Part shown: positions 1-39,972 of the stretch, piece after piece
Layout: each line of letters starts with the position of its first letter
Numbering within the stretch: the first letter of the stretch is position 1
From: a virus
Reading direction: 5' to 3' (one strand)
IMG/VR virus record: IMGVR_UViG_3300021406_000007
Coordinates: 1 to 39,972 of that record
DNA: 39,972 nucleotides
The notes under the pieces: generated by a model
The model's input: the letters and a program-made list of their open reading frames with translations, nothing else
Database searches by the model: none
What the model was told of the DNA's origin: nothing
Translations under genes and position numbers: made by a program

Positions 1-127
1 AAAGCAAAATCGTAGCAGTAATAGTAAGTACAATGATAACATATGGTTTAGCAGCTATGGATGAGTGGGATTATATAAATTATAATCTTGCCGATGCTCA
101 GCATCATTTTGAACTTATGGAATTCTA
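1..127. repeat. Terminal overlap copy A (circular-assembly join)
   Basis: These 127 bases are identical to the last 127 bases of the window. The length equals a common maximum assembly k-mer, which suggests an assembly overlap of a circular molecule and not a biological terminal repeat. A gene runs in frame across the join, which supports circularity. Confidence 0.95.
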
Positions 128-152
128 CAATGATGTGCTTAACAAAGCATAG
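1..152 (+). CDS. 3' end of exported small protein that spans the circular join
   Basis: This is the C-terminal part of the gene that begins at 39554. The frame is open from base 3 and ends at TAG 150-152. Joined as 39554-39972 plus 128-152 it gives 444 nt, that is 147 residues plus stop, an exact multiple of three. The C-terminus is rich in aromatic and acidic residues (DEWDYINYNL). Function is not recognised. Confidence 0.8.
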   Translation, partial: SKIVAVIVSTMITYGLAAMDEWDYINYNLADAQHHFELMEFYNDVLNKA

Positions 153-295
153 AAAATATACTTTGCTTAAAACGCACAAATACCCAAATCAACCCATATT
201 TTGCACGTTCTGCGAACGTATGTTTAATCAGACAGGGATTTATTATGAAAATAGATAAAGTGTACTATGCTTAAAACAGGAAAATAAGCACGAAA

Positions 296-475
296 ATGAA
301 AATAGACCTGACTAAAGAAGAGTGGGCGTATATTTTGCTTTTATTGCGATGGAGTACATACGATAAATATGCTTTAAAAGCATCTCCTTGGTTAATACCT
401 AAAAAATTTGACAAACTTTTAGAAAAATTTAGTTCAAAATGGAAAAAAGATGAACATAAAATTGACAAGAGGTGA
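296..475 (+). CDS. Small protein, tandem paralogue 1 (LTKEEW family)
   Basis: This 59-residue protein begins MKIDLTKEEW and ends near a KLLEKF..KWKKDEHKID motif. The two genes that follow start with almost the same words (MNIKLTRGEW and MNIKLTKEEW) and share the LLEKLG.EW centre, so this is the first member of a tandem gene triplication. Each overlaps the next: the tail of one gene contains the start of the following one. Composition is charged and helical with no membrane segment. A nine-codon frame at 245 begins MKID and may be a decayed fourth copy. No function is recognised. Confidence 0.65.
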   Translation: MKIDLTKEEWAYILLLLRWSTYDKYALKASPWLIPKKFDKLLEKFSSKWKKDEHKIDKR

Positions 476-626
476 ATGGGAGTATTTGAAAAAATGTTTA
501 ATAAAATATTTAAGTAATTTGCTTCCCCAAGAAACTCAATATGGCGATATTGTAAAAACTCAAGCTTTTCAAATTAATAAAAAACTCGGCAACGAATGGA
601 TAGAAGATGAACATAAAATTGACTAA
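450..626 (+). CDS. Small protein, tandem paralogue 2
   Basis: Fifty-eight residues, beginning MNIKLTRGEWEY and ending NKKLGNEWIEDEHKID. It overlaps gene 1 by 26 bases in another frame, and its own last 20 bases hold the start of paralogue 3. The shared DNA around both junctions (gatgaacataaaattgac) suggests unequal duplication with re-use of the same start region. Function unknown. Confidence 0.65.
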   Translation: MNIKLTRGEWEYLKKCLIKYLSNLLPQETQYGDIVKTQAFQINKKLGNEWIEDEHKID

Positions 627-918
627 AGAAGAGTGGGAGTTTTTAATCGAAACTATTGTTAAAATTTCAAATTTTTATCGGTTTTGTGATACTACACCAT
701 GTAATTATACAGAAAATTGTAATAAATTATTAGAAAAACTTGGCAGCGAATGGAGAGATGAATCTATTTTAAAATTATCAAAAATTAATAATGATATGAA
801 GTTCTTTATCGATGATAAAGAGGTTTCAATAAATCAAATTAGAGGTAAATTTTTCTCAAAAGTAATTGTTGATGAAGAAATTGGCGGCGAATGGGGTGAT
901 GATGATAAAATTCATTAA
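607..918 (+). CDS. Small protein, tandem paralogue 3
   Basis: The longest member, 103 residues, begins MNIKLTKEEWEF and carries the NKLLEKLGSEWRDE core at about residues 38-51. A C-terminal extension of about 50 residues (residues 54-103), ending GGEWGDDDKIH, is absent from the two preceding copies. It overlaps the next gene by 20 bases. Function unknown; the family may be phage-specific regulators or host-directed early proteins, but nothing in the sequence decides this. Confidence 0.7.
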   Translation: MNIKLTKEEWEFLIETIVKISNFYRFCDTTPCNYTENCNKLLEKLGSEWRDESILKLSKINNDMKFFIDDKEVSINQIRGKFFSKVIVDEEIGGEWGDDDKIH

Positions 919-1114
919 AGAATATTTATTTTTATGGAAGCAATATAGAAAGCAAAAAAGAATATGCTCAGCTATTGATAATGCACAGAAACATGCTTTG
1001 CTTTCCCTTGCTTATTGGAAAGATTGCGAGAAAGAATGTGGCTTGCTTTTTCAAATAGAAAAATCGAACATTTATGTTAGATTAGGAAAAGGAAAAGTAA
1101 TTGATGATCAATGA
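899..1114 (+). CDS. Hypothetical basic small protein
   Basis: The chosen start is ATG 899, just after a GGGG tract, giving 71 residues beginning MMIKFIKEYLFLWKQYRKQK. The frame is open further upstream but that part only mirrors the preceding gene. The N-terminus is amphipathic and basic, with a later Cys pair (DCEKECGLL). It overlaps both neighbours, as is usual in this block. Function unknown. Confidence 0.6.
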   Translation: MMIKFIKEYLFLWKQYRKQKRICSAIDNAQKHALLSLAYWKDCEKECGLLFQIEKSNIYVRLGKGKVIDDQ

Positions 1115-1259
1115 GGAAAATGAAGAATTAAAAAAAATATGTCGTCAAATGGCATATGGTGATGATTCAAAAGAAACTTTTCACAAATATGTAATATTGA
1201 TGGGATTAAATTTGAGTCAAGAAGAAGAAGAGATTTTGAGGGAAGAAACGTTTGATTAA
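1104..1259 (+). CDS. Hypothetical acidic small protein
   Basis: Fifty-one residues beginning MINEENEELKKICRQ, with a C-terminal acidic stretch (SQEEEEILREE). It overlaps the previous gene by 11 bases and the next one by 8. The composition is strongly helical and acidic. No family recognised. Confidence 0.5.
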   Translation: MINEENEELKKICRQMAYGDDSKETFHKYVILMGLNLSQEEEEILREETFD

Positions 1260-1449
1260 TGATTGCAAAGGCCTTTTCGGAAAGTTATTCGGGCATAAGT
1301 TTGAGAAATATGAAATAGAAAGTAAAAGCTTGCTTCATAATATTTCAGGAAATTTTACTAATGAAGCAATGGAAACTCTTTTAAAAGGAACAAAAGAAAT
1401 TAAGTTTGAAATCAGATGCAAGCGATGCGGGTGCAAGGCAAATGAATGA
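1252..1449 (+). CDS. Small zinc-knuckle protein, DUF1660-like
   Basis: Sixty-five residues with a TTG start at 1252; the purine-rich ribosome site GAGGGA lies 8 bases upstream and no in-frame ATG exists nearby. The protein has an N-terminal LFGHKFE motif and a C-terminal RCKRCGCK cluster. This GHK...CxRCG arrangement resembles short prophage zinc-knuckle proteins annotated as DUF1660. Role unknown. Confidence 0.6.
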   Translation: MINDCKGLFGKLFGHKFEKYEIESKSLLHNISGNFTNEAMETLLKGTKEIKFEIRCKRCGCKANE

Positions 1450-1522
1450 TGAAATCACCAATCTCTCACCAAAATCTAACGAATTGGTATTTATACCTGA
1501 AATCAAGAATAAGCATATATAA
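1442..1522 (+). CDS. Possible very small ORF
   Basis: A 26-codon frame, MNDEITNLSPKSNELVFIPE to HI, that overlaps the stop of the previous gene by 8 bases. It fills an otherwise empty gap and is placed like its neighbours, but it is too short to be judged by composition. Confidence 0.3.
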   Translation: MNDEITNLSPKSNELVFIPEIKNKHI

Positions 1523-1535
1523 CTATAAATAAGTT

Positions 1536-1691
1536 ATGAAAGAAAAGATTGACAAATTCATTCAATATTTCACAACAATAACGAAAGAACAAGCTGATTT
1601 TATGGAAGAAATCATTAAATGGGATGACGAAACAAGAGCAGCCTTTATGTTTGCTAAAAGAATTTTTGAGGAAAATGACGATGAGCGGTGA
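1536..1691 (+). CDS. Hypothetical small protein
   Basis: Fifty-one residues beginning MKEKIDKFIQYFTTITKEQ, charged and helical, ending FEENDDER. A TATAAATAAGTTAT sequence ends at its start codon, and very similar words occur before 1960 and at 16411-16424. The following gene begins inside its last ten bases. Function unknown. Confidence 0.5.
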   Translation: MKEKIDKFIQYFTTITKEQADFMEEIIKWDDETRAAFMFAKRIFEENDDER

Positions 1692-1932
1692 ATGCAAATC
1701 TTGTGGCGAACATTGCCTAGATTGTAAATGCAAAAGGATTAATATGAAAAATATACCAGAAATGTCTAAAGAAATATTTGTTTCATCTTTAGAAATGCTA
1801 CAAAAATATGAGGTTGGTACACCAGAATTTGAATTCGCTTTTCAAATGATCACAGTATATAAAATTTACATGGATTCCAAGGCTGGAAGAATTGTTAGAG
1901 TTAAAGATGATATTGACAATTTAAATAAATAG
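1681..1932 (+). CDS. Small Cys-rich protein upstream of terminase
   Basis: The start ATG 1681 is preferred because GAGG lies 10 bases upstream. It gives 83 residues. The N-terminus has a compact Cys cluster (CKSCGEHCLDCKCK, residues 5-18) likely to bind zinc, followed by a helical region (MSKEIFVSSLEMLQKYEVG). It sits just before the small terminase gene. No known family assigned. Confidence 0.6.
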   Translation: MSGECKSCGEHCLDCKCKRINMKNIPEMSKEIFVSSLEMLQKYEVGTPEFEFAFQMITVYKIYMDSKAGRIVRVKDDIDNLNK

Positions 1933-1959
1933 GTTATAAATAGTCTAAAAAGGATTATT

Positions 1960-2403
1960 ATGACTTGCGCGCCTTCTCATTTTATGCCTGAAAGAGATCC
2001 ACGTGGAAGACCAAAATCTGATATTGATTGGGCTTATGTCGATTCATTATTGGAAGCTGGTTGTTCAGGTACTGAAATTGCTGCGCGTATAGGAATTAAA
2101 CCTACAAATCTATATGATAGATGCTGGACTGATAAACAAATACTTTTTTCTGAATATTCTCAAGAAAAACAATCAAAAGGCGATTCTTTATTAAAAGAAA
2201 TACAATTTCAAAAGGCTTTATCTGGAGATAATACTCTTTTAATATGGTTAGGTAAAACTAGATTAAAACAAACTGATCCCTCGTTATCAAATGGCAACAA
2301 TTCTCAAAAAATCATCGTAGAGGTAAAAGGAAATGGCCTTGCAAGTGGAATTGACGTTTCAACCTCGACCATATCAAATACCGATAATCAAGGCTCTAAA
2401 TAG
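1960..2403 (+). CDS. terS: Terminase small subunit
   Basis: This 147-residue protein should recognise phage DNA and hand it to the large terminase. It has RGRPKSDIDW followed by a helix-turn-helix (LLEAGCSGTEIAARIGI, about residues 31-47), then EYSQEKQSKGDSLLKE and a GDNTLLIWLGKTRLKQ segment. This order is typical of the short HTH-type small terminases encoded just upstream of terL. The ribosome site AAAAGGA lies upstream of ATG 1960, and the last 71 bases overlap terL in another frame, so the two are probably translationally coupled. The unstructured C-terminal tail (SNGNNS...DVSTSTISNTDNQGSK) is of a kind common in these proteins. Confidence 0.85.
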   Translation: MTCAPSHFMPERDPRGRPKSDIDWAYVDSLLEAGCSGTEIAARIGIKPTNLYDRCWTDKQILFSEYSQEKQSKGDSLLKEIQFQKALSGDNTLLIWLGKTRLKQTDPSLSNGNNSQKIIVEVKGNGLASGIDVSTSTISNTDNQGSK

Positions 2404-3688
2404 CGGCACAAAGCGTGCTGTATGGACAGTTCATCGTAGAGGGGGGAAAGACGTTACCGCATTCAATTGGGCAATATTCCAATTAATGTTAAATCCAGGA
2501 TGGACTGCCTTTCACATTCTGCCAACATACTCACAAGCTAAAAAAGTTATCTGGGACTCTTCTACAAATGACGGTCAGCGCATTCTTGATTATATTCCTA
2601 AAGAATGCATCGAATCCAAAAACGGCCACGAAATGAAAATAAGGTTAACTAATGGTAGCTTATATCAGCTTATTGGTTCTGATAATATCGATAGTCTCGT
2701 TGGTAGCAATCCCAAAATTATCATTTTTTCAGAATATGCTATCCAATCTCCTGCTGCGTGGGATTATTTGCGTCCTATTCTTGATGTCAATCGCGGTTAC
2801 GCTATTTTTATTAGTACTCCACGCGGTAAAAATCATTTTTATGATTTAATGACAATGGCTAAGCGTTCGCCTGGTTGGTTCTGCGAAGTATTGCCTATTA
2901 GCGCAACTGGCGTTCTAAATGAAGATGACATCCAAAAGATGCGCGACGAAGGGGTATCAGAAGAACATATTCAGCAAGAATTTTATTGTAGCTTTAATCG
3001 AGGTGTAGAAGGATCATATTATGGACGACTTATCGAAAGAGCGCGATCTGATTCAAGAATTTGTAACGTCCCATATGAAACAAGATCACCTGTACATACA
3101 GCATGGGATATTGGATATGGAGACTCTACGTCAATTACTTTTTGGCAAGAAATTGGCGGAGAGCTTAGAATCATTGACTTCTATGAAGCCCAAGGAGAAG
3201 GAATAGCGCATTATGCAAAGCTTATACAAAGCAAACCCTATGTATACGGCACTCATTATATGCCTCATGATGCCGGATCTGGTTCTATTCAAACTGGGCG
3301 TACATTACAAGACGTTGCGTATGAGCAGGGAATTAAGACAACTATTTTGGAAAGAGAAACTGACGTCTCGGTGGGTATTGAAGCCACAAGATCTATGCTT
3401 AGCACCGTATTTATCGACGAAAAAAAATGTAGCCATTTAATCAAATGTCTGGAAAACTATCACAAAAAATATAACGAAAAACTAAATGTATATTCCGAAA
3501 ATCCCGTCCATGATATGTGGTCGCATGGGGCCGATAGTGTCCGTTACATGGCAAACGCTCGTATTCAATATGGACGTGGTCCAGGCTCTATGTCACCTGA
3601 AAAATTAATGCAACTAAAATCACAAGCTGGTTACGGTCCAAAAACATCACCTCAAAAAGGTATTCAAAAACAATTTTTTGGAAGATAA
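2333..3688 (+). CDS. terL: Terminase large subunit
   Basis: The motor-nuclease that packages DNA into the prohead, 451 residues. The ATPase half shows a Walker A-like HRRGGKD (34-40), Walker B IIIFSEYA (129-136, acidic E134) and STPRGKNHF (161-169). The nuclease half shows WDIGYGDS (258-265), MPHDAG (310-315) and a late HDMWSHGADSVRY motif (about 412-424), matching the acidic metal-binding positions of the RNase H-like terminase nuclease. Start ATG 2333 has AAAGGA just upstream and overlaps terS. The sequence is intact, without intron or frameshift. An HNH endonuclease gene follows directly, a frequent place for homing genes. Confidence 0.95.
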   Translation: MALQVELTFQPRPYQIPIIKALNSGTKRAVWTVHRRGGKDVTAFNWAIFQLMLNPGWTAFHILPTYSQAKKVIWDSSTNDGQRILDYIPKECIESKNGHEMKIRLTNGSLYQLIGSDNIDSLVGSNPKIIIFSEYAIQSPAAWDYLRPILDVNRGYAIFISTPRGKNHFYDLMTMAKRSPGWFCEVLPISATGVLNEDDIQKMRDEGVSEEHIQQEFYCSFNRGVEGSYYGRLIERARSDSRICNVPYETRSPVHTAWDIGYGDSTSITFWQEIGGELRIIDFYEAQGEGIAHYAKLIQSKPYVYGTHYMPHDAGSGSIQTGRTLQDVAYEQGIKTTILERETDVSVGIEATRSMLSTVFIDEKKCSHLIKCLENYHKKYNEKLNVYSENPVHDMWSHGADSVRYMANARIQYGRGPGSMSPEKLMQLKSQAGYGPKTSPQKGIQKQFFGR

Positions 3689-3742
3689 TAGTTGTAGATT
3701 TACGTTTATGTATGTTATTATATCCCTAATCACGAGGATATG

Positions 3743-4384
3743 ATGAAAATTTGTTGTGAATGTGGTATAGAATTTCATGAGAAAAAATCTTATCAAAAGT
3801 TTTGTGGAAAGAAATGTTGTGCTAGGTTTCATTCTATAAATCAAGATAAGGAAGTAAAAATAGGAACACATCAAAGAATAAAAGAATGTTCCTATTGTAA
3901 AAAATCATTTAACATAGATCGCAGAAGAAAATTTTGTTCATTTCAATGTAAAACAAAAGGAACAAATCAAAGAATTTTACATGAAAGATCTATTAATCCT
4001 GACAGAAGAAAAATTCTAGATGAAATTTGTATTAAGGAACGTAAGAGAAAAGGTATAGATTTAACAAAACCTATTCGTAATCCGAATCCTAAAGGTTCTG
4101 GACATATTAATAAAAGGGGATATAAGATCATCAAGCGACATGGGCATCCAAATGCGCATGTAAAAGGTTCTATAGGTGAACATATATGGGTTATGAGTGA
4201 ATTTTTAGGACGCGCATTGTTTGAAAAGGAAAATGTTCATCATATTAATGGCATTCGACATGATAATCGCATAGAAAATCTCGAATTATGGACTACTCAT
4301 CAACCTTCTGGGCAATGCGTAGAAGATAAAATAAATTGGTGCAAAGAATTTCTTACACAATATGGATACAAAATAGATAAATGA
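3743..4384 (+). CDS. Free-standing HNH homing endonuclease with two zinc fingers
   Basis: A site-specific DNase of the HNH_3 type, 213 residues from ATG 3743; the ATG at 3740 is too close to the GAGG site at 3734. Two treble-clef-like zinc modules come first (C4/C7, C21, C25 and C49, C52, C65, C69). A basic linker (NPNPKGSGHINKRGYK) leads to the catalytic HNH: VHHINGIRHDNRIENLELW, with H166, H167, N175, N179 and H186. It lies between terL and a small coupled ORF (ATGA overlap at 4381). It is not inside an intron here. It could act as a selfish homing gene, or serve in trans the endonuclease-less introns of the capsid gene; that link is inference. Confidence 0.9.
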   Translation: MKICCECGIEFHEKKSYQKFCGKKCCARFHSINQDKEVKIGTHQRIKECSYCKKSFNIDRRRKFCSFQCKTKGTNQRILHERSINPDRRKILDEICIKERKRKGIDLTKPIRNPNPKGSGHINKRGYKIIKRHGHPNAHVKGSIGEHIWVMSEFLGRALFEKENVHHINGIRHDNRIENLELWTTHQPSGQCVEDKINWCKEFLTQYGYKIDK

Positions 4385-4524
4385 ACATCTCAAAAGATCT
4401 GCTGCATGAAATCCAATCGTACTATATAATCTACAAAACTCTGTCGATCCCTTTCATGATGCGGAAGTGGAAACTAAGCTGGCAGATTGCAAGTGAGATT
4501 GCTAAATACTTAAAGATTAATTAA
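4381..4524 (+). CDS. Small basic protein coupled to HNH gene
   Basis: Forty-seven residues, MNISKDLLHEIQSYYIIYKT to YLKIN. Its ATG overlaps the stop of the HNH gene (ATGA), a common coupling. It contains a basic aromatic stretch (MMRKWKLSWQ). No family recognised; it ends just before the structured RNA region. Confidence 0.5.
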   Translation: MNISKDLLHEIQSYYIIYKTLSIPFMMRKWKLSWQIASEIAKYLKIN

Positions 4525-4530
4525 ATTTTT

Positions 4531-4642
4531 ATTTAACTGGGAAGGTTTTAAGTGCTTGCTCCTTTAAAAGCATTCCCGTGCTAATGGATTTAAATCCTAT
4601 GCCGCTGAGTATAATTACGGGTATCATTAGCCCCAGTTAAAT
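4531..4642 (+). ncRNA. Candidate structured RNA (multibranched, 112 nt)
   Basis: A perfect 11-bp outer stem joins 4531-4541 to 4632-4642. Inside are a stem of 4546-4551 with 4564-4569, a perfect 6-bp stem of 4581-4586 with 4625-4630, a self-complementary 12-mer GGATTTAAATCC at 4586-4597, and a short CCG/CGG helix near 4602 and 4618. The whole element sits in a coding gap directly before the methyltransferase start at 4656. I do not recognise it as a named riboswitch, hammerhead or twister ribozyme. It could be a cis-acting leader or an independent small RNA. Confidence 0.55.
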
Positions 4643-4655
4643 ATTTGAAGGTAAA

Positions 4656-5201
4656 ATGAAAGTCTTAATTGGATGCGAATTTTCTGGAATAGTTCGAGAG
4701 GCTTTCAAATATAGAGGCCATGATGCTTGGTCATGCGATTTATTACCAACTGAGATTCCAGGCCAGCATTTACAATGCGATTTGCTTGATATTTTAAATG
4801 ATAATTGGGATTTGGCTATATTTCATCCTCCATGTACTCATTTAGCTGTAAGCGGTTCTAGATGGTTTATAAATAAAGCTAAAGAACAACAAGAAGCTCT
4901 AGGATTTGTTAAATTACTCATGGATTGTAATATCCCAAAAATAGCTCTAGAAAATCCAGTAAGCATTATAAGTACTCGAATTCGTAAACCCGACCAAATT
5001 ATTCATCCGTGGATGTTTGGACATGGAGAAACTAAGAAAACATGTTTATGGTTGAAAGATTTGCCATTATTGCATCCTGAGAATATTGTTGAAGAAAGAG
5101 AGAATATCATTCATAGAATGCCTCCAAGTCCTGATAGATGGAAGAATAGATCAAGGACATATTTAGGAATCGCAGAAGCGATGGCGAATCAATGGGGATA
5201 A
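4656..5201 (+). CDS. DNA cytosine methyltransferase-like protein
   Basis: A 181-residue protein with a Rossmann-type start (MKVLIGCEFSGIVREAF, S-adenosylmethionine site), a FHPPCTHLAVSG motif (PPC at 58-60, the usual Cys nucleophile position of C5-cytosine methylases), an ENP motif (99-101), and a conserved tail HPWMFGHGETKKTCLWLK. This short form lacks a separate target-recognition domain and is common in phages, annotated as DNA (cytosine) methyltransferase. It may protect phage DNA from host restriction. GAAGG precedes ATG 4656. The next gene overlaps its last ten bases. Confidence 0.8.
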   Translation: MKVLIGCEFSGIVREAFKYRGHDAWSCDLLPTEIPGQHLQCDLLDILNDNWDLAIFHPPCTHLAVSGSRWFINKAKEQQEALGFVKLLMDCNIPKIALENPVSIISTRIRKPDQIIHPWMFGHGETKKTCLWLKDLPLLHPENIVEERENIIHRMPPSPDRWKNRSRTYLGIAEAMANQWG

Positions 5202-5407
5202 AATTATATAATCTCTCAAATACTAATTTGGTAAAAATGAAAAAATATATTCAATTATGTCTTTTTGTTTGGGTAATGTTTTATACTTATAGTGATAAAG
5301 AATTTATTGAAAAGATTAATTCATTACCCATAAAATCAGTAAGTGAAGGAAAAATAAGTTTTTCTACTGCTCATAGACCACATTATATTTTGTATTGGCA
5401 GGATTGA
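5192..5407 (+). CDS. Small protein with hydrophobic N-terminus
   Basis: Seventy-one residues if started at ATG 5192; an alternative ATG at 5237 gives 56 residues beginning MKKYIQLCLFVWVMFYTY, which looks like a signal anchor. The first part (KLYNLSNTNLVK) is encoded by a 36-base repeat also found at 5620, so the 5192 start may only reflect that repeat. Function unknown. Confidence 0.5.
   Translation: MGIKLYNLSNTNLVKMKKYIQLCLFVWVMFYTYSDKEFIEKINSLPIKSVSEGKISFSTAHRPHYILYWQD
5201..5236 (+). repeat. 36-base direct repeat, copy 1
   Basis: Matches 5620-5655 at 30 of 36 positions. Both copies contain TATATAATCT, a good -10-like word, and both are followed by a small gene. In translation both give KLYNLS...LVK, so the conservation may lie in protein or in DNA. 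Confidence 0.6.
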
Positions 5408-5408
5408 A

Positions 5409-5630
5409 ATGATTGATTTACCAACACATTGCCAAGAATGCAAACAGCCTCATGATTTTTCTAAACAATGTTCAGGGGATTGCACAACTTGCGCAAAGAA
5501 ATGGATGTGCGAGCAATGTTGTTATACGCATGAATGCATCCCGGGAAAGGCGAGACATCTTAGAATAATAACTAATCCAGCTTGGATATGCAATTTAGTG
5601 AATACAATCAAAGAGAATGAAACTATATAA
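5409..5630 (+). CDS. Cys-rich zinc-binding small protein
   Basis: Seventy-three residues with many paired cysteines: HCQECKQPH, CSGDCTTCAKKWMCEQCC and HECIPG. This suggests two zinc-bound modules across residues 7-47. It starts 4 bases from the TGA of the gene before. Function unknown; such phage proteins are often small nucleic-acid or host-protein binders. Confidence 0.6.
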   Translation: MIDLPTHCQECKQPHDFSKQCSGDCTTCAKKWMCEQCCYTHECIPGKARHLRIITNPAWICNLVNTIKENETI

Positions 5631-5706
5631 TCTTTCAACTATTAGCTTGGTAAAATTAAAATGCCCTATCTCAAACATAGTGACAGAGCAAACCAAGTCA
5701 ACATAA
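5617..5706 (+). CDS. Possible very small ORF with KLYNLS start
   Basis: A 29-codon frame beginning MKLYNLSTISLVKLK, parallel at the protein level to the start of the frame at 5192 (MGIKLYNLSNTNLVKMK). It lies on repeat copy 2. It overlaps two other small frames, so it may be just the repeat and not a gene. Confidence 0.25.
   Translation: MKLYNLSTISLVKLKCPISNIVTEQTKST
5620..5655 (+). repeat. 36-base direct repeat, copy 2
   Basis: Second copy of the element at 5201-5236, with six substitutions, ending in TTGGTAAAA a few bases before ATG 5661. Confidence 0.6.
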
Positions 5707-5807
5707 TTAACATTATCAGACGTAAATATGAAAAGACACGAATTAATCATAGCTCAAAGAGATCCTACACCAAAAGATATGATTCATTGTATTATTTGGT
5801 GGAATAA
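5661..5807 (+). CDS. Hypothetical small basic protein
   Basis: Forty-eight residues, MPYLKHSDRANQVNIINIIR to YYLVE, strongly basic in the middle (RRKYEKTRINHSSKRS). It overlaps the next frame for 80 bases; one of the two may be spurious, and the latter looks more protein-like. Confidence 0.35.
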   Translation: MPYLKHSDRANQVNIINIIRRKYEKTRINHSSKRSYTKRYDSLYYLVE

Positions 5808-5883
5808 AGAAAAAAATAGATTTTTTCAAATTATTGATATTGGTAATGAATTTCACTGGGAACAAATAAAAGAAATAATATAA
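5728..5883 (+). CDS. Hypothetical small protein
   Basis: Fifty-one residues beginning MKRHELIIAQRDPTPKDMIH. The IIWWNKEKNRFFQIIDIGNE segment reads like a small beta domain. It overlaps the 5661 frame. Function unknown. Confidence 0.5.
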   Translation: MKRHELIIAQRDPTPKDMIHCIIWWNKEKNRFFQIIDIGNEFHWEQIKEII

Positions 5884-5907
5884 TAAGCAGGCAAGCTGAG
5901 ATAAAGC

Positions 5908-6063
5908 ATGAAAACACGTTTGGAATTGCAAAAAGATGTATGGAATGCAAACCATGAGATAATGAAACATGATATTCCATATATTTTTTATGGATTATGT
6001 ATTCTTTTCATTGTTTCATTTTTAGTATATTTAATTTATTTGAGGTTTAATGGACATAAGTAA
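5908..6063 (+). CDS. Small single-pass membrane protein
   Basis: Fifty-one residues: a charged N-terminal half (MKTRLELQKDVWNANHEIMK) and one transmembrane helix (IFYGLCILFIVSFLVYLIYL, about residues 26-45) followed by a short basic tail. The size and topology would fit a holin or other lysis accessory, but no family is recognised. It overlaps the next gene by 14 bases. Confidence 0.55.
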   Translation: MKTRLELQKDVWNANHEIMKHDIPYIFYGLCILFIVSFLVYLIYLRFNGHK

Positions 6064-6325
6064 AAGTGAATTCTTTCATTTCGGCATATTGCCACAAGTT
6101 TGCATTCATTCTCTTGATGAAGATGAATATTCTAAAATGTATATTCCTCAAGAGAAGTGCGATTGCGGTTGTAGTCAATGGGGTGAATCTACTATGAAAA
6201 TGTTTAAAGATTCATTCGGCTATGAATTTCCTAAAAAACGCGTTCATAGATGCGTAGAATGCAACCAAGTCAGAATAGCGCATCATATAGGATACAAAGA
6301 AAATGAACTATCAAGCAACACTTAA
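6050..6325 (+). CDS. Zinc-binding small protein
   Basis: Ninety-one residues with two Cys clusters, EKCDCGCSQ (about residues 36-42) and RCVECNQ (67-71 region), typical of a zinc ribbon. A GAGG site lies 6 bases before ATG 6050. Function unknown. Confidence 0.65.
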   Translation: MDISKSEFFHFGILPQVCIHSLDEDEYSKMYIPQEKCDCGCSQWGESTMKMFKDSFGYEFPKKRVHRCVECNQVRIAHHIGYKENELSSNT

Positions 6326-6410
6326 ACTCATGGCGCTTCTCGCCAAATGTCCTTGCAAGATATGTCAAGATGAATTGAAACGGCTAGAAGAGAAATATGG
6401 GATTAAATAG
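6303..6410 (+). CDS. Hypothetical small protein with CPCKICQ motif
   Basis: Thirty-five residues: MNYQATLKLMALLAKCPCKI followed by CQDELKRLEEKYGIK. The CxCxxC motif may bind metal. It overlaps the previous gene by 23 bases and its end converges with the minus-strand gene at 6403. Confidence 0.45.
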   Translation: MNYQATLKLMALLAKCPCKICQDELKRLEEKYGIK

Positions 6411-6669
6411 GATGATAAAGTTTAATCGGTGGGCCGTGTTTACAATTACAAGATTTAATTAATTCTCCTTGGCCTTCGGATCTAGCTCCGCAAATGTAGC
6501 ATTCATATCTCCATTTTCTTTCTTTAGAAGATTCAATCAGTTCATCTTGCGTTTTTTTATATTGATCGAAGAATTCTCTAATCCAAATTTCTATATTATA
6601 TATTGGAAAATCATCGGAATAACATTTATTGGCTCTTTCCATTACATATTTGATCAATTCTTCATTCAT
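6403..6669 (-). CDS. Hypothetical small zinc-binding protein
   Basis: Eighty-eight residues. The N-terminal helical part (MNEELIKYVMERANKCYSDD) is followed by YECYICGARSEGQ and SCNCKHGPP, a CxxC...CxC zinc site at about residues 57-77. Its start overlaps the end of the upstream minus-strand gene (ATGA), so the two form a small operon inserted against the direction of the surrounding genes. Confidence 0.6.
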   Translation of the reverse strand: MNEELIKYVMERANKCYSDDFPIYNIEIWIREFFDQYKKTQDELIESSKERKWRYECYICGARSEGQGELIKSCNCKHGPPIKLYHPI

Positions 6670-6850
6670 TTTCTTTATCTCTTCTTTCTCTTCTAAGAAA
6701 TTCTAATCCATTTTCAAGAGATCTAATCATAAAAGCAAAACAATGATCATTTAAGTCAACATGGCTTAATCCATCAATAGAATATCGCATATTTTGAATT
6801 ATTATTGATCTAATATGATTTTTCCATCCTTCTTGCGTCATTTCATCCAT
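6662..6850 (-). CDS. Hypothetical small protein
   Basis: Sixty-two residues, MDEMTQEGWKNHIRSIIIQN to DKENE, helical and charged, with a C-terminal RRERRDKENE tail. First gene of the two-gene minus-strand cassette between the accessory block and the portal gene. Function unknown. Confidence 0.6.
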   Translation of the reverse strand: MDEMTQEGWKNHIRSIIIQNMRYSIDGLSHVDLNDHCFAFMIRSLENGLEFLRRERRDKENE

Positions 6851-6908
6851 TTTTCTTTAATCCTCATTGCGTGTATGTTATATATAAAAGTTTTAATATA
6901 GGTACAAC

Positions 6909-8954
6909 ATGACGAGTGGTGCTTTGGAAAGAAGCCAAGTGGTTTCTAACATATATACACAATATTACACCGATGGCAAGCGTGATATTGTAGCTGAAGC
7001 CGATAGTCGATATCAACAAAATCTTAGCGCATGGCAGCTTTTCTTTTATGAGCAATTAATCGACAGAAAAGTTTATCTAGGCGACCAACGTTACTTAAAT
7101 TTATATTCTGGTCTAAGTTACGATCATCAGAAATGGGTATTTAATAACTCAATGCCTGTAGTCAATATGGTATGCGGGCGTCAAAGACAGCATAGAAAAG
7201 CTACGCAGATGATCCCAGTGCATGGCTCTAGTAATAAAACAGCAACCCAAGCGACCAAATGCATTCAATCAGCTTATTACAATGATGATACATATCAAAC
7301 CGTGAGCAATTGTTTCAAAGAAGCTGCTGGGATTACTGGACTTTCTTTAATGCATTCTTGGATAGACTATAGGCGAGATCCTATTTGTGGAGATCTCCGG
7401 ACAGAATGTCTCAGCGCTGATATGATAATGATGGATGCATTCTGGCGAGAGATGGATCTAAGTGACTGCCAATTCATACGTACACGGAAATATCTATGGA
7501 AAGAGCAAGTCAAGCAGATGCTGCCAGGGCGCGAGCATGATATTGATATGCTTAATGATCAGGCTTATTTCGATACTAAGTTTACTTTTATGCCTCAACA
7601 ATATAATATCAGGCGTAAAGGATTTCTTGCTTATGATGAATATTGGTATTTATGCGATCGTATGGCAACATTTATTGTTGATCCTGAAACATATGAAAGT
7701 ACCGAGGTGGATTTTAATAAAGATGAAATGGAGAGGCTTAAATCACAATTTCCGCAAATTGTTGTCGTTAAAGAAAAAGTTCCCACTGTGCATCTTGCCA
7801 TCATTGTTAATAATACTTGCTTCTACGATGGTCCTAATCCACTTTCCGTGGATTTCTACCCGTTCACCCCCTTCGTGGGATACCACGATTTGGCAAATAA
7901 TAACTATGCGTTTCGCTATCAAGGAATAATTAGAAATATTAGGGATAGTCAATATCTTTATAATTATAGAAAGCAACTTGAATTAGATTTATTAGCTGCT
8001 CAATTTTCTGGTGTAGATGTCGAAGAAGACGCTCTAATTGATGATCAAGATGCTTTCAAGGTGGGACCAGGCAAAGTTAGATTCTTAAAGAAAGGACGTC
8101 TTAATGCGCTCGTTGACAAGCCAGGAGCAAACATTAATCCTGCTAACTATCAGGCGACCCAATTTCTTAAAGAGGATATACAAAGCAATGCCGGAGTTAC
8201 ACCAGAATTGCTGGGACAAGCGGAAGATTCGGATGTTGGAATCACTGAGCAACTTAGACAAGGAGCTGCTCTTACTACTTTGCAAGAACTTTTTGACAAC
8301 CTCGACCTTTCACAGCGCAATGCAGGTCGTTTACATTGGGCCCTTATTCAGAAGAATTATACTCTCGGAAAAATCAAGCGAATGATTGAGGAAGATCCTA
8401 CTAATGAATTCCGAGATAAATCATTCCAGAGATATGATGCCGTTGTCGCTAATGCTCCTCTCACTAATACTACAAAGCAACTTGCATTTATCCAGAAATA
8501 CCAACTATGGAAAGATGGATTGCCAATACCAGTGGATCAATTGCTTGCTGATGTTGATATGCAGGATAAAGATAAGCTTATTGAATCTATTCAGCAGCAG
8601 CAACAACAGCAACAACAGCAACAAGAACAAATGGCACAATTGCAGATGGAAAATCAGCGTATTGTTAATGAGTCCTTGCAGTCAAAAGCCATGAGCGATC
8701 GCGCCCTTGCAGAAGAGCGCATTCAAAAAGGTCATCTTGAGCAATTCCAGATCGCTACAGCTCATAATAAATCAAAGCATGAGCTTGCAGCTGCCCATCT
8801 TGATCAAGTGAAGGCAGTCAAAGAAGTGGAAAGCATGGGAATTGAGGATTTTGTCAAGGTATTTTCGTTGATAGAAAATATTCAAAAAAGACAAGATGAT
8901 AAAGAAATAGCAATGTCACAACAAAAAGAGGTTAAAAATGGGACACAGCCATAA
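6909..8954 (+). CDS. Portal protein (P22-like)
   Basis: The dodecameric head vertex through which DNA enters and leaves, 681 residues, a usual size for P22-type portals. Recognisable parts are the N-terminal wing (NNSMPVVNMVCGRQRQHRKA), the stem/clip region (FRYQGIIRNIRDSQYLYNYR) and the conserved crown helix region (IQSNAGVTPELLGQAEDSD followed by GITEQLRQGAALTTLQELFDN). Near the C-terminus a run of at least ten glutamines (about residues 563-574) leads into a long coiled coil, corresponding to the barrel. The gene is intact. The 3' end overlaps the next small gene by 17 bases. Confidence 0.92.
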   Translation: MTSGALERSQVVSNIYTQYYTDGKRDIVAEADSRYQQNLSAWQLFFYEQLIDRKVYLGDQRYLNLYSGLSYDHQKWVFNNSMPVVNMVCGRQRQHRKATQMIPVHGSSNKTATQATKCIQSAYYNDDTYQTVSNCFKEAAGITGLSLMHSWIDYRRDPICGDLRTECLSADMIMMDAFWREMDLSDCQFIRTRKYLWKEQVKQMLPGREHDIDMLNDQAYFDTKFTFMPQQYNIRRKGFLAYDEYWYLCDRMATFIVDPETYESTEVDFNKDEMERLKSQFPQIVVVKEKVPTVHLAIIVNNTCFYDGPNPLSVDFYPFTPFVGYHDLANNNYAFRYQGIIRNIRDSQYLYNYRKQLELDLLAAQFSGVDVEEDALIDDQDAFKVGPGKVRFLKKGRLNALVDKPGANINPANYQATQFLKEDIQSNAGVTPELLGQAEDSDVGITEQLRQGAALTTLQELFDNLDLSQRNAGRLHWALIQKNYTLGKIKRMIEEDPTNEFRDKSFQRYDAVVANAPLTNTTKQLAFIQKYQLWKDGLPIPVDQLLADVDMQDKDKLIESIQQQQQQQQQQQEQMAQLQMENQRIVNESLQSKAMSDRALAEERIQKGHLEQFQIATAHNKSKHELAAAHLDQVKAVKEVESMGIEDFVKVFSLIENIQKRQDDKEIAMSQQKEVKNGTQP

Positions 8955-9150
8955 AAACACATCTATGGGTGGTGGGCACAAGAAAGGAAATACTGGTGCA
9001 GACTACGTCGGAATAAAAGAAAATCATGATCCAAAGCCTCCAGCTGGGGCATCTAACTCATATGAAATGGTGAGAAAGAAAATTGATCATCATGATGATA
9101 GATCATTGGCGCATAAGCCTTATACACGCGAAAAGATGATGAATAAATAA
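8938..9150 (+). CDS. Small Gly/His/Lys-rich protein downstream of portal
   Basis: Seventy residues, MGHSHKNTSMGGGHKKGNTG to MMNK, basic and probably disordered. GAGGT lies just upstream of ATG 8938, inside the portal gene. First of several tiny basic proteins in the head gene region; a virion or DNA-binding role is possible but unproven. Confidence 0.6.
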   Translation: MGHSHKNTSMGGGHKKGNTGADYVGIKENHDPKPPAGASNSYEMVRKKIDHHDDRSLAHKPYTREKMMNK

Positions 9151-9201
9151 TGTTTTATGGGGAGTAAGGTGTTGGCATATCCTAGACGGTATGTTAAATA
9201 G

Positions 9202-9286
9202 AAACCCATATTTTTTAGATGAATAAATAATTTGTGTAATGGGTTGGCTTCGGATGTATAAGAAACCCGCAGGGTGGCCACCCATT
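9202..9286 (+). promoter_or_regulatory. Intergenic region with mutually exclusive hairpins
   Basis: In the 195-base gap between genes, five short segments compete for pairing. AAACCCAT (9202-9209) can pair with ATGGGTT (9239-9245). That segment can instead pair with AAACCC (9263-9268) or ACCCATT (9280-9286). A 12-base palindrome GGGTGGCCACCC lies at 9272-9283. There is no clear U-run, so a standard terminator is not evident; an RNA switch or processing site is possible. Confidence 0.4.
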
Positions 9287-9345
9287 CACTTTATTGTTTA
9301 TAATGCCAATTATAGACAACTAACAATTAATTTAAGGAAAATTAT

Positions 9346-9522
9346 ATGGCCGGAATAAAGATAATCCCAGAGGCAGTTAAGCCAATGGTTCCAAAGAATA
9401 AAAACTTGAATCAGACAGAGCCGCGTTTCCGTGCGCCTGGGGGAAAGCCTCCATTGCAATTGGAAAAGAGCTATAATCGCCACGGCGGAAAAAATGAATT
9501 AGAACCTAAGACTAAAGGATAA
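9346..9522 (+). CDS. Small basic, proline-rich protein
   Basis: Fifty-eight residues beginning MAGIKIIPEAVKPMVPKNKN, with many Lys, Pro and Gly and no hydrophobic core, likely disordered. AAGGAAA precedes the ATG. Resembles no family I can name. Confidence 0.55.
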   Translation: MAGIKIIPEAVKPMVPKNKNLNQTEPRFRAPGGKPPLQLEKSYNRHGGKNELEPKTKG

Positions 9523-9525
9523 AAA

Positions 9526-9699
9526 ATGGCTGCTACTCCGAAACCAGTTAGAAAAGTTACAAAAGAAAAACAAGCTGAATTTAGACATAGAGAAAAAAAA
9601 GAATTGCCAAATAAAGCAGTTAGAAAAATGGCAACAAAAGTTATGTCAAAAACAATGGAAGGCTCCGCAAAAGGTAAGAAAATGAAATTATTTGGATAA
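9526..9699 (+). CDS. Small Lys-rich protein
   Basis: Fifty-seven residues, MAATPKPVRKVTKEKQAEFR to KKMKLFG, about one-third Lys plus Arg, helical. It begins 3 bases after the preceding stop. It could bind DNA in the capsid or elsewhere; this is inference from charge alone. Confidence 0.55.
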   Translation: MAATPKPVRKVTKEKQAEFRHREKKELPNKAVRKMATKVMSKTMEGSAKGKKMKLFG

Positions 9700-9705
9700 A
9701 TAATC

Positions 9706-9927
9706 ATGGATTATGAAAAAGATCTTATAAATTATTTTAGTAATGACAAAAAAATAGAACTTGAATTTGATTTAAAGTGTTTGCTTTCTATTAAAGATTG
9801 GGAATTATTAAATAATTCACATAAAAAGGTAAATAAATTTAATTTAGTTTATGAAGAATTTTTAAATAAATGGTCATCTTATGACAATGATCCCCCCAAA
9901 GATAAAGAAACTTCCGAACCTGCATAA
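9706..9927 (+). CDS. Hypothetical acidic small protein
   Basis: Seventy-three residues, MDYEKDLINYFSNDKKIELE to TSEPA, helical with an acidic and Pro-rich tail. It starts 6 bases after the previous gene. Function unknown. Confidence 0.55.
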   Translation: MDYEKDLINYFSNDKKIELEFDLKCLLSIKDWELLNNSHKKVNKFNLVYEEFLNKWSSYDNDPPKDKETSEPA

Positions 9928-10018
9928 GCCAGTAGGCTATAAGAATAAGCCTGCTCAAAGCTCAGTGCATAGCAATAGATCGCTCTATATGGGTGGTGCG
10001 AAGATGAAGAATTCATAA
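9881..10018 (+). CDS. Small basic protein
   Basis: Forty-five residues from ATG 9881 (a second ATG at 9887 is possible): MTMIPPKIKKLPNLHKPVGY to KMKNS. Composition resembles the basic peptides at 8938 and 9346, including a MGGAKMK tail. Overlaps the gene before by 47 bases and the next by 1. Confidence 0.45.
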   Translation: MTMIPPKIKKLPNLHKPVGYKNKPAQSSVHSNRSLYMGGAKMKNS

Positions 10019-10215
10019 TGAAAGAAGCATATATTCTTATACATGTAATTCCTGATCATCCAGAACTAAATAGATTAGTTCATGGAATTTGGGAAACATA
10101 TGAAGGCGCAAAAGAAGCATTTGATCATTTCAAGAAATTAAATCCAAAATTTAATTATGGAATTGCCAGTTATCCAATTTATAAAGATGGTGAAGGGATT
10201 ATATATGGAATATGA
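10018..10215 (+). CDS. Hypothetical small protein
   Basis: Sixty-five residues, MKEAYILIHVIPDHPELNRL to IIYGI. It reads as a compact alpha/beta protein. Start overlaps the previous stop (TAATG) and the next gene overlaps its end. Function unknown. Confidence 0.6.
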   Translation: MKEAYILIHVIPDHPELNRLVHGIWETYEGAKEAFDHFKKLNPKFNYGIASYPIYKDGEGIIYGI

Positions 10216-10378
10216 GACAGAACCATGCATTACTCAATATTTTGAAATGAATGATGGTGAATATTTTATTATTCAGAATGTTCCTGATCAATTTTCTGAA
10301 GCAACGGATCAAATCTTTATGGATAGAGAAATGGCGATTGAAATGGCTAATTATATTTTAAAGGAATTTGATGTTTAG
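10205..10378 (+). CDS. Hypothetical acidic small protein
   Basis: Start ATG 10205 is chosen because GAAGGGA lies 8 bases upstream; 57 residues, MEYETEPCITQYFEMNDGEY to FDV. Strongly acidic with a C-terminal helix (REMAIEMANYILKEF). Function unknown. Confidence 0.55.
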   Translation: MEYETEPCITQYFEMNDGEYFIIQNVPDQFSEATDQIFMDREMAIEMANYILKEFDV

Positions 10379-10793
10379 TACTCCCGAAGTCGGTGAAATT
10401 CTCCAAGCTGCTATGCCTAAGTTCAAGGCGCACATCGAGAGCATCGTTCAGCAGCAATATGATGTATGTATGAAGAAAGGCTTTCACCTTCCGAAATATT
10501 ATATATGGATTCTTTACTACAAAAATAATCATACTGAAAAGCTTGTCTTTAGGCCGGCAATTGTCCGAGTAACACGTCCTAGTCCTTACCAAGATGAAGA
10601 TATGTTCCTATGGTCAGTCACAAATTATGACCATGTTAATTTTGAATATGCCATTCCCAAAAAAGAAACTTTAAATTACATCCTAGCCAATCCAGACAAA
10701 TTCGACAAAGATCACGTAAAAATGCTTCGAGATTATTGCAATGATAAGATCGAAAAAATTCAAGATTATGTCATCGATGGCAAGATTGCTTGA
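10371..10793 (+). CDS. Hypothetical protein before scaffold
   Basis: From ATG 10371 (AAGGA upstream) this gives 140 residues. It has an N-terminal helical region (PKFKAHIESIVQQQYDVCMK) and a beta-rich middle (YIWILYYKNNHTEKLVFRPA). It overlaps the preceding gene by 8 bases. Position between portal and scaffold suggests a head-related role, but no motif supports it. Confidence 0.65.
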   Translation: MFSTPEVGEILQAAMPKFKAHIESIVQQQYDVCMKKGFHLPKYYIWILYYKNNHTEKLVFRPAIVRVTRPSPYQDEDMFLWSVTNYDHVNFEYAIPKKETLNYILANPDKFDKDHVKMLRDYCNDKIEKIQDYVIDGKIA

Positions 10794-10810
10794 GTTTCTT
10801 TTTTTAATCT

Positions 10811-10936
10811 TTATATTTCTTTATCCACATGATCTGATAATTCTTTTTTTAAAATATCTACATTAATTCTCATTTGTTTAGAAACTTCTTCAAAAGTTGG
10901 TGTGTTTTGAGGGATTTTTGAATCAAAAATAGTCAT
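10811..10936 (-). CDS. Small minus-strand protein
   Basis: Forty-one residues, MTIFDSKIPQNTPTFEEVSK to DKEI, ending in a helix (ILKKELSDHVDKE). It fills the 213-base gap between two plus-strand genes. Composition is protein-like, but the ribosome site is weak. Confidence 0.4.
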   Translation of the reverse strand: MTIFDSKIPQNTPTFEEVSKQMRINVDILKKELSDHVDKEI

Positions 10937-11057
10937 ATTAAATCTTTTTGTTGCATTAAATTTCAAATTTTAATAAATGTTATAGCAATATCACGTCATT
11001 ATCATATTGACGCGATTTCGGCGCAATAGAGATTTCGCCAATCTCAAAGGAAAATGC

Positions 11058-11786
11058 ATGAGTTCACCAGAACAGACCCAAATACCTGAAGTGGTCGATC
11101 AGGCGGTTGATACCCATGAGAAGGAAGGAAAGACCCCAAAAGAGTCTTTTGCCGAACTTCGCAAAGCTAAAGAAGACCTCGAACGGGAACTTTGGCAGGC
11201 TCGCAAAGAAAGGGAAATGTATGAGAAGCAAATGCAGATGCAAGCGCAGTATCAGCAAAAGCCTCAAGAACAACCCGAAGAAGATTTTGATTATAGGATG
11301 CTAGAGCAAGAAGAATTCCCCGACGGAAAGAAAATTGCTAAAGCTTTCAATACCTTCAACAAGCAATTGTCTAAAAAAGACAAGGAAATTGCTGAAGCTA
11401 AGCAACAGCTTCTTATTTTGCAGACTGCACAGGAGTTTACCGATTTCAAAGAGGTCGTCACGGCTGAAAATATTGAAAAATATATCAAAAGTGACGAAGA
11501 CCATATTGAAGCGATGCAAACTGCGACTAATCCTTTGAGAAAGGCATATAATCTCATCAAAAAAGATTCTCGTTATCAAGCTGATAAAGCTGCAATAACG
11601 AAAAAAGATATTCCTATCTCTCAGGAGCAAAAGAGGGTCGAGGAAAAGCAAGGAAAGCCAATGACTGGAAGCTTAGGAGTTCGCTCTGAAGCTGTATCCA
11701 CAGCGGCACATTTGTCTAATTCTCGTATGACTAAAGAGCAAAAGAATGCTCTTTGGAAAGAAACCGTCTCACTAAGCAGAAAGTAA
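11058..11786 (+). CDS. Scaffold-like protein
   Basis: Start ATG 11058 has AAAGGA upstream; 242 residues. The sequence is Glu/Gln/Lys-rich with long coiled coils (AELRKAKEDLERELWQARKE; KQLSKKDKEIAEAKQQLLIL) and a basic C-terminal segment. Placement right before the major capsid gene, length and highly charged helical composition fit a capsid assembly scaffold, which usually contacts the capsid protein through a basic C-terminus. No sequence family is certain. Confidence 0.75.
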   Translation: MSSPEQTQIPEVVDQAVDTHEKEGKTPKESFAELRKAKEDLERELWQARKEREMYEKQMQMQAQYQQKPQEQPEEDFDYRMLEQEEFPDGKKIAKAFNTFNKQLSKKDKEIAEAKQQLLILQTAQEFTDFKEVVTAENIEKYIKSDEDHIEAMQTATNPLRKAYNLIKKDSRYQADKAAITKKDIPISQEQKRVEEKQGKPMTGSLGVRSEAVSTAAHLSNSRMTKEQKNALWKETVSLSRK

Positions 11787-11804
11787 CTTATTTGGATTTA
11801 CTAG

Positions 11805-11981
11805 ATGAAAACTGAAATTGAAGATTCTATAGATATCACTGATGAAGTGGCTACTTTTTCAACTAAAGAATTAGCTAATCTTTTAATTTTCTTAGATAAG
11901 AATGATTTTAAGAAAATTTATTTTGATGGATATGGAGCATGGATTAAAGTTTATCGTATTAGAATAATCGAAACTAAGTAA
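11805..11981 (+). CDS. Hypothetical small protein
   Basis: Fifty-eight residues, MKTEIEDSIDITDEVATFST to IETK, with FDGYGAWIKVYRIRII forming a likely beta hairpin. It sits between scaffold and capsid. Function unknown. Confidence 0.5.
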   Translation: MKTEIEDSIDITDEVATFSTKELANLLIFLDKNDFKKIYFDGYGAWIKVYRIRIIETK

Positions 11982-12002
11982 AGCCGCTTTACATGTGACT
12001 TC

Positions 12003-12023
12003 GTCTTAACATGAGGTTAAGAC
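12003..12023 (+). promoter_or_regulatory. Hairpin presenting the capsid gene ribosome site
   Basis: GTCTTAAC (12003-12010) pairs perfectly with GTTAAGAC (12016-12023) around loop ATGAG. The capsid ribosome site GAGG (12013-12016) lies mostly in the loop and the ATG follows one base after the stem. Such a structure could stabilise the mRNA 5' end or tune initiation. Confidence 0.55.
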
Positions 12024-12024
12024 T

Positions 12025-14100
12025 ATGTCCGGCCCGACAACCACAAGCATTTTGCCTCCAGCTGTACAACAGCAATTGAGCATGAAATTGCTTGCACGTC
12101 CTATGCCAGACTTGATTCATACTACAATGGGTTGATTTTGTCTTGGGTAGCCCATTTAAAACCTTTGGTAATTGACTTGAAAGCCCGACAGGGTAACAAG
12201 GGGCAAGAAATATGTGGTCACTCGATGAATTAAAAGACATGAAATGTAAAATATTAATGGAACATATAGAAGGTGATCCCAATTTTCAGCCTGAGAGACT
12301 TAACCCAAAGGATATTAACAATCAAGTGGATGCTTTCTATCATGCACAAAAAATGATAGATGAAGATATCCGACAGAAGATTGATAATATATGCGAAAGT
12401 CCGATCCCTGAGAATAAATAAAGTCAGGGAGAGGGGAATAACAAGACCCTCCGCCTAGTTGTAAGCAATGTAGCACGATGTAACTAGGTCATAAAAGTAA
12501 CAGGTGATGTACCCCATCACAATGGATCAACAAGCTGGCGATATTCTGAGACGACGACGTTATCAGAACTTGCTAACCGCTCCAGTGCCTTTAGGCAATG
12601 GAATTGTAGACCCCCCAGCGCAGCAACTTACTGCCTTGGATATTGATGCCCGCATAGATTGGTTCCAAGACCGTGCCAATCTTCTTGCAGCGTAAGTGAC
12701 TGACGGTACTTACATTATTCTGCAAGAGCAGGTTTTCTTAGTATGGCCTGCTATAAATCCGCTCTGATTGACTTAGACTGCCGATGGGCAAATAAGGGGC
12801 AAGCAATGAATGAAACTATTATGAAATACTTTGAAATGAAACTTTTATGGGATTCACGAAGAATCATGAAAGGTAATAAAATAGTTGATATTTATATGCA
12901 GCCTGACAGACTAAGGCGAGTGGACACTAGAAATAGTGAAGCGATAGTCGGATCTGCAAATATAGATGAAATTGCAGAGCTTAACAGAAATGATTAAGCC
13001 TCACAAGTAATTGTGAAGTAACAAATTGCATGTTAATAAACGAAGATCCCGTGCTCAATTCGGCGGTATCGACTTTAGGCCAGTCTCTTCGTGAAACCGA
13101 AGACCAATTGGCTCGTAGCATGATGGAAGGGGGTAAAATGTGTGCTCCCTATAAATCTTCTCTGATTGACTTGGAGTTCCTAATCGCTGCATAATGCAGA
13201 GAAAGGATAACAAGGGGCAAGCTATGGATTGGGTATGTGCAAAATGTGGAACTAAAGAATTAATTGGTGGAGAATTTGTTTGTGGAAAAGAAAAAATATT
13301 TGATGCCATTTGCAAAGCATGCTTAATACAAATGCGGCCTGAACGACTAAGTGAGAAGAATCCAAAAGAATATTGTGGTGAACTTCCAGATTACCCTAGA
13401 AGTTTGAAAAGCACTCAATATCCTAATGGGTAAGCGATAGTCTGAACTCTATGGTAACATAGAGAGGGAGATTCGAAGAAATTTCCCCGCCATAAATATG
13501 GTCAGTAGGTTTGAGAACCGAAAGTAACAGAAATTGGCACCTCCGGTTAATTGTACAAATGGTACAAACGGGGACAACCCCACGAATATTTCGCCTTTGG
13601 ATTGCTCTAAAGCGGTTCGATTACTAAGAACTGCTAATGCGCAATTCATCATGGACTTGATTGAAGGCGAAGATAAATTCGGTACAGCTCCCGTTCGTAC
13701 CTGCTTCTTTGGATTAACTCACACTAATTTAAGTGCTGACTTAGACCAAATGGTAGGTTTCCAGAACGTAGCGCAGTACAGCAATACAGCTAATTTGCTG
13801 CAATCCGAGTGGGGAACAGTTAGGAACATTAGGTTCTTGCTTTCTTCAGTTGGTAGTATTACGCCTGCTGCTTCTGCCAATGGTCAGGACGTATATAACA
13901 TATTCCTACCAGGGCAAGAAAGCTATGACATGGTTGACCTTGATGGATATTCAGCGCAGTTTATTTATGCACCGCCTGAAATCGCATCGCCACGTCTACG
14001 CCTTTACCAAACAGCCGGTTGGAAGATGGCGCAAGTATTCAACATCACTAACACATCTTGGATCGTCAACTTACGTTGCACGCTTCAAGTAGCACTATAG
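12025..14100 (+). CDS. Major capsid protein gene, four exons split by three group I introns
   Basis: N4-gp56-family major capsid protein, the shell subunit. Exons are 12025-12132, 12510-12733, 13029-13134 and 13537-14100, joined in frame. The joined protein reads MSGPTTTSILPPAVQQQ at the start, ...LIHTTMG|YPITMDQQAG... at junction 1, ...ILQEQ|VMLINEDP... at junction 2 and ...MMEGG|APPVNCTNG... at junction 3, ending in VNLRCTLQVAL. The LGQSLRETEDQL and FQNVAQYSNTANLLQSEWG regions are characteristic of this family. Total is 1,002 nt (333 codons plus stop), but exon 2 holds an in-frame TAA at 12693-12695 inside an apparent 39-nt insertion between WF and GTY; without the insertion the product is 320 residues. 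Exon borders were deduced from P1/P10 pairing and reading frame, not from RNA data. Confidence 0.85.
12133..12509 (+). ncRNA. Group I intron 1 of major capsid gene
   Basis: 377 nt. P1: exon end AATGGGT (12126-12132) pairs with GCCCATT just downstream (12150-12156), with the required U.G pair at the splice site. P10: exon 2 start TACCC pairs with GGGTA directly 5' of that guide. Core: TTGACTTGAAAG, AACAAGGGGCAAG, then R (GACTT at 12297-12301) pairing with S (AAGTC at 12397-12401) as P7. A perfect 7-bp CCTAGTT/AACTAGG stem lies in the 3' domain. The intron ends in G 12509. An ORF is inserted between core halves. Confidence 0.88.
12212..12421 (+). CDS. Intron 1 ORF
   Basis: Sixty-nine residues, MWSLDELKDMKCKILMEHIE to PENK, starting just after the core motif AAGGGGCAAG, which doubles as ribosome site (8 bases upstream). 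It reads through the R element, encoding QPERL, and ends just past S. No HNH, GIY-YIG or LAGLIDADG motif is visible, so it is not an ordinary homing endonuclease. Confidence 0.5.
   Translation: MWSLDELKDMKCKILMEHIEGDPNFQPERLNPKDINNQVDAFYHAQKMIDEDIRQKIDNICESPIPENK
12510..12733 (+). CDS. Major capsid protein, exon 2 (with internal stop)
   Basis: Encodes YPITMDQQAGDILRRRRYQN through DIDARIDWF, then an insertion QDRANLLAA-stop-VTD, then GTYIILQEQ. Both flanks are in the same frame and match the capsid family, so the TAA at 12693 interrupts a real coding exon. Confidence 0.8.
12672..12704 (+). other. Candidate translational bypass gap in capsid exon 2
   Basis: Codon GAC (12669-12671) before the region equals codon GAC (12702-12704) at its end, giving matched take-off and landing codons. 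The 30 bases between them contain TAA. CGTGC (12672-12676) can pair with GCAGCG (12687-12692) with one bulged base, a hairpin directly after the take-off codon. Hopping 33 nt would give WFQD-GTY. The alternatives are stop read-through, a lethal mutation or an assembly fault. Confidence 0.35.
12734..13028 (+). ncRNA. Group I intron 2 of major capsid gene
   Basis: 295 nt, the shortest of the three. P1: exon end AGCAGGT (12727-12733) with GCCTGCT, keeping the U.G pair. P10: exon 3 start CATG with TATG 5' of the guide. Core: GATTGACTTAGAC and AAATAAGGGGCAAG; P7 from GACTA (12909-12913) and TAGTC (12945-12949). Stems TCTGCAA/TTGCAGA and TCACAA/TTGTGA follow. The intron ends in G 13028 and the split codon GT|C restores the frame. 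Confidence 0.88.
12806..12997 (+). CDS. Intron 2 ORF
   Basis: Start ATG 12806 follows AAGGGGCAAGCA, the intron core acting as ribosome site. Sixty-three residues, MNETIMKYFEMKLLWDSRRI to NRND, with MQPDRLRR where the frame crosses the R element. The frame extends upstream to 12743 but that part covers guide and P3 sequence. No endonuclease motif. Confidence 0.45.
   Translation: MNETIMKYFEMKLLWDSRRIMKGNKIVDIYMQPDRLRRVDTRNSEAIVGSANIDEIAELNRND
13135..13536 (+). ncRNA. Group I intron 3 of major capsid gene
   Basis: 402 nt. P1: exon end AGGGGGT (13128-13134) with GCTCCCT. P10: exon 4 start GCAC with GTGT. Core: GATTGACTTGGAG, AACAAGGGGCAAG; P7 from GACTA (13345-13349) and TAGTC (13438-13442), followed by the stem CTCTATG/CATAGAG. 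Ends in G 13536. Shares long stretches with intron 2 (CTATAAATC..CTCTGATTGACTT), so 2 and 3 are close relatives. Confidence 0.88.
13224..13433 (+). CDS. Intron 3 ORF with zinc-finger-like cysteines
   Basis: Sixty-nine residues from ATG 13224, again directly after AAGGGGCAAGCT. WVCAKCGTKE and FVCGKEKIFDAICKACLIQ give a plausible four-Cys zinc site (C5, C8, C20 and C30/C33). It then crosses the R element as MRPERLSE. No catalytic motif of known homing endonucleases is seen. Confidence 0.5.
   Translation: MDWVCAKCGTKELIGGEFVCGKEKIFDAICKACLIQMRPERLSEKNPKEYCGELPDYPRSLKSTQYPNG
13537..14100 (+). CDS. Major capsid protein, exon 4 (C-terminal 187 residues)
   Basis: The largest exon, encoding APPVNCTNGTNGDN through NLRCTLQVAL. 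It has the gp56-family features AVRLLRTANAQFIMDL, TCFFGLTHTNLSADLDQM and SEWGTVRNIRFLLSS, and the conserved C-terminal PRLRLYQTAGWKMAQVFN. It has no start codon of its own, as expected for an exon. Confidence 0.88.
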   Translation, partial: APPVNCTNGTNGDNPTNISPLDCSKAVRLLRTANAQFIMDLIEGEDKFGTAPVRTCFFGLTHTNLSADLDQMVGFQNVAQYSNTANLLQSEWGTVRNIRFLLSSVGSITPAASANGQDVYNIFLPGQESYDMVDLDGYSAQFIYAPPEIASPRLRLYQTAGWKMAQVFNITNTSWIVNLRCTLQVAL

Positions 14101-14110
14101 GAGGTTGAAT

Positions 14111-15265
14111 ATGAGTACACAAGTAGTAACAGGGCTATTTCAAAACGTAGCTTCTACACCATTTTTCATTCCATTACATAATTATATCAGCGAAATCAGG
14201 CTTAAAAACCTGACTATGAGCGGTGTAACTGTGGGTTCAGTAGCTGGGGCTTTGACATCTACTCGCATTACAGAAGCTTTCTGGTGTGATTATATGAATC
14301 AAGGTACAGCACAAATTACTCAAAACGGAACTGTTTCGGGTATTTTGGCGCCTTCGAATAATGGTTATGCTGCTATTAACGGTTTTACTGTTTATAATGC
14401 TGCTAATCCTCCAACGTATCCTGTTGTGGCTGTTGCTTCCTTCACACCTGGAACAACAACAGTTTGGACTACTTCAGCGCCTCATGGCTACCAAGTTGGG
14501 GATAATGTTCGTGTATTCAGTTTAACAAGTGCACCGCAATTTGGTGGACTTGTCATGACTGTAACTGCGGTTGGTTCTACAACTACATTTACAACATTGC
14601 TTGATTCTACTGGGGCAACAACTTCGGTAGGTTCTGTGCAAAAAGTTGGAAATGCTTACTTGCCAGGAAAGAGTCTTTACTATCCTCAAAATAGAGTGAT
14701 TGCAAAGATTACTAATGCTAATCCAATGGTTGTTACCACATTAGTTCAACAGAATTATTATGTTGGCGATGTTGTTACATTTGACATTCCAACGCAATTT
14801 GGCGTTCCTCAGCTTTCTAACCCATATAGCGGTCTACCTTTCCAAGCGACTGTTATTGCGGCTAACAATGCTGTCGGAACACAAACGGTAACTTTAGCTG
14901 TAGATAGCACTAGCTTTGGTGTGTTTGCAACTAATAATACTGGTAGCGGATCTAACCCAGGTCACTGGCTTCTTTCTGCTGCTTATCCGTTTAGTTTTCC
15001 AATAATGGTTCCTCAAGGTGAAGGAAATATTAATAATTTCCAAAGCTTTGGTGTGGTTCCAGCTCCATTACCATATGCTAACCAAGACGTGCTTAGTTTT
15101 GCTCGTCAAAACCAAGCCGTTAATGGCATTTTGGTCGGTGCTGGGGATGGGACTAACAGCGCGACAACTGGCGGTATTATCGGAAGTACTATAGATGTTT
15201 GGGAGTTTAGAGTCATTACATCGGCTCAAGAGTATCCGCAGCCTTTGAATGTACAGTACGTATAA
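14111..15265 (+). CDS. Head/tail structural protein with FCCH-like domain
   Basis: Start ATG 14111 lies 6 bases after a full AGGAGG site that overlaps the capsid stop; 384 residues, MSTQVVTGLFQNVASTPFFI onwards. It contains an ATNANPMVV-like beta domain with VVTFDIPTQFGVPQL, of the type often annotated as ubiquitin-activating E1 FCCH-like in phage virion proteins, and ends in LPYANQDVLSF. The protein at 16423 matches its second half (IPTQFG, LPYGNQD), so the two are partial paralogues. Probably a decoration or tail-associated protein; the exact role is unknown. Confidence 0.75.
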   Translation: MSTQVVTGLFQNVASTPFFIPLHNYISEIRLKNLTMSGVTVGSVAGALTSTRITEAFWCDYMNQGTAQITQNGTVSGILAPSNNGYAAINGFTVYNAANPPTYPVVAVASFTPGTTTVWTTSAPHGYQVGDNVRVFSLTSAPQFGGLVMTVTAVGSTTTFTTLLDSTGATTSVGSVQKVGNAYLPGKSLYYPQNRVIAKITNANPMVVTTLVQQNYYVGDVVTFDIPTQFGVPQLSNPYSGLPFQATVIAANNAVGTQTVTLAVDSTSFGVFATNNTGSGSNPGHWLLSAAYPFSFPIMVPQGEGNINNFQSFGVVPAPLPYANQDVLSFARQNQAVNGILVGAGDGTNSATTGGIIGSTIDVWEFRVITSAQEYPQPLNVQYV

Positions 15266-15283
15266 AAATAAAGTAAATTGGGA

Positions 15284-15300
15284 GGGGACAATTTGTCCTC
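15284..15300 (+). terminator. Possible terminator after head gene
   Basis: GGGGACA (15284-15290) pairs with TGTCCTC (15294-15300) with one wobble around a 3-base loop, followed by TTCCTTTATTT. It lies between stop 15265 and the next gene. The U-tract is interrupted, so it may be weak. Confidence 0.4.
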
Positions 15301-15321
15301 TTCCTTTATTTAAAGGAAAAA

Positions 15322-15891
15322 ATGGGAAGACAAAAAAAAATTAAAACTATACAACTAGATGAAACAACTGAGGTATGTATGACTGACGGAGCTGTATTAG
15401 AAAACATTCTAACTGAAATTGATCTTGCAAGAATTGAATTAGAAAAGACAAAACGCGAAATTGCCGAAAAAAAGGCAGAATCGGAGAAGTATCAATATAC
15501 AGAAAGACCTAAACGAGAACTTAGTCCAGATGAAAAAGCTATTATGGATAAGCATTTAGGTTTATCAGTTGAAAAGAAAGCATTAGCAGCAAAGATTGAA
15601 GCTCAAAAAGCCCATGACAATCAAATGATCACAGGTAAATTTCTTAACTTGAGGGCAAAGGGACAAGCAGCTAAGTTGTGTTATGACAAACATCCTGGGG
15701 ATATACCTCAATGGATTACTTTTCAGCATGGTCAAGTTTATACAATTAAGCGCGGGTTTGCTGATCAAATAAATGAATATTACCACACTCCTCGATTTGT
15801 GCAAAAAGAAGGTCCGGACGATGGATCTAGCCAAATTGATAGCGTTGATACTAGTGATAAAAAGTATGCATTCGTAGCAATTGGTTATTAA
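15322..15891 (+). CDS. Hypothetical head-region protein
   Basis: 189 residues. A long charged coiled coil (about 30-60, IDLARIELEKTKREIAEKKA) leads to a compact C-terminal domain (KHPGDIPQWITFQHGQVYTI, KRGFADQINEYYHTPRFVQK) seen in proteins encoded after gp56-like capsid genes. AAAGGA precedes ATG 15322. Likely a virion or assembly protein. The tRNA gene starts 5 bases after its stop on the other strand. Confidence 0.7.
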   Translation: MGRQKKIKTIQLDETTEVCMTDGAVLENILTEIDLARIELEKTKREIAEKKAESEKYQYTERPKRELSPDEKAIMDKHLGLSVEKKALAAKIEAQKAHDNQMITGKFLNLRAKGQAAKLCYDKHPGDIPQWITFQHGQVYTIKRGFADQINEYYHTPRFVQKEGPDDGSSQIDSVDTSDKKYAFVAIGY

Positions 15892-15895
15892 CCAT

Positions 15896-15967
15896 CTCCT
15901 GAAGAGGGATTCGAACCCCCGACCAATTCGTTAACAGCGAACTGCTCTACCACTGAGCTATTCAGGA
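15896..15967 (-). tRNA. tRNA-Asn (anticodon GTT)
   Basis: Read on the minus strand: a perfect 7-bp acceptor stem TCCTGAA/TTCAGGA, D arm GCTC/GAGC, an anticodon arm with loop CTGTTAA giving anticodon GTT, and a T arm closing TTCGAAT. Discriminator is G and no CCA is encoded. The 5' end overlaps the 3' end of the minus-strand gene at 15958 by 10 bases, so processing is needed to release one from the other. It would support the Asn-rich structural proteins. Confidence 0.95.
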
Positions 15968-16338
15968 ATAATATTTACCTTATATTCTGAATATACATTC
16001 AGAGATATTTGACGACTCGATGTAATAACGTGTGAGGGTATAAAATACATATCTATTTCTGAAGTTACTATAAATATGTAATCACAGGTATTAGCATCAA
16101 ATTTCTTTAATTTTGAATTTGGTTGATTACCTCCAGAAGTACGTATGCATGCTGAAAAAACACCATATTTAGATTTATATGAACAAGATATAACTTTTAC
16201 TTTTAATAAAATCCCTGATGGCTCTTCAAAAATTAAATTATATTCACAAGGTTCCAAAGGTATACTAACCATTCCCCTTAAAGAGAAATAAGAAATTGCG
16301 ATGCCAACTGCGCCTTTACCTTTAATTCTATTATTCAT
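15958..16338 (-). CDS. Degenerate PD-(D/E)XK homing-endonuclease-like protein
   Basis: 126 residues resembling the PDDEXK_5 / I-Ssp6803I type: KGKGAVGIAISYFSLRGMVS, SIPLEPCEYNLIF, then a beta strand (LLKVKVISCS), ACIRTSGGN and DYIFIVTSEIDMYFIP, in family order. The catalytic Asp of YDL is replaced by Asn34, and the family's xVK catalytic Lys appears to be Ile50, so cleavage activity is doubtful. Its stop (TAG) lies inside the tRNA 5' end, and both would be on one transcript. It may be a decaying homing gene that once targeted the tRNA or the nearby capsid gene. Confidence 0.7.
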   Translation of the reverse strand: MNNRIKGKGAVGIAISYFSLRGMVSIPLEPCEYNLIFEEPSGILLKVKVISCSYKSKYGVFSACIRTSGGNQPNSKLKKFDANTCDYIFIVTSEIDMYFIPSHVITSSRQISLNVYSEYKVNIIPE

Positions 16339-16387
16339 GGCAAAAGATTAACAGACCATTGCATAAAAAAAAACAAAAACAAATTTG

Positions 16388-16416
16388 TTGATACTATAAA
16401 AAAATATAATTATAAA
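16388..16416 (+). promoter_or_regulatory. Candidate promoter for tail gene block
   Basis: TTGATA (16388-16393) and TATAAA (16411-16416) are separated by 17 bases, close to sigma-70 consensus. The start codon at 16423 is about where transcription would begin, so the message may be nearly leaderless. The TATAAATAGGTTAT word also occurs near 1525 and 1930. Confidence 0.45.
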
Positions 16417-16422
16417 TAGGTT

Positions 16423-16851
16423 ATGACAGTTACATATTATCCAGGATATAGTCAAGTTCAAGTCGAGGAAAATTTACGTTGTCAAACGATTGTTTCGGTG
16501 ACAAAAGCAAATCCTTGCGTGGTGACGACAGTGAATAATCACGGATATCCGGCAGGAGTTAAAGTGCGTTTTTTAATTCCGACGCAATTTGGAATGGTGC
16601 AATTGAATCTAGTAAATACGCAGGTAATATCGGTCACATTAAATACGCTTACATTAAATTTGGATTCAACGAATTTTAATACCTTTTCTTATCCAAATCC
16701 TTTACCATCGGCTTATACACCTCCAAGTGTGATTCCTGATTCTAGTGGAATGTATTTACCTCCTTTACCTCTTCCATATGGTAATCAGGATTCATTTGAA
16801 GGTGTTATTTACAATAATGGCACGCCTAGCAATCCTATAAATGGAATGTGA
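16423..16851 (+). CDS. FCCH-like structural protein
   Basis: 142 residues, MTVTYYPGYSQVQVEENLRC to NGM, with TKANPCVVTTVNNHGYPAG and KVRFLIPTQFGMVQL in an all-beta domain and a tail LPYGNQDSFEGVIYNNG. It duplicates the C-terminal half of the protein at 14111. Likely a virion protein near the head-tail joint. The next gene overlaps by 4 bases (ATGA). Confidence 0.7.
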   Translation: MTVTYYPGYSQVQVEENLRCQTIVSVTKANPCVVTTVNNHGYPAGVKVRFLIPTQFGMVQLNLVNTQVISVTLNTLTLNLDSTNFNTFSYPNPLPSAYTPPSVIPDSSGMYLPPLPLPYGNQDSFEGVIYNNGTPSNPINGM

Positions 16852-17906
16852 GATTTATGGTTCAGCTTTTAGAGATGAGGAATACTGTAAGGCGCATGAC
16901 GGCTCGTTATAGTCCTGCTCAGATGCCAGATACGCAAATTGATCGATATATTAATCTCGCTTATACATTGCATTTTCCAGAGCAATTCAAGAACTTAAAA
17001 TTGACTAAGCCTTATGTCTTTTTAACTGTTCCCAATGTTGATACTTACCCTTTTTTATATGAAAATAATCCGGCAAATAATCAAGGGCAAGCTGTTGTCG
17101 CAACTCCCGGTAATATTACAATAAGCCCTCCAGTATATTGTCAAGGTTATATTTTAAGATATTTTCAAGATAAGACGACATTCTATAATAGATGGCCAAA
17201 ATTAAGCGTTAATCAGCAAATCGGTGTCGGCGGTCAATTGGCAAATGTTCCATATACCGGAATAATCCCATCTACACCATTTTTAAGAGCACAATTAGAT
17301 ATTTTTGGAAATGTAACAGAATCCGGCGTTGTGATTTCTGCTTTTGATAATAATGGTTTTACATATGCATTAACTGATGAGCCATTTGCAGGAAGTAATT
17401 TTGGTAATCTTGTTGAAGTTGGTGGAACTACTGTTGGCGCTATAAATTATGTTACGGGTGTTTATACATTTACGCCTTCCGGTTCAGGTGTTATTCCTGC
17501 GAGTGCGACAATTTATGCCTCTGTAGTGCCTTATCAATCATCTAGGCCGACTGATGTTATTTTTTATAACCAACAAATTACATTTAGACCAGTTCCACAG
17601 CAAATTTATCAAGTCGAATTTCAAATAAGTCAGCAGCCGACAGATTTGATTGCTAATTCTGATGCACCCGAGCTTGATGAATGGTATTTATTTATTTGTG
17701 CTATAGCTGCAAAGCTTATCTATACTGATTTCCCTGATCCTGAAGGTCTAGCCTATTTGATGCCGATATATCAAGATCAATTGCAGATGGCACAACGTCG
17801 TAGTTTAAGGCAAATGAGCAGTCAGCGTGCTCAAACTATATTTAGTCAGCCAGGTAGACCGCTTGCATCATGGTTCTGGGGAACTGAGTACTCAGGAACA
17901 GGCTAG
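16848..17906 (+). CDS. Head-tail connector / tail tube protein (P22 gp4-like)
   Basis: 352 residues. The N-terminus (LLEMRNTVRRMTARYSPAQM, PDTQIDRYINLAYTLHFPEQ) resembles the helical start of gp4-type tail adaptors, and a long beta-rich middle leads to LDEWYLFICAIAAKLIY and a C-terminal helical region ending PLASWFWGTEYSGTG. Position after the head genes and before the hub supports a connector or tail-tube role. TTG-started paralogues follow after an AGGAGG site at 17906. Confidence 0.7.
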   Translation: MRFMVQLLEMRNTVRRMTARYSPAQMPDTQIDRYINLAYTLHFPEQFKNLKLTKPYVFLTVPNVDTYPFLYENNPANNQGQAVVATPGNITISPPVYCQGYILRYFQDKTTFYNRWPKLSVNQQIGVGGQLANVPYTGIIPSTPFLRAQLDIFGNVTESGVVISAFDNNGFTYALTDEPFAGSNFGNLVEVGGTTVGAINYVTGVYTFTPSGSGVIPASATIYASVVPYQSSRPTDVIFYNQQITFRPVPQQIYQVEFQISQQPTDLIANSDAPELDEWYLFICAIAAKLIYTDFPDPEGLAYLMPIYQDQLQMAQRRSLRQMSSQRAQTIFSQPGRPLASWFWGTEYSGTG

Positions 17907-17914
17907 GAGGAATT

Positions 17915-18520
17915 TTGAGTTACAATCCTAACATACCTCAGGCATCATCCAAAAGGGTCATCTCTCAAAGGCAAATCCTTGCTAACTTTTCCGGCATTTT
18001 CGATGCATTTGCTAAGAATCATTCACCACTTGGCAATAATGATCTTCAGGGAATGCATGATATAATGATTTTAAGGGATCAAACAAATGTAGGAAATCCG
18101 ACGACTACAGCCACACAAGTTGCAATATACAATAAGCTTGTTTCTAGTGTTCCTAATCTCTTCTACAGGCCAAATAACAGTCAAACGCCAATACAGATGA
18201 CTTATCCATCTATTCAAACAGGATTGCAGCCATCACCACCTAATACATATTTCCCTCAGCAGTATAGCTTTGTAGCAGGCCCTTTCGTTTTTTATGCTGG
18301 AATAATAAAAAATCCTAGCAATGGTCAAACTATAACTTTAACTCCTATTGTATCTCAATTACGTTTTGTAGGCGTTGGGGTGACTAATTTTAATGGTGGA
18401 AATACTTTTGTAAATTCGGTTGTTGCAAGCAATATTCTTGCTAATACTTTTCAGATAGTTTATCAAACAGCCCCTCCAGGAATAAATAGAGATGTTTATT
18501 ACATTGCGATAGGTAATTAA
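17915..18520 (+). CDS. Tail-region paralogue 1
   Basis: 201 residues with a TTG start at 17915, positioned after TAGGAGGAA. It shares with the next two genes the N-terminal pattern SQxQIxxNFxxIFxAFAxNHxxL (here SQRQILANFSGIFDAFAKNH), a middle LFYRPNN...QMTYPS region and FVAGPFVFYAGI followed by a Thr-rich beta end. Three tandem copies of one fold suggest a structural part of the tail, perhaps with unequal stoichiometry. No named family. Confidence 0.7.
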   Translation: MSYNPNIPQASSKRVISQRQILANFSGIFDAFAKNHSPLGNNDLQGMHDIMILRDQTNVGNPTTTATQVAIYNKLVSSVPNLFYRPNNSQTPIQMTYPSIQTGLQPSPPNTYFPQQYSFVAGPFVFYAGIIKNPSNGQTITLTPIVSQLRFVGVGVTNFNGGNTFVNSVVASNILANTFQIVYQTAPPGINRDVYYIAIGN

Positions 18521-19143
18521 TGATTCCAACCCCACAAGATCCTTATAACAATAAAATCCCAGGAGCTAACGACTTTCTAGCAGTATCTCAGGGGGATTTT
18601 TTAAGCGATTTTGGGCAGTTATATAATGCTTTTGTAAGAAATCATGTTGCTTTAGATGCTGCTTCATCTGCCGGAGATCATACAAATATTCAATTTGCTC
18701 TACAAGGACAAGGACCTAATACTAATGTAGGTGAAATTTCTCTTTATTCAAAATCAGTTGTTAAACCTTCTGAAACATTTGATAGTCTTTTTTTAAGATA
18801 TCAAGGAGGTCAAGCAGCTGGTCAAGAAGTTCAAATGACAAATTATCAATTATATCAACCAGAAAATCAACCTGGACAAACCGGGACATTTACTTTTCTT
18901 CCTGGAGGACTAATTTTATATTTTGGATTTGTTAATTTTTCTAAAACAAATAGTAATTTAGATTTAAAACCTTTTATTACTACAAATTTGATAGCAGTAA
19001 ATTTTTGCACTAAAGGGACTATTCCGCTTATTTCCCCTTGGGTAGAAATTTTATCAGAACAGCCGGGACTTATTAAGACTTTAATGGGACAAAGTTTTGT
19101 AGAGAATACTGAATATTTTTATATAGTTTTAGGTAATACATGA
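18520..19143 (+). CDS. Tail-region paralogue 2
   Basis: 207 residues. Matches paralogue 1 in SQGDFLSDFGQLYNAFVRNH, GDHTNIQF (from the GMHDIMIL position), FLRYQGG and FLPGGLILYFGF. Its ATG begins on the last base of paralogue 1, so the genes are tightly coupled. Confidence 0.7.
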   Translation: MIPTPQDPYNNKIPGANDFLAVSQGDFLSDFGQLYNAFVRNHVALDAASSAGDHTNIQFALQGQGPNTNVGEISLYSKSVVKPSETFDSLFLRYQGGQAAGQEVQMTNYQLYQPENQPGQTGTFTFLPGGLILYFGFVNFSKTNSNLDLKPFITTNLIAVNFCTKGTIPLISPWVEILSEQPGLIKTLMGQSFVENTEYFYIVLGNT

Positions 19144-19718
19144 CATATTCTCCGATAACACCGCAATCCCAGCCATCCCCAGCAGATACGCAATCACAAA
19201 TTCAAACTAATTTCTCTACTTTTGCCTCGATTTTTGCTGCAAACCATACGGCATTAAATAAAAAAAATCAGGGCGATCATGAAGCAGTTATTCTTGAAAA
19301 ACAATCTGCTGACCCTGGAGTATTTCTGGATTTAGTTTCGTTATATGCAAAAGATGCTATTTCTCAATCGGGAACTCAACCACAATTATTTGCTAGAATT
19401 AAACAATTCATTCCTTTAGTAACAAATAGTCCTATGCAATTAACGCAAAGCACTGTTAATACGGTAGGTCCTAATCAATTTCAAAGCTTCTTGCCTGGTA
19501 ACTTTATGTTATATTTTGGGATTACAACATCTAACGGAACTATAACACTTTCTCCAGCACCTACCTCAATTAATACAGCTATTGCAATCCCAAATCAGTT
19601 AACAAACAATATTGCTAGTAAAGTTAGTACAAATATTACGAGTAACGCAACATTTGATATAATTTCAAATGCTACTGGAGTTTTTTCATTTACTTGGATA
19701 GCCATAGCCATAGCATGA
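19140..19718 (+). CDS. Tail-region paralogue 3
   Basis: 192 residues. Shows SQIQTNFSTFASIFAANHTAL, QGDHEAVILEKQS, LFARIKQ, PMQLTQSTV and FLPGNFMLYFGITTSNGTIT. ATGA overlap on both sides. Most divergent in its Asn/Thr-rich C-terminus. Confidence 0.7.
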   Translation: MTYSPITPQSQPSPADTQSQIQTNFSTFASIFAANHTALNKKNQGDHEAVILEKQSADPGVFLDLVSLYAKDAISQSGTQPQLFARIKQFIPLVTNSPMQLTQSTVNTVGPNQFQSFLPGNFMLYFGITTSNGTITLSPAPTSINTAIAIPNQLTNNIASKVSTNITSNATFDIISNATGVFSFTWIAIAIA

Positions 19719-22240
19719 CAATACAACAATTTCTTATAGGCCCAATTAAGGACGGTGTACGCAAAGACATGCGTCCTTGGGCAACACCAGAAGATTCATT
19801 TGATACGTTGCTTAATGCTTATCAATTTCGAGGCAGGATCGTTAAAAAGAGCGGATATAGTCTATTAGGTCAGCTTGCTAATGGAACGCCTGTAATGGGT
19901 CTTAAAACGCGAGAACAGTTTGGTATTAATATTCAAAGCTTAGTTGCTTTCGATTTAACGACGGCATATGAATTTAATGGAACTTCTTTTGTAGTTTTGC
20001 CCTCCGTAATGCCTGTTGTTTGGAATGGAACAGATCACGATTTTTTCTATACTGCTAATTATGCCAATGCTTTTTGGGCAACAAATAATAAGCCTGGCTT
20101 GCATGGATGGAATTTAACAGCTATAGGCACATTTTCAGGATCGGCAGGCGTTGGAAATTCAGCCACGGTAAATGTGCTTGCAGCTGGTAACGGTGTTCAA
20201 GTCGGGGATCAGGTTTATTTTCTTAATCTTACAAGCAATGTACAAAATAATGCTGCTGTTCTAGCTGTTGTGACCGCTGCCGGAAACCCTTTCACAGTGC
20301 AGGCAGTCAATGTAAAAGCAACATTTACCTGGACAAATGGAAATTCCGCAACAGGGATTGTTTTAGATGCATCAAGAGCAATTAGTGGACAAGATGGGAT
20401 AAGGTATTATGGTGTTCTCAGTAATGGGACTGGTTGGGCTAATTATAATCCTCCCGTTGATCTTAATAATGCTTTACTAGCATCCTTGTTAATATTTCCA
20501 TATAGGGGATATCTTGTTTTTCTAAGTACAACTGAAGGTAACGAGAATCCTTTATCAGTTCAAACTTATACAAATAGAGCAAGGTGGACACAAATAGGAA
20601 CACCGTACTATTCTGCTCCTCAGCCAGTATTTCCTAACGTGCAAGGGATTGATATCAATGCAGCAAGAGACGACCTTTTTGGGCGCGGTGGGGCAAATGA
20701 TGCTCCTACTAACGAGGCTATTGTGGGTGCTGCTTTTATTCGTGATATACTCGTCGTTTATTTCACTCGCAGCACTTGGCGTTTGCGTTTCGTTAATAAT
20801 GCACAAAATCCGTTTGTTTGGGAGAGAGTTAATGTCGAGCTTGGCAGCGACTGCACGGGAAGTGCGATCCCATTTGACAAAGGATTAATGGCTATTGGCA
20901 ATCGTGGCATTGTTATCAGCGATGGCAATGATACGCAGCGTTTCGATGAAAAAATACCTGATGAGATATTCCAAATTAGGGCAACTAATTTTGGATTTCA
21001 GAGAGTTCAGGGAATTAGAACATTTAAAACTAGACTGAATTTTTGGACAATTCCAAGTGTTGAAAATCCGGATGGCACTTATCCAGATAAAGTGCTAGTT
21101 TTCAATTATGATACTAAGACATGGGCTTTTTTTGATGATAGTTTTACGTGTTTTGGATATTTTTATCCCTCAAGTTCAGGTGAAACATGGGCTGAATTAA
21201 CAAAGCCTTGGTCTACATATAGCGAATTAGCATGGAATAGCGGTGTTTCCTCAGATGGTTTTGAAGAAATTGTTGCAGGTAATCAGCAAGGATATGTTTT
21301 TCTTTTAGAACAACCGACTAGTTCTAATGCGCCTTCATTGACCATTCTAGGCATTACAACTGCCGATCCGGCGGTGTTTACTGTAATAAATAACAATTTG
21401 CCCAATGGGACATGGATAACATTATCGGGAATTGTAGGAATCACTAGTGATGACGGTGTATCCTTAAATGGAAGAAATTTCAAGATATCAAAGGCTTTAA
21501 CGACTGATGATCCATTTACTATCAGCGAATTCGAGGCAATAAATGGCGGCAATGCTATAGGTACTTCTTATACGACTACAATCGGATATACGCCAGTCAT
21601 TCCGGGGTCAGTTCAAATCAATGTTGGCTCGCTTATTTTTAAAGACAAAAATCTTGACGGAACATTGTTTGAAGCATCTAGCTTAGGATCTGGTGCAATT
21701 AATTACACGACTGGTGCAATTGTATTATCTTTTAACCCGGCAATTGGTTCTTCGGCTGTTGCGATTAGAGTTGTTTCCTATAATCCGGATCAAGGACTTG
21801 CAATTGTAGCTACGTCGGGAGCCTATATACCGAGCAGCGGTCAGTTAGCGACTATTAGCAATATAGGAATTCAGACAAAATTCTTTAACTTTTTCCAAAA
21901 TGCTCAAAGGTCACGTTTAAGCAAGATTGATTTTTATATGAATACAACGGCATCAGGTCAGTTAACTTGCGACGTATTGGCAGATTCAAGCGATGTTCCT
22001 GTTAACCCCCCTTTAAGCGATAATCCTCAATCTAATGTAATTTTGACAACGCAGAATCCATATCAAGTTGGAGGTGGACCTCAAACTATTTATAGGCTTT
22101 TCTGCGATGCACAAGCTCAGACGCTGCAATTAAGCTTATTCATGGCAGATGAACAAATGGCAGTCAACGCCATAAATGAGTCAGATTTCGAACTCTTGAG
22201 CATGGTTATGTATGTACGTCCTGGAGGTCGTCTCGTATGA
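19715..22240 (+). CDS. Tail hub / stabilisation protein (P22 gp10-like)
   Basis: Start ATG 19715 overlaps the preceding stop; 841 residues. The N-terminus (FLIGPIKDGVRKDMRPWATP, EDSFDTLLNAYQFRGRIVKK) and the following beta-propeller-like region (LKTREQFGINIQSLVAFDLT, GTDHDFFYTANYANAFWATN) are typical of podoviral tail hub proteins. The body carries an FCCH-like insertion (VGDQVYFLNLTSNV; LNGRNFKISKALTTDD). The C-terminus (YVRPGGRLV) is followed directly by another coupled gene. It should close the tail and link to fibres. Confidence 0.75.
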   Translation: MTIQQFLIGPIKDGVRKDMRPWATPEDSFDTLLNAYQFRGRIVKKSGYSLLGQLANGTPVMGLKTREQFGINIQSLVAFDLTTAYEFNGTSFVVLPSVMPVVWNGTDHDFFYTANYANAFWATNNKPGLHGWNLTAIGTFSGSAGVGNSATVNVLAAGNGVQVGDQVYFLNLTSNVQNNAAVLAVVTAAGNPFTVQAVNVKATFTWTNGNSATGIVLDASRAISGQDGIRYYGVLSNGTGWANYNPPVDLNNALLASLLIFPYRGYLVFLSTTEGNENPLSVQTYTNRARWTQIGTPYYSAPQPVFPNVQGIDINAARDDLFGRGGANDAPTNEAIVGAAFIRDILVVYFTRSTWRLRFVNNAQNPFVWERVNVELGSDCTGSAIPFDKGLMAIGNRGIVISDGNDTQRFDEKIPDEIFQIRATNFGFQRVQGIRTFKTRLNFWTIPSVENPDGTYPDKVLVFNYDTKTWAFFDDSFTCFGYFYPSSSGETWAELTKPWSTYSELAWNSGVSSDGFEEIVAGNQQGYVFLLEQPTSSNAPSLTILGITTADPAVFTVINNNLPNGTWITLSGIVGITSDDGVSLNGRNFKISKALTTDDPFTISEFEAINGGNAIGTSYTTTIGYTPVIPGSVQINVGSLIFKDKNLDGTLFEASSLGSGAINYTTGAIVLSFNPAIGSSAVAIRVVSYNPDQGLAIVATSGAYIPSSGQLATISNIGIQTKFFNFFQNAQRSRLSKIDFYMNTTASGQLTCDVLADSSDVPVNPPLSDNPQSNVILTTQNPYQVGGGPQTIYRLFCDAQAQTLQLSLFMADEQMAVNAINESDFELLSMVMYVRPGGRLV

Positions 22241-22746
22241 CAACTCCAACAAATCCACAGAATGACTTCAGCCCTTTTTTACCAACTACAGTTAATTTTC
22301 CTGAAGAGCAAGAGCGTCTAAAGACCTTTTTGGTTGATACTTTTGCCCAATATGCAGACGTTGTAAATGATAAAACTATTGGTGGATTCACACAGTCAGC
22401 CCAAGAATTTTCGGGAGAAAAATGGATTTACGATGACCCTAGAAGGACAAGAAACGGATTTAGGTGGATAGCACGAGTTAAGCAATATCCCAATGCTGGC
22501 ATACTAGTTTTAGATTCTCCAAATGACATAAATCCGCAATTCCGTATTACTCATATTTGGGGATCAGCATCTAAGCCTAATTCAATAGTTGGCGCAGGAG
22601 ATGGCGATTATTTTAGCTTTATGAACCGTGGAGATCCTAGAGTAACTTTCGATATGAATGATCTAGTCATTACGATAACTACCACTTTAGATTTAACTGC
22701 TTATGACGGATACATCATTGTCGAATATGTGCGTGATGGAAATTGA
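22237..22746 (+). CDS. Tail-associated structural protein
   Basis: 169 residues, ATGA overlap with the hub gene. The sequence has FPEEQERLKTFLVDTFAQYA, a helical N-terminus, then a beta domain (KQYPNAGILVLDSPNDINPQ; ITHIWGSASKPNS). It probably binds the hub or the tail needle region; no named family. The convergent minus-strand gene begins one base after its stop. Confidence 0.65.
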   Translation: MTTPTNPQNDFSPFLPTTVNFPEEQERLKTFLVDTFAQYADVVNDKTIGGFTQSAQEFSGEKWIYDDPRRTRNGFRWIARVKQYPNAGILVLDSPNDINPQFRITHIWGSASKPNSIVGAGDGDYFSFMNRGDPRVTFDMNDLVITITTTLDLTAYDGYIIVEYVRDGN

Positions 22747-23001
22747 TTATTCAGCCTTTTCTCTTAATCTAGAATCTTTTAACATGCAGCAATCTTTCAT
22801 ATGAAGCATCGTTTCCATTGCAAAAACTCTTTTATCAATATCGGTAACTTTTTGATCTATTTTATCAAGTTTATTTTCTATATTTTCAAATCTTTTATTC
22901 ATAGTCATCCACATTCCACCTAATGCAGCCATAATGACGGTAGTTTGAATCCCAATGATCCACATCATAATTTGAGCAAATCTCCAAGTGTTTTCATCCA
23001 T
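22747..23001 (-). CDS. Small membrane protein with coiled coil (XhlA-like layout)
   Basis: 84 residues: transmembrane helix about 8-32 (AQIMMWIIGIQTTVIMAALG) then a heptad coiled coil (NKRFENIENKLDKIDQKVTD) and a Cys pair (DCCML). This topology recalls hemolysin XhlA-like or holin-accessory proteins. Encoded against the tail operon, so it needs its own promoter. Function in lysis is inference. Confidence 0.5.
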   Translation of the reverse strand: MDENTWRFAQIMMWIIGIQTTVIMAALGGMWMTMNKRFENIENKLDKIDQKVTDIDKRVFAMETMLHMKDCCMLKDSRLREKAE

Positions 23002-23088
23002 ATGGTCCTCAATCGTTCAATGTTTTGAAATAGATTATCACATAAAAACCGATAAATGCTAGGATAAAGAAAAAAATACGAGGTATTT

Positions 23089-23790
23089 ATGGCAGTAGAT
23101 CCCGCAACAATGATGGCTGTATCCAGTGTTCTTTCTACTATTATTGGCGGTTTGACAGGGCAAAAAGGACAAAGTAGTTCTACTTTTAATAAAGGACAGC
23201 TTAAAGGTCTTGATGAAATACTGAATAGTATTAAAAGTGGAATTGGTGGACCTAATCAAGATATTACTCAGTCCCAGCCTTATCAGCAAGGTAATGAGTT
23301 TTTTAATTCATTGTTTAATAATCCTGAGTTTTTCAATAGATTTGAAGCTCCGGCTTTTAGGCAATTTGAGGAAGATATAGCTCCAGGATTGGCCAATAGA
23401 TATGCTAGCATGGGTTCTGGTGGTTCCACAGGTTCCACGGGGTTTCGCAATCAAATGGTAAGAGAAGGCGGTAATCTTGCAACTAATCTGGCTGCTCAAC
23501 GAGGTCAAATGCAGCAAAATGCAGTCCCACAAATGCTTGGTTATGCACAACAGCCTGTCTCAAATTGGATGACTCAATTGCAAACAGCTTTACAACCTAC
23601 GCAGAACGTTTATCAACCTCCTTCAACGGGTGGTTTTGGTTCTCTGGCTGCACCATTTGCTCAAGGTGCTGCTTATCTTTACGGAAATCAAGCAGGGCAA
23701 AATCAGGCAAATCCTGGAGGAAATACAGGGTTTCAAAATCCCGCATCAATGCAGCGTGGTTATCCTGGGCAATATCCATCAACTACGTAA
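23089..23790 (+). CDS. Probable ejection protein 1
   Basis: 233 residues, starting MAVDPATMMAVSSVLSTIIG, a hydrophobic Ala/Ser/Gly segment, then Gln/Asn/Gly-rich sequence with a RNRYASMGSGGSTGSTGFR-like linker. Small, Gly-rich proteins with an N-terminal membrane-active segment encoded after the hub are typical of internal virion proteins (P22 gp7, T7 gp14 layout). GAGGTA precedes ATG. Confidence 0.6.
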   Translation: MAVDPATMMAVSSVLSTIIGGLTGQKGQSSSTFNKGQLKGLDEILNSIKSGIGGPNQDITQSQPYQQGNEFFNSLFNNPEFFNRFEAPAFRQFEEDIAPGLANRYASMGSGGSTGSTGFRNQMVREGGNLATNLAAQRGQMQQNAVPQMLGYAQQPVSNWMTQLQTALQPTQNVYQPPSTGGFGSLAAPFAQGAAYLYGNQAGQNQANPGGNTGFQNPASMQRGYPGQYPSTT

Positions 23791-23805
23791 TTAAAGGTTT
23801 AATTT

Positions 23806-25191
23806 ATGGTTTCTATCTTACCAGCCGCTAGGACCCCTTGGGATGTAATAGGGGCAGATGTCGGGCAAGCATTGCAGGGAGTTTTACCTGGGGCAGTTAG
23901 ACAAGGATATGAGCGCGGACAAATTCAAAATGGATTACAACAATTACAAAATATTTCTCCAGAAGAATTGAGAAATAGCAATCCCGTTCAATTACTTAGT
24001 AAAGTTTTAGGGCCATTTGCAGGAACTGAACAGGGGGCACAATATGCAAAAAGTATTATGCCATTTCTTTTAGAGCAAGCACGAATAAGTAAAGAACAGA
24101 ATGCAAATTATCCAGGCGAAAGAGATCGTCAAAATATTCCTCAAATGAATCAAAGAGAGCAACTACCAACATTTTTAAATCAACCTGCTCAACAACAAAA
24201 TCCTTTTTTTCCTAATAATATAGGCCCTCAAGGTGGTCCAGGTAACGCACCACAGGCGGCAACTACTGGACAAAAACAACCTTTATTAACAAGGGATCAA
24301 AAGATTGCAGATGCTAAAAATTTACAAAAGCAATTGAATATTCCCTTTTCGGAAGCATTGAAAATAGTTAATGAAGGTGAAGCTGATAAAAAATTAATGA
24401 ATCAAGAAGTAGAAAATGAGCGTCAAGAAAGAATTGGATCACAACAGGATTACGGTAAAAGAGCTGTAGATGAGTTATTACGTTTAAATCCTGATGCTAC
24501 TCCAGAGCAACAAGCTATTTTTAAGAAAAAAGGTGAAGAATTTTCTACTAAAGGAACGAGTGAAGGTCAAATCGATAGGGCAATTGCAGCAGAGGCAACT
24601 AAATTTAGAAATTTGATTAGAGGTATCGAAGATTCAATGTCCGCACCAAGAGCTTTGAATAAATTTCAAAGGGCTTTTCTTGGAAATGAAAAAAGTTTTA
24701 ATCAAGCTGCATCTGATTTAAGGGTAAAATTAAAGCCTTTGTTAAACGAAGGACTTTATGATACAGCTAGAAACCTATTAAATAATCTTGGTTATTATCC
24801 AGAAGAAAGAGAAACAATAGTTAATCCTTTAAATGATCAATCTAAAACATTGATTCGTTTATCTCCTAAAGCTGTTATGCAAACAAAAATAGGTGATACA
24901 AATCCTCCTTCTTATGAAAAATCATATACAAATAATGATAAACAAAATTTATATGATAATTTAAAAGATTTGTTAAAGAAAGAGCCAAATTTAAGTTTAG
25001 TTTTAGGAAGAAAAGGTTTTGAGGATAGGAATTATGATTGGAGAATTTACAAGGATACTATTAATCAATTAATAGAAAATGGTGAATTTGTTCCCACTGA
25101 TGATCAACGAAAGCAAATGGATTATTTGGATGAGCCTCCTTTGAATAGTCTTCAAAAAATACTTCATGGATTAAATTTAATAGGTAGATAA
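23806..25191 (+). CDS. Probable ejection protein 2
   Basis: 461 residues. N-terminus VIGADVGQALQGVLPGAVRQ with an amphipathic helix and a Gln/Pro/Asn-rich middle (about residues 100-165), followed by a long helical region. Second of three consecutive genes after the hub, as in the P22 gp7-gp20-gp16 set. Its stop overlaps the start of the next gene (TAATGA). Confidence 0.6.
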   Translation: MVSILPAARTPWDVIGADVGQALQGVLPGAVRQGYERGQIQNGLQQLQNISPEELRNSNPVQLLSKVLGPFAGTEQGAQYAKSIMPFLLEQARISKEQNANYPGERDRQNIPQMNQREQLPTFLNQPAQQQNPFFPNNIGPQGGPGNAPQAATTGQKQPLLTRDQKIADAKNLQKQLNIPFSEALKIVNEGEADKKLMNQEVENERQERIGSQQDYGKRAVDELLRLNPDATPEQQAIFKKKGEEFSTKGTSEGQIDRAIAAEATKFRNLIRGIEDSMSAPRALNKFQRAFLGNEKSFNQAASDLRVKLKPLLNEGLYDTARNLLNNLGYYPEERETIVNPLNDQSKTLIRLSPKAVMQTKIGDTNPPSYEKSYTNNDKQNLYDNLKDLLKKEPNLSLVLGRKGFEDRNYDWRIYKDTINQLIENGEFVPTDDQRKQMDYLDEPPLNSLQKILHGLNLIGR

Positions 25192-26669
25192 TGACATCTC
25201 CAATTTTAAATGCTTTATCTTCTGGATATACTCAAAATCAGATAATTTCATATTTAATTAGAAAATTCCCGCAATATAAAAATCACATTAAAAATGCCCA
25301 AGCTGCTGGATTTAGTGCGGATAAAATATTGAAATATCTTGAAAAAGGACGAAAAGGAGTAACGGAAGAAAATTCTTCTAAAACAGAACATGAAAGAACT
25401 AGAGAAGCAGAAAGACGTACTCAATCAAATCAATTAAAAGGTGCAGGGGCTTTAGCAGCTACTGCGGCAGTTCCATTTGTGGCGCCAATGGCATCGGCTG
25501 CTTTATCTAGGGTAGCACCAGCTATTGCAAATAATTTACAAAATGTTATCCCAGCCGCAGGAAGTGTTTTGCAAAGGGCAGCTCCTCAATTATTTGGTCA
25601 AGGATCTATCCCTCAACATGCTCAAACATTACAAAATACAGCTAATGTCTCAGCGTCCACACAAGTTGGTATACCAACCAGCCATAACCAAATACCGAAC
25701 ACACAGCAAATCCAATCTGGTCAATCACAACAGCCTCCTATTATTAATCAAGTTACGCCAAATATAGCACAGCCTCAGCCAGTTGCGCAACCTGAAGGAA
25801 TTTCTAATTCTAAAGAAGTATTTGAAGAGAAAATGAAAGATATCCATAAATCTCTTCAAGAAGGCTTGACAGATAAAGCTAAAGCAATTGAAGCAAAAAA
25901 ATATTTGGAGAAACTGGGCATTAAAGACAAGGTTGACGATCTTCTAGCGCGTGGAAATAGTCCTGAGCAGGCAGCCGCGGCATTAGGCATGAAATCAGGT
26001 GATGGAAAGCTTAGAGGTACAATTGATCCTGAATTGCTGGCTAATATTGATGCTTATGCCAAAACAGCACAAGAGCAACCACAAGAACGCGCGCCAATGG
26101 AACAGCCACGCCAAAAATTGGATGAGGCCAAAGAAGCTGAAAGGAAGCCAATCGCAAAAAACGAAACTGTAGCCTCTCCGCATGGTGTTGGCGAAGTGAT
26201 AACTTCGAGAAATGGAAAATCTATAATCGAAGTCGATGGCAAGAAACATCAAGTAGATGATAAGAGTTTGCTAAAACCTCCTAAAGAGGCCGCCATTGAA
26301 GCTTTGGAATTGATTAAAGGTTTCACCCCAGAAGAGATGCGATCTACTCACCACATGCTTAATGCTTATGATGAAGGGGAAAAGAAAGGATTTTTCGTAT
26401 TTCATAACGGAAGTGCTTACGTTGTTGATGATATCAGTCCAGAAGAATATAAAGAACTTTCCGAAGAAGTTGAAAAAGCCAAGACGACAAGAGAAACAAT
26501 TATTGGAAAATGGGCTTCCGGTGAAGGTTCTCGAGGTGCAGGATATAATAAAGTTGTCAAAGGCGTTCGCGAAAGAAAGGTAGTTCCTGAATTGAAAAAG
26601 AAATTCAGAAAACTTAAAGTAGGATACAATCTACTGGCTGAATGGCAAAGGCTTTTAAATGAAAAATAA
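25191..26669 (+). CDS. Probable ejection protein 3 with KTSC-like C-terminal domain
   Basis: 492 residues. An N-terminal helical module (GYTQNQIISYLIRKFPQYKN), an Ala-rich membrane-like stretch (GALAATAAVPFVAPMASAAL, about 84-103), a Gln-rich linker, then a small beta segment GVGEVITSRNGKSIIEVDGK (KOW-like) and FVFHNGSAYVVDDISPEEYK, which resembles a KTSC domain. The basic C-terminus reads KKFRKLKVGYNLLAEWQ. A role in DNA delivery is inferred from position. Confidence 0.6.
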   Translation: MTSPILNALSSGYTQNQIISYLIRKFPQYKNHIKNAQAAGFSADKILKYLEKGRKGVTEENSSKTEHERTREAERRTQSNQLKGAGALAATAAVPFVAPMASAALSRVAPAIANNLQNVIPAAGSVLQRAAPQLFGQGSIPQHAQTLQNTANVSASTQVGIPTSHNQIPNTQQIQSGQSQQPPIINQVTPNIAQPQPVAQPEGISNSKEVFEEKMKDIHKSLQEGLTDKAKAIEAKKYLEKLGIKDKVDDLLARGNSPEQAAAALGMKSGDGKLRGTIDPELLANIDAYAKTAQEQPQERAPMEQPRQKLDEAKEAERKPIAKNETVASPHGVGEVITSRNGKSIIEVDGKKHQVDDKSLLKPPKEAAIEALELIKGFTPEEMRSTHHMLNAYDEGEKKGFFVFHNGSAYVVDDISPEEYKELSEEVEKAKTTRETIIGKWASGEGSRGAGYNKVVKGVRERKVVPELKKKFRKLKVGYNLLAEWQRLLNEK

Positions 26670-26754
26670 TCTATCTAAGTCAGAAATCAAACATCTCAAT
26701 AAGCTATCATGGATGATGGAGCTTATTAAAAAGGCTAAGAAAAAAAAGAAGTGA
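26659..26754 (+). CDS. Tiny Lys-rich protein
   Basis: Thirty-one residues, MKNNLSKSEIKHLNKLSWMM then ELIKKAKKKKKK-like tail. It overlaps the end of the gene before by 11 bases and ends at the stop of the convergent minus gene. Confidence 0.4.
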   Translation: MKNNLSKSEIKHLNKLSWMMELIKKAKKKKK

Positions 26755-26961
26755 TTATTTTTTTCTCAATGGATGTTTTAAATATCTTTTCTTCATTAAT
26801 TCTAAAGTTGAGTCAACAAAATCTTCATCATATCCTTTCATTGCCATAGTTCCAATTAAACATGTTGAAAGAAATCCACACATTTGAGCAGAAGTATACT
26901 CTTTTTTCATAGCCCAATCAGTGATTAATTGATGTAATTCTAGAATATCATCTTCATTCAT
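26755..26961 (-). CDS. Hypothetical small protein
   Basis: 68 residues, MNEDDILELHQLITDWAMKK to LRKK. Helical with Cys 28 and 34 (MCGFLSTCLIGTMAMKG). Last gene of a three-gene minus-strand cassette; it overlaps the stop of the membrane gene at 26958. Confidence 0.55.
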   Translation of the reverse strand: MNEDDILELHQLITDWAMKKEYTSAQMCGFLSTCLIGTMAMKGYDEDFVDSTLELMKKRYLKHPLRKK

Positions 26962-27137
26962 TTCTTATTCCTTTCCTCGATAGCACATAATCTGCCATGA
27001 AAATCTCTTATTTCATCTTGAATTGCTTGAATTTGCGATGATGTATGTAAATATAGGGGGATTGTTGATCCAATTATCGTTACCATGACAATAGTCAATG
27101 AAATAATTAATTCAAGATTTAACTTTTGTCTTTCCAT
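26958..27137 (-). CDS. Small membrane protein with FHGRLCAIEE tail
   Basis: Fifty-nine residues: signal-anchor helix LIISLTIVMVTIIGSTIPLY (about 10-29) then a short coiled coil ending DEIRDFHGRLCAIEERNKK. It shares the layout of the gene at 22747. The tail resembles conserved ends of small phage membrane proteins. Too short for the usual ORF lists but well formed. Confidence 0.55.
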   Translation of the reverse strand: MERQKLNLELIISLTIVMVTIIGSTIPLYLHTSSQIQAIQDEIRDFHGRLCAIEERNKK

Positions 27138-27140
27138 GAT

Positions 27141-27347
27141 TTATCCTTTTGCTTTAGAAGCCAGAGATTTTATCAGTGATTCATGTATAAGATCAATCAC
27201 TTTCTTGCTGATTCTATAGGGACTACGTTTTCCGTTTCCAACACGTACAGAATTGATAAAACCTTTTTTTAAAGCTCGACGAATAGTGATTTCATGAACT
27301 GCGAAAATGATCGCCACTTCCTTAATACTATAGAATTCTTGTTCCAT
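27141..27347 (-). CDS. Helix-turn-helix DNA-binding protein (excisionase/HTH_17-like)
   Basis: Start ATG 27347 (AGG upstream) gives 68 residues: EFYSIKEVAIIFAVHEITIR is a MerR-like winged HTH beginning, followed by RALKKGFINSVRVGNGKRSP and YRISKKVIDLI. This is the usual HTH_17 module of excisionases and small regulators. No integrase is present, so regulation of the minus-strand cassette or the tail-fibre promoter is more likely. Confidence 0.75.
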   Translation of the reverse strand: MEQEFYSIKEVAIIFAVHEITIRRALKKGFINSVRVGNGKRSPYRISKKVIDLIHESLIKSLASKAKG

Positions 27348-27445
27348 ATGCAACCTATTCACAGAGAGCAACCATGATCAAATGAGATACTTCAAACTTT
27401 AATTATATTTATACATAGTAGGGGAAATCAAACAAAGAGGTTTAT

Positions 27446-29473
27446 ATGACGTCGCCTATGATTCCTAGTTCATTCCAGTATAATGATCTTCCTTGGGGAG
27501 GTCAGTTAGTTCCGATGATTATCGCTAAAAGTGCGCCTTCTAATACGGTTAACAAGCTTCCAGATGGTTATCTATGGCTATCAGACTTAACTCTTGGTGG
27601 GACGGGGACTGTATATTGCCAACTAGGAACCACTTCAGGACAAGCCAACTGGGCATCTCTTTCATCCGGGGCAGCTGGAGCGTTGAACACCCTTTCTGAT
27701 GGAACGACTTTAGTTAATCCTGTCACTGGTAATATTCAAATCTTGGGTACTGCAAGTGAAATTGTAGTCACAAGTAATCCAGCGAGCCATAACTTAACAA
27801 TTTCTCTAGCTGGTAACGTTGTGTTTCCTGGGTCTATTTCAGCTGCTACCACGATTACGGCTAGTACAGGATTAACAGTCACCACAGGTAACGTTTTAGT
27901 TTCTGCCGGAAATGTAACGTTGACATCGGGTAATTTGACACTTTCTTCAGGTAATCTAGCTGTCACAGGTACATCAAGCTTACAGGGCACAGCAAATATT
28001 AATACCTCTACAGCAGCCGTGACAAATATTGGAACTGGCGGAACTGGAGCCGTTAATATTGGGAACACCACTGGTGGGGTGGCAATCACGGGTCTTGAGA
28101 CTCTTGGATCATTGACAGCTAATGGAACTATTAACCTAAACACAACAGGTAACGGCGTCACAACTATAGGTAATGCCGCTGGTTCAGATTCTACAATAAT
28201 TCAATCTGGAGCTACTGGAAACGGTATCGCAATCAATGGTAATGCTAACGCCACAGGTATTTTGATTGGTAATGATGCTAATGCAAACGTAATTGTTATA
28301 GGAAATTTAACAGGAGCGACAAGTCTTGCTTTACAAGTTGGAACTGGAAATTTTTCATTAAGCGGCGCAACAGCATCAACATATACCATTGGAACAGGTG
28401 CAACTACAGGAACAATTCTTATTGGTAGTACGGCACAAACAGGAACTATTACCCTTGGCAGTTCTTCGGGAACCAATATTGTTAATATTGCCGCCGGTGC
28501 AGGAGCTTCAACAGTTAATATTGCTAATGCGCAAGTTGCAGGAGCTGTAAATATTGGTGCAGGTATGACTACTGGCACAATTACCGTTGGGGGAACAGGT
28601 CTACAAACAGGAACAATTGCAATCGGTATAGGAACTGGCGCACAAACTATAAATTTGGGTACAGGTGGCACAGGAGTAAAGACTATAGCTATTGGTGGTA
28701 CGGCTGCTAACGTAATCACTTTAGCCAATACTCAAACAGCAGGTTCTTTGTCTGTTGGGACTGCGATGACAACAGGAACTATATCTATCGGAGGAACAGC
28801 ACAAACCGGAACAATGACTTTAGGAAGTTCTTCAGGGACTAATATTGTTAATATCGCTAATGGTTCTGGAGCAACTACCTTAAATATAGCAAATGTTCAA
28901 ACTGCCGGATCAGTAAACGTGGGCGCTGGAATGACTTCAGGTACAATAACAATAGGTGGTACGGCTCAAACTGGTACTATGACTTTAGGTTCAAGTTCTG
29001 GAACAAATTCTTTAATAATTGCTGGTGGTTCGGGTGCAACAACGGTGACAATTGCTAACTCCCAAACCGGGGGATCTGTTGCAATCGGTACAGCAATGAC
29101 AACTGGTACAATTAGCATCGGTGGCACTGGTCTTCAGACAGGGACTATTTCAATAGCTCCCGGAACAGGTGCGCAGATTGTTAATATTGCTACAGGTGGA
29201 ACCGGAGTAAAAACAATTAATATCGGGACTGGTTCAGTTGCTGATGTAATTAACGTTGGCTCAAGCACAACGGGTAATATCACTAATTTAGCCTCTGCAA
29301 TTACTTCACTTCCGGGTCCTGTTTATATTTATACTGGTGCAGGTGCTCCAGGTAATGGATTAGCCTTACATGTTGGAGATATCTATATAAATACAACTGC
29401 TGCCTCTGCAACTACTCGTATGTATATAGCTACAGCTGCAAGTACATGGACTAACGTGACATGTGCAGCATAA
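27446..29473 (+). CDS. Tail fibre with glycine/threonine repeats
   Basis: 675 residues. A capsid-distal anchor at the N-terminus (MTSPMIPSSFQYNDLPWGGQ) is followed by about 450 residues of degenerate beta repeats of the type GTITIGGTAQTGTMTLGS; TLGSSSGTN occurs three times (near 28450, 28815 and 28985). A conserved end (GDIYINTTAASATTRMYIAT then ASTWTNVTC) closes the protein. The pattern is typical of a trimeric beta-helical fibre that binds the host. GAGG precedes the ATG. Confidence 0.8.
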   Translation: MTSPMIPSSFQYNDLPWGGQLVPMIIAKSAPSNTVNKLPDGYLWLSDLTLGGTGTVYCQLGTTSGQANWASLSSGAAGALNTLSDGTTLVNPVTGNIQILGTASEIVVTSNPASHNLTISLAGNVVFPGSISAATTITASTGLTVTTGNVLVSAGNVTLTSGNLTLSSGNLAVTGTSSLQGTANINTSTAAVTNIGTGGTGAVNIGNTTGGVAITGLETLGSLTANGTINLNTTGNGVTTIGNAAGSDSTIIQSGATGNGIAINGNANATGILIGNDANANVIVIGNLTGATSLALQVGTGNFSLSGATASTYTIGTGATTGTILIGSTAQTGTITLGSSSGTNIVNIAAGAGASTVNIANAQVAGAVNIGAGMTTGTITVGGTGLQTGTIAIGIGTGAQTINLGTGGTGVKTIAIGGTAANVITLANTQTAGSLSVGTAMTTGTISIGGTAQTGTMTLGSSSGTNIVNIANGSGATTLNIANVQTAGSVNVGAGMTSGTITIGGTAQTGTMTLGSSSGTNSLIIAGGSGATTVTIANSQTGGSVAIGTAMTTGTISIGGTGLQTGTISIAPGTGAQIVNIATGGTGVKTINIGTGSVADVINVGSSTTGNITNLASAITSLPGPVYIYTGAGAPGNGLALHVGDIYINTTAASATTRMYIATAASTWTNVTCAA

Positions 29474-29496
29474 TCAAATATATAATGGTAAAAAAT

Positions 29497-29533
29497 TTAG
29501 GTTAATGGTAAATATTCGTCATCATTAACCTAA
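29497..29533 (+). terminator. Terminator-like hairpin after tail fibre
   Basis: TTAGGTTAATG (29497-29507) and CATTAACCTAA (29523-29533) form a perfect 11-bp stem with a 15-base loop, preceded by AAAAA and followed by TTTTAAA. It could act in both directions. Confidence 0.6.
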
Positions 29534-29549
29534 TTTTAAAGAGGTATTT

Positions 29550-29744
29550 ATGTTGTCAGTGAAATCAATAGTAAGTGTAGAAGTAAATGGCCGAAATTTT
29601 GAATTTTCTTGCCCTCCTGACTCACCATTGCCGGATGTTTTAGAAGCAAATAATCAAATAAATGCATTCCTTTTAGGAAGAGTACAGCAAGCACAGCAAG
29701 CTCAAAATAAAGCTGCTGAAGAACAAAAACAACCCGTGGAGTAA
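29550..29744 (+). CDS. Hypothetical small protein
   Basis: 64 residues, MLSVKSIVSVEVNGRNFEFS to KQPVE, with a beta start (SIVSVEVNGRNFEFSCPPDS) and an Ala/Gln-rich helical tail. GAGG precedes the ATG. Possibly a fibre accessory or chaperone. Confidence 0.55.
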   Translation: MLSVKSIVSVEVNGRNFEFSCPPDSPLPDVLEANNQINAFLLGRVQQAQQAQNKAAEEQKQPVE

Positions 29745-29746
29745 CT

Positions 29747-30097
29747 GTGGCATCGAACATAGTCCGCTTTGATGCAGTAAGAACAGCCGCAATCGGCGTA
29801 ATTACTGGATCATATACAAAATTCGGCATTCCTTTTGGGCACGCAATGCGCGTGCTTCATTTCATTAATGATAGTAATGGAACCTATATGTTCAGTTTTG
29901 ATGGAACAACTGATAATTTTCCATTACTAGCAGAAAGTTTCACTTTATATGATTTGACTAGTGATGAAGATGATAATGAAATGTTTCGATACGAAAAAGG
30001 CTCTCAATTGTGGATTAAATATTTGATTGCTCCGACAGTTACAACGACATTTACCGATAGTGTTTATGCAGCAGCTGTCTACGGAAAAGGAGAATAA
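29747..30097 (+). CDS. Virion or fibre accessory protein
   Basis: 116 residues with a GTG start at 29747, two bases after the previous stop. All-beta pattern (GVITGSYTKFGIPFGHAMRV; TYMFSFDGTTDNFPLLAESF) like a small structural or fibre-attachment protein. It is followed by the next fibre gene after 3 bases. Confidence 0.65.
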   Translation: MASNIVRFDAVRTAAIGVITGSYTKFGIPFGHAMRVLHFINDSNGTYMFSFDGTTDNFPLLAESFTLYDLTSDEDDNEMFRYEKGSQLWIKYLIAPTVTTTFTDSVYAAAVYGKGE

Positions 30098-30100
30098 CAC

Positions 30101-31279
30101 ATGAGTCAGTCAGGATCGTTGAGAAATGGTGGCGGAGGCGGAGGGGGCGGTGTAATTCAAACGATTGCAGGTGATATAGGTTCAATTACAGGAGCTAATG
30201 TCACTATTTATGCTAATAACGCCGCTAATAACTCAGGATCAAGTGTTAAATTTGTAAACAGTGGCACAATTTCAACGTTAAATTTATCTGATTCAAATAG
30301 AAATACGACACTGGGTTTCGGCGCAGGCTCTGCAACATTGACAGGGACCGGAAGCGTTGCTGTAGGGGCATTTGCATTAAATGTCGCAGGAAATTCAAGC
30401 TTAAATGTGGCTGTAGGGTATGGAACTCTTACTTCATTAACCACAGGTAGCTCAAACTGTTGCCTAGGCAGTCAATCGGGGACTTTTTTACTTACCGGCA
30501 ATGATAATGTAATAATTAGTGGAAATTTTGGCGGGAATCAATATGTTGCAGCTGAGTCAAATAATATTCTTATTAGCTCTCGTGGAGTAGTTGGAGACAA
30601 TAACACCATCAGAATTGGAAATGCTGTAATGGGTAGTGCTCATACTTCTGCTTTCTTGGCTGGAGTGACAGGAGTGACGGCAGTTGGATCACCAGTCGCA
30701 ATATCAAGCACAGGACAGTTATCTAATTTAGGATTTGGAACTGCAACGCAAGTCTTGACAAGTAACGGACCTGGAGTAAGCCCTACTTGGCAAGCGGCTG
30801 GCGGTGGAGGGTCTACAACGGGGTTTTCAGCCTATGCAAGTTCGACTTTATCTAATGTGACAGGAAATAATGTTATATATGATGTAATTTTTGATTCAAC
30901 TACTAGGAACGATGGTTCAGCATATAATCCAGCTACAGGCGTTTTTACTGCCCCATCAAATGGGCTTTATAGTTTTAATACTATTTTATTTCTGCAATCT
31001 GGTTCTACGTTTTCCGCAGGTAGTGAACTTTTAGTCAGTTCTCTGGGAAGTGTTTATTCACAAATTTTATGTCTCTATGGAGCAGCCGCTTCAGCTCAAT
31101 CAAATGCGGCGATAATTGTAGCTGGTTCGTGGATTGTTCAAATGACCGCAGGGGATACAATGCAGGTACAGGCATTTAGTAATTCTGCTTTACAAGATGT
31201 ATCTATATCGGGAGCTGCTAGAAGTCCAAATGCATTAAGCGCAGCAAGTACATTCTCAGGGTTTAAAATAGGAACTTAA
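30101..31279 (+). CDS. Fibre/adhesin with YadA-head-like repeats and C1q-like end
   Basis: 392 residues. A Gly run (GGGGGGG, about 12-18), then LGFGAGSATLTGTGSVAVGA-type repeats like YadA/Hia heads (SLNVAVGYGTLTSL), a TAVGSPVAISSTGQL linker, and a C-terminal beta sandwich (DGSAYNPATGVFTAPSNGLY followed by SFNTILFL) of the C1q/TNF-like kind. It should be trimeric and host-binding. The end overlaps the next minus-strand gene by 4 bases. Confidence 0.75.
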   Translation: MSQSGSLRNGGGGGGGGVIQTIAGDIGSITGANVTIYANNAANNSGSSVKFVNSGTISTLNLSDSNRNTTLGFGAGSATLTGTGSVAVGAFALNVAGNSSLNVAVGYGTLTSLTTGSSNCCLGSQSGTFLLTGNDNVIISGNFGGNQYVAAESNNILISSRGVVGDNNTIRIGNAVMGSAHTSAFLAGVTGVTAVGSPVAISSTGQLSNLGFGTATQVLTSNGPGVSPTWQAAGGGGSTTGFSAYASSTLSNVTGNNVIYDVIFDSTTRNDGSAYNPATGVFTAPSNGLYSFNTILFLQSGSTFSAGSELLVSSLGSVYSQILCLYGAAASAQSNAAIIVAGSWIVQMTAGDTMQVQAFSNSALQDVSISGAARSPNALSAASTFSGFKIGT

Positions 31280-31488
31280 TTTATTATTTCCATATCCACT
31301 AAATCACATTGATAATTAGCTTTGTCATTCACTTCTTCCCAATGAATAATTTTCATAATTTTTCCTTCCCAAATCGTATAAATACATTCATTTTCCAACC
31401 AAATAAATGTCAGAGAAGATTCGGCATTTAACAAATTAGCGCTAAGTGTCAAAAAAAATAACATTCCGCTAGCAATAAATTTTTTCAT
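31276..31488 (-). CDS. Small exported protein
   Basis: Start ATG 31488 (AGGA 8 bases upstream) gives 70 residues: signal peptide KKFIASGMLFFLTLSANLLN with a likely cut after LNA, then a mature part of about 48 residues with two Cys (NECIY, YQCDLV). A possible moron acting in the periplasm; no family recognised. Confidence 0.6.
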   Translation of the reverse strand: MKKFIASGMLFFLTLSANLLNAESSLTFIWLENECIYTIWEGKIMKIIHWEEVNDKANYQCDLVDMEIIN

Positions 31489-31525
31489 ATGTAAAATCCT
31501 GTTTAAAATTTCACAAGAGGTTAGC

Positions 31526-31687
31526 ATGGCTAAGGGTAAAGAGCAACGAAAAGTTAAAAAAGTTATGAAGGAATTTGCTGAGGGTGAATTACATAGCGGA
31601 AGTAAGTCAGGTCCATTAGTTAAGAGTAAGGCTCAGGCTGCTGCTATAGGTTACTCAGAGGCAAAAAAAGAAAAAGGCAAAAAATGA
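31526..31687 (+). CDS. DUF6496-like small basic protein
   Basis: 53 residues: KVMKEFAEGELHSGSKSGP followed by VKSKAQAAAIGYSEAKK, the pattern of DUF6496 (KVM.EF..G.LHSG..G..V..R.QAIAIGLSEA). Found in many bacteria and phages; role unknown, basic, perhaps nucleic-acid binding. AGAGG precedes ATG 31526. Confidence 0.75.
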   Translation: MAKGKEQRKVKKVMKEFAEGELHSGSKSGPLVKSKAQAAAIGYSEAKKEKGKK

Positions 31688-31884
31688 TCAACTGGAAAAA
31701 ATATTCTCACGAAGAAATAAAAAATAAATGGAAAACTTTTCTTTTGGCACGAGTAAAAACTGCTAATTCCGTAAAAAGCGAAGATCGTCGACATATCACA
31801 TGTCTAGAGCGTGAAGCACTGATAAGTTATTTAATTTCACGTTTAGATTTAGCAAACAGTGAGATTGATAGTTATTATAGTTAA
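31684..31884 (+). CDS. Hypothetical small protein
   Basis: 66 residues, MINWKKYSHEEIKNKWKTFL to SYYS. Overlaps the previous stop by 4 bases. Helical, charged. Function unknown. Confidence 0.55.
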   Translation: MINWKKYSHEEIKNKWKTFLLARVKTANSVKSEDRRHITCLEREALISYLISRLDLANSEIDSYYS

Positions 31885-31913
31885 AAACTTGTATAGAACA
31901 AGATAGGAAAAAA

Positions 31914-32096
31914 ATGCATAAAAAAATTGAAATGAAGGCAGCAAAAGCACTTGATAAAGATGCTGATAAATATGCTAAGAAAGCAAAATCGGCTAAATTA
32001 CCTGTGAAGAAAAAGCACGAGCATATTGAAGAAAAGGAAGCGAGATCAGCATCCAGAATGTTAAAGGCAAAAGCTAAATCGGCTCATGAATATTAA
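31914..32096 (+). CDS. Lys/Ala-rich small protein
   Basis: 60 residues, MHKKIEMKAAKALDKDADKY to SAHEY, mostly Lys, Ala and Glu, with repeated AKKAKSAK/LKAKAKSA words, histone H1-like in composition. It could bind phage DNA; no direct evidence. Confidence 0.55.
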   Translation: MHKKIEMKAAKALDKDADKYAKKAKSAKLPVKKKHEHIEEKEARSASRMLKAKAKSAHEY

Positions 32097-32102
32097 ATAT
32101 GG

Positions 32103-32255
32103 ATGATCATTATGTATTATATATTGGTATCTCTGCTTGCATTTTTAGCTATTTATTCGGTTTCATGCTCGGTAATTTCAAAAGATAAAGCTGAAATCGA
32201 GAAAATTGCTGATGATGTTGTTGAAGAAATAATCGAAGATTCGGCAAAATTATAG
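32103..32255 (+). CDS. Small predicted lipoprotein
   Basis: 50 residues: hydrophobic segment YYILVSLLAFLAIYSVSC with a lipobox-like YSVSC (Cys 22), then a short acidic mature part. ATG 32112 is an alternative start. It might be an outer-membrane spanin subunit, but it lacks the Pro-rich pattern of Rz1. Confidence 0.55.
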   Translation: MIIMYYILVSLLAFLAIYSVSCSVISKDKAEIEKIADDVVEEIIEDSAKL

Positions 32256-32272
32256 TTTCGGCACAGTGCCGC

Positions 32273-32309
32273 CGCGAGGGTTCAGTTGCAGTTTTCTGGG
32301 ACTCTCGCG
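32273..32309 (+). terminator. Hairpin terminator after lipoprotein gene
   Basis: CGCGAGGGT (32273-32281) pairs with ACTCTCGCG (32301-32309), nine pairs with one wobble, followed by CGTTATTATTT. A further short hairpin GGCAC/GTGCC lies at 32260-32270. This separates the plus genes from the convergent recombination operon. Confidence 0.6.
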
Positions 32310-32327
32310 CGTTATTATTTCTTAGGA

Positions 32328-32423
32328 TTATGAATCCTTAAGTAAAAAATAAATTATCAATCCTGTAATTGCTGCCGTAACTAATGCAACTAAAATAAAA
32401 GCTAAAACTTCCATTAATGTCAT
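32328..32423 (-). CDS. Tiny single-pass membrane peptide
   Basis: 31 residues, MTLMEVLAFILVALVTAAIT then GLIIYFLLKDS, almost wholly a transmembrane helix. It lies 8 bases after the exonuclease stop on the same strand and so is likely the last gene of that operon. Such small peptides are often missed; function unknown. Confidence 0.5.
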   Translation of the reverse strand: MTLMEVLAFILVALVTAAITGLIIYFLLKDS

Positions 32424-32431
32424 ACTTTAGC

Positions 32432-33034
32432 TCATTGTTTAAATGTCCAACTTTCTGCCGTTGGTTCCATGCAGCACATGGTTTCAAAGAAAAATTTCTT
32501 CTCTTTCTCGATCATGTTAGCGATATATTCTTTATCAGGCGTTATTTTTATGATCGTTAATGGATCTGGCGCATCAGGATGATAACTGGCATAGTAAACT
32601 TTTTCAGCATTGCTACATGCTAACTGGTGCTGCATTTGTGCGTAATGACATGGATCTAATGTTTCACTGGAAACTTGCAAATGTTTTTGCAACTTCATGC
32701 ATTTAATTTCACAAATAGAACCTCCCAATTGAGATATGCCATCAAGAGAAGCTCCCATCCATGGATATTGACTACTTTCAATGACAATTGGCTCAAATTC
32801 AATTCCTAAGCGTGCATTTAATATTTCGCGTGCATATGGCTCAAGATTGCTGCCGCGCTTCATGGCATCTGAAGTAGGAGGCGATTCAATGAATTGCATC
32901 TTCTCTTGCCATAGATCATGAACACCTTTGAAATGATTTAGTCCAAGAATAACTCCGGCATCGGTAGCAGTTACATGTCGTTGCCTCCAGGAAAGCCATT
33001 CCGGGCTTCCCTGATCTAATCTAATTATTTTCAT
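32432..33034 (-). CDS. YqaJ-like viral recombinase exonuclease
   Basis: 200 residues of the lambda-exonuclease/YqaJ fold, which resects DNA ends for annealing. MKIIRLDQGSPEWLSWRQRH and ATDAGVILGLNHF start the domain; GSNLEPYARE (61-70, E65), GASLDGI (94-100, D98), CEIKC (E109, K111) and YAQMQHQLA (131-139) supply the catalytic set. It pairs with the ERF protein two genes upstream in the operon. The start overlaps the stop of the small gene at 33031. Confidence 0.9.
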   Translation of the reverse strand: MKIIRLDQGSPEWLSWRQRHVTATDAGVILGLNHFKGVHDLWQEKMQFIESPPTSDAMKRGSNLEPYAREILNARLGIEFEPIVIESSQYPWMGASLDGISQLGGSICEIKCMKLQKHLQVSSETLDPCHYAQMQHQLACSNAEKVYYASYHPDAPDPLTIIKITPDKEYIANMIEKEKKFFFETMCCMEPTAESWTFKQ

Positions 33035-33240
33035 TCAGCCCCTTCAAATGATATATATATTTTTGAAAAATCTAAATCATCTTCTAAAATAATGTAAGAA
33101 TTTCTTTTAACTAAAAAAAAATCTATAATTTTTCTTTTCGGTTTTTTGGGCTTGATAGAAAGTAAAATATCAAAATTTGAATGATTTATTATTTTACAAG
33201 TATGATCTTTTTTTAAAATTGTTAGAAATTCATCATTCAT
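33031..33240 (-). CDS. Hypothetical small protein in recombination operon
   Basis: 69 residues, MNDEFLTILKKDHTCKIINH to FEGAE, with a basic middle (KPKKPKRKIIDFFLVKRN). ATGA-type overlaps with the genes on both sides show it is co-translated. Function unknown. Confidence 0.55.
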   Translation of the reverse strand: MNDEFLTILKKDHTCKIINHSNFDILLSIKPKKPKRKIIDFFLVKRNSYIILEDDLDFSKIYISFEGAE

Positions 33241-33956
33241 ACTGAAACCTTCTGCGCTTCAATGTTCAATTCAAAACTATTAATAGTACCTTTATATTTA
33301 TCGGCAGGGATTTTATGTAATTCTGTTTCGTCTTTTATTCCAAAAAAATTAAAAAAGTTATATTTACATTTCTGTGTTAATCTAGGCAGATAAAAGGCAA
33401 GAGTATCAATTTGCTCCTGATTTAATGCAACTTCTTTTTCAGAAGAATTACCTAAATATTCGTCAGATATTGGTAATTTTTTGGCATCATTATGATAGGT
33501 TCTTTTGGGCTGTTCTTGCTTTTTTTGCGCTTTGCCTCTACCGGCGGCTGTTTCCCCATCATCATCTTCAGCAGTTAAAGCTAGTAATGAGTTAATAGAA
33601 TACCTACGCATATAAGTAATTGATGCACCTAATCCTTGGCTATCTGCTTTTGGATTAGGTAATGGTAGATAGGATTTAATCCATTGACCGCTTTCAACGT
33701 GATATAATGTAGCAATAAGAAGAGGCTTATCATGACTACCATTACCAGTATGAAGTAGAATTAGACCATGTTTATCTAATGTTTCTTCGCAAAGTTCTAG
33801 GTGAGCAGCTAAACTGGCATATCTAGATTTATGAAATGGATTAGTAGAATCTTTTTTTACCGATGATCCCATTTCTCTTTTTGCTAGTACTAAACTTTTG
33901 ATAACCAGATCGGCTTTTTCGCTCATTTCTGGCATTAAATTTTCAGTATTCGTCAT
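33237..33956 (-). CDS. erf: ERF-family single-strand annealing protein
   Basis: 239 residues from ATG 33956 (AAGGC upstream). Shows the ERF core: VLAKREMGSSVKKDSTNPFH, RYASLAAHLELCEETLDKHG, LLIATLYHVESGQWIKSYLP and GLGASITYMRRYSINSLLAL, followed by the linker TAEDDDGE and a C-terminal extension. It promotes annealing and circularisation of phage DNA together with the YqaJ-like exonuclease. Frame is open upstream to 34013, but the hairpin region makes that start unlikely. Confidence 0.9.
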   Translation of the reverse strand: MTNTENLMPEMSEKADLVIKSLVLAKREMGSSVKKDSTNPFHKSRYASLAAHLELCEETLDKHGLILLHTGNGSHDKPLLIATLYHVESGQWIKSYLPLPNPKADSQGLGASITYMRRYSINSLLALTAEDDDGETAAGRGKAQKKQEQPKRTYHNDAKKLPISDEYLGNSSEKEVALNQEQIDTLAFYLPRLTQKCKYNFFNFFGIKDETELHKIPADKYKGTINSFELNIEAQKVSV

Positions 33957-33996
33957 TTTTCTTGCCTTAATGTTAATTTTCCGTATTATAAAAATA

Positions 33997-34021
33997 CCAC
34001 GGATAGCGTTCACTACCGTGG
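33997..34021 (-). terminator. Intrinsic terminator/attenuator before erf
   Basis: On the minus strand CCACGG (34021-34016) and CCGTGG (34002-33997) pair around a 13-base loop, followed by TATTTTTAT. It lies between the small early genes and erf, so it may limit read-through into the recombination genes. Confidence 0.45.
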
Positions 34022-34056
34022 CCTCCTTTTAGGAAGTCTTAGGTTTTGGGAGACGT

Positions 34057-34221
34057 CTAAAAAACGTCTCTCATTTTCAATTGTTCAACTAAATATTTCT
34101 CATGTCTATATTCTAAAAATATTGCGTAACAAATATTCTTCCAATCTTCACTTTTAATATGATTATGTTTTTCTAAAATTTCTTTAATTTTTTGTTCAAA
34201 TTCTACAAATTCCTCAAGCAT
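34057..34221 (-). CDS. Hypothetical small protein
   Basis: ATG 34221 with AGAGGA 6 bases upstream is a better start than the longer frame. 54 residues, MLEEFVEFEQKIKEILEKHN to RDVF, helical and charged. Function unknown. Confidence 0.55.
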   Translation of the reverse strand: MLEEFVEFEQKIKEILEKHNHIKSEDWKNICYAIFLEYRHEKYLVEQLKMRDVF

Positions 34222-34234
34222 AAAATCCTCTTTT

Positions 34235-34375
34235 TTAAAAATCACTGTCGCTAAGTCCCAAGCTATCCATTGAAATAACTGCTTCAAAATTCTCTTCATA
34301 CCATTCAATATACATAGCTTCAAGGTCATCATCATCTAAGACGTCGGCTAATGTTAGTTCTGAATCTTCAAACAT
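34235..34375 (-). CDS. Very acidic small protein
   Basis: 46 residues, MFEDSELTLADVLDDDDLEA to SDSDF, about one-third Asp plus Glu. Acidic phage proteins of this kind sometimes mimic DNA to block host enzymes; that is only a suggestion. It lies between two like-oriented genes. Confidence 0.5.
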   Translation of the reverse strand: MFEDSELTLADVLDDDDLEAMYIEWYEENFEAVISMDSLGLSDSDF

Positions 34376-34377
34376 TT

Positions 34378-34560
34378 TTAAATATCTCCGTATAACGATG
34401 CTAAATAAGTCAATTCATTGGAATTTCTATACATTTCATGTGCCATTTGTTCAAGATACATACCGTAATCAGTGGAAAACATTTTAGGTGTATTAGCTAA
34501 TCGCTCAAGCTCTTGACTCATTACTTTCAAATTATCTATTGCTTCTTGTGCTGTTTCCAT
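34378..34560 (-). CDS. Hypothetical small protein, first gene of minus operon
   Basis: Start ATG 34560 has GGAGGA 5 bases upstream; 60 residues, METAQEAIDNLKVMSQELER onwards, helical. The -10 of a minus-strand promoter lies about 35 bases upstream, so it is the first gene of the operon. Function unknown. Confidence 0.6.
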   Translation of the reverse strand: METAQEAIDNLKVMSQELERLANTPKMFSTDYGMYLEQMAHEMYRNSNELTYLASLYGDI

Positions 34561-34593
34561 GAAATCCTCCGTTAAGTTTAAATTTAACCTTTG

Positions 34594-34622
34594 CATATAT
34601 CAGCCTTTGTTTATCTTGTCAA
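34594..34622 (-). promoter_or_regulatory. Minus-strand promoter for early/recombination operon
   Basis: On the minus strand TTGACA (34622-34617) and TATATG (34599-34594) have 17-base spacing. Directly upstream of the operon start at 34560. Confidence 0.6.
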
Positions 34623-34631
34623 AGCTAACTA

Positions 34632-34660
34632 TTGACACAAATTCGCACAATTCGTTAACT
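34632..34660 (+). promoter_or_regulatory. Candidate plus-strand promoter of regulator gene
   Basis: A consensus -35 TTGACA at 34632-34637 precedes a weak -10 (TTAACT at 34655) with 17-base spacing. The operator-like inverted repeat begins at 34659, so a repressor could block it. Confidence 0.4.
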
Positions 34661-34701
34661 TGTATGATGTAAATATACAAGATGTCTTGAATTAATGTCA
34701 A
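34659..34701 (-). promoter_or_regulatory. Operator-like inverted repeat under a second minus-strand promoter
   Basis: CTTGTAT (34659-34665) and ATACAAG (34675-34681) are perfect inverted repeats 9 bases apart. On the minus strand TTGACA (34701-34696) and TATATT (34677-34672) form a promoter with 18-base spacing whose -10 lies on the repeat. The adjacent Cro-like regulator is the likely binder. Confidence 0.55.
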
Positions 34702-34720
34702 CAGATATGAGGAAATAAAT

Positions 34721-34975
34721 ATGAAATTGTGTGAATTTTTATCAGAAACAGGAATGAAACCTAGCCACTTTTGCAACAAAGTAGGTATATCATCGACAAC
34801 TCTTTACAATATATTGTCTGGTGATACTGCACCTAATTTAAGAACGGCTATCTCAATTTATAATTTTACTAATAAGCAAGTTAGGTATGAAGATATGCTA
34901 AACGATAACGTTCATCATAAAATTAAAAAGCGGAATACAAAAAAAAAGGAGAAAGAGGAGCAGCCAGCGGAATGA
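34721..34975 (+). CDS. Cro/CI-like HTH regulator
   Basis: 84 residues. Helix-turn-helix of XRE type: KPSHFCNKVGISSTTLYNIL (about 13-32), then SGDTAPNLRTAISIYNF, and a basic C-terminus (KIKKRNTKKKEKEEQ). It is a single-domain Cro-sized protein. It reads away from the recombination operon and sits 40 bases from the operator-like repeat, so it probably sets the balance of the two sides. Confidence 0.8.
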   Translation: MKLCEFLSETGMKPSHFCNKVGISSTTLYNILSGDTAPNLRTAISIYNFTNKQVRYEDMLNDNVHHKIKKRNTKKKEKEEQPAE

Positions 34976-35205
34976 TCTATCGTTTTTCCACGAGTACATA
35001 AATTCACGGTACAGCGTTTTCATGAAAAACCTTTACTTTATAGATATTAAAATTTAAACAACATTGGATGTAAAAATGAGTCTTATAACACACTTCAAAA
35101 TTTATTTAGTGTTGCATAAAAAAGGGCACAACCACGCACTGGCTGTACCCTAAGAGGCTTGTTATGCGATGACAATTGTCGCATAACTTGATGATTTTTA
35201 GCAAT

Positions 35206-35234
35206 AGGCAACACTGAAAACAAAGGAGTTGCCT
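35206..35234 (+). promoter_or_regulatory. Hairpin around the leader ORF ribosome site
   Basis: AGGCAAC (35206-35212) and GTTGCCT (35228-35234) form a perfect 7-bp stem; the ribosome site AAAGGA sits in the loop and ATG 35235 follows at once. Confidence 0.55.
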
Positions 35235-35405
35235 ATGCGTATTTACTGTGAAATAAATCTGAATGAATGTATAGTAGAAAAAAAAATGGCCCGGATTTGC
35301 CGTCCGAGCCTTTTTTACACGCATAGGTGTAAGAGGAACTGTAGTAGCTCTATCTTAGCACCTCATGCAATAAAATGCAATAGCCTTATGAGGTGCTATG
35401 TCTAA
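35235..35405 (+). CDS. Leader peptide ORF (56 aa)
   Basis: ATG 35235 has AAAGGAG (35222-35228) at 6-base spacing. The 56-residue frame, MRIYCEINLNECIVEKKMAR to NSLMRCYV, has eight Cys. It passes through the terminator at 35288 and the hairpin at 35357-35397, and stops at 35403-35405, eight bases into the replication initiator gene. Its length and location suggest a regulatory leader and not a structural product. Confidence 0.5.
   Translation: MRIYCEINLNECIVEKKMARICRPSLFYTHRCKRNCSSSILAPHAIKCNSLMRCYV
35288..35316 (+). terminator. Intrinsic terminator inside leader
   Basis: GGCCCGGA (35288-35295) pairs with TCCGAGCC (35303-35310) with one mismatch around a 7-base loop, followed by six T. A second small hairpin TTACAC/GTGTAA follows at 35315-35332. 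Confidence 0.8.
35357..35397 (+). promoter_or_regulatory. Hairpin sequestering the initiator ribosome site
   Basis: AGCACCTCAT (35357-35366) pairs perfectly over 10 bp with ATGAGGTGCT (35388-35397). The ribosome site GAGG is in the stem and the ATG at 35398 follows immediately, so translation needs the stem opened, for example by a ribosome on the leader ORF. Confidence 0.7.
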
Positions 35406-36207
35406 TTTTTCTATTAAAGATGAAAGTTCGAATCATAAATATCGTACTGAATTACCAAATATTATTTTTGAATTAGGTTTAAGCCCATCTGCTTTTGCTT
35501 TATATGCTGCCATTAAACGTTGTGCGGGTGATTCAGGAGTTTGTACTAGATCAACTACAAATCTAGCTAAAATGGCTAATATGAGTCCTAGAACACTTCA
35601 AAGAACACTTCCAGAGCTTTTAGAAAAAAATAAATTTATAAAAAAATCATTAGTAAAATTAACTCCTAGAATTTCTGATTGTGGCGATCAAGATACCAAT
35701 GAATTAACTATAAACGATATATGGCCAGAAAATGCTCAATATTTTCTAAATAATATTAAGGGTGGTGACAAATTGACGGTACCCCCCGTCAAAATGACAC
35801 CTGGTGGTGTAAAAATGACGGGAGGGGTGGTGACAAATTGTCAGGGGGGTGGTGACAAATTGACGGACAAAGAAGAACCCATTAAGAAGAACCTATATGA
35901 AGAAGAACAACACACCCCCAAAGCCCCAATTAAGTTTGGTGTGTGTGTTTCTCTTTTTTCTTTAGATTATGAAAAATTTTGTCAAGAACATGGAAAAGTT
36001 AAAATCGACCTCTTGATCGAAGAGATGAATGATTATTGCCAAGCTCATGGGAAAACATATAAGGGAGCCGCTGGTTATGCTGCTGCAATGCGTAATTGGC
36101 TTCGCAGGAGAAAACAAGATCCCAAATCACAAAATTCAAATACCGATAGGCGTACTCAAAACAAAGATGGTTCTCCTATCGCTAGTCCTGCTGATGGGAG
36201 GTTTTAA
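35398..36207 (+). CDS. Replication initiator (O-like) with N-terminal winged helix
   Basis: 269 residues. N-terminal winged-helix region: LGLSPSAFALYAAIKRCAGD, STTNLAKMANMSPRTLQRTL, PELLEKNKFIKKS (about 28-90), a DNA-binding fold used by phage replication initiators. The middle encodes repeated GGDKLT / GGVKMT words that reflect iterons in the DNA. The C-terminus holds a helical DnaB/loader-binding-like part (MNDYCQAHGKTYKGAAGYAA). A DnaC-like loader follows, as in lambda O-P type modules. Confidence 0.75.
   Translation: MSNFSIKDESSNHKYRTELPNIIFELGLSPSAFALYAAIKRCAGDSGVCTRSTTNLAKMANMSPRTLQRTLPELLEKNKFIKKSLVKLTPRISDCGDQDTNELTINDIWPENAQYFLNNIKGGDKLTVPPVKMTPGGVKMTGGVVTNCQGGGDKLTDKEEPIKKNLYEEEQHTPKAPIKFGVCVSLFSLDYEKFCQEHGKVKIDLLIEEMNDYCQAHGKTYKGAAGYAAAMRNWLRRRKQDPKSQNSNTDRRTQNKDGSPIASPADGRF
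35761..35866 (+). repeat. Iteron cluster, probable replication origin
   Basis: GGTGGTGACAAATTGACGG occurs at 35761-35779 and 35848-35866; GGTGGTGACAAATTG also at 35826-35840, and a degenerate copy GGTGGTGTAAAAATGACGG at 35803-35821. An inverted relative lies at about 35784-35802. Spacing of the last three is 22-23 bases, two helix turns. Location inside the initiator gene matches the lambda ori within O. Confidence 0.75.
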
Positions 36208-36208
36208 C

Positions 36209-36721
36209 ATGTCACAAATAAGCGAAATTAATGGAAAAACTCCTGAGCAAATGGAGAAAATTCTTGAATATATAAAGAATCCAAAAGGTTTTTTCTTAAT
36301 GGCTGGCACAAATGGCACAGGGAAAAGTTTTGTTGCTGAAGCTATTTATAATTCTATCCGTCTGCCCATTCATGAATGGGATTTAAAATTAATGATTTCT
36401 CAAACAGATTTAAATTTAAAATGGCAAAAACAAATCAAAGATTGGGGTGAAACTACATATTTATTAGATCAAATAATTGCAACAAAAATACTTGTTTTAG
36501 ATGACATAGGAACAAGAATACCTACAGAAAGTTTCATGGATTTTTTGTATGCTATTGCAGATAAAAGATATAGCAATAAATTTAATTGTGGAACTATTAT
36601 AACAACTAATTTAAATTCCCAAAATATGCGCTTGAAGTTTGGAGATGCTTTTGTAAGCAGAGTAGCTTCTGGGGTATGTTTAAGAATGGATGGAAAAGAT
36701 CGAAGATTTATAGAATTTTAA
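36209..36721 (+). CDS. DnaC-like helicase loader (AAA+ ATPase)
   Basis: Start ATG 36209 has GGGAGG upstream; 170 residues. Walker A GTNGTGKS (33-40), Walker B ILVLDDIG (94-101), sensor-1 TTN (132-134) and an Arg finger candidate (R151). It is the compact DnaC/IstB type that loads the host DnaB at the origin. The phage has no own helicase or polymerase in the window, so it recruits the host machinery. Confidence 0.88.
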   Translation: MSQISEINGKTPEQMEKILEYIKNPKGFFLMAGTNGTGKSFVAEAIYNSIRLPIHEWDLKLMISQTDLNLKWQKQIKDWGETTYLLDQIIATKILVLDDIGTRIPTESFMDFLYAIADKRYSNKFNCGTIITTNLNSQNMRLKFGDAFVSRVASGVCLRMDGKDRRFIEF

Positions 36722-36730
36722 GGAAAAAAT

Positions 36731-37072
36731 ATGAAGTTTTTACAGTTATTAAATGGTGATTTTTTAAATGTCGAAGAAATATTGTCAGTATATTTCATAA
36801 CAGTTGAGGTTGGATTTAAAAAAAAACATGAATCTCTATTTTCTAAAATAAAAACAAAAAATGGAGACATTTTTGATTTTATAGATTTTCCTGATTCATA
36901 CGGTGTAAAAGAAAAAAATTTTAAATTTGATACAGATGAAGCTATAGCTTTAAATCAATATGCTTTGCAGTATGTTATAGGAACTAATAGAAATTTGTTG
37001 ACAAACGAAGAAATAGAAGAAGAAGCCTGGAAAGAATTCGACATAAATTATATATCAAAATTAGAAATTTAG
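36731..37072 (+). CDS. Hypothetical protein in replication module
   Basis: 113 residues, MKFLQLLNGDFLNVEEILSV to SKLEI. Beta-rich N-terminus, acidic C-terminal helix (TNEEIEEEAWKEFD). It lies between loader and SSB-like gene. No family recognised. Confidence 0.65.
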   Translation: MKFLQLLNGDFLNVEEILSVYFITVEVGFKKKHESLFSKIKTKNGDIFDFIDFPDSYGVKEKNFKFDTDEAIALNQYALQYVIGTNRNLLTNEEIEEEAWKEFDINYISKLEI

Positions 37073-37079
37073 GTAAATC

Positions 37080-37430
37080 ATGAGCAACATAGAGCTAATC
37101 AAATTTGAAGAATTCCCACACGATCCATATACAAAAGCGGTCGCAGTGCTCTCCGTGGATGGCAAATATAATGTTTGCTATGGCAAGAAGCAGATGAAGG
37201 ATGGTGGCTGCTATTGGGCATCTCCTAGCTTTGGCGTTGCTGATGGTAGCGGAAGCAAAGAATACTATGAAGGCTTCAGCATGGACTCAAAGAAAGAAGA
37301 CCAAAAATTCAAAGACTTCATCAAGCAATGCGAAGACAAGCTTCGAGGTAAAGCTGCTCCGTTGCCAGGTTCGGATATCCCATTCATCCAAAGACAAGAG
37401 GCTGCGGAATCGCAAGAGCTTCCGTTTTGA
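37080..37430 (+). CDS. Single-stranded-DNA-binding-like protein
   Basis: 116 residues: a beta domain (AVAVLSVDGKYNVCYGKKQM, CYWASPSFGVADGSGSKEYY) and a flexible tail ending in QELPF. The acidic-aromatic-terminal tail recalls the DDIPF tip of SSB proteins that recruit partners. A place next to loader and resolvase fits. The OB-fold is not proven. Confidence 0.5.
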   Translation: MSNIELIKFEEFPHDPYTKAVAVLSVDGKYNVCYGKKQMKDGGCYWASPSFGVADGSGSKEYYEGFSMDSKKEDQKFKDFIKQCEDKLRGKAAPLPGSDIPFIQRQEAAESQELPF

Positions 37431-37433
37431 TAA

Positions 37434-37917
37434 TGGCCTTAGAAATTCGTACAATAATCAAAGAAGTGATAAAATAGGTAGTCCTGTATGCGGCGATGTT
37501 AAGAAGAAAAAAAATCAACCTGAGCCATCTAATGTCGAATTCGGAACTTTCATCGAGAATAAGCAAATTACGCTTATTCTCGATATCAAAGCCGCAAACG
37601 AGGCTAATCATAGCGAACCATGGCGAAAAAGACACTCGCGCCACAAGGCACAAAAGAAAGCGATTTTCTTGGCATTGCTTAATTGCAAGCAACTAGTAAG
37701 CTTTCCTTGCGTGTTGCGATTTAGCAGATATGCTCCTAAAATGCTAGATTCCCATGATAATTTGCCTATGTCGTTCAAGTGGATATGCGATAGTGTTTGC
37801 GCTCAGGTGACCGGGGAGCTAAGACCGGGATTGGCCGATTCAAATAAATACTTTACAATGCAATACGACCAAGTAAAGTCCAAAAAGTATTATGTTAAAA
37901 TTGAAATAAGTTGGTAA
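37434..37917 (+). CDS. RusA-like Holliday junction resolvase, start/frame unclear
   Basis: The conserved part is in the frame ending at 37917: LILDIKAANEANHSEPWRKR, MLDSHDNLPMSFKWICDSVC, PGLADSNKYFTMQYDQVKSK. The DNLPMSFKWICD motif fits RusA metal-binding aspartates. No ATG, GTG or TTG lies in this frame between the previous stop (37430) and the domain. ATG 37434, 4 bases after that stop, opens MALEIRTIIKEVIK and hits TAG at 37476. A -1 slip on AAAA just before the TAG would join the frames. The alternative is an indel, or a start at 37201 inside the SSB-like gene. Confidence 0.55.
37897..37915 (+). repeat. 19-base direct repeat, copy 1
   Basis: AAAATTGAAATAAGTTGGT, at the end of the resolvase gene, identical to 38138-38156 at the end of the next gene but in a different reading frame, so it is conserved as DNA and not as protein. 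Confidence 0.7.
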
Positions 37918-37919
37918 AT

Positions 37920-38150
37920 ATGTCACGTTGTCCACATTGCAATAAATTATCTCATAGTGAAGATCTCTATGTCTATGTCGACATGAGAGATGTGGAAAAA
38001 ATTGATGAGTTGATGGGCGATATTGATTGGGTTCCTGCATATATGTATGCTAAACCTGGCAATCCTGATGAATGGGGTTATCTTAAAAAATGTGACATTA
38101 AGATCAGATTTTTACTTTTACCAAGTGAACAGATTGAAAAATTGAAATAA
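37920..38150 (+). CDS. Hypothetical small Cys-containing protein
   Basis: Start ATG 37920 gives 76 residues, MSRCPHCNKLSHSEDLYVYV to KLK, with a CPHC motif and a helix-rich rest. It follows the resolvase stop by 2 bases. Possibly a replication accessory; unknown. Confidence 0.6.
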   Translation: MSRCPHCNKLSHSEDLYVYVDMRDVEKIDELMGDIDWVPAYMYAKPGNPDEWGYLKKCDIKIRFLLLPSEQIEKLK

Positions 38151-38156
38151 GTTGGT
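38138..38156 (+). repeat. 19-base direct repeat, copy 2
   Basis: Identical to 37897-37915. It overlaps the stop of the gene ending at 38150. TTGACT at 38159 lies just after and could be a -35 for the collagen-like gene. Confidence 0.7.
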
Positions 38157-38284
38157 GATTGACTTCATAAATCAAAAATATGATACCATGTAGACAACTG
38201 CTCAGTCAGCCAAAAACTTTAGAGGAACTTCATCACAGTTGATTGCGTAGTAACGTATGTCAAAAATGTTTTAGGAGTTTTCCT

Positions 38285-38977
38285 ATGTGTAAAGATGAAA
38301 TACATCAAAAAGATTGTTGCTGCTGTCTTCAAGGCCCTCAAGGCTCAACAGGCTTGCAAGGCCCTCAAGGCGTTCAAGGGGTTCCCGGTGTTCAAGGAAT
38401 GATGGGGCCATCAGGTGTCCAAGGCCCTCAAGGTTTACAAGGACCTAAAGGTGATCCAGGACAAAATTGTGATTGTACTGGTTTGCTTACCTCATTGCCA
38501 TATGCAAACGTTTATGCATCTGTAGCCCAAGTTGTACAGCCATTTAATGTTGGTGCTTTAAAAGATCAAGTGTTATTCGATCAGCAAAATGCTGTCTCTC
38601 CTACTGATTTTGACCTAACACAAATGGCCGTTACAGGAGATATTAAATTCTTGAAACATGGTATCTACCATCTTGCTTGGCAATTGCAAGGGAGAATTAC
38701 ATCGCCTGTTCCAAATCCTGTTCCATCTTGGAGCTTTGGTTTTTGGTTAAATGGCGTTTTGGTTCCTGGCTCAATTTATTCTGGTTTTACCCAAGCTCCT
38801 GGAGATGATGCATGTCATAGTACGTCGGATATAATTATTGAAATTAAAGCTGGTGATATGCTGAGAGTGCGAAATACTTCAATATCAGCAGTTGCACTTA
38901 ATCCTAGCATTACTGGATCAGTATTTCCAATTACAATTGCTAGCGTTAATATTGAAGGTTTAAAAGCCCTTCCGTAA
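38285..38977 (+). CDS. Collagen-like protein with C1q/TNF-like C-terminus
   Basis: ATG 38285 is preferred because TAGGAG lies upstream; 230 residues. A short Cys-rich start ([13 protein letters not shown]) is followed by 15 uninterrupted Gly-X-Y triplets (38333-38467), then CDCTG and a beta domain ([34 protein letters not shown]). The layout matches BclA-like filaments: trimeric stalk plus globular head. As a phage protein it may form a surface fibre or decorate the capsid. Confidence 0.8.
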
Positions 38978-38988
38978 GCAATAAAATT

Positions 38989-39016
38989 GCAGGCTGCTTC
39001 TAGGCAGCTTGCTTTT
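38989..39016. terminator. Bidirectional terminator
   Basis: GCAGGCTGC (38989-38997) pairs with GCAGCTTGC (39004-39012) with one wobble, then TTTT. It separates the collagen-like gene from the convergent minus-strand gene. Confidence 0.75.
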
Positions 39017-39287
39017 AACATTGCTTCGAATTTTTCATTTTTTCTTTCTGATCTTCAATCAGCATTTCAAATTCATTCAAGTCATCAATAGCCAACCCAT
39101 GAGAATCAACCATAAAAATAACCATCCTGGCATCAATTCCATATGTGTTATATAAACTTAAAGCTTCTTTCGCAGTAATGAATTTGATTCCATTGCATTT
39201 CTTTTCATAAAACATATTATCAGCAAATGCACCTGCGCGCCTTATATGACGTAATCCGCCTTTAATCTGTTCTTCAGTTGTTTGCAT
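39015..39287 (-). CDS. Hypothetical protein
   Basis: 90 residues, MQTTEEQIKGGLRHIRRAGA to SKQC, with ADNMFYEKKCNGIKFITAKE and ARMVIFMVDSHGLAIDDLNE. The MVDSHG part reads like a small alpha/beta domain. The upstream gene overlaps it by 14 bases. Function unknown. Confidence 0.55.
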   Translation of the reverse strand: MQTTEEQIKGGLRHIRRAGAFADNMFYEKKCNGIKFITAKEALSLYNTYGIDARMVIFMVDSHGLAIDDLNEFEMLIEDQKEKMKNSKQC

Positions 39288-39474
39288 GGCAAATATTCCT
39301 TTTTAATAATTCCATATCCGCTTTTAATTCCAAAATATCTTTAGTATTTGCGCCAATTTTTGCAAATTGAGATTTTCTTTGTCTGTCAAGCTTATCTTCT
39401 AATTCTTCGATTTTTTTCTTTAAAAGGCTAATCTCATCATTTTCAAATAGATCGAGTTGAAATATCGTTGCCAT
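39274..39474 (-). CDS. Small coiled-coil protein
   Basis: 66 residues, MATIFQLDLFENDEISLLKK onwards. Continuous heptads (KKKIEELEDKLDRQRKSQFA; ILELKADMELLKR). First gene of a two-gene minus operon. Possibly a scaffold or regulator; unknown. Confidence 0.55.
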   Translation of the reverse strand: MATIFQLDLFENDEISLLKKKIEELEDKLDRQRKSQFAKIGANTKDILELKADMELLKRNICHANN

Positions 39475-39553
39475 AATATATCCATTTTTCTTTTAAATTT
39501 ACACATAAATTTAAATATGGTAACTTGTTGGAAATTAACAATCAAGGTTTTTT

Positions 39554-39972
39554 ATGGATCAAAGAAAAATTAGTTATATCGTTGCTTTTATCCTTTTTAT
39601 CATTGGCACATTTTTTGCTATTCGAGGCCATGCATATGAATATGAATCATTTAACAAACGCACAGTTTTACACCCTTCACAAGCTCGCGAATATAGGCAG
39701 AAAAAATCTTTTCATCAAGCTCAAGGAATCGAAGCTTATGAGCGAGCACATGAGAAATTTTGGTGGCTCCCTCGTATTAGTGATAGAGCCTTAGCTAGAT
39801 CATGTTATACATCTGCGATGACTACAATAACAGCTACCACACCGCAAAGCAAAATCGTAGCAGTAATAGTAAGTACAATGATAACATATGGTTTAGCAGC
39901 TATGGATGAGTGGGATTATATAAATTATAATCTTGCCGATGCTCAGCATCATTTTGAACTTATGGAATTCTA
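39554..39972 (+). CDS. 5' part of exported small protein spanning the circular join
   Basis: ATG 39554 opens a frame that runs off the window and finishes at 152. Complete length is 147 residues. N-terminal hydrophobic helix SYIVAFILFIIGTFFAIRGH (about 7-26) is a signal anchor or uncleaved signal; the rest is soluble and rich in charged and aromatic residues. No lysozyme motif. It has no visible family. Confidence 0.75.
   Translation, partial: MDQRKISYIVAFILFIIGTFFAIRGHAYEYESFNKRTVLHPSQAREYRQKKSFHQAQGIEAYERAHEKFWWLPRISDRALARSCYTSAMTTITATTPQSKIVAVIVSTMITYGLAAMDEWDYINYNLADAQHHFELMEF
39846..39972. repeat. Terminal overlap copy B
   Basis: Identical to 1-127; one copy should be removed to obtain the 39,845-bp circle. 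Confidence 0.95.

What the first reader, a model, noticed from the sequence alone, without database searches (positions are those of the whole stretch)
12025..14100. Major capsid gene interrupted by three group I introns
The capsid coding sequence is readable only after removing 12133-12509, 12734-13028 and 13135-13536. Every junction restores the reading frame, each 5' exon ends in U paired to G in P1, each intron ends in G, and P10 pairing is present in all three. Group I introns in phages are usually in polymerase, nrd, td or terminase genes; three in one capsid gene of a podovirus is unusual.
Basis: partly seen in the sequence, partly recalled or inferred. Interest (0 to 1): 0.9.

Follow-up and report, generated by a model that had tools for sequence, protein, structure and literature searches.

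The report
Core-less intron served by neighbouring intron
A phage capsid gene carries three self-splicing introns plus an overlooked 39-base "satellite" intron with no catalytic part of its own, which comparative evidence says is cut out by the intron next door; several of these introns also spell out a protein-destruction tag on any capsid fragment made before splicing.

Summary
The three large introns are real and correctly placed: an unguided spliced alignment to intron-free relatives gives the same coordinates, and a group I core model hits all three (95, 67, 40 bits). But removing them does not open the frame. This insert has a group I P1 (GAUUGGU/GCCAAUC, U.G at the 5' site), a P10, a terminal G, and a long helix with the next 31-nt exon, but no catalytic core. 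In 66 relatives the insert and the 12734-13028 intron are both present (21) or both absent (45); on the capsid tree the pair changes at least 12 times. P10 and the exon helix covary. A clade with ~54% identical capsids has the same pair 5 nt away with new covarying helices. The same ribozyme body sits alone at the insert's site in one relative. Best reading: a dependent group I-like mini-intron excised by its neighbour's core. Separately, exon frames running into these introns end ...AA* in 54/58 cases (other frames 1/116), like the ssrA degradation tag. No RNA data exist here; splicing and degradation are inferred.

The parts
12025..12132 (+). MCP exon 1 (codons 1-36)
12133..12509 (+). group I intron at MCP site 36.0 (377 nt); core model hit 12169-12430, 67 bits; read-through stops at once (GGT TGA)
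12510..12663 (+). MCP exon 2
12664..12702 (+). 39-nt core-less mini-intron (satellite insert) at site 87.1; in-frame TAA at 12693-12695; read-through ends ...ANLLAA*
12657..12663 (+). P1a 5' strand (exon GAUUGGU, U at the 5' splice site)
   Evidence: paired in all 20 distinct rows, invariant; fold
12675..12681 (+). P1a 3' strand (GCCAAUC) in the mini-intron
12671..12674 (+). P10a: CCGU in the mini-intron pairs with exon ACGG 12703-12706; CCAU/AUGG in 8 relatives
12683..12697 (+). helix H 5' strands (UCUUGCAG 12683-12690, GUAAGU 12692-12697)
12703..12733 (+). 31-nt mini-exon; holds helix H 3' strands (ACUUAC 12708-12713, CUGCAAGA 12720-12727) and P1b 5' strand (AGCAGGU 12727-12733)
12734..13028 (+). 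group I intron at site 97.2 (295 nt), proposed to supply the core for both excisions; core model hit 12765-12978, 95 bits; IGS GCCUGCU 12746-12752; small ORF in P6 loop
13029..13134 (+). MCP exon 4
13135..13536 (+). group I intron at site 133.0 (402 nt); core model hit 13163-13465, 40 bits; read-through from exon ends ...DLEFLIAA* (TAA 13192-13194)
13537..14100 (+). MCP exon 5 with stop

Best explanation
The major capsid gene carries three ordinary group I introns and one dependent mini-intron. The mini-intron (12664-12702) brings only the substrate parts of a group I intron: its own P1, its own P10 and a terminal G. It has no catalytic core. It pairs with the exon just upstream of the next intron (helix H), which lays the P1a-H-P1b hairpins end to end in front of the core of the 12734-13028 intron. 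That core would first dock P1a and, with a free guanosine, cut out the 39 nt and join exon 2 to the mini-exon. It would then dock P1b and excise itself. The likely origin is an intron that once sat at 87.1 (as in L043) and moved 31 nt downstream, leaving its splice-site cassette. In addition, the exon frame runs into most of these introns and ends in ssrA-like ...LAA/IAA/MAA, so capsid fragments made from unspliced RNA would be fed to ClpXP. Shown: boundaries, covarying pairing, co-occurrence, lack of a core, tag statistics. Inferred: splicing itself, use of the neighbour's core, order of events, origin, proteolysis.
For: Removal of the 39 nt restores the Tyr codon and the match to intron-free relatives; T before it, G at its end. 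Across 66 capsid genes insert and 97.2 intron are both present (21) or both absent (45), never apart. Tree from downstream exon DNA only: pair scattered, 16 changes, at least 12 forced by well-supported branches. Lengths 36-51 nt, 5 of 21 not a multiple of 3, all with an in-frame stop, so it cannot be translated through. P1a pairs 100%; P10a is G-C in 12 rows and A-U in 8; H keeps pairing through mostly synonymous exon changes: 98.4% of cells paired, 28 double-changed cells against 7.2 in shuffles and at most 4 when slid; swapping inserts among loci, p=5e-5 per helix. Exon codons are frozen where P1a/P1b need them (GAT 21/21 v 20/44; GAGCAGGT 21/21 v 9/44). Second clade (~54% identity): 29-40 nt inserts 5 nt away, new P1 (UACGGU/GCCGUA), new P10, new H of 8-11 bp, best of 720 permutations; in five an intron is resolved 26 nt downstream and the sixth (L278) shows the same junction sequence there. 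The autonomous 87.1 intron of L043, with the same P1a, is 86% identical over 619 nt to 97.2 introns, so this ribozyme type sits at both sites. Window RNA folds into P1a-H-P1b, z=-2.7. Tags: 54/58 AA*, 58/58 A*, other frames 1/116 AA*, 19 codon combinations; the unrelated P22-type coat gene of MW202674.1 ends its exon frame in AYFLLAA*.
Against: No transcript or in vitro splicing data. The large intron could move with the 31-nt-distant insert simply by homing co-conversion, which would explain co-occurrence without functional dependence of the intron on the insert. A core acting on a 3' splice site that lies upstream of it is known to me only from engineered ribozymes. P1a itself never varies, so within the first clade it is supported by exon codon freezing rather than covariation. 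Tag evidence: 36.0 and 97.2 introns lack it, second-clade mini-introns lack it, and in that clade several introns end otherwise (AFS, AYS, GIC). Many loci are related, so counts are not independent.
Confidence: 0.78

Rival explanations
1. Ribosomes hop over the 39 nt (translational bypassing, as in T4 gene 60), so the insert is never removed from the RNA.
For: Short insert with a stop codon and strong mRNA hairpins, lengths independent of frame.
Against: No matching take-off and landing codons: the codon before is TGG and nothing equivalent precedes the resume point, which falls inside a Tyr codon. P10-type covariation between insert and first exon bases, the U.G at the 5' end, the terminal G and the strict partner intron are unexplained.
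Confidence: 0.06
2. The mini-insert is excised by a ribozyme acting in trans (the freed 97.2 intron, or one of the other introns) rather than by the 97.2 core in cis before its own excision.
For: Helix H uses only mini-exon bases that survive 97.2 splicing, and engineered group I ribozymes remove 64-100 nt introns in trans (PMC4094466).
Against: The insert occurs without the 36.0 and 133.0 introns but never without 97.2; H ends at P1b of the downstream intron, which favours a cis arrangement.
Confidence: 0.12
3. The insert is a dead scar or a regulator of 97.2 splicing that merely travels with it by co-conversion; genes carrying it make no capsid protein, or use another route.
For: Only 31 nt separate the two, well within homing co-conversion tracts; deletion derivatives of a group I intron exist in Streptococcus thermophilus phages (reference list of PMC11878797).
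Against: A scar would decay: here P1, P10 and H are kept by compensating changes in two clades, and the surrounding capsid frame stays conserved. Without removal the major capsid protein could not be made.
Confidence: 0.05
4. The ...AA* ends are a by-product of RNA structure in the introns, not a degradation tag.
For: In the window mini-intron CUUGCAG..GUAAG is also the H 5' strand, so LAA* could follow from pairing.
Against: Where H changed (L002, L021, L030, L031, L062) LAA*/QAA* is written anew in the P1 loop with other codons; the tag lies in different loops in different introns, in all three phases, only in the exon frame, and appears in an unrelated coat gene.
Confidence: 0.15

Closest known systems
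Phage group I introns in capsid or other virion genes (mycobacteriophage LittleE MCP, lactococcal phage Tuc2009; PMC3706429)
   Same: U at the end of exon 1, G at the intron end, group I type, in the capsid gene, some with LAGLIDADG endonucleases.
   Different: No core-less partner described; no tag-like read-through peptide reported.
Phage Twort gene with three group I introns and exon skipping (Landthaler & Shub 1999, title cited in PMC11878797)
   Same: Several group I introns in one phage gene.
   Different: As I recall, each intron has its own core. Here skipping the 31-nt mini-exon would break the frame.
Engineered trans-excision splicing and 'spliceozymes' (PMC4094466, PMC6155759)
   Same: A group I core removes a short internal RNA that lacks a core.
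   Different: Man-made and in trans; here natural, conserved and apparently in cis.
Group III introns of Euglena plastids (own knowledge)
   Same: Shrunken introns that lost the core of their parent class and depend on help.
   Different: Group II-derived, lariat chemistry; here group I-like, with a definite partner.
ssrA (tmRNA) degradation tag, ...YALAA (own knowledge)
   Same: C-terminal LAA; L008 intron 78.1 gives EHYALAA, ctn9Y15 gives AYFLLAA.
   Different: Encoded in introns and added by read-through, not by tmRNA on stalled ribosomes.

Membership tests
group I intron (three large inserts) | conserved core P3-P9 with P7 guanosine site | tested here: met
   covariation in seven relatives, 27 pairs with double changes; model hits 95, 67, 40 bits in the window, no other hits
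group I intron (three large inserts) | U.G P1 at the 5' site, terminal G, P10 | tested here: met
   and sequence
group I intron (three large inserts) | curated Rfam RF00028 threshold | tested here: not met
   25.3 bits against 50 for 133.0, nothing for the other two; a database cut-off rather than a biological definition
group I intron (three large inserts) | self-splicing | not testable with these tools
   needs RNA
group I intron (39-nt insert) | P1 with U.G, P10, terminal G | tested here: met
group I intron (39-nt insert) | own catalytic core | tested here: not met
   39 nt, no core model hit; so it works like a group I intron but is not filed as one
translational bypassing element (T4 gene 60 type) | matched take-off and landing codons | tested here: not met
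   sequence comparison of 21 inserts
ssrA-type ClpXP degron | C-terminal ...LAA-like residues in the translated frame | tested here: met
   54/58 AA*, 58/58 A*, against 1/116 AA* in other frames
ssrA-type ClpXP degron | drives degradation | not testable with these tools
   needs protein turnover assay
N4-gp56-like major capsid protein | homology to annotated major capsid proteins | tested here: met
   phrog_1357 1e-24; relative annotated as N4-gp56 family MCP in OR779980.1; Pfam Phage_capsid_4 below cut-off

The most novel reading that the evidence does not exclude
A natural class of core-less, dependent group I-like introns, each excised by the ribozyme of a neighbouring intron to which it is tethered by an insert-exon helix, present in at least two clades of phage capsid genes; combined with introns that encode degradation tags for the products of unspliced capsid mRNA.
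Probability: 0.68. Interest if true: 0.95.

Novelty: categorically new. Interest (0 to 1): 0.9.

Why it matters
If true, one group I ribozyme naturally removes two introns, one of which carries no catalyst. That is the step from self-splicing to splicing served by a separate catalyst, which is usually discussed for group II introns and the spliceosome and, as far as I could find, has been built with group I ribozymes only in the laboratory. It is small enough to reconstitute in a test tube. The tag finding gives a reason why introns can persist in a highly expressed virion gene: failures of splicing would be sent for destruction instead of poisoning capsid assembly. It also warns that capsid genes split by such elements are annotated as fragments.

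Tried and rejected
Rfam scan alone (would have called two introns negative). In-frame insertion: 5 of 21 inserts break the frame and all carry a stop. Exon skipping 87.1 to 97.2: the mini-exon is 31 nt, so skipping breaks the frame, and the mini-exon is conserved as protein. Translational bypass: no matched codons. Idea that the mini-insert exists only to supply the degradation tag: rejected, because second-clade mini-inserts lack it. Host identification: a scan of genome contigs of 84,980 species found no relative. Other introns of this family in the window: none by the core model. Random GATTGGT pattern hits in unrelated contigs were set aside.

Full report
Check of the observation. The window is a 39,972-base virus record with a P22-like portal (PF16510, 3e-60), so a podovirus-like phage is reasonable. 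The region 12025-14100 encodes a major capsid protein (phrog_1357, 1e-24). I found 80 loci with relatives of its C-terminal exon in IMG/VR; several are intron-free and give a 320-aa protein.

The large introns. Rfam's group I model stays below its cut-off. An alignment of seven short relatives supports P3, P4, P5, P6, P7, P8, P9, P9.1 and P9.2, with 27 pairs showing changes on both sides (P3 and P8 are the weakest, about 66% of cells paired). A covariance model of P4-P9 hits the window three times, at the three introns and nowhere else; in 78 related loci it gives 75 hits, which as far as I compared coordinates fall in the capsid gene. Across relatives introns occupy about eleven sites in this one gene; longer ones carry LAGLIDADG endonucleases.

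The fourth insert. Its 5' neighbour is U, it ends in G, and removing it restores Tyr (TAC) as in relatives. Of 66 distinct capsid genes read across the site, 21 have both the insert and the 97.2 intron, 44 have neither, and one (L043) has a full intron at the insert's site and none at 97.2 (Fisher p = 1e-17, which ignores relatedness). On a tree built from exon DNA far downstream, the pair is scattered: 16 changes, at least 12 forced by well-supported branches. So the two have come and gone together many times and were never seen apart.

Its anatomy. P1a is exon GAUUGGU with insert GCCAAUC. P10a is insert CCRU (UCGU in one) with exon AYGG, with R and Y matching in every case. Helix H pairs insert UCUUGCAG and GUAAGU with CUGCAAGA and ACUUAC of the 31-nt mini-exon. 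On 20 distinct sequences 98.4% of cells pair, 8 pairs have double changes, with 28 such cells against 7.2 in shuffles and at most 4 when slid. The variable P1 loop was left out of that alignment. Exchanging inserts between loci breaks each helix (p = 5e-5 each). The exon changes that drive this are mostly synonymous, and one is Tyr to Phe (L062). The exon codon GAT is frozen in insert carriers (21/21 against 20/44), as is GAGCAGGT, the P1b strand (21/21 against 9/44). The window RNA folds into three hairpins in a row, P1a, H and P1b. There is no room for a core in 36-51 nt.

Independent cases. In a capsid clade about 54% identical to ours, six loci have inserts of 29-40 nt placed 5 nt further on, with a different P1 (UACGGU/GCCGUA), a different P10 (ACGU:ACGU or AGGU:ACCU, one locus imperfect) and different H helices of 8-11 bp. 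The true pairing of inserts and mini-exons scores best of 720 permutations. Five have a resolved intron 26 nt downstream; the sixth (L278) aligned poorly but has the same AACGAGCAGGT junction followed by intron-like sequence. A further relative (L286) has a 33-nt insert with P1 GCUGCAU/GUGCAGC and P10 GAUU:AAUC; its insert segment GCUUGGC matches GCCAAGC directly before P1b of the next intron, 91 nt on (one example, so suggestive only).

Who does the catalysis. The autonomous 87.1 intron of L043 uses the same P1a and is 86% identical over 619 nt, all but P1 and the 3' end, to the 97.2 intron of L018. So this ribozyme type sits alone at 87.1 in one phage and, in others, 31 nt downstream of the insert. 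All mini-introns of the window's clade end in UG, as do all 97.2 introns, though UG is common elsewhere too. The simplest account is that the 97.2 core processes both sites. Cis action before self-excision is my preferred order, because H abuts P1b; trans action is not excluded.

Read-through peptides. Translating each exon into its intron to the first stop gives ...AA* in 54 of 58 introns at sites other than 36.0 and 97.2, and ...A* in all 58; the other two frames give AA* 0/58 and 1/58 (one doubtful alignment, L017, was left out). Nineteen codon combinations are used, and the tag sits in different loops. The window has ANLLAA* (mini-intron) and DLEFLIAA* (133.0). L008 has EHYALAA*. The 36.0 introns mostly stop at once after 36 residues, and the 97.2 introns mostly have no such tag but lie behind a mini-intron that does. 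A named, unrelated podovirus (MW202674.1, P22-type coat protein) has the same intron family, and its truncated coat CDS ends AYFLLAA*. In more distant capsid clades the ending is commoner than not but less strict. Literature searches found no report of intron-encoded degradation tags or of natural core-less group I introns; the library holds open-licence papers only, so absence there is weak evidence.

Limits. Everything is comparative. Some rows are near-copies (for example L034/L035, L045/L058, L070/L071). The spliced alignment gave a small bonus to T/G boundaries, but the insert boundaries are also fixed by the Tyr codon. Whether the RNA is spliced, by which core, and whether the fragments are degraded need the experiments listed.

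Noticed in passing
window 13192-13194 and 12693-12695; 58 introns in relatives: Exon frames running into capsid introns end in ssrA-like ...AA* (54/58), in several codon spellings and intron positions.
   Followed up: yes
L240 (MW202674.1) 3547-5062: P22-type coat protein of podovirus ctn9Y15 is split by an intron of the same family but annotated as two coat proteins; the first ends AYFLLAA*.
   Followed up: partly
L043 3672-4360: Autonomous intron at the mini-intron's site with a LAGLIDADG gene nearly the same as in 97.2 introns, suggesting the intron body shifted 31 nt while keeping its endonuclease.
   Followed up: partly
L286 (reverse strand) 3945-3977: Possible further core-less mini-intron at another site, paired with an intron 91 nt downstream; read-through ends CLAA*.
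   Followed up: partly
window 13194-13433: Small ORF in intron 133.0 with zinc-ribbon-like CxxC pairs; no Pfam match. Similar short ORFs of unknown role lie in the other two introns.
   Followed up: no
window 3740-4384: HNH endonuclease gene (PF13392, 4e-9) between terminase and portal regions.
   Followed up: no
window 15895-15968: tRNA-Asn (GTT) gene on the minus strand.
   Followed up: no
L020 and L025: Capsid genes with mini-intron, a minimal 198-200 nt 97.2 intron and a third intron only ~20 nt further on (105.0 or 104.0).
   Followed up: no

Follow-up and report, generated by a model that had tools for sequence, protein, structure and literature searches.

A leader ORF and a predicted antisense RNA ahead of a phage replication initiator gene suggest plasmid-like copy control

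The stretch of DNA analysed here, called the window, is IMG/VR virus record IMGVR_UViG_3300021406_000007 at its full length of 39,972 bases. Its replication region contains the following genes and features.

34721..34975, plus strand: gene of a small HTH protein in a Cro-like position, the first gene of the rightward operon
35204..35236, plus strand: leader hairpin, seen in the sequence, with arms ATAGGCAAC (35204-35212) and GTTGCCTAT (35228-35236)
35235..35405, plus strand: leader ORF of 56 codons, from ATG 35235 to TAA 35403-35405
35248..35275, plus strand: rightward promoter predicted within the leader ORF, GTGAAA-16-TATAGT, from which transcription would start near 35282
35279..35345, minus strand: predicted antisense RNA of 67 nt, start 35345 and end 35279, drawn from a promoter and a terminator-like hairpin
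35288..35310, minus strand: hp3, the terminator-like hairpin of the predicted antisense RNA, assigned by co-variation
35317..35330, plus strand: P2 hairpin; its bases 35321-35330 (GCATAGGTGT) are able to form a duplex with the 5' arm of the initiator hairpin
35352..35380, minus strand: promoter with -35 TTGCAT (35380-35375), a 17-bp spacer ending in TGC, and -10 TAAGAT (35357-35352)
35356..35398, plus strand: initiator hairpin; its arms, 35356-35366 and 35388-35398, cover GAGG and the first base (A) of the start codon
35398..36207, plus strand: replication initiator gene (HTH_36) in a lambda O-like position, start ATG 35398
35760..35866, plus strand: four iteron-like 20-nt repeats (repeat family D1) within the initiator gene
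36209..36721, plus strand: DnaC-like helicase loader gene (phrog_50, 3.6e-23)

The small HTH protein resembles transcription-regulator families of PHROGs at E values of 1.4e-4 or weaker, and a Pfam search with it gave no match. The initiator protein matches PF13730 (HTH_36) in Pfam with an E value of 5.4e-7, and replication initiation protein and replisome organizer families in PHROGs; matches to RepA/RepZ-type initiators were absent from both collections, and HTH_36 and phage initiator families were all that it matched. The repeats at 35760-35866 likely mark an origin inside the initiator gene, and the lambda origin likewise sits within its initiator gene. Counts of 10-mers in the initiator gene did not exceed shuffled sequences in the window, while in six of the seven other genes they were clearly above. 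Far to the right of this region, 38243-38977 of the window encodes a protein with collagen-like repeats (PF01391).

Relatives were found by scanning a viral collection for initiator plus loader, and also for DNA patterns. Seven further distinct leader regions were obtained, all in phage contigs, giving eight sequences with the window. Group 1 consists of the window, L001 and L030, and group 2 of L034, L036, L037, L038 and L039; the helicase loaders of L034, L036 and L037 are 52% identical to that of the window. L030 was read in our scripts through locus L041. The contig of L001 also appears as L031, L032, L033 and L042 and was counted once; two loci were left out of the counts, L035 because it is the same as L034 over the compared stretch and L040 because it holds only the 3' end of dnaC. 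L002, a more distant locus with an initiator 34% identical, was also left out of the eight-sequence counts and kept as a negative comparison: it has neither the long overlapping leader nor the minus-strand promoter. Since the eight sequences are related to each other, the effective sample is smaller than eight. Scans of genome contigs with the helicase loader confirmed no relative. Named phages gave no DNA match to the window and no match to its initiator, and one weak match to the initiator of L036. The 16-mer AGCAATAGGCAACACT was found in 28 viral stretches, which were mostly set aside as chance; local blastn of the leader against these stretches gave long matches in L030 and L031 only, the rest being short.

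The leader ORF of the original prediction proved real at its full 56 codons, and it ends, as had been claimed, eight bases into the initiator gene. In all eight sequences this frame is open over 56-68 codons from its start codon, and its stop lies 8 or 11 bases within the initiator gene. When the observed substitutions were placed randomly, the chance of an open leader frame was 0.02-0.14 for single pairs of sequences. Within group 1 the dN/dS values of the ORF are 0.77, 1.08 and 0.55, which suggests that the leader peptide itself is weakly constrained at most, and no family match was found for it in Pfam or PHROGs. Residues resembling IL..H...CN recur in the leader alignment, and they sit on promoter and hairpin bases; leader codons vary around fixed promoter bases, with TTA, CTA, ATA or GTA over the -10 box and TGC or CGC over the -35 box. 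Because the peptide is not strongly conserved, it seems that translation through the leader region is kept more than its product.

The ribosome site of the leader, AAAGGAG at 35222-35228, was also found where it had been placed, in the loop of the 35204-35236 hairpin, and the stem of this hairpin includes the first two bases of the leader start codon. All three group-1 sequences keep its arms, and L001 and L030 have a T.G wobble in them (G.U on the plus strand). A few further elements were observed 5' of the leader. The octamers AGTGTTGC (35108-35115) and GCAACACT (35208-35215) are perfect complements, unchanged in the three group-1 sequences; because the latter also shares bases with the arm hiding the leader start, the pair could be a further switch. 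Two more hairpins lie at 35123-35151 and 35161-35187, the former of which has a minus-strand U-run and resembles a hairpin in L001 and L030. In group 2, an ORF of about 92 amino acids precedes the leader (2666-2944 in L034, with equivalents in the others), and by eye its ribosome site seems to be held in a hairpin too.

At the other end of the leader ORF, the ribosome site of the initiator gene is masked by a hairpin. The original prediction called it a perfect 10-bp hairpin; it is perfect on the plus strand, and its length is 11 bp, not 10. Across the eight sequences 4 of the 11 pairs have changed on both sides, and standard pairs fill 81 of 88 cells on the plus strand versus 75 of 88 on the minus strand. 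None of 2000 column shuffles, a control that ignores relatedness, reached 81. Moreover, the wobbles on the plus strand are G.U in seven cells versus A.C in one. From its co-variation, its larger number of standard pairs on the plus strand and its G.U wobbles there, this hairpin behaves as a plus-strand RNA helix. With a predicted accessibility of 0.41, the initiator ribosome site does not stand out among 40 ORFs of the window, the initiator included (mean 0.47), and accessibility was dropped as evidence; the unusual feature of the initiator hairpin is its co-variation, not its mere presence. The proposal that leader translation opens a hidden ribosome site thus gained support from the comparison, through the ORF open in eight of eight, the overlap and the plus-strand co-variation. 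Together these features support a leader ORF that runs over the hidden site and would couple initiator translation to its own.

The hairpin within the leader ORF that had been claimed as an intrinsic terminator (35288-35316) fared differently. On the plus strand its stem is imperfect (GGC-C-CGGA / TCCG-A-GCC, with a C.A mismatch), and a plus-strand scan credits it with five pairs only. On the minus strand, hp3 forms an uninterrupted stem of eight pairs, including one G.U, with ATTTTTTTTT after it. Five of nine pairs have changed on both sides across the eight sequences; in one case, a CGG/CCG swap between the window and L001, the helix is kept and Arg and Pro are exchanged. Pairing is found in 71 of 72 cells on the minus strand and in 67 of 72 on the plus strand, where the mismatches include four A.C cells (G.U on the minus strand) and no G.U cell. 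Hence hp3 behaves as a minus-strand helix. The number of U in the nine nucleotides past its last G-C pair is 8, 6, 5, 6, 6, 7, 5 and 6 on the minus strand versus 6, 3, 1, 3, 6, 4, 4 and 4 on the plus strand in the same eight sequences, so that in no sequence does the plus tail have more U than the minus tail, and a strong plus-strand U-run is found in only two. In some relatives the minus tail itself makes a weak terminator (five U of nine in L030 and L038). On these data, hp3 most plausibly forms the end of an RNA made from the minus strand.

YUNR is a motif of antisense recognition. The plus-strand loop of hp3, seven nucleotides long and UUUGCCG in the window, begins with YUNR, and this holds for all eight sequences (UUUGCCG twice, UUAGCCG, CUGGUAA, UUUGCGG, UUGGUAG, UUAGUCG and UUCGUAG) versus 29 of 316 background hairpins with seven-base loops. 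Kissing between the loop of the upstream hairpin and that of hp3 was weighed by eye and dropped as inconsistent.

A promoter for such an RNA was missed by the original prediction, as was the RNA. The minus-strand promoter was first picked by eye, and its extended -10 pattern, TTG-N17-TGnTAnnnT, lies at the same place in all eight sequences; the expected count of this pattern is a mean of 3.75 per shuffled window on both strands (80 kb). Scored with sigma-70 base frequencies, which are E. coli-like and may not be those of the host, the minus promoter has a mean of 9.30 and a minimum of 7.51 over the eight sequences. The internal rightward promoter, 29 bases before the centre of the hp3 loop, has a mean of 6.98 and a minimum of 5.37 on the same scale. 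The control for the latter covered 978 offsets over codon-aligned dnaC genes from six of the sequences (L030, for which no dnaC was fetched, and L039, which is cut off, are not among them); its highest score was 4.53, and the mean scores of both promoters exceed every control offset.

The conserved minus promoter combined with hp3 gives the predicted antisense RNA, with 67 nt in the window and 67-81 nt across the eight sequences. Its folding z-score is -3.2 in the window and ranges from -2.9 to -5.7 across the eight. Rfam gave no match for 34600-35800 of the window (E up to 1) or for the seven other loci (E up to 0.5). Of what the analysis added to the picture first drawn from the window, this conserved candidate gene for an antisense RNA matters most.

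Every one of the eight phages carries, between hp3 and the minus-strand -10 box, bases that complement the masking arm of the initiator hairpin. In the window this duplex of P2 and masking arm has an energy of -14.2 kcal/mol. In group 1 it spans 10 bp at the same offset, and the p values from dinucleotide shuffles are 0.016 (window), 0.008 (L001) and 0.002 (L030); in group 2 they are 0.044 (L034), 0.126 (L036), 0.116 (L037), 0.020 (L038) and 0.412 (L039). Five of the eight values are thus below 0.05 and three above. A phage's own P2 and arm pair better than swapped partners (p 1e-4, close relatives included). In nested folding with the antisense region masked, access to the ribosome site drops in four of the eight (L001, L030, L034 and L038), with no such drop in the window (0.09 versus 0.08), L036, L037 and L039. 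Taken together, the P2 loop may be able to capture the arm masking the ribosome site, a possibility that is clear in group 1 and weaker elsewhere.

We suggest, as a reasonably probable reading of these sequences, that an antisense RNA and a leader ORF form an RNA copy-control circuit of the kind that plasmid R1 and the I-complex plasmids have, acting on a lambda O-like phage initiator. Sequence comparison supports the ORF overlap, the initiator hairpin, both promoters and hp3 as a minus-strand helix; from these we infer the existence of the RNAs, their kissing, the coupling and the copy-number logic. According to this circuit, a long rightward transcript of the early operon would carry the leader ORF, and ribosomes reaching the leader stop eight bases inside the initiator gene would melt the hairpin and hand over to the initiator. 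The leftward promoter inside the leader ORF would produce the short antisense RNA (67 nt, or 67-81 nt in relatives) ending at hp3. On the mRNA, this RNA could bind hp3 and P2, probably making first contact at the YUNR loop, and pairing would both stop the leader from being translated and prevent P2 from capturing the arm over the ribosome site. More genome copies would then give more antisense RNA and less initiator. In addition, the second rightward promoter in the leader ORF would give a shorter mRNA starting just before hp3, which the antisense RNA could reach. Since the short mRNA would be without the leader start, leader coupling could not act on it.

Other explanations account for part of these observations. 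The original prediction, a plus-strand terminator in the leader ORF with translation both suppressing termination and opening the hairpin, is favoured by the TTTTTT after the plus-strand hairpin in the window, by a similar tail in L036, and by the conservation of leader ORF and initiator hairpin. Against this, six of eight sequences have at most four U in the nine nucleotides after the plus hairpin, four of eight carry a C.A mismatch on that strand, and the internal promoter is predicted directly upstream of the hairpin. A transcription start past the terminator had been named as what would refute attenuation, and the predicted start near 35282, just before the hairpin, comes close to that. 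With a strong plus U-run in two of eight sequences, the mismatch and this start, the attenuation layer is not supported, and we regard this model as decidedly unlikely. Still less credence is due to a leader ORF that encodes a small functional protein with RNA features as a secondary matter: the frame is open in eight of eight and the IL..H...CN-like residues recur, but dN/dS in group 1 is not that of a strongly conserved peptide, the recurring residues coincide with promoter and hairpin bases, and there is no family hit in Pfam or PHROGs, which together make such a protein very improbable.

A relation to lambda pO/OOP would leave the leader ORF incidental, and the leftward promoter would matter mainly because it interferes with rightward transcription across the origin inside the initiator gene, or because RNase III cleaves the mRNA. 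The layout is the same, with a Cro-like gene, a short leftward RNA (predicted here), an initiator with in-gene repeats and a helicase loader, and in lambda pO is reported to reduce transcription from pR and to influence replication (PMC3985674), and OOP to overlap the end of cII (PMC5869508). However, the ORF overlap, the co-varying plus-strand hairpin and the YUNR loops are left unexplained by this explanation, which we consider unlikely. The likeness to lambda is that a short leftward RNA, predicted in the phages, ends at a hairpin and lies just upstream of an initiator gene that bears the origin (PMC5869508; PMC3985674). The differences are that in lambda, as far as these accounts describe it, no leader ORF overlaps the initiator gene, and that OOP acts on cII whereas the phage target would be a leader ORF with no family hit.

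The R1- and I-complex-like circuit also differs from its plasmid models. In I-complex plasmids (IncI, IncB/O, IncK and IncZ, with the order Inc RNA - repY - repZ in ColIb-P9), a hairpin covers the initiator site, as in the phages, and the pairing of loop with arm forms a pseudoknot, whereas the long-range pairing of the phages could be nested. The ColIb-P9 loop UUGGCG is absent from the hp3 loops of all eight sequences, the phage initiator is unrelated, and the arrangement lies in a phage. Translation of an I-complex leader peptide is needed for the initiator and the antisense RNA is a stem-loop (PMC10286972), and RNAI kisses SLI (PMC10724649); the phages would share an antisense stem-loop RNA, as predicted from their sequences, and they have a leader ahead of the initiator in the form of an overlapping ORF. 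In plasmid R1 (IncFII; copB - PrepA - copA - tap - repA), rep is transcribed into a long and a short mRNA, translation of a leader ORF is coupled to that of the initiator, an antisense RNA covers the leader, and a small regulator gene lies upstream (PMC5717011). These are the points of likeness, with the RNAs and the coupling being predictions in the phages; unlike in R1, the phage initiator is of the HTH_36 type with a DnaC-like loader, and the antisense target sits inside the leader ORF. Because the initiators differ and hp3 is without the UUGGCG loop, the phage circuit would work like those of R1 and the I-complex without being a member of either. In extrachromosomal mycobacterial prophages, origins are RNA-based and a noncoding RNA replaces the initiator protein (PMC7157519). 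RNA control in plasmid-kept phages would be shared, whereas in the present phages a protein initiator is the apparent target. Among the papers listed by searches of an open-licence library, no title or abstract opening described this arrangement in a phage.

A layout known from plasmid copy-number control appears to be present in a family of uncultured phages. Searches of the eight records, some of which are short or perhaps incomplete, found no integrase (PF00589), S24 repressor or ParB_N. ParA-like proteins (phrog_164) are present in two of the eight, both of group 2, and the window's own record yielded neither integrase nor ParA. The ParA of these two relatives and the lack of integrase hits would fit a phage-plasmid life for part of the family. 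The two ParA-like genes lie at L043 784-1461 and L044 850-1482, and each is followed by a small ORF that gave no Pfam hit and that has, by eye, a ribbon-helix-helix look.

More tentatively, such a lineage without integrase hits, some of its members with ParA, might use the plasmid-type antisense RNA and leader ORF as a switch between phage-like and plasmid-like replication. Two facing promoters would lie within one small ORF, and a long lytic transcript, on which the leader is translated and the hairpin opened, would escape the control that throttles the short one; we hold this to be possible and rather doubtful. If the copy-control circuit is true, plasmid copy-number logic precedes an unrelated type of phage initiator, which would suggest convergent use of the circuit, and a testable handle would be given on how plasmid-kept phages restrain and then release replication. 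Moreover, incompatibility groups among such phages could then be predicted from the 3' part of the YUNR loops, which is variable.

One other hairpin was observed in all five group-2 sequences. Its stem varies, and its loop stays nearly the same around CGCCAA, which is UUGGCG on the minus strand; it follows a TTGCAA box and lies at 2424-2451 in L034 and 1905-1932 in L037, with the same alignment place in L036, L038 and L039.
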